Source: Planctomycetota bacterium
GTDB taxonomy: Bacteria; Planctomycetota; UBA1135; UBA2386
Length of the DNA stretch: 36,130 nt
Assembly: GCA_020425925.1 (NCBI GenBank)
Contig: JAGQRB010000892.1
Span: forward strand, 1 to 36,130
Direction: 5' to 3'
Numbering within the stretch: position 1 is the first letter of the stretch; every line of letters starts with the position of its first letter. Position numbers and translations under genes: made by a program. Shown here piece by piece: positions 1 through 36,130 of the stretch. A model generated the notes under the pieces. That model was not told where the DNA came from, did not search any database, and saw nothing but the letters and a program-made list of their open reading frames with translations.

Positions 1-1585
1 CGAACCGACCGTCGGCGTCGGTCTCGGCGCGACGGGTCCGTTCGGCGGGCGACGTATCGCGCCGCAGCAGTCGGATCTGGCCCTTCGCGAGCGGTGCCCC
101 GGTCGCGTTCTCGAGCCGACCGCGCACCGAGAACGCGCCCGGCACCCGCAAGGTGACCTCCTGCCGCGCGTCGGCGGCGAGCGCCGACACCGTCACCGGA
201 CGCGCGTGGCGATCTCCGACCTGCGCGTGCACGCGGTACTCGTGCCGCGGCAGCACCTCGACTTCGAACGTGCCATCCTCGCGCGTGCGGGCAGGGGGCG
301 GCTCCGGCCGCAGGCCGGCTTCGAAGTCGGAGGCGTGGCAGGTGACCAGCGCGCCGGAGGCCGGCTCACCGGTGGCGTCGAGGACGACGCCGTGGATCGT
401 CGCGGTCGGCAGGATCACCGCGCGCACCTCCGCGCCAGCGCCGTGCGCTCGCACCGCGACATCGCCGGACCACCCGACTCCGGTCTTGCGCGCCGACACC
501 AGGACGGAGTCCGCGACGAACGCCCGACAGCGTCCCGCCGCGTCGCTGCGGCCGCGCCACAGCTCGATGCCGCGCCTGCGATCGCGCTCCTCGAAGACCC
601 GAACCTCGGCGTCGGCGACCGGTTCGCCGGCGGCGTCCACGGCCAGGATGCCGAGCATCACCGCCGGCGGTGCCGCGGGTGCTCCCGCTGCGTCGGTCGG
701 CGGCGGCGCGGCGGATGCCGCCGCGACGGAACTGCGATCGGCAGCGCCGCGCTCGGTCGGCGGCGGCGCGGCGGCCAAGCCACCGGCCGCCTGCGGTGCC
801 GCACTCGACGCCACCGGTTCGGGATCCGGCAGGAGGTCGACGGTCGCTCCCTGCCACCACACGAAAACGATCGCCGTGACGACGCCGACGGCGATCAGGA
901 CCTGTTTCAGCATGATTCCTCCGAGGATCAACGACGTACCGATTCCCGCGGTGGTCGGAACTGCGACATGCGCCGACCGCACGATCCGTTCACGCACTGC
1001 GGCGAGCACCGGACGCGACGCGAGCGCACCGGCGCCGCCGAGCGCCAGACCCGGCGGCAACAGTCGGCGGAGCCGCTCGAGGCCGCGCCAGAGCTGGGTG
1101 CGAACGGCGCCCGGCGAACGCGAGAGCTGCGCGGCGATCGCTCCGGCCGGCAGTGCCTGCACGAGGTGCAGCTCGAGCACGTCGCGGTACGGCTGGGGCA
1201 TCTGCGCGATCGCCGCGCCGACCTCCGATCGCGCCTCCTCGGCCACCAGCAGCTGTGGCGGCGCCGTCGCCGCGTTCCGCCCGAGCCGCGCCGGATCGGG
1301 AGCGCGCCGCGCCCGCCGCCGCGCGCGCTTCGCCTCGCGGTGCAGGATGCCGAGCAGCCACGGCACCAGCGGGCGCGTGGTCGCGTAGCGGGACGCGCGC
1401 TCGATCGCGGTCAGGAAGGTCGCCTGCAGCACGTCCTCGGCGGTGGCGCGATCGGGACAGACGTGCAGCGCGACCGCGAACAGCTCGTCGGCACAGCGAT
1501 CGAATACGCGCCCGAGACAGGCCGCATCCCGGGTCCTCCGGAACCGGTCGAACAGCTGCTCGAGAGTCTCGTGGGCCGGGTTCAT
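1..1585 (-). CDS. ECF sigma factor fused to a transmembrane segment and carboxypeptidase-regulatory-like domains (3' end outside window)
   Basis: One frame is open from ATG at 1585 to the left edge, giving 528 residues without a stop. Residues about 25-95 look like sigma region 2 (AEDVLQATFLTAIER at 49-63, PWLLGI at 75-80). Residues about 127-175 look like sigma region 4 (MPQPYRDVLELH, then a helix-turn-helix with SRSPGAVRTQLWRGLERLRR). A small-residue linker leads to one membrane helix at about 217-244 (MLKQVLIAVGVVTAIVFVWW), an Ala/Pro-rich stretch, and then repeats of the carboxypeptidase-regulatory/Cna-B type (GEPVADAEVRVFE, GEPASGALVTC, GAPLAKGQIRLLRR). Planctomycete ECF sigma factors with C-terminal membrane extensions are known. 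I infer that the extension senses or anchors in place of a separate anti-sigma factor. The C-terminus is unseen. I read the frame across the junction and found no stop. Confidence 0.85.
   Translation of the reverse strand, partial: MNPAHETLEQLFDRFRRTRDAACLGRVFDRCADELFAVALHVCPDRATAEDVLQATFLTAIERASRYATTRPLVPWLLGILHREAKRARRRARRAPDPARLGRNAATAPPQLLVAEEARSEVGAAIAQMPQPYRDVLELHLVQALPAGAIAAQLSRSPGAVRTQLWRGLERLRRLLPPGLALGGAGALASRPVLAAVRERIVRSAHVAVPTTAGIGTSLILGGIMLKQVLIAVGVVTAIVFVWWQGATVDLLPDPEPVASSAAPQAAGGLAAAPPPTERGAADRSSVAAASAAPPPTDAAGAPAAPPAVMLGILAVDAAGEPVADAEVRVFEERDRRRGIELWRGRSDAAGRCRAFVADSVLVSARKTGVGWSGDVAVRAHGAGAEVRAVILPTATIHGVVLDATGEPASGALVTCHASDFEAGLRPEPPPARTREDGTFEVEVLPRHEYRVHAQVGDRHARPVTVSALAADARQEVTLRVPGAFSVRGRLENATGAPLAKGQIRLLRRDTSPAERTRRAETDADGRF
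918..922 (-). promoter_or_regulatory. Internal Shine-Dalgarno-like GGAGG before an in-frame ATG inside the sigma fusion
   Basis: On the minus strand GGAGG lies four bases before an in-frame ATG (913), which is residue 225 of the fusion and sits at the start of the membrane helix. Initiation here would give a membrane-anchored product without the sigma domain. It may also be a chance result of the Gly-Gly codons. Confidence 0.35.
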
Positions 1586-1673
1586 CGTGGTCTGGTCGCG
1601 ACAATCCACCCGAACGGCGAACTTGTCACAGAATCGGGTCTGTGGCACGAGCTCCGGGATCGACGCCGACCGC

Positions 1674-1679
1674 TATCGT
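1674..1679 (+). promoter_or_regulatory. Putative -10 element TATCGT
   Basis: GCTATCGT ends six bases before the ATG at 1686. A transcript starting the usual six to seven bases after a -10 box would begin at or near the start codon, so the gene may be leaderless. No clear -35 box is visible. The same kind of hexamer recurs before other starts in this window. Confidence 0.45.
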
Positions 1680-1685
1680 GCCGCC

Positions 1686-2312
1686 ATGAACCCGCTCGTG
1701 CTGTTGCCGTTCCTGGCGCTCTTCGCGCTGCCGCATCCCCACGTCCCGAAGGCGATCCACATGCACGGTGCGACCGGCAAAGTAGCGACCGTGATCTGGT
1801 TCACCGTGCCGCACAACCCCGAGCAGGTGAAGAAGCTGCCGAACGGTGGTTCGTGGCACCTCGGGTTCGCGGTGCTCGACGTCAAGTCCGAGCTCCGCTG
1901 TGGCGACACCGCGATTCCGAAGGCGAGGTACAAGCTCGACACGCGCCGGGACGACAGCGGCGAGTTCTCGACGCTCGAGCTCGTGCCGTTCGAGCTCTGG
2001 CAGGCACAGCGCGGCCGCGGTGGCAAGGAAGCCGTCGCCGCTCGCGTCGAGCAGGTCACGAAGGAGCTTGCCGCCGAGCACATCCCGACCAGCGTGAGCC
2101 TGCCGGCGGCGAAGTTCGACGACGGCAACGCCGAGCACCTCGAGTTCATGGTGATGAACCGCGGCTTCCAGGCCGCGAAGCGCGGCAGCGACGAACCGGC
2201 CGGCGGCGCCGCGTTCACCCTGATGGCGACCTTCGGCGACCTGCACCGCAAGATCGACCTGCTCGAGGTCCACGCCGGAGCCGACGGCGAGGACGGCACC
2301 AAGGACAAGTAG
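1686..2312 (+). CDS. Secreted hypothetical protein, possibly DUF2911-like
   Basis: 208 residues. The hydrophobic N-terminus (MNPLVLLPFLALFALPHPH) looks like a signal peptide, so the product is probably exported. After it comes a beta-rich domain: VATVIWFTVPHNPEQV, WHLGFAVLDVKSELRCG, AIPKARYKLDTRRDD, FSTLELVPFELW. The order of strands, with a 'G...IP..Y.L' element, reminds me of DUF2911 proteins common in Planctomycetota and Bacteroidota, but I see no decisive motif. The C-terminus is charged (GEDGTKDK). The start is set by the signal peptide and by the TATCGT element just upstream; the frame is open further upstream but reads through promoter-like DNA. It is divergent from the sigma fusion and convergent with the hybrid kinase. 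Confidence 0.8.
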   Translation: MNPLVLLPFLALFALPHPHVPKAIHMHGATGKVATVIWFTVPHNPEQVKKLPNGGSWHLGFAVLDVKSELRCGDTAIPKARYKLDTRRDDSGEFSTLELVPFELWQAQRGRGGKEAVAARVEQVTKELAAEHIPTSVSLPAAKFDDGNAEHLEFMVMNRGFQAAKRGSDEPAGGAAFTLMATFGDLHRKIDLLEVHAGADGEDGTKDK

Positions 2313-2313
2313 C

Positions 2314-2333
2314 GCGGCCAGCCGAGCGGCCGC
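2314..2333. terminator. Short inverted repeat between convergent genes
   Basis: GCGGCC (2314-2319) pairs with GGCCGC (2328-2333) around an eight-base loop, within the 20-base gap between two convergent genes and touching the kinase stop codon. There is no T-tract. It could act as a weak bidirectional terminator, but GC-rich palindromes are common by chance here. Confidence 0.3.
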
Positions 2334-4114
2334 TACTGGTCGCAGCTGCCGGCCGGGCGCTCGCCCCCGGTGACGCGAGCCAGCGCCTCGGTCAGCGACT
2401 CGAGGCGCACGGGCTTCGGCAGGAAGTCGTCCATCCCGGCGGCGAAGCAGGCCTCGCGGTCGGAGTGCATCGCGTTCGCGGTCAGCGCGACGATCGGTGT
2501 CCGCTCGCGCATGTCGCGGCGTTCGGAGTCACGGATCGCGCGGGTTGCCTCGAGGCCGTTCATCCCGGGCATCTGGCAGTCCATCAGCACGACGTCGAAC
2601 GGCTGCCGACCGAACGCGATCGTCGCCTCGACGCCGTCCTTCACCACGGTGGCGGTGCAACCGATCTTCTCAAGCATCCGGACCGCGACGCGCTGGTTGA
2701 TCGGATTGTCCTCGGCGAGCAGCACGTTCAGGCCGAGCTTCGGCGTACCGCTCTGCGCCGGCGCAGTCTCGACCCGCGCCGCCGGCTCCGGCCTCCTGGC
2801 GCGCAGCAGCTGCTCGACGAGTTCGTGACGCCGGACCGGCTTGCGCAACGCCGAGGTGAAGCCCGCGCGCCGCATCACGTCCGGAGTCATGCCGTGGTAG
2901 GCCGACGACAGCAGGATCAGACCGTGCGCCGGCACGAGCGAGCGGGCCTGCAGCTCGGCGGCGAGCTGCACGCCGTCCTTGTCCGGCATCAGGTAGTCGA
3001 GGATCGCCACGTCGAACGGGTGATCCGGCTTCGCTGCGGCCAGCAGCTCGATCGCCTCCTCGGCGCGGCTGCAGTCGGTGAGCTCGACCTGCAGCGGCCG
3101 CAGCTGCCAGCGGACGACCTGCCGATTGATCGGGTTGTCGTCGACGAACAGCACGCGCATGCCGACGAGCGAGGCCTCGGCCGGCGGGGCCACCCGTGCC
3201 GCGGGTGCCGCGACGCGGATGTAGAACCAGAAGCGACTGCCCTTGCCCGGCGCGCTCTCGAGGCCGATCCGGCCGTCCATCAGCTCGACGAGCTGCCGGC
3301 AGATCGACAGCCCGAGGCCGGTGCCGCCGTAGCGCCGCGTCGTCGACTCGTCGGCCTGGGTGAACGGCTGGAACAGCCGCGCCTGCGCCGCCTCGGAGAT
3401 CCCGATCCCGTCGTCGCTGACCTCGAACCAGACGTACTCGTCATCGTCCTCGCGGGCGAGCCGCGAAACCCGCACCCGCACGTCGCCCTGGTGCGTGAAC
3501 TTGATCGCGTTGCCGACCAGGTTGACAAGGATCTGCCGCAGCCGGTCGGAATCGCCGAGCACGCGCGGCGAGACGTCTGGCATCACGAAAGAGGTCAGCT
3601 CGACCTTGTTCTGCGCCGCCCGCTCGCTGAGCAGATCGAGAACGTCGGTGACCATCGACTCGATCGAGAACTCCGACTGCGTGAGCTCGACCTTGCCGGA
3701 CTCGATTCGCGACAGGTCGAGCAGATCGTCGATCAGCAGCAGCAGCGCGTCGCCCGACCGCTGGATCGTCTCGATGAGCTCGGTCTGGTACTCGTCGAGC
3801 TCCGTCGACCGCAGCAGGTCGGCGACGCCGACGACCCCGTTCATCGGCGTGCGGATCTCGTGGCTCATGTTCGCGAGGAACGCGCTCTTCGCACGATTCG
3901 CGACCTCGGCCGACTCGACCGCCGCACGCAGCTCGCGCGAGCTGCACTCCATCGCCCGCTCGATCGTGTAGCGGTCGGCCTCGTTGTCGTCGTACGTGCG
4001 GCTGATCCGTCGCAGCAGATCCTGCCACGAGGCGACGTCGGACGGCGGCGCCGCCCGATCGCATCCGGCCCGCCGCAGCTGGCGGGCGAGCAGCTTGTTC
4101 AGCTCGTCCGCCAA
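2333..4114 (-). CDS. Soluble hybrid histidine kinase with two receiver domains
   Basis: 593 residues with no signal peptide or membrane helix, so cytoplasmic. A helical N-terminus leads into HisKA with [11 protein letters not shown] (His85 is the expected phosphoacceptor). The HATPase domain at about 195-305 has the N box ([10 protein letters not shown]), DDGIGI, FQPFTQ and GGTGLGLSI. Receiver 1 begins at [14 protein letters not shown] and has phosphoacceptor context [11 protein letters not shown]. Receiver 2 begins at [13 protein letters not shown], with [11 protein letters not shown], a TALTAN switch region and a PKPV lysine. All key residues are present. It starts one base after the FIST gene stops, so the two are almost certainly co-transcribed and FIST probably supplies the input. 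There is no output domain, so a separate phosphotransfer or response protein is expected elsewhere. Confidence 0.95.
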
Positions 4115-4115
4115 G

Positions 4116-5261
4116 TCAGCGCTCGATTTCCTGGATCGTCGTCAGGGTCATGGTCTGGTTGTGCAGATCGCAGGTGCCGTCGGCATGCGGCGAGATCTCT
4201 CCGTAGGAGTAGAACCCCACCATCGACGTCGCCGTCGGCAGCGCCTCGAGCGTGACCTCGACCTCTTCCTCCGTCCGCTCGCCGAGCACGAGTCGGCGAC
4301 CGACGCAGCTGACCGCGATCGCCAGCGTCGTCAGGGCGTTCTCGTCCTCGCGACGGGCGTGGGTCGCGGCCGCCGCGGCACCGTCGATCAGCCGCTCGAA
4401 GTTGGCCTTCATGAGGCGCGCGATCCAGCCCTCGGAAACGTCGCCCGCGAAGGTCATCGACTGCTTGGCCTCGTCGACCGCCAGGATGGTGCGAACGACC
4501 GAGTTCTGGTCGTCGAAGCGCGCACGGATCGCGAGCGGGAACAACAGTCCGGTGGCCGGCAGGCCGGCTGCGCGCTCACCGAGATACTCCTTGTAGAGCG
4601 CGAGCGCCGGTCGACCGTCCAGCTCGTAGAGCACGTTGCCCTCGGAGCGCGTGATCACACGTTCTGGCCCGAACGTGTCCCAGCCGCCGCGCGAACCGTG
4701 GCCGAAACGGACCGCGTCGCCGTAGAAGCCGATCGCGGCGACGATGCCCGAAGTCGGCTCCGGACTGCCGGCGACGACCCACGTCCGCTCGAAGCGACTG
4801 CCGTCAGCGGCGAGACCGCCGGTGATCGGGATCCGCGGGCCGAGCGACTTCGTCAGGCCGCCGACCAGTTCGGTGCCGTTGACCTGCAGGCCGTCCGACA
4901 GCACGAGGACGCCACGCAGATCCGTCGCATCGAGCTCGCCGCCGATCCGCGTGCCACATTCGCCGGCGCCACCGACGGCATCGATCGCGCAGGTCGACAG
5001 CCGGAGCGAGGTGTGCTCGAAGCGGGCGACCGCGACGACCAGCGTGTCGTCGAGCACGTCGTCGCCGAACACTTCGCCGGCGCTCGAGCAACCGACCAGG
5101 ATCGCCTCGCGGAAGTGCGATCGGAGCTCCCGGATCGGCGTGTTGTCGTCGCAGTACGAGCTCGCCCCGAACAGGATCACCAGGGTCTGTGGCCCGTCCA
5201 GAGCTGGCATGGGCTCGGACCAGCCTTGGCTGCGGGAGTAGCGCAGTGTCTTGAGTATCAT
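4116..5261 (-). CDS. FIST-domain sensor protein (FIST N and FIST C)
   Basis: 381 residues. The frame runs upstream of this start, but [11 protein letters not shown] at 5261 has a good ribosome binding site and begins the conserved domain. FIST N features include [32 protein letters not shown] and the [19 protein letters not shown] region. The C-terminal part ([38 protein letters not shown]) is typical of FIST C. FIST proteins are proposed ligand-binding signalling modules found with histidine kinases, GGDEF and methyl-accepting proteins; the ligand is not established here. There is no export signal, so an intracellular cue is likely. The downstream partner is the hybrid kinase. Confidence 0.93.
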
Positions 5262-5266
5262 GACAT

Positions 5267-5272
5267 TCCCTC
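5267..5272 (-). promoter_or_regulatory. Ribosome binding site of the FIST gene (GAGGGA)
   Basis: GAGGGA lies five bases before ATG 5261 on the minus strand. It decides the start of the FIST gene over the longer open frame reaching 5351. Confidence 0.6.
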
Positions 5273-5394
5273 GATCCCCCCATCGGCGCAGCGCCGAGCC
5301 GGGATCCAGGCAGGGCCCGGCCGGTCGATGCCACCGGCCGACCGCGACCATGCCGAACTCGCCTACCGCAACCGGCTTCGGACGCGGTCGTCGG

Positions 5395-6006
5395 TCAGAA
5401 CTCGACGAACTCGCCGAGCATCGCGTCGGCCGGCTCGGGGGCGAGCGCGTACAGCACGACGTCGCCGAGCTCGCGACGGGTGAGGTGCAGCCGGCTTCCG
5501 GCCGGCAGCTCGACCCCCGGGTCGGCGGTGCGCGGCACGACGCAGACGCAAACCGTCCGCTCGCCGTCGCGCGCGATCAACATCATGCAGTCGCCCACCT
5601 CGCGCCCGCAGTAGTCGCCGAGAACTGCGACGTCGCCGGTGCCGCGCACACCGATCCGGCAATCGAAGTGATCCTGACACGCCTGCGGCAGATCGAAACC
5701 GGTGCCGCAGCAACCGCCCTGGAAATCGCTCGCCGCGGCGTCCTCGTAGGCGGCGGCCCAGAGGGCACCGAGCTCCGCGCCGCGGCCGACCGGGGCCGAC
5801 GCTGTCCGCGAGACCAGGACCAAGGCGATCGCCAGCAGGGCGGCCGCAGCCGCGAACCACGGCCAGGCGGGGCGCGGACCGGCTGCCGGATCGACGACGC
5901 GCTGCGCCGCGGCCGCGAAGTCGCGTTCCGGTGGCGGAGCGAACGCGGCACGCAGCAGCTCGTCGATGCGCTCGTCGGGCCCGCGATTCGTATCCGGATC
6001 GTTCAT
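5395..6006 (-). CDS. Cysteine-rich single-pass membrane protein, candidate anti-sigma factor
   Basis: 203 residues. The start overlaps the end of the ECF sigma gene by four bases (ATGA), the usual arrangement of sigma/anti-sigma pairs. Residues 1-45 are polar and presumably cytoplasmic (ERIDELLRAAFAPPPERDF). One membrane helix follows at about 48-66 (WFAAAAALLAIALVLVS), and the rest should be outside the membrane. This outer part holds eight cysteines, in GGCCGTGF, QACQDHFDC, GDYC, GDC and TVCVC contexts. I do not see the H-x3-C-x2-C zinc motif of ZAS anti-sigma factors, so the assignment rests on position and topology. The outer cysteines suggest redox or metal sensing, or simply disulphide stabilisation. 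Confidence 0.8.
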   Translation of the reverse strand: MNDPDTNRGPDERIDELLRAAFAPPPERDFAAAAQRVVDPAAGPRPAWPWFAAAAALLAIALVLVSRTASAPVGRGAELGALWAAAYEDAAASDFQGGCCGTGFDLPQACQDHFDCRIGVRGTGDVAVLGDYCGREVGDCMMLIARDGERTVCVCVVPRTADPGVELPAGSRLHLTRRELGDVVLYALAPEPADAMLGEFVEF

Positions 6007-6560
6007 CGCACCTCTCCGACCGGACGCCGCGCGCCGAGGGAATCGCGCAGCATGAGGCGGGCGCGGCGCACGTGGCTCGCGACCGTATTCTCCGGGATGG
6101 CCAGCATGTTCGAGACCTCGGCGAACGACAACTCCGTCACGACGTGCAGCATGAGACAGGCCCGAGCGACCTCCGACAGACCGGCCAGGCCGGCCGCGAG
6201 CTCGTCGCCGCAGCCGAGCTCATCGGCACCGGCCGCGCCGCGCGCGGCGTCGGCAGGGGCGACCGTAGGCACGACGGTCGGTGCCGGTGGATCCGGCAGC
6301 AGATCCGGACCGACGGCAGTCGGGCGCCGGCGCCGCCGCCAGTTGGCTCCGAGGTGACGCGCGATCTGTGCGAGCCACGCCCGAGCGTCACTGCCGAGCT
6401 CGAACCGGTCGCGCTGCTGCCAGGCCAGGCGCGCAGTCTCCTGCACGAGGTCCATGGCCTCCTCGCGTCCGACCCAGGCCGCGGCGAGCACCCACAGCGC
6501 ACGCCCGTGCCGGGCGAACGCCGTCGTGAACTCATCGGGCCCGAGAATCGGTCGCACCAT
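6003..6560 (-). CDS. ECF-type RNA polymerase sigma factor
   Basis: 185 residues. Sigma region 2 covers about residues 12-80 (FARHGRALWVLAAAWVGREEAMDLVQET, then DARAWLAQIARHLGANWRRRRR). A Pro/Ala-rich linker with GCGDE follows, then sigma region 4 at about 125-175 (LSEVARACLMLHVVTELSF, then a helix-turn-helix in AEVSNMLAIPENTVASHVRRARLMLRD). Length and layout fit ordinary ECF factors. The gene sits between the Cys-Cys-rich peptide gene (12-base gap) and the membrane anti-sigma candidate (overlap). A perfect hairpin abuts the start codon, leaving no room for a normal ribosome binding site, so translation may depend on the upstream gene. The target regulon is unknown. Confidence 0.93.
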   Translation of the reverse strand: MVRPILGPDEFTTAFARHGRALWVLAAAWVGREEAMDLVQETARLAWQQRDRFELGSDARAWLAQIARHLGANWRRRRRPTAVGPDLLPDPPAPTVVPTVAPADAARGAAGADELGCGDELAAGLAGLSEVARACLMLHVVTELSFAEVSNMLAIPENTVASHVRRARLMLRDSLGARRPVGEVR

Positions 6561-6590
6561 CCGGCCGACAGACTATCGGCCGGTCGCACC
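6550..6590 (-). promoter_or_regulatory. Hairpin flanked by direct repeats immediately before the ECF sigma start codon
   Basis: A perfect eight-base inverted repeat, CCGGCCGA (6561-6568) and TCGGCCGG (6576-6583), has a seven-base loop that contains the stop codon of the upstream peptide gene. It ends directly against the sigma ATG (6560). Identical nine-base copies of GGTCGCACC lie outside it at 6550-6558 and 6582-6590. In mRNA this would fold over the region where ribosomes load, suggesting translational coupling or attenuation. Confidence 0.5.
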
Positions 6591-6857
6591 GCTGGGGCCA
6601 CAGCAACCGCCGCCGCCGCAGCAGCCGGACTGCGACTGCTCGGGCGCGGCAACGGGCGCCGCCGGGGCCGCGGCCGGCTGCTCGCAGCACTCCGGCGGGC
6701 AGACCTCACAGCACTCCGGCGGGCACGGCTCGCAGCACGCCGGCGGACAGGCCTCGCAACATCCGGGTTCACAGCACTCGCCGCCGGCCGGAGCACTGCT
6801 GCCGCCGAAGGCCGAAGCGAGAAAGAGGCACAGGACCGAGTTCCAGAGCGTGTTCAT
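6573..6857 (-). CDS. Small secreted Cys-Cys-rich protein
   Basis: 94 residues. A signal peptide-like start (MNTLWNSVLCLFLASAFG) is followed by near-repeats of the form C-C-E-x-C-P-P: ECCEPGCCEACPPACC, EPCPPECC, EVCPPECC. Then come an Ala/Pro linker and a tail with SGCCGGGGCCGPSG. By my count there are 17 cysteines after the signal peptide, mostly as adjacent pairs. I recognise no family. Such spacing could bind soft metals or form a disulphide-knotted wall or secreted peptide. It is the first gene of a tight unit with an ECF sigma factor and a Cys-rich membrane protein. I chose the start from the signal peptide; the open frame continues upstream into antisense of the aminotransferase and is not meaningful there. 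Confidence 0.75.
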   Translation of the reverse strand: MNTLWNSVLCLFLASAFGGSSAPAGGECCEPGCCEACPPACCEPCPPECCEVCPPECCEQPAAAPAAPVAAPEQSQSGCCGGGGCCGPSGATGR

Positions 6858-6923
6858 GCCGTGCTGATGTCGCGAGCCGCCGGATCTCGTGCACCGATTC
6901 CCGAATTCCGCCGACCCCGGCGC

Positions 6924-6929
6924 TACCGT
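6924..6929 (+). promoter_or_regulatory. Putative -10 element TACCGT
   Basis: GCTACCGT ends six bases before the GTG at 6936, the same spacing as at 1674-1679. It suggests a leaderless transcript and supports GTG 6936 as the aminotransferase start. Confidence 0.45.
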
Positions 6930-6935
6930 GCGGCG

Positions 6936-8102
6936 GTGATCCTGCGCCAATTCCCGCCGATGGGGGTCTACGAGACCCTGTTCCGCTTCGCCGCCGCCAC
7001 CGGCAGCTACATGGGGGATGCCGGCACGCATCCGTGGGCCCAGGGCTTCCCGCTGACGAGTCCGGTCCCGGGCGGGCCGGCGCTGCCCGATTCGATCGCG
7101 ATCACAGCCACCGACCGGATGTACCCGAAGGCCGACGGGCAGCCACCGCTGCGCCAGGCGATCGCCGACTACTACAACGAGTTCTACGGCAGCCGAATCT
7201 CGCCTGACAACGTCGCGGTGTTCGCGGGCGGGCGGCCCGGGATCTTCGCGATTCTCGCATTCCTGCTCGAGGACGTGACGGTCGCGATCGAGGAGACCGA
7301 GTACACGCCGTACTACGACGTGCTCGAGGTACTGCACCGCCCACACGTGCTGATCCCGAGCAACCCGAAGAACCGTTTCCGGCCGACGCTCGCCGACCAC
7401 CCGCAGGACGGCCGCGTGCTGCTGGTGAAGAGCAACCCGTGCAACCCGACCGGCATCGCGACGACCGGCGACGCGCTGCGTGACCTCGTCCGGCACTACT
7501 CCACGCCGGACCGCGGCGCGTTGATCGACGAGGCCTACGAGTTCTTCCACACGCCGGCGCCGATCAGCGCGATGGCGCACATCGAGGACATCGAGACCAC
7601 CAACCTGTTCGTCGTCGGAGCGGCCACGAAGGGGCTGCAGGTGCCCGGCATGCGTGTCGGCTGGGTGATCGCGGCGCGCGACCACATCGAGGTGTTCCGC
7701 AACTACAGCTCGTTCGCGATGGGCGGCGTCTCGCGCGCCTCCCAGCTCTACGTCCTGCAGCTGCTCGAGCGCCAGCGGGTGCGGGCGGCGCGCGACGCGA
7801 TCAGCACGTTCTACGGCGAGCAGCGCGAACGCTACGGCGAGGCGCTGGCGCGACTGGGCTTCGAGCTGTTCACCGGCGACGGCGGCTTCTACCACTGGGC
7901 CCGGCTGCCCGGCGACCTCACCGGCGACGCGTTCAACGACCGGCTTTTCGCGCATTCCGCCGGCATCCTGCCGGGGCGGCTCTGCGACATGGCCCGCCGC
8001 GGCGACTCCGGACCGCTCGGCAACATGATCCGATTCTCGTTCGGCCCGCTCGGCCCCGACTCGTTCGACGACGACGTCAGGATCCTCGAGCAGTGCGTCT
8101 GA
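6936..8102 (+). CDS. PLP-dependent aminotransferase, class I/II (fold type I)
   Basis: 388 residues from GTG 6936; an in-frame ATG at 6960 would give 380. I prefer the GTG because the promoter-like hexamer lies six bases upstream. Recognisable elements are YPKADGQPPLRQAIADYYNE (substrate-arm region), VFAGGRPGIFAI (PLP phosphate region), VLLVKSNPCNPTG (the NPTG motif), ALIDEAYEFF (the Asp and Tyr that contact PLP), GAATKGLQVPGMRVGW (the Schiff-base lysine in A-T-K-G-L) and IRFSFGP (the substrate carboxylate Arg). The fold is clear but the amino acid substrate cannot be read. The gene stands alone, and its 3' end overlaps the end of the CPBP gene on the other strand by 26 bases. Confidence 0.92.
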   Translation: MILRQFPPMGVYETLFRFAAATGSYMGDAGTHPWAQGFPLTSPVPGGPALPDSIAITATDRMYPKADGQPPLRQAIADYYNEFYGSRISPDNVAVFAGGRPGIFAILAFLLEDVTVAIEETEYTPYYDVLEVLHRPHVLIPSNPKNRFRPTLADHPQDGRVLLVKSNPCNPTGIATTGDALRDLVRHYSTPDRGALIDEAYEFFHTPAPISAMAHIEDIETTNLFVVGAATKGLQVPGMRVGWVIAARDHIEVFRNYSSFAMGGVSRASQLYVLQLLERQRVRAARDAISTFYGEQRERYGEALARLGFELFTGDGGFYHWARLPGDLTGDAFNDRLFAHSAGILPGRLCDMARRGDSGPLGNMIRFSFGPLGPDSFDDDVRILEQCV

Positions 8103-8904
8103 ACAGCCACGGCCAGGCGATCGTAAGCACCAGACCGAACACGCTGACGACCGCCTTCGCGCTGCCGTCGGCTTCCGCGTTCGGCCACGCGACGATCAGG
8201 GTCGGCTGGTTGGCGAGCGCGTGCAGGCCGACGACCCACCAGAGATTCCGCGTCCGCATGTAGACCCAGGCGAGGAACAGGCCCGAACAGATCAGCATGG
8301 CCTGGTCACCGAGCACGTCGAGCGGTCCGGCGTAGGCGGCCTTGAAGATGCGATTGGGTACGTGGGGCAGCGCGAAGACCACCGCCGAGGCCAGCGCCGC
8401 CGACCACGCCGCCCGCGTCGGTGAGAAGCCGCGCGCCAGCAGGACGAGCAGGACCTGCACCAGGCAGAAGCCACGGTACATCGTCTCCTCGTAGAGGGCG
8501 TTGCCGAACAGCTGCCCGAGCAGGCGACCGGCGGCGAGCCGCGGCTCGCGATCGATCGAGGGATCGAGTGCGAACGTGCCGCCGTTCGCGACAAGCGCGA
8601 CCGCGTGGCACGCGAGCCAGACCGAGACCGCCGCGAGCAGTCCCGGCAGCAGGTCACCGGAGCGCCAGCCGATGTCGGCGAGGCGCAGGCCTGCGAGCCG
8701 GAAGATCGCGAGCCAGACCAGGATCGTCGGCAGACAGACCTGCAGGTTCGGATAGAGCAGACCTCCCGAGGCGTTGAGCAACGGTTCGTAGTAGCGGTTG
8801 GCGGCGAACCACTGGTTCACCAGCCAGCTCCACGGGTAGAGCGCGACGACTACGGTCGCGAGCAGCCACGTCGGTGCACGGCGGGTCGCGGTCGGATCGA
8901 GCAT
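8077..8904 (-). CDS. CPBP-family intramembrane metalloprotease
   Basis: 275 residues, strongly hydrophobic, about seven to eight membrane helices. The three CPBP (Abi/RCE1-like) motifs are intact: E139-E140-x3-R144 in LYEETMYRGF, F177-x3-H181 in FALPH, and H228-x3-N232 in HALAN. The family includes prenyl-protein proteases and bacteriocin-immunity-type proteins. The start is MLDPTATRR; the frame is open further upstream but only as antisense-like sequence through the sulfotransferase. It begins 17 bases after the sulfotransferase stop, so the two probably form an operon. Its substrate is not evident. Its last 26 bases overlap the convergent aminotransferase gene. Confidence 0.92.
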   Translation of the reverse strand: MLDPTATRRAPTWLLATVVVALYPWSWLVNQWFAANRYYEPLLNASGGLLYPNLQVCLPTILVWLAIFRLAGLRLADIGWRSGDLLPGLLAAVSVWLACHAVALVANGGTFALDPSIDREPRLAAGRLLGQLFGNALYEETMYRGFCLVQVLLVLLARGFSPTRAAWSAALASAVVFALPHVPNRIFKAAYAGPLDVLGDQAMLICSGLFLAWVYMRTRNLWWVVGLHALANQPTLIVAWPNAEADGSAKAVVSVFGLVLTIAWPWLFRRTARGS

Positions 8905-8921
8905 CGCGCTCCGACCCTCGC

Positions 8922-9725
8922 TCAGATCGCGTAGCCGAGCCGCTCGAGCTCGGGGCCGAGCCGCTCGTTGGCGAGCGCCTGCTGCTCGGCGGTCAGATCG
9001 CGGCGCCAGCGCCCGATGCTCGCCGCCGGCGACGCGCTCGTGCCATGGGACGAAAAGAGCTCGGCCGCCGCACCGCGCTGGTATTCGAGCACCTCGGCGG
9101 TGACCTCGAGGCCGAGGTGCGCGAGCATCGCGGCGGTCTTGCCGGCGACGTCGGCAACGAGGTCCTCGTACCGCAGGAAGAAGTGCTCGCGCCCCTGCAG
9201 CGCCGCACCGGTCTCGAGCAGGAACCGCGCCATGTGGTCGACCCGGATCGCGAACTCGGACTCGAGCCACGACGCCGGGTGCTCGCGCTGGAACGCAAAC
9301 GTCGAGGCGATCACGTCGCGGGGATCACGCACCAGCCGGATCAGCGCGGCATCGCGCATGTGGTGCAAGGCGAAGATCAGATCGGCGCGCGACAGGATCT
9401 TGTCGCCGTAGTAGTCGCAACCGCCAGCAGCGAAGTCGACACCGTTCCTGCGATAGAACTCGGTGACGAATGGTCCGAGCAGCGTGAGGTACGACCGCGC
9501 GAAGCTCTCGGTGTAGCGCTCGGGCAGGAGACCCGGCGTCCGGAAACCCTCGCCGTCGTCGATTTCCTGACTCGACGGTGTCTTCGCCAGCAGGAACGAC
9601 TTACGCAGGAAGGTCACCCAGGCGGCTTCGTTCGTCATCGCGATCCGGGCGTGACTGTCGAGCAGGGCGACGACGAGCGTGGAACCGGAACGCGGTCCCG
9701 TGACGACGAAGACGGGCTTGGGCAT
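8922..9725 (-). CDS. Sulfotransferase family protein
   Basis: 267 residues, no signal peptide. The PAPS-binding loop is at the N-terminus (VTGPRSGSTLVV, residues 8-19). The 3'-phosphate-binding segment is IRLVRDPRDVIAST (about 129-142). DYYGDKILSRADL and FFLRYEDLVADVAGKT are further sulfotransferase features, and GRWRRDLTAEQQ near the C-terminus is typical of the Sulfotransfer_3/StaL-like group. It should move a sulfuryl group from PAPS to a hydroxyl or amine acceptor, but the acceptor cannot be inferred. It is the first gene of a pair with the CPBP protease. TAAGCT 12 bases upstream could be its -10 box. This window also encodes a sulfatase, but on a separate transcript. Confidence 0.9.
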   Translation of the reverse strand: MPKPVFVVTGPRSGSTLVVALLDSHARIAMTNEAAWVTFLRKSFLLAKTPSSQEIDDGEGFRTPGLLPERYTESFARSYLTLLGPFVTEFYRRNGVDFAAGGCDYYGDKILSRADLIFALHHMRDAALIRLVRDPRDVIASTFAFQREHPASWLESEFAIRVDHMARFLLETGAALQGREHFFLRYEDLVADVAGKTAAMLAHLGLEVTAEVLEYQRGAAAELFSSHGTSASPAASIGRWRRDLTAEQQALANERLGPELERLGYAI

Positions 9726-9807
9726 CGGAACCGCGGCAGCTTAGCCGGGATCGCGGAGCCCCGTCGCGACCGAGTACACCGGAATCCGATCCGGCCACCC
9801 GATCCGC

Positions 9808-9813
9808 TACGAT
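9808..9813 (+). promoter_or_regulatory. Putative -10 element TACGAT
   Basis: GCTACGAT lies 22 bases before the DUF1080 gene start, leaving a short leader that contains a CGAGAAG possible ribosome binding site. It is a variant of the TA(C/T/G)CGT hexamer seen before other genes. Confidence 0.35.
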
Positions 9814-9835
9814 CGCGCGCGCCCCGAGAAGCACC

Positions 9836-10597
9836 ATGCACATCACCACGAGACTGCTCGCCCCGCTAGGGTTCGTCGGCGCGGCGATCCTTCCACTCGC
9901 ACTGCAGGGGTCGCCCCTGAAGCGGGCCTACGTGACCGGTGAAGGTTGGCGTGCCCTGACGCTCGCCGATTTCGTCAACGTCAACGGCAGACCCGACACC
10001 TGGAAGGAGCAAGACGACGTGATCATCTGCTCGGGCCAGCCGCTCGGCGGTGCCCGCACCAAGACGCCGTACACCAACTTCGAGCTCGTGCTGGAGTGGA
10101 AGCACTCGGATCACGCCGGCAACTCGGGCCTGTTCCTGTGGTGCCCGGAGGAAGCATTCGTCGACCTGCCGGCAGGCAAGCTGCCGCGCAGCGGCATCGA
10201 GGTCCAGATCCTCGACCTCGGCTACGAGGAGGACTGGCTGAAGTCGAAGGGCAGCCATTCCGACTGGTTCACGAGCCACGGCGACGTCTTTCCGGTCGGC
10301 AGCTCGAAGATGACCGCGTTCACGCCGAAGATCGCCTACGAGGCCGCGGACGGCTCGAGCTACGAGGTCGGCAACGACCAGAGCACGCGCAGCTTCCCGA
10401 TCCGGCGCCTCACCAAGGCGGCCGGCGAATGGAACCACTACTACGTTCGCGCGATCAACGGCGAGGTGCGGCTGTGGGTCAACGGTGAGGAGGTCAACGG
10501 CGGCCGCGGCTGTCAGCCCGCGACCGGTTATCTCGCGCTCGAGGCCGAAGGTGCCCACGTCGAATTCCGCAACCTGCGGATCCGCGAGCTGCCCTGA
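9836..10597 (+). CDS. Secreted DUF1080 (3-keto-disaccharide hydrolase-like) protein
   Basis: 253 residues with a signal peptide (MHITTRLLAPLGFVGAAILPLAL, residues 1-23). The rest is one concanavalin-like domain: WRALTLADFVNVNG, FELVLEWKHSDHAGNSGLFL (the 'F.L..E.K...ANSG.F.R' signature region of DUF1080), SGIEVQILDLGYEE, TKAAGEWNHYYVRAINGEVRLWVNGEEV and GYLALEAEGAHVEFRNLRIREL. DUF1080 proteins are abundant in Planctomycetota; some members cleave 3-keto-glycosides, others only bind. I cannot identify a catalytic set from sequence alone. A short tandem repeat begins at its stop codon. Confidence 0.93.
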   Translation: MHITTRLLAPLGFVGAAILPLALQGSPLKRAYVTGEGWRALTLADFVNVNGRPDTWKEQDDVIICSGQPLGGARTKTPYTNFELVLEWKHSDHAGNSGLFLWCPEEAFVDLPAGKLPRSGIEVQILDLGYEEDWLKSKGSHSDWFTSHGDVFPVGSSKMTAFTPKIAYEAADGSSYEVGNDQSTRSFPIRRLTKAAGEWNHYYVRAINGEVRLWVNGEEVNGGRGCQPATGYLALEAEGAHVEFRNLRIRELP

Positions 10598-10638
10598 GAG
10601 CGGACTTCGCCGAGAGCGGACTTCGCCGAGAGCGGACT
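10596..10638 (+). repeat. 16-base tandem repeat, 2.7 copies
   Basis: GAGAGCGGACTTCGCC occurs at 10596-10611 and 10612-10627, followed by the partial copy GAGAGCGGACT at 10628-10638. The first copy overlaps the DUF1080 stop codon. A run of nine C follows at 10664-10672. It looks like recent slippage or duplication in a gene tail; no function is visible. Confidence 0.8.
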
Positions 10639-10759
10639 ACCCGAGGTAGGGGTTTTCCCGCTGCCCCCCCCCGGCCACGCGACCGAGCCCACAACTGCGC
10701 TCAAGGAGGAGGCGCAGGATTCCGAAAACCGGTGCATCGGCCGCTGCCGATCGCACCCA

Positions 10760-11125
10760 ATGAAGATCCTCATAGTCGACGACTCCTCGGTGATGCGGAA
10801 GCTCATCACCCGCTCCATCCGACAGGCCGGCTTCGAAGGCCACGAGATCGTCGAGGCCGAGAACGGCCAGCAGGGAGTCGACCAGGTCGCCGCCGCCAAG
10901 CCGGACCTGATCCTCTCCGACTGGAACATGCCCGTGATGAACGGCATCGACTTCCTCGCCGCGGTCCGCGGCCAGGGCGTCAAGACGCCGTTCGGCTTCA
11001 TCACGACCGAGGGCTCCGACGAGATGCGCAAGCGCGCCGAGGACGGTGGCGCCAACTTCCTGCTCGAGAAGCCGTTCACGCCGGTCAAGATCGCGAACGT
11101 CCTCGACCAATACATCACCAAGTGA
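10760..11125 (+). CDS. CheY-like single-domain response regulator
   Basis: 121 residues, a complete receiver domain and nothing else. Asp7-Asp8 (ILIVDDSS) and Asp54 (LILSDWNMPVMNG) form the acidic pocket and phosphorylation site; Thr in FITTEG and Lys in LLEKPFTP complete the switch set. The W-N-M-P-x-M-N-G context is like CheY proteins. The next gene, 13 bases on, encodes a CheC/CheX-like protein, so the pair may be a phospho-receiver with its phosphatase. No other chemotaxis or flagellar gene is nearby. A GGAGGAGG tract about 65 bases upstream is too far away to serve this start. Confidence 0.95.
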   Translation: MKILIVDDSSVMRKLITRSIRQAGFEGHEIVEAENGQQGVDQVAAAKPDLILSDWNMPVMNGIDFLAAVRGQGVKTPFGFITTEGSDEMRKRAEDGGANFLLEKPFTPVKIANVLDQYITK

Positions 11126-11138
11126 CGGAGCAGGACCG

Positions 11139-11627
11139 ATGCAGACCGCACTGAAGCTGCCCAAGCCGTCCGGAATCGGCGCCGTCATGTCCCAGCTCGT
11201 CGACGGCGCCCCCGCGTTCGCCCGCGGCGGCGACGACTTCGACTACTGCTCGGACGCGAAGAGCTACACCGCGGTACTTCTCGACGACCAGAACCAGCCG
11301 ATCGGTGCACTGATCGCCGACCTCGTCGCGGCGGTCTACCTCGGCGGCAACTTCATGATGGCGCCCGAGGACGCCCTCGCGGAGCAGGTCAAGTCGAAGC
11401 AGGCCGGCGACGCGACGATCATGGCGTTCAGCGAGATCGCGAACATCATCACGACGTCCTTCAACGCGCTCGACGGCAACCCGCACGTGCGCTCCTGCCC
11501 GGCCACCGACACCGCGAAGGTGCTGGCGACCGAACTCGGCAGCTGGATGAAGGCGCCGGGCAAGCGCACCGACGTCGTCGCCGACTTCCCGTGGGGCAAG
11601 GGGCGCCTGATCCTGGTGTCGCGCTAG
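11139..11627 (+). CDS. CheC/CheX-like protein (tentative)
   Basis: 162 residues, starting at MQTALKLPKPSG. A weak ribosome binding site (GGAGCAGG) precedes it. Part of the sequence, DATIMAFSEIANIITTSFNAL, resembles the helix of CheC/FliY/CheX phosphatases that carries the E-x2-N catalytic pair (Glu and Asn are both present here), and the rest alternates beta strands and helices of similar length. The wider signature is not fully matched, so this is a family-level guess supported by the CheY-like gene directly upstream. Its role would be removing phosphate from that receiver. A hairpin follows the stop codon. Confidence 0.6.
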   Translation: MQTALKLPKPSGIGAVMSQLVDGAPAFARGGDDFDYCSDAKSYTAVLLDDQNQPIGALIADLVAAVYLGGNFMMAPEDALAEQVKSKQAGDATIMAFSEIANIITTSFNALDGNPHVRSCPATDTAKVLATELGSWMKAPGKRTDVVADFPWGKGRLILVSR

Positions 11628-13952
<2,325 letters not shown>

Positions 13953-13970
13953 GATCTCGGCGCCCGCGCT

Positions 13971-15314
13971 TCAGACTCCGTCGCCGGCGGCGCGCAGCAG
14001 TTGCGCGACGCTGGCCAGCAGACCGGCCGCCGAAAACGGCTTGCCGAGCAGATCGGTCCCGGGTGTCGACGTCCCGGCGGCGGCGTCGTCGCCGAGCCCG
14101 GTGATGAAGAGCGCCGTGAGGTCGGGGCGTCGCTGTCGGAACTTCGCGACCAGGCTGCGCCCGTCGATGTCCGCGAGCAGCACGTCGGTGATGATCAGAT
14201 CCAGGGGCTCGGCCTTCCCGGCGAAGCGCGATTCGGCCTCGCGTCCCGACGCGGCCTCGACCACGCGATAGCCCTCGTTCGCCAGGACCCGGACCGCGAA
14301 GTCGCGGACGAGGTCGTTGTCCTCCACGACGAGCACCCGGGCCCGCCGCGCGGCCGACGAGGCCGCGGCAGCGATCCCGGCGGCGAGCGGCAGGCGCACT
14401 CGGAACGTCACCGCGTCGGCACTGGGCATATCGACCACCAGGCTGCCGCCGAACCGTTCGACGACGCACTCGAGCGGCACGAGACCGCGGCGTGCGCCGG
14501 TCGGCACGACGCGCTCGGCGACGGCACGGATCGCGAGCTCGCAGACGCCGTCACGCACGGCGATCGCGAGCTCGATCGTGCCGCCGTCCGGCATCGCGCG
14601 CGCCGATCGCTTCGCGAGATCGACCAGCACGGGCTCGAGGCGCTGTGGCTCGACGAGCACTTCGCCCGGCGCCTCACCGCGGATCTCGACCTCGAACCGG
14701 TCGTCGAGGAAGCGACGCAACCGCGTGGCGAGTTCGCCGAGCAGTCGGCCGATCGCCACCGCGCTGACGCCCTTGCTCGGTCGTCCGAGCAACAGCAGGT
14801 GGTTCGCGAGCTCGCGCAGCATCGCCGCGGCGTCGTGCGTTTTCTCGAGCAGGCGGAGTTCCTCCGGTGGCCGGCCGCGATCCGAACGCAGGATCTCCGT
14901 GTAGCCGAGGATCGGCGACAGCAGGTTGTTGACGTCGTGCGCGATTCCGCCCGCCAATCGGACGACCGCGTCGTCGCCATCCGGCAGCTGATCTCCGCGT
15001 CGTGCCCGGTCCTCGCGCCGGATCACGGTCAGCACGGCGAGTTCGCGGCCACCCTCGAGTGGGTGCAGCTGCAGCCGCCAGATCGATGCGTCGACCGGAT
15101 GTGACAACTCGGCGCCGGGGACGACCTGGCGGACACCGAAACACCGCGCCGGCGCTTCGAGCGCGGCTCCCGCCCCGACCTGTGCGATGCGCACGCGATA
15201 GGTCTCGTTCGCCGCGACGACGGCTCCGTCGGCGAGGATCGCAAGCGCCTCCGATCCGTTCCACCATGCGGCACCCAGCGCCGCGAGCGACTCAACCCCT
15301 GGGCTAGGGTCCAT
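13971..15314 (-). CDS. Histidine-kinase-like protein with PAS-like input, HisKA, degenerate ATPase domain and receiver
   Basis: 447 residues, cytoplasmic. Residues 1-100 look like a PAS-type sensor (ALAILADGAVVAANETYRV). HisKA is well kept, with LAGGIAHDVNNLLSPILGYTE (His126). The following region (about 215-310) aligns in order with an HATPase domain but lacks its key residues: the N box reads VDLAKRSARAMPDGG without the Asn, and the D-x-G-x-G box and glycine-rich lid are absent between AVAERVVPTGARRG and LECVVERFGGSL. The C-terminal receiver is intact (VLVVEDNDLVRDF, Asp377 in LIITDVLLADIDG, Lys in LLGKPF). It may be unable to bind ATP itself and be phosphorylated in trans, possibly by the neighbouring ATPase-domain protein. 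Confidence 0.9.
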   Translation of the reverse strand: MDPSPGVESLAALGAAWWNGSEALAILADGAVVAANETYRVRIAQVGAGAALEAPARCFGVRQVVPGAELSHPVDASIWRLQLHPLEGGRELAVLTVIRREDRARRGDQLPDGDDAVVRLAGGIAHDVNNLLSPILGYTEILRSDRGRPPEELRLLEKTHDAAAMLRELANHLLLLGRPSKGVSAVAIGRLLGELATRLRRFLDDRFEVEIRGEAPGEVLVEPQRLEPVLVDLAKRSARAMPDGGTIELAIAVRDGVCELAIRAVAERVVPTGARRGLVPLECVVERFGGSLVVDMPSADAVTFRVRLPLAAGIAAAASSAARRARVLVVEDNDLVRDFAVRVLANEGYRVVEAASGREAESRFAGKAEPLDLIITDVLLADIDGRSLVAKFRQRRPDLTALFITGLGDDAAAGTSTPGTDLLGKPFSAAGLLASVAQLLRAAGDGV

Positions 15315-15364
15315 TGTGGATCACACTATCGCGAAGCCAGGGCGCGAGCCAATTGCCGGGATTG

Positions 15365-15380
15365 CGGGCGACTCCGCCCG
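15365..15380 (-). terminator. Small hairpin after the ATPase-domain kinase gene
   Basis: CGGGCG (15365-15370) pairs with CGCCCG (15375-15380) across a four-base loop, five bases beyond the stop codon of the upstream minus-strand gene. There is no T-tract. It could reduce read-through into the second kinase-like gene. Confidence 0.3.
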
Positions 15381-15385
15381 GCGGT

Positions 15386-16144
15386 TCACGTCGAGGCGAG
15401 CGGCAGGAACACGTCGAACCGGCTGCCGCGACCGCGCGCGCTGGCGACGCTGATCCCGCCGCCGAGACCTTGCAGGATCTCGGTGACGATCGCGAGACCG
15501 CGGCCGCGGCCGCGGCCGCGGGTGGTGAAGTCGGGCTCGAAGATGCGGCGCAGCAGGCCGGTCTCGATACCGTCGCCGGTGTCCTCGACGAACAGACGGG
15601 CGTAGCGGCCGCCCGACAACGGCGCCGGCTCGATGCAGGCGACCGCCCCACCCCGGTGACGGCGCAGGCCGAGCCGCAGTCGACCGCCGTTCGGCATCGC
15701 CGACTGGGCGTTCGCGGCCAACTCGAGCACCACCCGGCGGAGCGCGACCGCGGTGCCGCGCACGAGGAAGCGCCCGACGGGAGCCGGGTCGGCGACGAGG
15801 CGAACCTGCTCGGAGAGCGACGAGCGCAGCAGCGGCAACGTGGCCTCGAGCTCACGCCCGGCGTCGAGTCGCCCGATCTCGCCCGGATCGGCGGCGGCCA
15901 ACTCGCACGCGCTGTCGATCAGGAGGTGGAGACCCTCGAGCGCGACGGCGGCCTCCGCCGCGCTCGACGCCGGATTGCGCAGATCGACGACCCGCTGCTG
16001 CATGCGACCGAGCAGCACGCGAACATCCGCGAGCACCGCAGCTTCGTGCGATCGCGGACGTGGATCCGCGAGCGGGAACGAGTCTGGCATGCCCGATGCC
16101 GGGCAAGATCCGTGCCGATCCCGGAACCACCGCTGCAATGGCAT
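15386..16144 (-). CDS. Histidine-kinase-type ATPase-domain protein without a recognisable phosphoacceptor histidine
   Basis: 252 residues from ATG 16144, or 234 from the in-frame ATG 16090 (MPDSFPLADP); the choice is uncertain. The open frame further upstream is antisense-like sequence. The C-terminal HATPase domain is complete: VLELAANAQSAMPNGG (N box), FVEDTGDGIE, IFEPDFTT, GRGRGLAIVTEIL and GGGISVASARGRGSRFDVFLP. The helical region in front (VRVLLGRMQQRVVDL, VALEGLHLLIDSACELA) sits where a DHp domain should be, but no H-E or H-D box is in the expected place. A histidine in RSHEAAVL near the N-terminus is the only other candidate. The gene lies 71 bases upstream of a kinase-like gene that has the reverse defect. 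No membrane helix is present. Confidence 0.85.
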   Translation of the reverse strand: MPLQRWFRDRHGSCPASGMPDSFPLADPRPRSHEAAVLADVRVLLGRMQQRVVDLRNPASSAAEAAVALEGLHLLIDSACELAAADPGEIGRLDAGRELEATLPLLRSSLSEQVRLVADPAPVGRFLVRGTAVALRRVVLELAANAQSAMPNGGRLRLGLRRHRGGAVACIEPAPLSGGRYARLFVEDTGDGIETGLLRRIFEPDFTTRGRGRGRGLAIVTEILQGLGGGISVASARGRGSRFDVFLPLAST

Positions 16145-16156
16145 ACCCAAAGTCTT

Positions 16157-16173
16157 GCAATAAAACGAATTGC
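16157..16173 (-). promoter_or_regulatory. AT-rich operator- or promoter-like inverted repeat
   Basis: GCAAT (16157-16161) and ATTGC (16169-16173) form an inverted repeat around AAAACGA, in the most AT-rich short stretch of this GC-rich region. It is 12 bases upstream of ATG 16144, in the divergent gap with the DUF3754 gene. It could be a promoter or regulator site for the kinase pair. Confidence 0.3.
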
Positions 16174-16265
16174 GGGCTGTCGGGGGCGATGCACACCGAA
16201 CCGGATGCGGCTCAGGAATGAGACCGGGCAATGAGACCGCGAGGTGAGACGCCGGTGGTGCGAGG

Positions 16266-16271
16266 TAGCGT
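16266..16271 (+). promoter_or_regulatory. Putative -10 element TAGCGT
   Basis: GGTAGCGT ends 15 bases before the ATG at 16287. It is another instance of the recurring hexamer, here with a leader of roughly eight bases. Confidence 0.35.
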
Positions 16272-16286
16272 GCACCGCCGTTGCCC

Positions 16287-17537
16287 ATGCCCGACCGACC
16301 CCAGAGACACCTGCCGCTCAGCAAGCGCGACGTGGTCGAACTGTGCGCGACCGACGACCGCCTGCCGACCGGAGACCGCGCGGCGTTTCGCGACTTCTGC
16401 CGCATCCTCGCGAGCGTCTTCCACTTCGAGTTCCACGAGCGACTCGAGCGCCTGAAGCGGTGCCATGCGCCGTTCGATCCCGATTCCGACGCCGTGCGCC
16501 TGCCCGAACTCGCGCCGCCCGACCGCGAAAAGGCCGCGATCGGCCTGCGCAGCGGGCTCGAGGAACTGCTGCGAGCAGCCAACTACGACGAGGTGCCGCG
16601 ATCCGCGCTCGCGGACTCGCTGCACGGGGAATCGCTGTTCCGCGTCCGGCTCGCGGTCGATTTCGACGACTTCGAGGAGATCGTGCTGTTCCGCCGCGGC
16701 GCCGAGGAACGCAGCGAGACGATCCGCACGCTGTTCGGACTGCGGCGGCGCGAGGTGCGGTTCGTCAACTTCGCGCGCGTCGTCCTGCTGGCCAGGTTCC
16801 GACCGCCGCAGTACTTCGAGGACCAGGGGCGCCGCGACCTCGGGTTCACCCCGGGCACGACGGTGATCAAGCTGTTCCGCAACATCCCGGCGCAGGATCT
16901 CGAGATGGTGTTCCCGAACACCGCGGTGCGCATGAAGCCGATCGACAAGCTGCTGATCGGCGTGCCCGCCGCGGTCGGCGGTCTGCTGCTGGTCGCGACC
17001 AAGCTGCTCGGCACGCTGATCCTGGTCGGTGCGCTGTTCGCGTTCTGGCTCGGGCTGCGCGACGAGCCGGTTCGGCTCGATCAGACGGCACTCGTCGCGC
17101 TCGCCGCCGGGCTCTTGACGTTCGGAGGTTTCGTGCTGCGCCAGTTCAACCGGTTCAAGTCGCGCAAGATCCGGTTCCTCAAGGCCCTGACCGAGAACCT
17201 CTACTTCAAGACGCTCGACAACAACGCCGGCGTGTTCCACCGGCTCGTCGACGACGCCGAGGAGGAGGAATGCAAGGAGGCGATCCTGGCGTACTGGTTC
17301 CTGCTGACCGCGACGGCACCACTGTCGGCCACGGAACTGGACCGTGAGGTCGAGAGCTGGCTGCGGGACCGGACCGGGATCGACATCGACTTCGAGGTGC
17401 GCGACGCCGCCGGCAAGCTCGAACGCCTCGGACTCGCGGCCCACATCGGCGAGGCGCTGCGGGTACCGTCCCTCACCGCCGCGCGCACCCGACTCGACGA
17501 GATCTGGGACGGCTACTTCCGCTTCGCCCCGGACTGA
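16287..17537 (+). CDS. DUF3754 / TMEM143-family membrane protein
   Basis: 416 residues. The start is ATG 16287 (MPDRPQRHLPLSKRDVV); a TTG two codons upstream is possible. The first 220 residues are soluble (FHFEFHERLERLK, VDFDDFEEIVLFRRG, VVLLARFRPPQYF, IKLFRNIPAQDLEMVFPN). Two hydrophobic segments follow (KLLIGVPAAVGGLLLVATKL through ALFAFWLGL, and LVALAAGLLTFGGFVL). The C-terminal signature is LYFKTLDNNAGVFHRLVDDA, then EEEECKEAILAYWFLL, which is the hallmark of DUF3754 and of eukaryotic TMEM143. Its function is unknown in bacteria; TMEM143 is mitochondrial. The stop is separated by only seven bases from the convergent esterase gene. Confidence 0.92.
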   Translation: MPDRPQRHLPLSKRDVVELCATDDRLPTGDRAAFRDFCRILASVFHFEFHERLERLKRCHAPFDPDSDAVRLPELAPPDREKAAIGLRSGLEELLRAANYDEVPRSALADSLHGESLFRVRLAVDFDDFEEIVLFRRGAEERSETIRTLFGLRRREVRFVNFARVVLLARFRPPQYFEDQGRRDLGFTPGTTVIKLFRNIPAQDLEMVFPNTAVRMKPIDKLLIGVPAAVGGLLLVATKLLGTLILVGALFAFWLGLRDEPVRLDQTALVALAAGLLTFGGFVLRQFNRFKSRKIRFLKALTENLYFKTLDNNAGVFHRLVDDAEEEECKEAILAYWFLLTATAPLSATELDREVESWLRDRTGIDIDFEVRDAAGKLERLGLAAHIGEALRVPSLTAARTRLDEIWDGYFRFAPD

Positions 17538-17544
17538 TGCCGCA

Positions 17545-18735
17545 TCACCAACCCGGCGCCGCGAATCTCCGCCCGAGCAACAGGCAACCCGAGGCCGAGA
17601 AGTGCACGCGATCGGCCTGCAACGGCAGCGCCGCGGTCTCGATGATCTCACAGCGTTCCGTCCGACGCGCCACCGCGACCTGGGCTGATCGCACGACGCT
17701 CACCTCCGGCAACCCGATGCGCAACAGGAACGGCGACACGAGGCCGATCCGGATCATCGGGTCGCCATCGTCGGCGAACTCGCGCGACCGGAGATCGGCG
17801 CGCAGCTGCGCACAGAACAGGTCGAGGTTGTGCTCGTAGGCCGACGCGAGCTCGGGATAGACGCAGTCCGTCTCGCCCTGCATCACGCAGACGAGCCTGA
17901 CCCGCGGCACCAGACCGGTGGCCCGGATCTGCTCGACCGCGTTGCCCAGGCGGGCGAGCAGGATCGGATACAGCTCGTCGCCGCCGACCCCCCACTCGTT
18001 GAGGCGCCCCGGCAGCGGCCCGAGCGACGACGCCGAGACCGTGAACTTGAGCAGCCAGAGCGGGCGGTCACGCGTCGCGACACTCACGCCGACGCCGATC
18101 TCCGGACCGAAGAACGGTCCCGGCAGCAGATGTGAATTGACCCCGGCCGCCAGCGGTTGCCACTCCGCGCCGAGCTGGTTCCAGACCCGCACCATCGGCA
18201 GCGGGCCGCGCCAGCGCGGGTCGAGGTCGGCGACGTCGGCGTAGCCCTCGGCGTTGCTCTGCCCGAGCAGGACGACCACGTCGGCCGGATCGCCGATCCG
18301 CGGCACGACGCGGTCCAGCACGGGCGTCGCCGCGGCACCCGACCCGTCGAACACCACACCCTGCGCGACGAACTCGAGGCCCGGCGCGAAACCCGCGGGG
18401 AGATCGAGTCGAACGAACGCGACACCGTCGGCGTCGACCGCGACCAGTTCGCTCTGCCACGCCACGACGATGCCGAGCTCGACCCCACCCTCGAACCGCG
18501 TCGCGCCGCGCCCGAGGCCGAGGCAGAGCACGAAGCCGACGGTCCCCGGTTTGCCCGCGACCCGGGCCTCGAGACCATCGGGCAGGACGGCGAGTTCGAG
18601 CACGGGTTCGGGAACCGCCCAGACGGCGGCGCTCAGCAACAGGGCAGACAGGCTCAACGCAACCTCGCGATCGGTCGGGAAGTGAAGCAGGGACGCCTCG
18701 ACTATTCCGTGAGATCGGCGGGGTAACGCGGCCAA
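17545..18735 (-). CDS. Secreted sialate O-acetylesterase-like (SASA/CE6-type) esterase with N-terminal beta module
   Basis: 396 residues from ATG 18735; a TTG start about 28 codons later (LSLSALLLSAAVWA) would give a cleaner signal peptide, so the start is uncertain. Residues 45-145 form a beta-rich module (FVLCLGLGRGATRF, LVAVDADGVAFVRLDLPAGF, GLEFVAQGVVFDG) that resembles modules at the C-termini of other secreted proteins here. The SGNH-type catalytic domain follows: VVVLLGQSNAEGYADV (nucleophile Ser in G-Q-S-N), VCVMQGETDCVYPE and DRVHFSASGCLLLGRR (Asp/His). Such enzymes remove acetyl groups from sugars. It begins 17 bases after the sulfatase stop, the last gene of the run. Confidence 0.88.
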   Translation of the reverse strand: MAALPRRSHGIVEASLLHFPTDREVALSLSALLLSAAVWAVPEPVLELAVLPDGLEARVAGKPGTVGFVLCLGLGRGATRFEGGVELGIVVAWQSELVAVDADGVAFVRLDLPAGFAPGLEFVAQGVVFDGSGAAATPVLDRVVPRIGDPADVVVLLGQSNAEGYADVADLDPRWRGPLPMVRVWNQLGAEWQPLAAGVNSHLLPGPFFGPEIGVGVSVATRDRPLWLLKFTVSASSLGPLPGRLNEWGVGGDELYPILLARLGNAVEQIRATGLVPRVRLVCVMQGETDCVYPELASAYEHNLDLFCAQLRADLRSREFADDGDPMIRIGLVSPFLLRIGLPEVSVVRSAQVAVARRTERCEIIETAALPLQADRVHFSASGCLLLGRRFAAPGW

Positions 18736-18752
18736 CGCCGACTTGCCCCGCG

Positions 18753-20216
18753 CTACTCGCGCTTCTTGCCGCGATCGGCGCGCCAGGCGCTGCCGCCGTA
18801 GTAGGGATAGCGATCGAACGCCTCCGCGCCGCCGATGACGCGCGGGTCACCGGTCGCCGTCAGCTCCGTCGCGAGCCGCTCCTGCAATGCCGCGAGCGTC
18901 GCCGCGTGCTCCGGTGCATCCGCGAGATTGTGGAGCTGGTCGGGGTCGGCCCGCATGTCGTAGAGCTCGTGCTCCGGCCGCTTGCCGAAGCAGAGCGCGA
19001 AGGCGCGCTGCACGCCGGGCTCGGACCGATGCTCGACGATGTAGGACTTGGTGATGCCGACGCCGAGGCTGCGGGCCGGATCGGTGTCGCCGTAGATCGG
19101 CGGGTCCCCGACCGGCCAGCGTTCGGGTGCGAAGTTGTGGATGTAGGCCCAGTCCGCGGTGCGGATGCCGCGCGACGGGTAGCCGGAGTGGTCGGGTCGG
19201 CACGGCACGTGCCGCTCCTTGCCGAAGATCACCGCGTCGTGGCTGTCCGTGATCTGTCCGCTGCGCTCGGCCTCGAGGATCGGCAGCAGCGAGCGACCGT
19301 TCATCTCCGCCGGCGCGTCGACCCCGGCGAGCGCGAGGAACGTCGGCGCGAGATCGACGAGCGACACGAAGTCCTCGACCGTCCTGCCGCCGCGGACGCG
19401 CTGCCCCCATCGGATCGCGAGCGGGACACGCACACCCATGTCGTAGAGGTTGCTCTTGCAGCGCGGGAACGGCATGCCGTGGTCGCCGGTGACGACGACG
19501 ATCGTGTCCTCGAGTTCACCGCGACGCTCGAGCAGGGCGATCGCGTCGGCGACATCGCGGTCGAAGCGCTGGACCTCGAAGTAATAGTCCGCGATGTCCG
19601 AGCGGATCGTCTCGACGTCGGGGTAGAAGCCGGGCACCTTCACCGCGTCGACGTCGATGCCCGACTGGCGGCCGGAGCCGAGCTCGTAGTCGCGATGCGG
19701 ATCGCTGGCACCGAGCCAGAAGCAGAACGGCGCGTCGTCGGGCCTCGCCGCCAGGAACGCCTCGAAGCCGCCCGGGAACGCCTTGCCCACCGGATGCGAA
19801 TCGGTGTAGCCGCCGACCGCGAGGCGACCCGGGCCCCAGCTCTTGCGCCAGTGGCCGACGTGGTAGCCGGCCTTCTGGAGCAGCAGCGGATAGACCGGAA
19901 CGGCGACGTCGAGCGACGACCAGAGGTTCGCACCCGGACCGAGACGCCAGTGGTACTGACCCGTGAGGATCGCGTTCCGACTCGGCGTGCAAGACGGGCT
20001 CGCGACGTAGGCGTGCTCGAACAGCACACCCTCGCGCGCCACCCGGTCGAACGCCGGCGTCTGCACGACAGCGTCACCGTAGGCACCGGCATGGGGCCAG
20101 CCCCAGTCATCCGCGATGCAGAACAGGATGTTCGGCACGCGCTGCTGCGCGTTCGCGAACGCCGCGAGCACGACGATCGCGAGCACTGCCCATGGCCACC
20201 GCACCGCAGCGCTCAC
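18753..20216 (-). CDS. Secreted type I sulfatase, heparan N-sulfatase (SGSH)-like
   Basis: 487 residues from GTG 20216, whose GTGA overlaps the stop of the upstream amidase gene by four bases. The longer open frame upstream is Arg-rich antisense-like sequence. A signal peptide (VSAAVRWPWAVLAIVVLAAFANA) precedes the alkaline-phosphatase-like fold: PNILFCIADDWGWPHAGAYG (metal Asp pair), then SPSCTPSRNAILTGQ, where Cys76 in C-x-P-S-R is the residue converted to formylglycine. VVVTGDHGMPFPRCKSNLYDMG supplies further metal ligands, with the substrate lysine. HELYDMRADPDQLHNLAD is the typical C-terminal sulfatase segment. It probably desulfates a glycan outside the cytoplasm, next to an acetylesterase and a glycosylasparaginase-like protein. 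Maturation needs an FGE or anSME, which I do not see in the window. Confidence 0.94.
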   Translation of the reverse strand: MSAAVRWPWAVLAIVVLAAFANAQQRVPNILFCIADDWGWPHAGAYGDAVVQTPAFDRVAREGVLFEHAYVASPSCTPSRNAILTGQYHWRLGPGANLWSSLDVAVPVYPLLLQKAGYHVGHWRKSWGPGRLAVGGYTDSHPVGKAFPGGFEAFLAARPDDAPFCFWLGASDPHRDYELGSGRQSGIDVDAVKVPGFYPDVETIRSDIADYYFEVQRFDRDVADAIALLERRGELEDTIVVVTGDHGMPFPRCKSNLYDMGVRVPLAIRWGQRVRGGRTVEDFVSLVDLAPTFLALAGVDAPAEMNGRSLLPILEAERSGQITDSHDAVIFGKERHVPCRPDHSGYPSRGIRTADWAYIHNFAPERWPVGDPPIYGDTDPARSLGVGITKSYIVEHRSEPGVQRAFALCFGKRPEHELYDMRADPDQLHNLADAPEHAATLAALQERLATELTATGDPRVIGGAEAFDRYPYYGGSAWRADRGKKRE

Positions 20217-21163
20217 TGCAGGCTCCTCGGCACGACGCGCTCGACGTGCAGCAGCTCGGCGTCGGCACCGGTCGCGACCGCGAACGGGAACCGCTGGCTC
20301 GATGCTGCAGCACCGTAGCGACCGAGTTTGTCGAGCGCGATGAAACAGATGTCGAGGTCGTAGCCGCGGGGATCGAGCCGCGCGATGCGGTGCACGACCT
20401 CCTCGCATGCGGTCTGCGGCGGCATGCCCTGCCGCATGAACTCGACGACCAGGAACGTGCCACAGTAGCGCATGACGTTCTCGCCCAGACCGGTCGCACC
20501 CGCGGCGCCGACCTCGTCGTCGACGTAGAGACCGGAGCCGAGGATCGGCGAATCGCCGACGCGCCCCGGCAGCTTGCCGCCGGCGCCGCTGGTCGAGCAG
20601 CCGCCGGCGACGTGACCGGCGGCGTCGAGCACGAGCAGCGCGATGGTGTCATGGCCGGCACGATCGACGTCGGCGTCGCGGTGGCCCTCGACCCAGGCGC
20701 GCTTCTCGGCATCGAGGTCGCCGATGTCGACCGCTTCGACGCCGTGCTCGACCGCGAACCAACGCGCACCCTCGCCGGCCAGCATGACGTGGCGGCTGCG
20801 CTCCATGACCTGCCGCGCCGCCGTGATCGGGTGCGGGATGCCCTCGAGCGCGGCAACCGAGCCGGCACGATGGCCCGGTCCATCCATGATGCAGGCGTCG
20901 AGCTGCGGATAGCCCGCGGCGTTCGGGCGACCGCCGAGACCGACCGAACCGTCCGAACTACGGCGCTCGATCTCGCGGATGCCGGCCTCGACCGCGTCGA
21001 GCCGCGAACCGCCGCCGGCGAACTCGGAAATCGCTTGTTCGGTCGCGAAGCGCCCGAACGGCCAGGTCGCGATCGCGAGCGGCCCCGGCCGCGGCGCCGG
21101 TCCGTTGGCGCACGCGGTCAGGATCAGCAGGAGCGGGAACGAGACGAGCGAGGGCCGACCCAT
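20213..21163 (-). CDS. N4-(beta-N-acetylglucosaminyl)-L-asparaginase-like lipoprotein (Ntn hydrolase)
   Basis: 316 residues from ATG 21163 (MGRPSLVSFPLLLILTACAN), with a lipobox L-T-A-C, so the mature protein is probably a lipoprotein. Glycosylasparaginase features are present: RLDAVEAGIREIE, SVGLGGRPNAAGYPQLDACIMDG, VAALEGIPHPITAARQVME and AGHDTIALLVLDAAG. In the last, Thr173 after Asp is the expected autocleavage site and nucleophile. STSGAGGKLPGRVGDSPILG is the substrate-binding segment with the Arg and Asp. The family cleaves the Asn-GlcNAc bond of N-glycoproteins or related amides after self-processing. The gene lies 32 bases behind the AttH-like gene and overlaps the sulfatase gene by four bases. 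Confidence 0.93.
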   Translation of the reverse strand: MGRPSLVSFPLLLILTACANGPAPRPGPLAIATWPFGRFATEQAISEFAGGGSRLDAVEAGIREIERRSSDGSVGLGGRPNAAGYPQLDACIMDGPGHRAGSVAALEGIPHPITAARQVMERSRHVMLAGEGARWFAVEHGVEAVDIGDLDAEKRAWVEGHRDADVDRAGHDTIALLVLDAAGHVAGGCSTSGAGGKLPGRVGDSPILGSGLYVDDEVGAAGATGLGENVMRYCGTFLVVEFMRQGMPPQTACEEVVHRIARLDPRGYDLDICFIALDKLGRYGAAASSQRFPFAVATGADAELLHVERVVPRSLQ

Positions 21164-21195
21164 GCCGACGCAGCTTACCGACCCCGGCCCCGACC

Positions 21196-22371
21196 TCATC
21201 GTCCGACGGCGTAGCCGGTCATCTCCAGATAGCCGCGACCTCCGACCGGTCGCCCGGAACGCGTTCCGCGCACCGCGACCGCGCCCTCCCAGTAGCGCAC
21301 CAGGGTGTGGAGCTCCTGATCCGGCAGCAGCGGCGTGATCTCGAGATCGAGCGCCGGTGTATCGCCGACGAGCCGCCACGCTGCGGGATACTCCGCCAGC
21401 CCGTCGGGCGCACGCCAGCGCCCGCGCGGCTCGGCCCGCAGCGCGCTCGCGGCGAGCGGCGTGGCGACGCCGTCGGCGTCGACCAGGGTGCCGCGGCTCC
21501 AGACGTCGCTGCCGCCGTCGCGCCGCCGCAGCGAATACCACATCAGGTCCGAGCCGTCGTCGAGCTGCAGTGCGAACCAGTCCCAACCCGACTGGTCCGG
21601 CGCGAGCGCGGCAGTCATCCACTCGCGATCCAGCCACGCCAGTCCGCGGACCCGGTGTGTCCGACCCGCGACCGTGAGCTCGCCGGCGATCGGCAGTCGC
21701 GTCATCGAGTAATAGATCGAGGCGTTGCCCGGTATCGCGTTCTTGCGGCTCAGACCGCGATCGCCGTTCGGCACCGGCGGCTTGCCGGATGCGACCCGCA
21801 GCGTGAACCGGAAGGCGCGATCACCGGCGGCGATGTCGAGCGGCAGCAGCCCGTCGCCGCCCGCGGCCGCGGCTGCGGACCAATCCACACACCGGATCCG
21901 GAACGGCTGCGCCGCGCCGCCCTCGACACCTGCAAGGCCGGCCGCCTCGCGCGCGACCCGCTGCGCGCAATGGAACCGCCGCCCGTCGATGTCGGTGACC
22001 GCGGCGTGCGCCAGGATGACCTCCCGGGTCGCGAGTTCGGACACTCGCACCGGCGTGTCCGGCACGGGCGGCGCGAGCGCCTGGCGGAAAAACACCAGTT
22101 CGACCCCGAAGCGGTGGCCGTCGTCGCCGTCGAGGTTGGCGGTCACGTACCACCACTCGGTGCGGTAGTCGCGATGCGGACCGTGATCGGCGGGGAAACG
22201 CAGGTCCGGCGGCGCGAGCGCGCGCGCAAAGCCCGCCGTGTCGCCGCCGCCGCCGAGCGCGTCGGCGAGACCGAGACCGGACGCAGCCGCCGGCGTGGGA
22301 CCCGACGGCGTGCGATCGCAACCGGTGGTGAGCGCGAGCAGCGCGCCAGAGATCAACCGCCCGAGCTTCAT
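21196..22371 (-). CDS. AttH/CrtC-type lipocalin-like lipoprotein
   Basis: 391 residues. The N-terminus MKLGRLISGALLALTTGCDR has a lipobox-like Cys18. The body matches the AttH/hydroxyneurosporene-synthase (CrtC) fold: LRFPADHGPHRDYRTEWWYVTANLDG near the N-terminus, FGVELVFFRQAL, ILAHAAVTDIDGRRF, YYSMTRLPIAGELTVAG, VRGLAWLDREWM, GWDWFALQLDDGSDLMWYSLRR and RGYLEMTGYA. In attEFGH-type loci such a protein is encoded with an ABC ATPase and FtsX permeases, exactly as here, where it starts one base after the permease stop. I infer it is the extracytoplasmic partner of the transporter; CrtC-like hydratase activity is less likely in this context. Confidence 0.9.
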   Translation of the reverse strand: MKLGRLISGALLALTTGCDRTPSGPTPAAASGLGLADALGGGGDTAGFARALAPPDLRFPADHGPHRDYRTEWWYVTANLDGDDGHRFGVELVFFRQALAPPVPDTPVRVSELATREVILAHAAVTDIDGRRFHCAQRVAREAAGLAGVEGGAAQPFRIRCVDWSAAAAAGGDGLLPLDIAAGDRAFRFTLRVASGKPPVPNGDRGLSRKNAIPGNASIYYSMTRLPIAGELTVAGRTHRVRGLAWLDREWMTAALAPDQSGWDWFALQLDDGSDLMWYSLRRRDGGSDVWSRGTLVDADGVATPLAASALRAEPRGRWRAPDGLAEYPAAWRLVGDTPALDLEITPLLPDQELHTLVRYWEGAVAVRGTRSGRPVGGRGYLEMTGYAVGR

Positions 22372-22372
22372 C

Positions 22373-24937
22373 TCATGCCTCCCTCAGCGCCGTCGCCGGG
22401 CGCATGCGGGCGAAGCGCCGGGCCGGCGCGATCCCGGCGAGCACCGCCGCCGCGACCGCGAGCACTGCGGCCTCGACGACCGCGCGCCACGGCACCGCGA
22501 CGTCGACGAGCGTCCAGCCGAAGGACACCCGGTTGATCACGTTCGCGAGCACGTGGCCGACGACGATGCCGAGCGGCAGCGCGAGGATCGCGACGACGAG
22601 CCCGAGCAGCAGCGTCTGGCCGATCACGACCACCGCGATGCGCGACGGCGCCGCACCGAGGCAGCGCAGCAGTCCGATCTCGCGGCCGCGCTCGAGCTGC
22701 AGCGCGGCGAACGCCGAGTAGATGCCGAAGAACGCCACGATCAGACAGAGCAGGCGCATCACCCCGGTGATCGCGAACGTCCGATCGAAGATCGCGAGCG
22801 AGGTCACGCGCAGATCGCGCTGCGAGCGCACGAACACGCCCTGCTCGGCGGCGTCCGCGGCGACGCGCCGCAGGCGTTCCGCCAGCGCATCGGCGTCCTG
22901 GCCCGGCGCGGCCTCGAGACCGAGCGCGGTGATGCCGGCACGGGAGTGCGAGCGCATCCACGTCTCGTCGACGAGCACCTCGCCGCGTTCCTTCGAGTAG
23001 TCACGGTAGATCGCGGTGATCGTGAGGCTCGCCGGCCCCGTGCCGGTCAGGACCCGCAGCCGATCGCCGACCGCGAGCTGCCAGCGGAACGCGAGCGGCT
23101 CGGACACCCAGGCGCTGTCGGACTCGACGCCCAGACCGAGCGTGCCGCGCTCACCCGCGAGCAACGGCCAGGCGCGACGGAAACGCCGCGTCGCCGCCAT
23201 ACCGACGAACTCGATCTCGCCGCTGCCGCCCGCACTCTCGAGCTCGAGCACGCCGCGGCGGTAGGTCGTACACGCCGCGACCCCCGGCGCCTGCGCGAGC
23301 GCCGTGACGATCGCCGGCTCGATCACCTGACCGCCCTCGCCGACCCCGCCGGGCACCGAGACGTAGACGTCGCCCGGCAGCACCTGATCGAGCCAGCCGC
23401 CGACGCTGTCGCGGAAGCTCGCGACCAACACGGCCATGCCGATCGTGGTCGACACCGCGAGCACCATCGCCGCGACCGGCAGCGCGAGATGGCCGCGCGC
23501 CGCGGCGGTGCTGCGCACGACGTAGCGCGCGAACGGGCCGAGACCGGCGACCATCGCGCCGGCACCGCGCAGCAGCAGCTGCATCGCGTCGGGCGTCAGC
23601 GCGACGGCGGCAATCAGGATACCGAGCATGCCGAGGTAGCCTTGCAGCAGGCGGTCCCCGACGGTCGCGAGCAGCGTGCCGCCCACCAGCGCCGGCGGCA
23701 GGCTCCACCACCAACGCCAGCCGGTCGAGGCGTGCCCGGCCGACGCCGCGGTCACCAGCACCTCGCGCGGCGACACCCGTGCGGCCGCGCGAGCCGGGCC
23801 GAGGGCGGCGACGACCGTGACCACGACGCCGAGCAGCGCGGCGAACGCGATCTCCCAGGGGTCGATCTCGAGCGCCGGTTCGGCGAACGTCGCGTAGTGG
23901 TCGTTCAGCGTCCGCACCAGCGGCGACAGCATCAGCTGGGCCCCGACGACGCCGAGCGCGATGCCGACGATACTGCCCGCGACGCCGAGCACGAACGCCT
24001 CGGCCGCGACGACGAGACCGAGCGCGCGTCCCTCGGTGCCGAGTGCTCGCAGCACGCCGAAACCGCCGCGCCGCGCGACGACCGAGAGCCGCATCGTCTC
24101 GTGCACCAGGAACGCGCCGACCAGCAACGACAGCAGGCTCAAGGCCGTGACGTTGATCCGGAAACCGCGCGTGAGCTGCTGCAGTCCGCGTCCCTCGGCC
24201 GCGGCGAGCTCGAGGCGCGCACCCGGTCCGCCGACCTCGCGCGCGATCCGCGCGGCGTCGTCGACCGTCATACCGGCCGGCAGCTCGTCGGCCACCAGCC
24301 GCAGATCGAGCCGATCGACGCGGTCGGGCGCGCGGGTCCACTCCTGCGCCGTCGCGATGTCGACGATCAGCGTGTCCGCCAGCCCGGCGGCGACCTGTGC
24401 CGGCGCCGTCAGCACACCGATGCAGCGCGCGCCGACCGGCCGGGCGCCGATCGTGAGCGCGAGCTCGCCCCCGACCGCGAGGCCGAGGCGATCGAGCAGG
24501 CTGCGGGTAGCGACGAAGCTCCCGGGCTCGGCGGTCAGCCGCCCAACCGGTAGCTCGGCTGCGCGCGGCCCCGCCCACGGTCGCAGCTCCGGATCGCCGA
24601 ACGGATCGACCCCGAGGACGCGCAGCACGGTGCGCTCGGCTCGATCAGGAACGCGCGCGATGGCCTGCACGGTCGGCGCGACGCCGCGACCGCCGAAGCG
24701 CGCGCGCAGCTCGGTGTAGACCCGGACCGGCAGGCCGTCGTCGCCGGCCGTCAGGAAGTGCGTCGCGGTGCCGGCCACCGCCCGCACCGCGCGGTCGAAC
24801 GCGCGCTCGGCGGTGGCCTGGCTCAGCCGGGTCGCCGCCAGCAGCGCGACCCCGAACGCGATGCCGAGCAACGTCAGCGCGGTCTGCAGCGGATGCCGGC
24901 GATGGTGACGCAGCCCCTGGCGCAGCAGCAGTCTCAA
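22373..24937 (-). CDS. ABC transporter permease with two FtsX/MacB-like halves
   Basis: 854 residues from TTG 24937, whose TTGA overlaps the ATPase stop by four bases. Upstream sequence in this frame is Arg-rich antisense of the ATPase gene, so the longer frame is rejected. The N-terminal helix LQTALTLLGIAFGVALLAA precedes a large periplasmic part. The first FtsX domain follows (LLSLLVGAFLVHETMRLSVV, GGFGVLRALGTEGRALGLVV). A second unit has its own outer domain and ends with MRLLCLIVAFFGIYSAFAAL, ERGREIGLLRCLGAAPSR and LLLGLVVAILALPLGIVVGH. A fused pair of permeases is known in AttF/G- and YbbP-like systems. It should work with the adjacent ATPase and AttH-like lipoprotein, moving or extracting a lipid-linked or envelope substrate. 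Confidence 0.92.
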   Translation of the reverse strand: MRLLLRQGLRHHRRHPLQTALTLLGIAFGVALLAATRLSQATAERAFDRAVRAVAGTATHFLTAGDDGLPVRVYTELRARFGGRGVAPTVQAIARVPDRAERTVLRVLGVDPFGDPELRPWAGPRAAELPVGRLTAEPGSFVATRSLLDRLGLAVGGELALTIGARPVGARCIGVLTAPAQVAAGLADTLIVDIATAQEWTRAPDRVDRLDLRLVADELPAGMTVDDAARIAREVGGPGARLELAAAEGRGLQQLTRGFRINVTALSLLSLLVGAFLVHETMRLSVVARRGGFGVLRALGTEGRALGLVVAAEAFVLGVAGSIVGIALGVVGAQLMLSPLVRTLNDHYATFAEPALEIDPWEIAFAALLGVVVTVVAALGPARAAARVSPREVLVTAASAGHASTGWRWWWSLPPALVGGTLLATVGDRLLQGYLGMLGILIAAVALTPDAMQLLLRGAGAMVAGLGPFARYVVRSTAAARGHLALPVAAMVLAVSTTIGMAVLVASFRDSVGGWLDQVLPGDVYVSVPGGVGEGGQVIEPAIVTALAQAPGVAACTTYRRGVLELESAGGSGEIEFVGMAATRRFRRAWPLLAGERGTLGLGVESDSAWVSEPLAFRWQLAVGDRLRVLTGTGPASLTITAIYRDYSKERGEVLVDETWMRSHSRAGITALGLEAAPGQDADALAERLRRVAADAAEQGVFVRSQRDLRVTSLAIFDRTFAITGVMRLLCLIVAFFGIYSAFAALQLERGREIGLLRCLGAAPSRIAVVVIGQTLLLGLVVAILALPLGIVVGHVLANVINRVSFGWTLVDVAVPWRAVVEAAVLAVAAAVLAGIAPARRFARMRPATALREA

Positions 24938-25638
24938 GCGCGGACCTCGGCGCCGCGGGAATCCAGCGCGCCGCCGTCGAGCCACAGCACGCGGTCGCAG
25001 ATCGCCGCCGCCCGCTGGCTGTGGGTGACGAGGATCACCGCGCAGCCCTGCTCGCGCCGCAGCCGTTCGACGAGTGCGAGCACCGTCGCTGCCGCGACGT
25101 CGTCGAGGTTGCCGGTCGGCTCGTCGCAGAGCAGCAGCGCCGGCCGCGACGCCAGCGCGCGCGCGACCGCGACGCGCTGCTGCTCGCCACCCGACAGCAC
25201 CTCGGGCCACGAACCGGCGCGATCCGCGAGGCCGACGAGCCCGAGCACCTCGGCGGCGCGATCCATCGCGGCACGCAGTGCGATGCCGCCGAGCTCGAGC
25301 GGTAGCGCGACGTTCTCGGCGACGGTCAGGGTCGGCAACAGATGGAACGACTGGAAAACGAAGCCGAGGTGCCGCGTGCGCAGCTCCGCCCGGGCCCGCT
25401 CGTCGGCGTTGCGGACGTCGAGGCCGACGGTCGTGATGTCACCGCCGTCGGCGTCGTCGATGCCGGCGATCAGGTTGAGCAGGGTCGACTTGCCCGAGCC
25501 GCTGCGGCCGAGCACGGCGACGGCCTCGCCGCGCGCCACTTCGAGATCGACGGCGCGCAGCACCGTGCGTTCGGCGCCGCCCTCGCGCACCGCCTTGTGG
25601 ACCGCGCGCAGACTGACGATCGGATCGACGGCGGCCAA
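24934..25638 (-). CDS. ABC transporter ATPase, LolD/MacB/AttE type
   Basis: 234 residues. Walker A is LGRSGSGKSTLLNLIAG (about 43-59), the Q loop is LGFVFQSFHLLPTLTVAENV, the signature is LSGGEQQRVAVARALA, Walker B is ALLLCDEPTGNLD, and the H loop is VILVTHSQRAA. The F-Q-S-F-H-L-L-P and P-T-G-N-L-D strings are typical of the o228/LolD-MacB subfamily that pairs with FtsX-type permeases in mechanotransmission systems. The start MAAVDPIVSL follows the upstream secreted-protein gene by 24 bases, so transcription may come from there. It overlaps the permease by four bases. Confidence 0.96.
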   Translation of the reverse strand: MAAVDPIVSLRAVHKAVREGGAERTVLRAVDLEVARGEAVAVLGRSGSGKSTLLNLIAGIDDADGGDITTVGLDVRNADERARAELRTRHLGFVFQSFHLLPTLTVAENVALPLELGGIALRAAMDRAAEVLGLVGLADRAGSWPEVLSGGEQQRVAVARALASRPALLLCDEPTGNLDDVAAATVLALVERLRREQGCAVILVTHSQRAAAICDRVLWLDGGALDSRGAEVRA

Positions 25639-25662
25639 CGGAGCGACGGCTCGGGGTGCGAA

Positions 25663-26262
25663 TCAGAAGGCGAAGCAGTCGACGACCGTGGTCTCGCCGG
25701 CACCGCTGCTGTGCAGCGTGAGCGCCTGGTCGAAGAAATCGACTCCGATCAGCCCCGGCGTAAACGGGAAGGTGAGCGAGTGGTACGGCGTCGTGGCACC
25801 CTGCGGCACGAACAGACCGACGAACCAGGAACCCGCGGGATCGAGGTGCACCGGCCCGGTGAACGGCGGGAACATCGTCGGCGCCGCCTGCAGGCGCAGG
25901 CCCATGAACAGCAGGTAGACGTCGCCCGCCGGACCGTCGCCGAAGAAGTCGAGGCTCATCGTCGTCGTCGTCGTCGTCGTGACCGCGAACTGCGCGTTCG
26001 CCTGCACCGCGATCGACGACACCGTCACGAACGCGCACGTGATCGCGCCGGGCGTGCCGGTGATCTCGACCGGAACACCCTCGAACGGCACCAGATTGCC
26101 GACCGCGCCGGGGCGCAGGCGCTGGTTGGTGCAGATCGTGCGATGGGTCGCGCCATCCTGGCAGAAGGAGATCGGCGGCAGCGCCTCGATCGTGTCGCGG
26201 ATGGTCACCTGCTGGGCAGCGGCAGCGGCCGCGAGGAACAAGACCGGCATCAGGCGCTTCAT
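25663..26262 (-). CDS. Secreted beta-rich hypothetical protein with a poly-threonine tract
   Basis: 199 residues. The signal peptide is MKRLMPVLFLAAAAAAQQ. The mature part has TICTNQRLRPGAVGNLVPF and ITCAFVTVSSIAVQANAQF, then seven consecutive Thr, followed by MSLDFFGDGP. The C-terminal 90 residues (VYLLFMGLRLQAAPTMFPP, SWFVGLFVPQGATTP, GLIGVDFFDQALTLHSSG) resemble the beta module shared by other secreted proteins here. I know no function. The start is set by the signal peptide and by TACCGT seven bases upstream. It heads the minus-strand run that continues with the ABC genes, although it may simply be a neighbour. Confidence 0.82.
   Translation of the reverse strand: MKRLMPVLFLAAAAAAQQVTIRDTIEALPPISFCQDGATHRTICTNQRLRPGAVGNLVPFEGVPVEITGTPGAITCAFVTVSSIAVQANAQFAVTTTTTTTMSLDFFGDGPAGDVYLLFMGLRLQAAPTMFPPFTGPVHLDPAGSWFVGLFVPQGATTPYHSLTFPFTPGLIGVDFFDQALTLHSSGAGETTVVDCFAF
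25959..25980. repeat. TCG trinucleotide repeat, about 7.3 copies, coding for poly-Thr
   Basis: An uninterrupted TCG run on the plus strand gives seven ACG codons in the secreted protein on the minus strand. Unit changes keep the frame, so length variation would alter only the number of Thr residues. Confidence 0.85.
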
Positions 26263-26269
26263 GGCGTGC

Positions 26270-26275
26270 ACGGTA
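26270..26275 (-). promoter_or_regulatory. Putative -10 element TACCGT (minus strand)
   Basis: GCTACCGT on the minus strand ends seven bases before ATG 26262, essentially the same layout as at 1674-1679 and 6924-6929. It suggests leaderless transcription and would be the promoter of the 26262-17545 run. Confidence 0.45.
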
Positions 26276-26401
26276 GCCGAACGGAGCGGCCGCCGCACCG
26301 ATCGAGGGTCGCGATCGACCGGCCGAGGGAATAGAACCGTAGCGGTCGCTGCCGGCACCACCGGTTCGAACCGCGACTCACGAGAAGGGAACCGTCGACC
26401 G

Positions 26402-29047
26402 ATGCCACAGTCCTCGCTGTTTCGCCTGATGCGCGATCGCGCCGCCATCGACGAGATCCTCGATCTGACCGCGAGCGGCGTCCGGCTGGCCGGCAGCGAG
26501 GCGCTCGGCATCGAACCGGAGCGCGTGCGCCGGCTGCTCGATCCGGGCACCTCGGCGCTCGAGTCGACATCGGGCAGCACGATCGACGCCGAGCTCGAGG
26601 CGATCATCCGGTTGCACGCGCGACCCTCGCTGCTGGTCCGGAGCGGCCGGGTGGAGGCCGCGGCCAGCGCGCTCTGGCAGCAGCGGCTCGCGCGCTGCGA
26701 CGAAGTCCTCGGCGATGCGCTCGCGGCGGTCGGCCGCATCGACGTCGTCGACCACGACTCCTTCGATTGGATCGGCACCGCCTGGGTCGTCGCGCCCAAC
26801 ACGATCATCACCAACCGCCACGTCGTCGCGGAGTTCGCCAAGGCCGACGGCGAAGCCTGGACCGCGCGTCCGAACGAAGCCGGACGCCCGATCGCCGCCA
26901 CCGTCGACTTCGTTCGCGAACTCGGCAGCCGCCACACCCGCAAGCTGCGCATCGAGCGCGTGCGCTGGGTCTGGCAGGGGCCGGGGCCGACGGCCGACCT
27001 CGCCCTGCTCGAGGTCCGCGGCGACGACCTGCCGCCGCCGATCCCGCTCGCCGAACGCGACGGCGAGGTCGATCAGTTCGTGGTCGCCGTCGGCTATCCG
27101 GCGCGGGACAGTCGCAACGACGACGCACCGATGGCGCGGATCTTCGGCGAGACGTTCGGAGTCAAGCGCTGCGCGCCGGGGCAGGTCACCGGCGTGAGCG
27201 GCGAGATGCGATTCGAACACGACTGCTCGACGCTCGGCGGCAACTCGGGCTCGGCCGTGCTCGACCTCGCGACCGGTCACGCGATCGGGCTGCATTTCGG
27301 CGGCACCTACAAGAAGGCCAATCACGCGGTTCGCGCGTCGATCGTGCGACGTGCGCTCGAGCTCGCCGGCACCGACACAGCGAATCCCGCGGCGGCGGGC
27401 CGGACCGCGCACCGCCTCGCCGCAACCGTCACCGCCGCGACGCAGGCGGTCGACGCCGCGTTCGAGGCAACCTGCGTCGAGGTGCGCGCCGCCGGCGCAG
27501 GGCTGCCGGTCGCGGTTGCCACCCGGATGCTCACCGCGCTGCGCGACGATCGCCGCGATCGGCAGCTCGTCGAGCTCGGCACGCTGATCCTCGCCGTGGG
27601 TCAGGATCATCCCGCTGTGCGCCGGCTGACCGCCCAGGGGCAGATCGAGAGCGGCGATCTCGATGCCGCGATCGGCAACCTGGAGACCGCGGAGTCGCGC
27701 GTGACCGAGCTGCTGGCCGCGGCCGATGGCGCCGCCGGCGCCACCGCGGCGCTCTGGCTGCGACGCGAACAGGCGGAGGTCCGTGGGTTGCTGGGCCGCG
27801 CCTTCAAGCAACGCTTCGTCGATGCCGGCGCTCGCGTCGACGGCTCCGAGGTCGCCGACGCCGAGCGTGCGCTGCACTACTACGGCGAGTGCTACCGCGC
27901 GTCACCGGTGGAGAACCTCTGGCACGGCATCAACTTCGTCGCGCTTGCGGATCGGCTGGCGCGCGATCGCAGCGGCGAGCCAGCTGCCCGCGACGAGGCC
28001 GCCGACGGCGTCGCGCGCGAGATCCTGCGCAGCATCGACATGCTCGAGGAACTCGGCACCGCGACGATGTGGGACCATGCAACGCGTGCGGAAGCACGGC
28101 TCGCGCTCGGCGAGACGGAGAAGTTCGAGGCCGCGGTCGACGCGCTGCTCACCCGCCCGGACCTCACGCGCTTCGCGGTCGGCAGCTTCCGGCGGCAGCT
28201 CGAGCAGGTCTGGCGACTCGACAGCACCACCGAACCGGGCAAGTCGGTCACCGCCAAGCTCGCCGCGCGTCTCGCGCAGCTCACCGACCCCGCGCCAGCG
28301 ACGCCGACGACCACGGGCCTGGGCCAGGCTCCCGACAAGGCGTCGGTCCAGGCGACGGTCGCGGACAACCGCGGCGTGCGCCGCGCGCGCGGCGTCGCGC
28401 GGATCGGCACCAGCTTCTTCGAGGGCGAGGGCAGCGGCTTCCTGCTCGACCCCGGCGCGATCTGGCCCGAGTACGACGGCCCGCGTTCGGTGCTGCTGCT
28501 GACGAACTCGCACGTCTGCAGCCCGAACGCGGATCCGACAGCGCGCGAGGCGCCGTTCCATCCGCGTGCAGCGCGCTTCGCGTTCCTCGGACCGAAGGGT
28601 CGGGTCGACCGCGAAGTGCTCGTCGCCTACTGCGAGGCGCTGTGGTCGTCGCCGCCCGACGAACTCGATGCGACGCTGCTGCTGCTCGACGGCGGGCCGA
28701 CGGCCGAGCTGTTCCCGATCGCGGCGGCGCCGCCGCGGCCCGGTGACCCGACCAGCGTCGTCGGCTATCCGCTCGGTGGCAAGCTCTGCTACTCGAGCAA
28801 CCCGAGCGTCCTCGGCACCGTCGACGAGCGCCTGCTGTCGTACGACGCGCACACCGAACCGGGCATGAGCGGCAGCCCGGTGGTCGACTCCGAGTGGCAA
28901 CTGATCGGCCTGCACCGCCACCATCTGCATGCCGAACGCCGGAACGGCGGCGTGCGCATCGATCGGATCCTCACCGCGATCCGCGCCGCGCTGCTGCCGG
29001 TCTTCGGACCGCAGGGGCCGCCACCCTACCTCGAGCCCGACGCCTGA
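26402..29047 (+). CDS. Cytoplasmic protein with two trypsin-like protease domains flanking a helical TRAFs-binding/TPR-like region
   Basis: 881 residues, no signal peptide or membrane helix. Residues 1-105 are helical and unrecognised (RDRAAIDEILDLTASGVRLA, IIRLHARPSLLVRSGRVEAA). Protease domain 1 (about 110-320) has His140 in IITNRHVV, Asp199 in TADLALLEV and Ser282 in LGGNSGSAVLD. Residues about 340-640 are helical repeats; AEVRGLLGRAFKQRFVDA and ALHYYGECYRASPVENLWHG resemble the TRAFs-binding (DUF4071-like) region of signalling proteins. Protease domain 2 (about 660-870) has His704 in LLTNSHVC, Asp756 in DELDATLLLL and Ser824 in PGMSGSPVVD. Both triads look complete. The receptor-like kinase gene follows on the same strand. 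I infer an intracellular signalling or defence protease; substrates are unknown. Confidence 0.9.
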   Translation: MPQSSLFRLMRDRAAIDEILDLTASGVRLAGSEALGIEPERVRRLLDPGTSALESTSGSTIDAELEAIIRLHARPSLLVRSGRVEAAASALWQQRLARCDEVLGDALAAVGRIDVVDHDSFDWIGTAWVVAPNTIITNRHVVAEFAKADGEAWTARPNEAGRPIAATVDFVRELGSRHTRKLRIERVRWVWQGPGPTADLALLEVRGDDLPPPIPLAERDGEVDQFVVAVGYPARDSRNDDAPMARIFGETFGVKRCAPGQVTGVSGEMRFEHDCSTLGGNSGSAVLDLATGHAIGLHFGGTYKKANHAVRASIVRRALELAGTDTANPAAAGRTAHRLAATVTAATQAVDAAFEATCVEVRAAGAGLPVAVATRMLTALRDDRRDRQLVELGTLILAVGQDHPAVRRLTAQGQIESGDLDAAIGNLETAESRVTELLAAADGAAGATAALWLRREQAEVRGLLGRAFKQRFVDAGARVDGSEVADAERALHYYGECYRASPVENLWHGINFVALADRLARDRSGEPAARDEAADGVAREILRSIDMLEELGTATMWDHATRAEARLALGETEKFEAAVDALLTRPDLTRFAVGSFRRQLEQVWRLDSTTEPGKSVTAKLAARLAQLTDPAPATPTTTGLGQAPDKASVQATVADNRGVRRARGVARIGTSFFEGEGSGFLLDPGAIWPEYDGPRSVLLLTNSHVCSPNADPTAREAPFHPRAARFAFLGPKGRVDREVLVAYCEALWSSPPDELDATLLLLDGGPTAELFPIAAAPPRPGDPTSVVGYPLGGKLCYSSNPSVLGTVDERLLSYDAHTEPGMSGSPVVDSEWQLIGLHRHHLHAERRNGGVRIDRILTAIRAALLPVFGPQGPPPYLEPDA

Positions 29048-29161
29048 GACCGCGCCGGCAAACCGCTACGGGACTGCGAAAACCGCGTCCTGACACTAGG
29101 CTATCGCGCGGTTCGGGTCGGTGCGCCGGGTCGACCGCTCTCTCGCCCCCGACCGACCTCA

Positions 29162-31459
29162 ATGCCGACTGCTGACTACGGCCCGGCGCGACCGAATCGA
29201 ATCGGTCGCTATCGAATACTCGACGACCTCGGCGAAGGCGGCATGGGCACGGTCTATCTCGCCGAGCAGACCGAGCCGGTGTCGCGACGCGTCGCCGTCA
29301 AGGTCATCAAACTCGGCATGGACACCAAAGCGGTGGTGGCCCGTTTCGAGCAGGAGCGCCAGGCGCTCGCGTTGATGGACCACGAAGGCATCGCCAAGGT
29401 CTTCGACTGCGGCACCACCGAGCGCGGCCAGCCGTACTTCGTGATGGAGCTCGCGAAGGGTGTGCCAATGACGCAGTTCTGCCAGCAACGCCGGCTCGCG
29501 GTCGCCGATCGCGTGCGGCTGATCCAGGAGGTCTGCGCCGCGGTGCAGCACGCCCATCAGAAGGGCGTGATCCACCGCGATCTCAAGCCCGGCAACGTGC
29601 TCGTGACCGACGGTCCGGACGGCAGCAGCAGCGGCAGGGCGCAGATCAAGATCATCGACTTCGGGCTGGCCAAGGCCATGGGCCCCAAGCTCGTCGAGGC
29701 GACGCTGTTCACCGAGGCGGGGCAGATCGTCGGCACACCCGAGTACATGGCACCCGAGCAGGCCGACCCCACCAATCAGGACATCGACACGCGCGTCGAC
29801 GTCTATGCGCTGGGCGTGATGCTGTATCAGGTCCTCGTCGGCGAGCTGCCGTTCCCGGTCCGCGCGCTGCGCCAGGACGGAATGCTCGAATGGCAGCGCG
29901 TGCTGCGCGATATCGACCCACCGAAGCCGAGCACGATGCTGGCGTCGGTCGGCAGCGCACAGCTCGAGATCGCCGAACAGCGCCGCACCAACGTCAGCAC
30001 GCTGCGAACCCTGCTGCGCAGCGACCTCGACTGGGTGGTGCTCAAGGCGCTCGCCAAGGAACGCGACCGACGCTACCAAACGCCTGCCGAGCTCGCCGCC
30101 GACCTGCAGCGCTTCCTCGACAACGAGGCCGTGCTCGCCGGCCCGCCGAGCGCAACCTACCGATTGCGCAAGTTCCTGCTGCGCTACCGCGGCCAGGTGA
30201 TCGCCGCTGCGCTGGTCTTCCTGGCCACGCTCGGCGGCGGCATCGCGACGTTCGTTCAGTACCTGCGGGCCGAGGATGCACGCATCGAAGCCAGCGACAA
30301 CCTCGACAAGGTCGAGCGGCTGCTCGATTTCTCCGCGGCGCAGGTGCTGCTCGCCCGCGCCGACGAGCTGTACCCCGCGACTCCCGAGGTCGCGCCGGCG
30401 ATGCGCGACTGGCTCGCCGAGGTCGACGAGCGCCTGCAGCGGCTCGAGGTCTACCGCCGCGAGGCGACCCCGCCGCGCGACGACGACGTGTCGCGCGCGG
30501 TCGCCGATTTCGAGCAGCTCGCAGCGCTGCGGCCCGCGATCGCGGCGCGCTACGAGCTCGCGTGTTCACTGGCGGCGACGACGATCGATGGCGAGCGCGC
30601 GGCGTGGGATCGGGCCGCGAGCGCGATCGTCGGATCGCCGCGCTACCACGGCCTGGTGTTGACGCCACAGATCGGGCTCGTGCCGCTCGGCGCGAATCCG
30701 CAGGGACTGCAGGAGTTCTGGCACACGGCGAGCGGAACGCGGCCGCTCCGCGGCGCCGATCGCGAGCTGCTGATGACGCCGGACAACGGCATCGTCCTCG
30801 TGCTGGTGCCGGGTGGAACGGACGGACCGCGCGCGTTCTTCCTCGCCAAGTTCGAGGTGACCCAGGCGCAGTGGGAACGCGCGATGGGCACCAACCCGGC
30901 GCTCTACCGTCCGCCGGCCGCGATCGTCAGGACGATGCTACACGGCGAGCACCCGACGGTGATCACGCCACTCCATCCGGTCGAGAGCGTGAGCTGGCGC
31001 GACTGCCAGGTCTGTGCACGGCGGCTCGATCTCCGTCTCCCGACCGAGGCCGAATGGCAGTTCGGCGCCGAGGCGGGCAGCGGGGCGGCGTTCTGCTGGG
31101 GTGACGACCCTGCCAGTCTCGCCGGCAACGAGAACATGCTCGATCGGTCGGCGACGCCGACGGCGGTCGCGCAGCACGGGCTCGACTGCGACGACGGCTA
31201 TCCGCTGCACGCGCCGGTCGGATCGTTCGCGCGCAACCCCTTCGGCCTCTGCGACATGCTCGGCAACGTCTCCGAGTGGTGCGCCGATCTCTACGAGAGC
31301 GACGATCCGACCGACAGCAAGCCGTGGCGCCGTACGTTCCGCGGCGGCAACTGGTGGGCGCCGGTGGCGACCGCAAGACCGAGCTACCGCCAGTACGAGA
31401 ACCCGAACGGGCTCAATCAGGCCCGCGGCGTGCGGCTGGCGCGCGACCTGCGCCGCTGA
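29162..31459 (+). CDS. Receptor-like Ser/Thr protein kinase with C-terminal SUMF1/FGE-like domain
   Basis: 765 residues. The kinase domain (about 17-320) has LGEGGMGTVYLAEQ (glycine loop), Lys47 in RVAVKVIKLGMD, VIHRDLKPGNVLV (catalytic Asp140), IIDFGLAKAMG (Asp166) and GTPEYMAPEQA. One membrane helix lies at about 345-365 (QVIAAALVFLATLGGGIATFV). A helical region follows, and then a SUMF1/FGE-like domain at about 515-763 (FFLAKFEVTQAQWERAMGTN, HPVESVSWRDCQVC, RLPTEAEWQFGAEAG, NPFGLCDMLGNVSEWCADLY, FRGGNWW, GVRLARDL). The catalytic cysteines of true formylglycine enzymes are not visible near the end, so this is probably a ligand-binding FGE-like domain. It lies 114 bases behind the double-protease gene. 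Confidence 0.95.
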   Translation: MPTADYGPARPNRIGRYRILDDLGEGGMGTVYLAEQTEPVSRRVAVKVIKLGMDTKAVVARFEQERQALALMDHEGIAKVFDCGTTERGQPYFVMELAKGVPMTQFCQQRRLAVADRVRLIQEVCAAVQHAHQKGVIHRDLKPGNVLVTDGPDGSSSGRAQIKIIDFGLAKAMGPKLVEATLFTEAGQIVGTPEYMAPEQADPTNQDIDTRVDVYALGVMLYQVLVGELPFPVRALRQDGMLEWQRVLRDIDPPKPSTMLASVGSAQLEIAEQRRTNVSTLRTLLRSDLDWVVLKALAKERDRRYQTPAELAADLQRFLDNEAVLAGPPSATYRLRKFLLRYRGQVIAAALVFLATLGGGIATFVQYLRAEDARIEASDNLDKVERLLDFSAAQVLLARADELYPATPEVAPAMRDWLAEVDERLQRLEVYRREATPPRDDDVSRAVADFEQLAALRPAIAARYELACSLAATTIDGERAAWDRAASAIVGSPRYHGLVLTPQIGLVPLGANPQGLQEFWHTASGTRPLRGADRELLMTPDNGIVLVLVPGGTDGPRAFFLAKFEVTQAQWERAMGTNPALYRPPAAIVRTMLHGEHPTVITPLHPVESVSWRDCQVCARRLDLRLPTEAEWQFGAEAGSGAAFCWGDDPASLAGNENMLDRSATPTAVAQHGLDCDDGYPLHAPVGSFARNPFGLCDMLGNVSEWCADLYESDDPTDSKPWRRTFRGGNWWAPVATARPSYRQYENPNGLNQARGVRLARDLRR

Positions 31460-31696
31460 TCAGTCCTTGCGCCCTTCGAGCGGGAAGATGATCACGTTGA
31501 CGATGCCGCCGGGCCAGATCGGCGAGCCGGGCTCGGACGACGGCGAGTTCTGCTTGATCGTCGCGGCCTCGACCGCGGTCGGATCCGTCTCCTTGTCGGG
31601 CAGATTCTCGATCGCGATCTCGAGCTCGCGGCGTGACGCATCGGCGCGAGCGTCGCCGACGATCCAATCGGCGTAGTTGGGGGTGGTCGTGCTCAT
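31460..31696 (-). CDS. Small hypothetical protein, 78 residues
   Basis: It starts at MSTTTPNYADWIVGDARADA and ends with the motif-like stretch SPIWPGGIVNVIIFPLEGRKD. There is no signal peptide. The first half is acidic and helical (ASRRELEIAIENLPDKETDP). I recognise no family. The open frame continues far upstream, but only as antisense of the hydrolase gene. TATCCT (31711-31706) nine bases before the ATG fits the -10 pattern of this window. Its stop abuts the stop of the kinase gene (TGATCA). Confidence 0.6.
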   Translation of the reverse strand: MSTTTPNYADWIVGDARADASRRELEIAIENLPDKETDPTAVEAATIKQNSPSSEPGSPIWPGGIVNVIIFPLEGRKD

Positions 31697-31705
31697 GGTG
31701 GCCGC

Positions 31706-31711
31706 AGGATA
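31706..31711 (-). promoter_or_regulatory. Putative -10 element TATCCT (minus strand)
   Basis: GGTATCCT on the minus strand ends nine bases before ATG 31696. It is a looser match to the recurring hexamer and supports the short gene start. Confidence 0.3.
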
Positions 31712-31753
31712 CCGGTGTCCCCCCACAACCGCGCAGGACCAAGAGACGACGAC

Positions 31754-33148
31754 ATGCGAAACCCCGTCCTGCTTTGTCTCGGCCTGTCGCTGCCGCTGCC
31801 GGCCCAGGCCACCCCGTGCTACGACTTCGGCCCCATCGACGACGTCATGGTCGAGATGACGGCGACCCTGACCCCGAACGCGAGCCTCGCGATCGCGCGC
31901 GACGCGGTACCACTGTTTTCGGCCCACTACGGCACATTCGGGCCGAGCACCGTCGTGCCGATCGCCTCGGCCACGAAGTGGCTTTCCGGAGCCGTCATAA
32001 TGTCGCTCGTCGACGACGGCCTGCTGGATCTCGACGCGCCGGTGTCGACCTATCTGCCGAACTTCACCGGCCTCGCCGGCACGATGACCGTGCGCCAGAT
32101 GTTCTCGCACACCGCCGGCACCGTCGGCGACCATTGGGCGATCAGCGCCGCCAACCTCACGCTCGAGCAGGCGGTCAACGTCCTCGCCCAGGTGCCGCTG
32201 CGGGCGCCGCCCGGCACCGACTTCTACTACGGCGGTGTCTCGATGCACATCGCCGGTCGCGTCGCCGAGGTCGTCGCCGGCCAGGACTGGGCGACCTTGT
32301 TCCAGACCCGCATCGCCGGCCCGCTGCAGATGACGGCGACCGACTATCTCGGCATCGGCAGCGCCTCGAATCCCCGCATCGCCGGCGGCGTGCGCTCGAC
32401 GCTGGCAGATCTCGCGAACTTCGTCGCGATGCTGCAGCAGGGCGGCAACTTCCAGGGCACGCAGGTCCTGAGCCCGAACGCGGTCGACGCGCTGTTCGAG
32501 GACCAGACCGGCGGTGTGCCGATCACCAGCGCGCCGGTCGCCGCGCCGGGGCTCGGCTACGCGATCGGTGCCTGGGTCGAACGCCGCGACGCCGGCGGTC
32601 GCGTCGTCGAGGCCAGCAGCCAGGGCGCGTTCGGGTGCACGCCCTGGGTCGACCGCGAGCGCGGCACGAGCGGCGTCTTCCTCACCGCCGACCTCGTCGT
32701 CCAGACCGATCCGTACTCGGACCGCGTGCGTTTCGCGTGCTATGACGCCCTCCGCTTCCGGGGCGTCGAGTGCTACGGCGGCGCGAGTCCGACCTGCGCC
32801 GGCTTCGTGCGGGCGACGACGAATGCGATCCCGGTCGCCGGCAGCGCGGCGTTCAGCGCGATCGCACACGATGCGCGGCCGAATGCGCTGGGCGCGGTGG
32901 TGATCGCACTGGCGCCGGCGCTGCCACCGATCCAGATCGCAGGTGTCGACATCCACGTCGACCTCGCCAGCTCGATCAGCGCCGTGCTCGCCGCCGACGG
33001 CGCCGGCCGGGTGGTCTACCCGGCACCCCTGACCTGGGTGCCGCCCGGAACCGGGATCTTCCTGCAGTTCGCGTTCCTGCAACGGCCGTTCTGCCAGGGC
33101 CCCGACGCATTCGTGACGACCCACGGCCTGGCGATCACCGCGCAGTAG
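31754..33148 (+). CDS. Secreted serine hydrolase of the beta-lactamase (class C/DD-peptidase-like) family with C-terminal beta module
   Basis: 464 residues from ATG 31754; a GTG at 31715 is in frame but would put 13 polar residues before the signal peptide MRNPVLLCLGLSLPLPAQA. The catalytic S-x-x-K is Ser72-Ala-Thr-Lys75 in IASATKWLSGAVIM. LLDLDAPVSTYLPNF and MTVRQMFSHTAG are typical of the family. The second motif, normally Y-x-N, reads YYGG at about 158-161. The catalytic domain ends around residue 350, and the last 100 residues form a beta-rich module (GAVVIALAPALPP, GVDIHVDLASSISAV, GTGIFLQFAFLQRPF, GLAITAQ). It is probably an exported esterase or peptidase rather than an antibiotic resistance enzyme. 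Confidence 0.9.
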   Translation: MRNPVLLCLGLSLPLPAQATPCYDFGPIDDVMVEMTATLTPNASLAIARDAVPLFSAHYGTFGPSTVVPIASATKWLSGAVIMSLVDDGLLDLDAPVSTYLPNFTGLAGTMTVRQMFSHTAGTVGDHWAISAANLTLEQAVNVLAQVPLRAPPGTDFYYGGVSMHIAGRVAEVVAGQDWATLFQTRIAGPLQMTATDYLGIGSASNPRIAGGVRSTLADLANFVAMLQQGGNFQGTQVLSPNAVDALFEDQTGGVPITSAPVAAPGLGYAIGAWVERRDAGGRVVEASSQGAFGCTPWVDRERGTSGVFLTADLVVQTDPYSDRVRFACYDALRFRGVECYGGASPTCAGFVRATTNAIPVAGSAAFSAIAHDARPNALGAVVIALAPALPPIQIAGVDIHVDLASSISAVLAADGAGRVVYPAPLTWVPPGTGIFLQFAFLQRPFCQGPDAFVTTHGLAITAQ

Positions 33149-33178
33149 AGCAGCGGCCCGATCGAAGCGGGTACCGCC

Positions 33179-33808
33179 TCAGTCGTCGGCCGGCCACTCG
33201 ATCGCGATCGCGGCCCGGCCGCCGGTGGCGTCGCGGAGCTCCTGCGCGAACGGCTCGACGCGATCGAGCGGCACGTCGATCACGAGCCGGGTCTGCTCGC
33301 CGTACTCGGCGAGGCGCGGCTTCTGGCCCTCGGCGTGCAAGGCAGCCGCAACCGCACCGGCCTGGGCATAGCCGTGCACGATCTCGACCGCGGCGGTCAA
33401 CACGCGCTCGACGATCGTGGCGTGCGCCAGCGCTTCGCGGGCGGCGCCGCCGTAGGCGCGGATCAGACCGCCGGTGCCGAGCTTGGTGCCGCCGAAGATG
33501 CGGCTGACGACGACCAGCACGCGGGTGAGCTCGAGGTGGTCGATCTGCTGCAGGATCGGCGCCCCCGCCGAACCCGACGGCTCGCCGTCGTCGCTGTAAC
33601 GGAAGCGGGCGCCGTCGGCGCCGAGTCGCCAGCCGTAGGCGTGGTGGTTCGCGGCCGGGAACTCGCGCGCGACCTCGCCGAGCACGGCGGCGATCGCAGC
33701 GTCGTCGTCGACCGGCGCGACCGTCGCGATGTGCCGCGATCCCTTGATCTTCTCGGGCTCGTGACGGCAACGCTCGGCGACCGTGCGGAAGGACCGGACC
33801 GTCGCCAT
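33179..33808 (-). CDS. yigZ: YigZ/IMPACT family protein (UPF0029)
   Basis: 209 residues, close to the 204 of E. coli YigZ. The N-terminal domain carries the family signature: KIKGSRHIATVAPVDDDAA, HHAYGWRLG, RYSDDGEPSGSAGAPILQQI, VLVVVSRIFGGTKLGTGGLIRAYGGAAREAL. The C-terminal DUF1949-like ferredoxin fold follows (TRLVIDVPLDRVEPFAQEL). The molecular role is unclear; the family is linked to translation regulation in eukaryotes (IMPACT). It is a single gene, convergent with the serine hydrolase and divergent from the beta-helix gene. Confidence 0.95.
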   Translation of the reverse strand: MATVRSFRTVAERCRHEPEKIKGSRHIATVAPVDDDAAIAAVLGEVAREFPAANHHAYGWRLGADGARFRYSDDGEPSGSAGAPILQQIDHLELTRVLVVVSRIFGGTKLGTGGLIRAYGGAAREALAHATIVERVLTAAVEIVHGYAQAGAVAAALHAEGQKPRLAEYGEQTRLVIDVPLDRVEPFAQELRDATGGRAAIAIEWPADD

Positions 33809-33935
33809 CTCAGCCCAAGGAGCGCGCGCGCAACGGAGAGCTCATCGCCGGCGGATCCTACGTCACGGGCGACGAACCCGAAAAAGACCGGCCGCTGCGC
33901 TTCGCTTGCACGTCTGCCGGCATGCAGCCAGCACT

Positions 33936-35636
33936 ATGTCCCCAAGACCTTCCCTCGCTCTCGTTCTCGGCATCGCAACCTCCGTCACCGCACAGAGTTG
34001 GCTCCCGAGCTCACCGTTCCCGAGCTGGGCGACCGGCAGCCCCGGCAACGTCACCTCGATCACCTGGGACCCGGGCAAGACGGCGACCGAGAACGGCATC
34101 GTGCTCGAGAACGCCGCAGAGAACCTGCAGCCGGGTCAGAGCCTGAGCGTCGGCCCCGGCGTCTGGTCGGTGCCGAATCGCTTCGATCTGTCGATGCAGG
34201 GTACCGCGGCGCAGCCGGTGTGGATCTTCGCGTCGGACCCGAACGATCGGCCGGTGATCACGCGACCGGACAACGGCCAGAACTGCATCAACATCGGCAG
34301 CAACGGCCCGTGCCGCTACCTCGTGCTGCAGAACCTCGAGTTCACCGGCGGCGGCGACCTCGTGCGCATCTACGACGGCTCGGAGCTCTGGCTCGACGGC
34401 TGCTACATCCACGACGGCGACGGCGTCGGTATCGCGGTGCAGACCCACGACTGCCGCGGGCTCTTCATCACCCGCAACGAGATCGCGCGACCCGGCCCGG
34501 GGACGCCGGGCGAAGGAATGTACCTCGGCGCCAACTACAGCACCCTGCGCGTGACCGATTCGGTGATCGCCTTCAACCACGTGCACGACCTGAAGAGCGC
34601 GCAGTCCGGGCAGGGCGACGGCATCGAGGTCAAGCAGGGCTCGACCCGCAACTGGGTCCTCGGCAACCACGTGCACGACTGCAAGAACCCGTGCATCCTG
34701 GTCTACGGCACGGACGGCATCGACGAGAACGTCGTCGACGGCAATCTGTGCTACGACAGCGACGACGCGGTGCTGCAGGTGCAGGGCGAGGCGATCGTGC
34801 GCAACAACGTCGCGATCGGCGGTCTCGGCGCGTTCGAGAGCCACGACCACCAGGGCACGTCCCAGAACCTGCAGCTGATCCACAACACGTTCGTCAGCGC
34901 AGGGCGGGCCGCGACGCTCGCACGCTGGGGCGGCCGCAGCGGCATGGTGCTCGCAAACAACGTGATCTACAGCACCGGCTCCAACAGCCTCTACTTCGGC
35001 ATCGGTGACGCCGGCGTCACGGCCACCGGCAACGTCCTGTTCGGCCCGAGCAACCACACCGGTGGCGGCTACCGGTTCGGCACCGGCCTGCTCGATTTCG
35101 AGAACGTCAGCCTGCAGCCGCTCGCGATCGACGCGCGCCCGCGGGTCGGCGGCCCGATCGACAACCGCGGCGATCCGGCGTGGCAGCTGCCGATCGATCG
35201 CAACGGCACCGCGCGCAGCTACCCGCCGGATCCGGGCGCGTTCGCGAACGCCGACACGTTCACCGCCGACACCGCGACGCTGCCGACGTCGGGCGGCGTG
35301 CAGCACCTCGCGCTCGATCTCGGCGCGAACTACGGCACCGCGAGCTACGTGATCGGCATGTCGACCGCCGGCGTCTCGATGCCGGTCCCGATCGCCGGAT
35401 TCTACCTGCCGGTGCAGCTCGACGAGCTCTTCGTCCTGTCGGCGACCGGCGGGCTGGCCGGGCTGCTGCAGAACGGCACCGGCGCGCTCGCCGTCGACGG
35501 CCGTGCGTCGGCGGCACTGTTCGTGCCACCGATCGGACCGGCGGCCGCAGGTCTGACCATCTCGATGGCCGCGATCGTCGCCCCGCTCGGGACCGTCGCG
35601 CACGTCAGCAACCCGATCGCTCTGACGCTGCAGTGA
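33936..35636 (+). CDS. Secreted right-handed parallel beta-helix protein with C-terminal beta module
   Basis: 566 residues from ATG 33936 (MSPRPSLALVLGIATSVTA, signal peptide). Residues about 50-400 are repeated short strands with Asn and Gly turns, as in pectate-lyase-like PbH1 repeats: YLVLQNLEFTGGGDLVRIYD, GLFITRNEIARPG, DSVIAFNHVHDLKSA, NWVLGNHVHDCKNPCILVYG, ENVVDGNLCYDSDDAVLQVQ, LQLIHNTFVSAGRA, GMVLANNVIYSTGSNS. Members bind or cleave polysaccharide; I cannot point to catalytic residues. The last 110 residues are the beta module seen in other exported proteins here (YVIGMSTAGVSMPVPIAGFY, LTISMAAIVAPLG, SNPIALTLQ). No ribosome binding site is visible. A strong inverted repeat follows the stop by 11 bases. 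Confidence 0.9.
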   Translation: MSPRPSLALVLGIATSVTAQSWLPSSPFPSWATGSPGNVTSITWDPGKTATENGIVLENAAENLQPGQSLSVGPGVWSVPNRFDLSMQGTAAQPVWIFASDPNDRPVITRPDNGQNCINIGSNGPCRYLVLQNLEFTGGGDLVRIYDGSELWLDGCYIHDGDGVGIAVQTHDCRGLFITRNEIARPGPGTPGEGMYLGANYSTLRVTDSVIAFNHVHDLKSAQSGQGDGIEVKQGSTRNWVLGNHVHDCKNPCILVYGTDGIDENVVDGNLCYDSDDAVLQVQGEAIVRNNVAIGGLGAFESHDHQGTSQNLQLIHNTFVSAGRAATLARWGGRSGMVLANNVIYSTGSNSLYFGIGDAGVTATGNVLFGPSNHTGGGYRFGTGLLDFENVSLQPLAIDARPRVGGPIDNRGDPAWQLPIDRNGTARSYPPDPGAFANADTFTADTATLPTSGGVQHLALDLGANYGTASYVIGMSTAGVSMPVPIAGFYLPVQLDELFVLSATGGLAGLLQNGTGALAVDGRASAALFVPPIGPAAAGLTISMAAIVAPLGTVAHVSNPIALTLQ

Positions 35637-35647
35637 GCGGGAAAGGT

Positions 35648-35710
35648 GAGAAGGCTGCGCCAGGGACTTCCTCTGCTCCCCTAGTGGCTCGTAGCCGGCG
35701 CAGCCTTCTC
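35648..35710 (+). terminator. Long inverted repeat after the beta-helix gene
   Basis: GAGAAGGCTGCGCC (35648-35661) and GGCGCAGCCTTCTC (35697-35710) are perfect complements, 14 bases, with a 35-base loop. It starts 11 bases after the stop codon. The loop is long for an intrinsic terminator and there is no T-tract. A terminator, an mRNA 3'-end structure, a small structured RNA or a dispersed palindromic repeat are all possible. Confidence 0.45.
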
Positions 35711-35915
35711 GTGTGACAGGGTGAGCGGCGCCGGCTTTCTCGACACCCGCTCCGGCCGCGCTCGAGCGGGAGATGCCAGCGCGCACCTCGATCTCTGCAG
35801 AAATCCGGAGAACCGCGGCTCTGGTACGAACTCGCCACAATTGACCCCGGGCCCGCCCCCCGGATCGGGGCGGCGGTGACCCGCCCGGACCCTTCCGGGC
35901 GTGCGCGGACCGCGC

Positions 35916-35921
35916 TACCGT
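35916..35921 (+). promoter_or_regulatory. Putative -10 element TACCGT
   Basis: GCTACCGT lies 22 bases before the cytochrome gene ATG, giving a leader of about 16 bases. It is the same hexamer as at 6924-6929. Confidence 0.4.
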
Positions 35922-35943
35922 TGGCCGACCCCGCTTCCGCCCG

Positions 35944-36130
35944 ATGCCGCGCTTCCGCCCACCGCCGTCGCAGGCCGCGGCGCTCACCTTCGCGTTGCTC
36001 GCCGCCGCTCTGCCGTCGACGCGCCTGGCAGCGCAGATCGCGACCGAGCAAGTCTCGTTCGCGCGCGACGTCCTGCCGATCCTCTCGGACCGGTGCTTCT
36101 CGTGCCACGGACCCGATGCCCGGGCGCGGC
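35944..36130 (+). CDS. Start of a secreted planctomycete cytochrome c (PSCyt1/DUF1549-type) protein, cut by window end
   Basis: Only 62 codons are visible. The signal peptide (LTFALLAAALPSTRLAAQ) is followed by VSFARDVLPILSDRCFSCHG and PDARAR. C-F-S-C-H is a c-type heme-binding motif, and 'F.rdV.PIL...C..CHGPD' is the opening of the planctomycete-specific cytochrome domain that usually precedes DUF1549 and DUF1553. The rest of the protein lies outside the window, so the full domain order is inferred from family habit. The product should be exported and carry covalently bound heme. Confidence 0.85.
   Translation, partial: MPRFRPPPSQAAALTFALLAAALPSTRLAAQIATEQVSFARDVLPILSDRCFSCHGPDARAR

Follow-up and report, generated by a model that had tools for sequence, protein, structure and literature searches.

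The window, a 36,130-nucleotide stretch of a contig from an uncultured planctomycete, carries three complete, adjacent genes, all on its minus strand. From first to last transcribed, these encode a cysteine-rich peptide (6857-6573; 94 aa and 18 cysteines, read from the translation), an ECF sigma factor (6560-6003; 185 aa, recognized by its Pfam domains), and a single-pass membrane protein (6006-5395; 203 aa), whose assignment as an anti-sigma factor draws on a profile, an AlphaFold2 model, and its gene overlap with the sigma factor. In the window, 12 bp separate the peptide stop from the sigma start, and the sigma and membrane protein genes share an ATGA overlap. The first-pass annotation had described a peptide gene, a sigma gene in the middle, and a gene for a cysteine-rich membrane protein at 5395-6857; both the make-up and the coordinates are correct.

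The sigma factor contains only sigma-70 regions 2 and 4, at about 20 kDa, which is the definition of an ECF factor. Its matches to Sigma70_r2 (1.5e-8) and Sigma70_r4_2 (5.4e-10) both lie above the Pfam cut-off. It carries two cysteines and has no C-terminal cysteine-rich extension.

The membrane protein is probably the anti-sigma factor that holds this sigma factor back. It adjoins an ECF gene, crosses the membrane once, and has a short cytoplasmic N-terminus, all of which characterize membrane anti-sigma factors. Its AlphaFold2 model (mean pLDDT 88) has two short N-terminal helices, a transmembrane helix, and then a helix and a mixed alpha/beta outer domain. The predicted cytoplasmic anti-sigma region (residues 1-47; 5866..6006, minus strand) includes modeled helices at residues 9-21 and 27-38 and the motif D-x3-D-x2-LR-x-AF-x-PP; D11, D15, R19, and P25 are invariant in the alignment of anti-sigma homologues. 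The transmembrane helix (residues 48-68; 5803..5865, minus strand) is supported by both the model and the hydrophobic sequence, and the outer sensor domain follows (residues 75-203; 5398..5784, minus strand), with C99-C100, C110, and further cysteines. All eight cysteines (99, 100, 110, 116, 133, 140, 153, and 155) lie after the transmembrane helix, and C99 and C110 are invariant in the same alignment. The earlier description of a single-pass protein with eight outer cysteines and no ZAS motif is thereby borne out, and a ZAS anti-sigma factor was rejected, since Hx3Cx2C is absent and no cysteine precedes residue 99.

Class I anti-sigma domains comprise four helices, three of them in a bundle (PMC7406223). 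Like the class I anti-sigma factors RseA, RskA, ChrR, and RsrA, the window protein is encoded beside an ECF factor; unlike them, it lacks Hx3Cx2C, has two short helices before the membrane in the model, and carries its cysteines outside the membrane. Its distant homologues have longer N-termini, and its cytoplasmic part is possibly a reduced class I domain. The only family match of the protein is weak (NF052375, 19.7 bits against a cut-off of 100). In a fold search with the model, PDB and viral structures gave no match with an E-value of 0.001 or below; RseB/MucB came closest (E = 0.03), a likeness that we judged too weak to use.

The peptide has one cysteine in its hydrophobic N-terminus and 17 after it. 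The first-pass annotation had counted about 17, together with C-C-E-x-C-P-P near-repeats, and the translation agrees: the CCE-x-C-PP repeats occupy residues 27-60 (6678..6779, minus strand), and CCGGGGCC lies close to the C-terminal end. No Pfam or NCBIfam family matches the window peptide, and Pfam returned no metallothionein match. Export had also been claimed. The hydrophobic N-terminus favors this, but the usual lysine or arginine is absent there in most members, including the window peptide; we consider the peptide probably exported on the strength of its hydrophobic start.

The first-pass annotation had proposed a search for the trio in other genomes. We find the three genes kept together in 20 Planctomycetota genomes: 18 of the 34 genomes in the window's family and two more in its order. 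Those relatives that carry names came from a profile search of contigs and are Planctomycetota MAGs; many of the genomes compared are incomplete. Of 154 genomes in the order, 22 have an anti-sigma homologue; within the family, the figure is 18 of 34. The gene directly before it encodes a homologous sigma factor, in nearly all cases with the -4 (ATGA) overlap. The annotation had also made its idea depend on conservation of the peptide gene beside the pair, and the gene is conserved there: 21 of the 23 order loci examined have a di-cysteine peptide ORF before sigma. No gene beyond the trio is kept across the group, and an upstream block is shared by 5-7 loci. A larger operon with fixed neighbors was thus rejected, and the trio is the unit. 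It is a real, conserved module.

Some details of individual loci are worth recording. Directly downstream of the trio in the window, on the same strand (2333-5351, minus), lie genes for a FIST-domain protein and, judging by sequence, a protein resembling a hybrid histidine kinase; neither is conserved at other loci. At locus L044 (G124:C78, about 10349-10534), the anti-sigma frame is interrupted, with its parts in different frames and a run of X between them, probably through masking or misassembly. One genome holds two near-identical copies of the peptide-sigma region (L037 and L051; G145:C243 and C330), which either duplicated recently or were created by the assembly.

Across the 21 loci, window included, a peptide ORF with 12-23 cysteines lies directly upstream of the homologous sigma gene, at a spacing of 6-71 bp (a rule was used to pick the gene starts at the related loci). 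The peptides share a hydrophobic start and cysteines arranged mostly as CC pairs, and fall into two chemistries: one is Pro/Glu-rich, with CCPPECC, and the other is longer and Lys/Ala-rich, with GECCD-like units (L030, L032, L034, L038, and L041). Overall sequences are divergent, and cysteine columns outlast other columns in most close pairs. Between the window peptide and that of G137, for example, 16 of 19 cysteine columns are kept versus 29 of 72 others; in two divergent pairs, the two kinds of column differ little.

The low-complexity sequence and the lack of a Pfam family could indicate that the peptide ORF is no real gene and that GC-rich repeats produced it by accident. The chance of this is negligible: peptide, promoter, and hydrophobic start recur at 21 loci, cysteine columns are preferentially kept, and cysteine codons show synonymous TGC/TGT changes. 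Under a stringent di-cysteine criterion (at least 4 CC in 100 aa), 19 of the 21 peptides and 8 other frames in 324 kb qualified, compared with zero frames in Markov-shuffled controls. Conservation, shuffled controls, and cysteine retention together rule out a spurious frame.

We identify a predicted sigma-dependent, autoregulatory promoter, TGCACG-N15-CGACATC, at 6866..6893 (minus strand), with 8 nt between its end and the peptide start codon. It is the single perfect match in the window's 7.76-Mb genome. The broader pattern TGCANK-N15-NRACAT, scanned within 160 nt of the peptide, occurs at 19 of 21 peptide loci, compared with 0.012 expected from shuffled sequence, and its spacing is fixed. 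It is found 21 times in 647 kb of summed strands, and 20 of these matches precede such operons (the 19 peptide loci and L048). A TGCAAG/TGCAAT-N15-CGACAT-like site also precedes sigma, in the equivalent position, in 10 of 15 peptide-less relatives (L048, L120, L119, L138, L136, L137, L139, L141, L143, and L144), from which a promoter can tentatively be deduced for a broader set of planctomycete ECF factors. A motif before the operon at peptide loci, with a related site before sigma in relatives, is what one would expect of an ECF promoter under autoregulation. Thus, the operon looks autoregulated by its own sigma factor.

A wider regulon was considered and rejected. Sites with at most one mismatch number 16 in the window's genome, against 4 for reversed-pattern controls, and offer no convincing further target; exact matches elsewhere in the family genomes precede no cysteine-rich peptides of this kind. 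The sigma factor could nevertheless have other targets through degenerate sites. Because the peptide gene is first in the operon and orphan copies away from the sigma pair were not detected, the peptide is most simply read as the dedicated output of the circuit. The first-pass annotation had envisaged a functional unit in which a secreted thiol-rich peptide and a thiol-rich sensor report redox or soft-metal state to an ECF factor. The unit itself is supported by co-conservation, by the shared promoter before the peptide, and by the matching distribution of cysteines in peptide and sensor; the promoter suggests that the peptide is mainly an output, though it may also report the signal.

The cysteines of the sensor vary with the presence and type of the peptide. 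Across Planctomycetota, distant anti-sigma homologues still have the outer domain and a sigma gene in front of their own, and are mostly cysteine-poor and without a peptide. All 20 peptide-linked sensors have C110 plus one or both of C99-C100. C110 is present in 20 of 20 peptide-linked and 0 of 16 peptide-less anti-sigma factors (Fisher p = 1.4e-10, a value that ignores relatedness; for the 14 remotest homologues, C110 was assigned by eye from sequences and profile alignments). None of the loop cysteines 131, 133, and 140 is present in the five sensors whose partner peptides are Lys/Ala-rich; the other 15 sensors each have at least one. Two peptide-less sensors, L120 and L138, carry 6-7 outer-domain cysteines in a different pattern.

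This linkage raises the tentative idea that the peptide is a co-sensor, which would dock on the sensor or form a mixed disulphide with it, its thiol or metal state setting anti-sigma activity. In this form, which is compatible with our main reading, CC-x9-C of the anti-sigma factor would read whether the peptide holds free thiols or metal, and more peptide would be made only when the thiol sink is exhausted. The restriction of C110 to peptide-linked loci and the pairing of the five Lys/Ala-rich peptides with sensors lacking loop cysteines both favor such a role. On the sigma tree, however, the peptide/C110 and loop-cysteine patterns need three changes each, and the AU test does not reject a single origin for either (p = 0.30 and 0.24, respectively). 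The supported transitions are too few for a test of independent origins of peptide-sensor coupling. The linkage is thus suggestive of repeated co-evolution rather than proof of it, and we regard a co-sensing peptide as rather unlikely.

The same pattern bears on whether the peptide is instead a disulphide-crosslinked structural protein of the envelope or matrix, made upon envelope stress sensed by the anti-sigma factor. Peptides of two relatives have below-cut-off matches to eukaryotic di-cysteine structural families, namely Keratin_B2_2 (L044; E = 1.7e-4) and the Galaxin repeat (L041; E = 1.5e-5), and the weak fold likeness of the model to RseB/MucB points the same way. But the matches fall under curated cut-offs and reflect composition, the window peptide itself has no match of the keratin or galaxin type, and a structural role leaves unexplained why C110 occurs only with the peptide. 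We therefore consider it distinctly unlikely.

With a confidence of about one half, we propose that the trio is a periplasmic stress circuit responding to thiol damage or soft metals, with the anti-sigma factor as sensor and a secreted cysteine-sink peptide as output. In unstressed cells, the single-pass anti-sigma factor would tether sigma at the membrane through its N-terminal two-helix segment. Thiol damage in the periplasm, or thiophilic metal ions there (the Cu(I), Ag, Hg, or Cd class), would engage the outer CC-x9-C cluster, and the anti-sigma factor, changed or destroyed, would free sigma to transcribe its own operon from TGCACG-N15-CGACATC. The secreted di-cysteine peptide, as the promoter-proximal product, would then chelate metal or absorb oxidant, so that the signal falls and a negative loop closes, with new anti-sigma factor made simultaneously.

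The chemical nature of the signal can be read in two ways. In one, the circuit is unchanged and responds to stress from oxidants, disulphides, or electrophiles, the peptide being a sacrificial thiol/disulphide buffer with no role in metal binding. Vicinal cysteines in both sensor (C99-C100) and peptide (CC) suit thiol/disulphide chemistry, and in the Lys/Ala-rich peptide type the CC units are set apart from one another; dense cysteines with glutamate and proline suit metal binding equally well, however, and no redox enzyme is prominent among the 25 of 69 neighbor families listed. Nor do these 25 families include a conserved metal-transport or thiol-repair gene. A purely redox signal is a credible minority possibility. 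We slightly favor metal, because of the density of cysteines with acidic residues and the analogies with SigF-NrsF and bufferins.

Several known systems resemble the trio in part. In SigF-NrsF, periplasmic cysteines of NrsF matter for the response to chromium and cadmium, and NrsF has six transmembrane segments and two conserved cysteines (PMC3511200). Buf1 bufferin clusters include sigma and NrsF genes, and bufferins are secreted peptides that chelate copper (PMC12452194). The operons of this type in Caulobacter and others share with the trio an ECF sigma factor, a membrane anti-sigma factor with periplasmic cysteines (functional in NrsF), and a co-encoded secreted cysteine peptide. Unlike them, the trio has one transmembrane helix, eight cysteines, no adjacent MNIO gene, and a peptide without a family match; with a single membrane helix and no NrsF Pfam match, its anti-sigma factor is not an NrsF.

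Bufferin clusters also contain genes for MNIO enzymes and their partners, and for precursors that carry a DUF2282 or Buf2 signature (PMC12452194). MNIO genes (PF05114) occur in 18 of the 34 family genomes, on other contigs or far away; 9 of the 18 genomes that have the trio encode one, as do 9 of the 16 that lack it. The peptide might be a bufferin-like RiPP precursor modified by such a distant MNIO: the window's genome (G000) has two MNIO genes, both away from the trio's contig, and known MNIO substrates include cysteine peptides with signal peptides (PMC12452194). But half of the trio genomes have no detected MNIO, the two show no association (Fisher p = 0.74), and no MNIO lies inside the trio neighborhoods by coordinates, making this highly improbable. 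With MNIO genes distant and unassociated, and no DUF2282 precursor signature in the peptide (Pfam, NCBIfam), the trio is not a bufferin cluster.

In CorE, the cysteine-rich domain is on the sigma factor itself and cytoplasmic (PMC8999054). CorE and CorE2 of Myxococcus, both metal-dependent, resemble the proposed circuit in that a cysteine cluster controls the ECF factor's response to metal; the trio's sigma factor, with two cysteines and no extension, is not of the CorE type. Nor does the trio coincide with CnrYXH. That system of Cupriavidus places an ECF factor under an anti-sigma protein with a short N-terminus and a metal sensor in the periplasm, but these are two different proteins, and the circuit drives an efflux pump; in the trio, sensor and anti-sigma factor are one protein, and the proposed output is the peptide. 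The first-pass annotation knew of no described system of this make-up, and we found none in the literature searched.

An ECF circuit with a secreted cysteine peptide is a known theme, and the trio is a new variation in its parts. The mechanism we favor is a circuit comparable to SigF-NrsF-bufferin and built from different parts. In this compact gene set, the ECF system appears devoted to a single secreted cysteine-rich peptide, without bufferin-type modifying enzymes. If true, a sigma-controlled, secreted sink for thiol stress or metals arose more than once from different parts. The trio also contributes a candidate sensor domain to which no solved structure comes close, as well as a promoter, deduced from sequence, for planctomycete ECF factors of a so far uncharacterized group.
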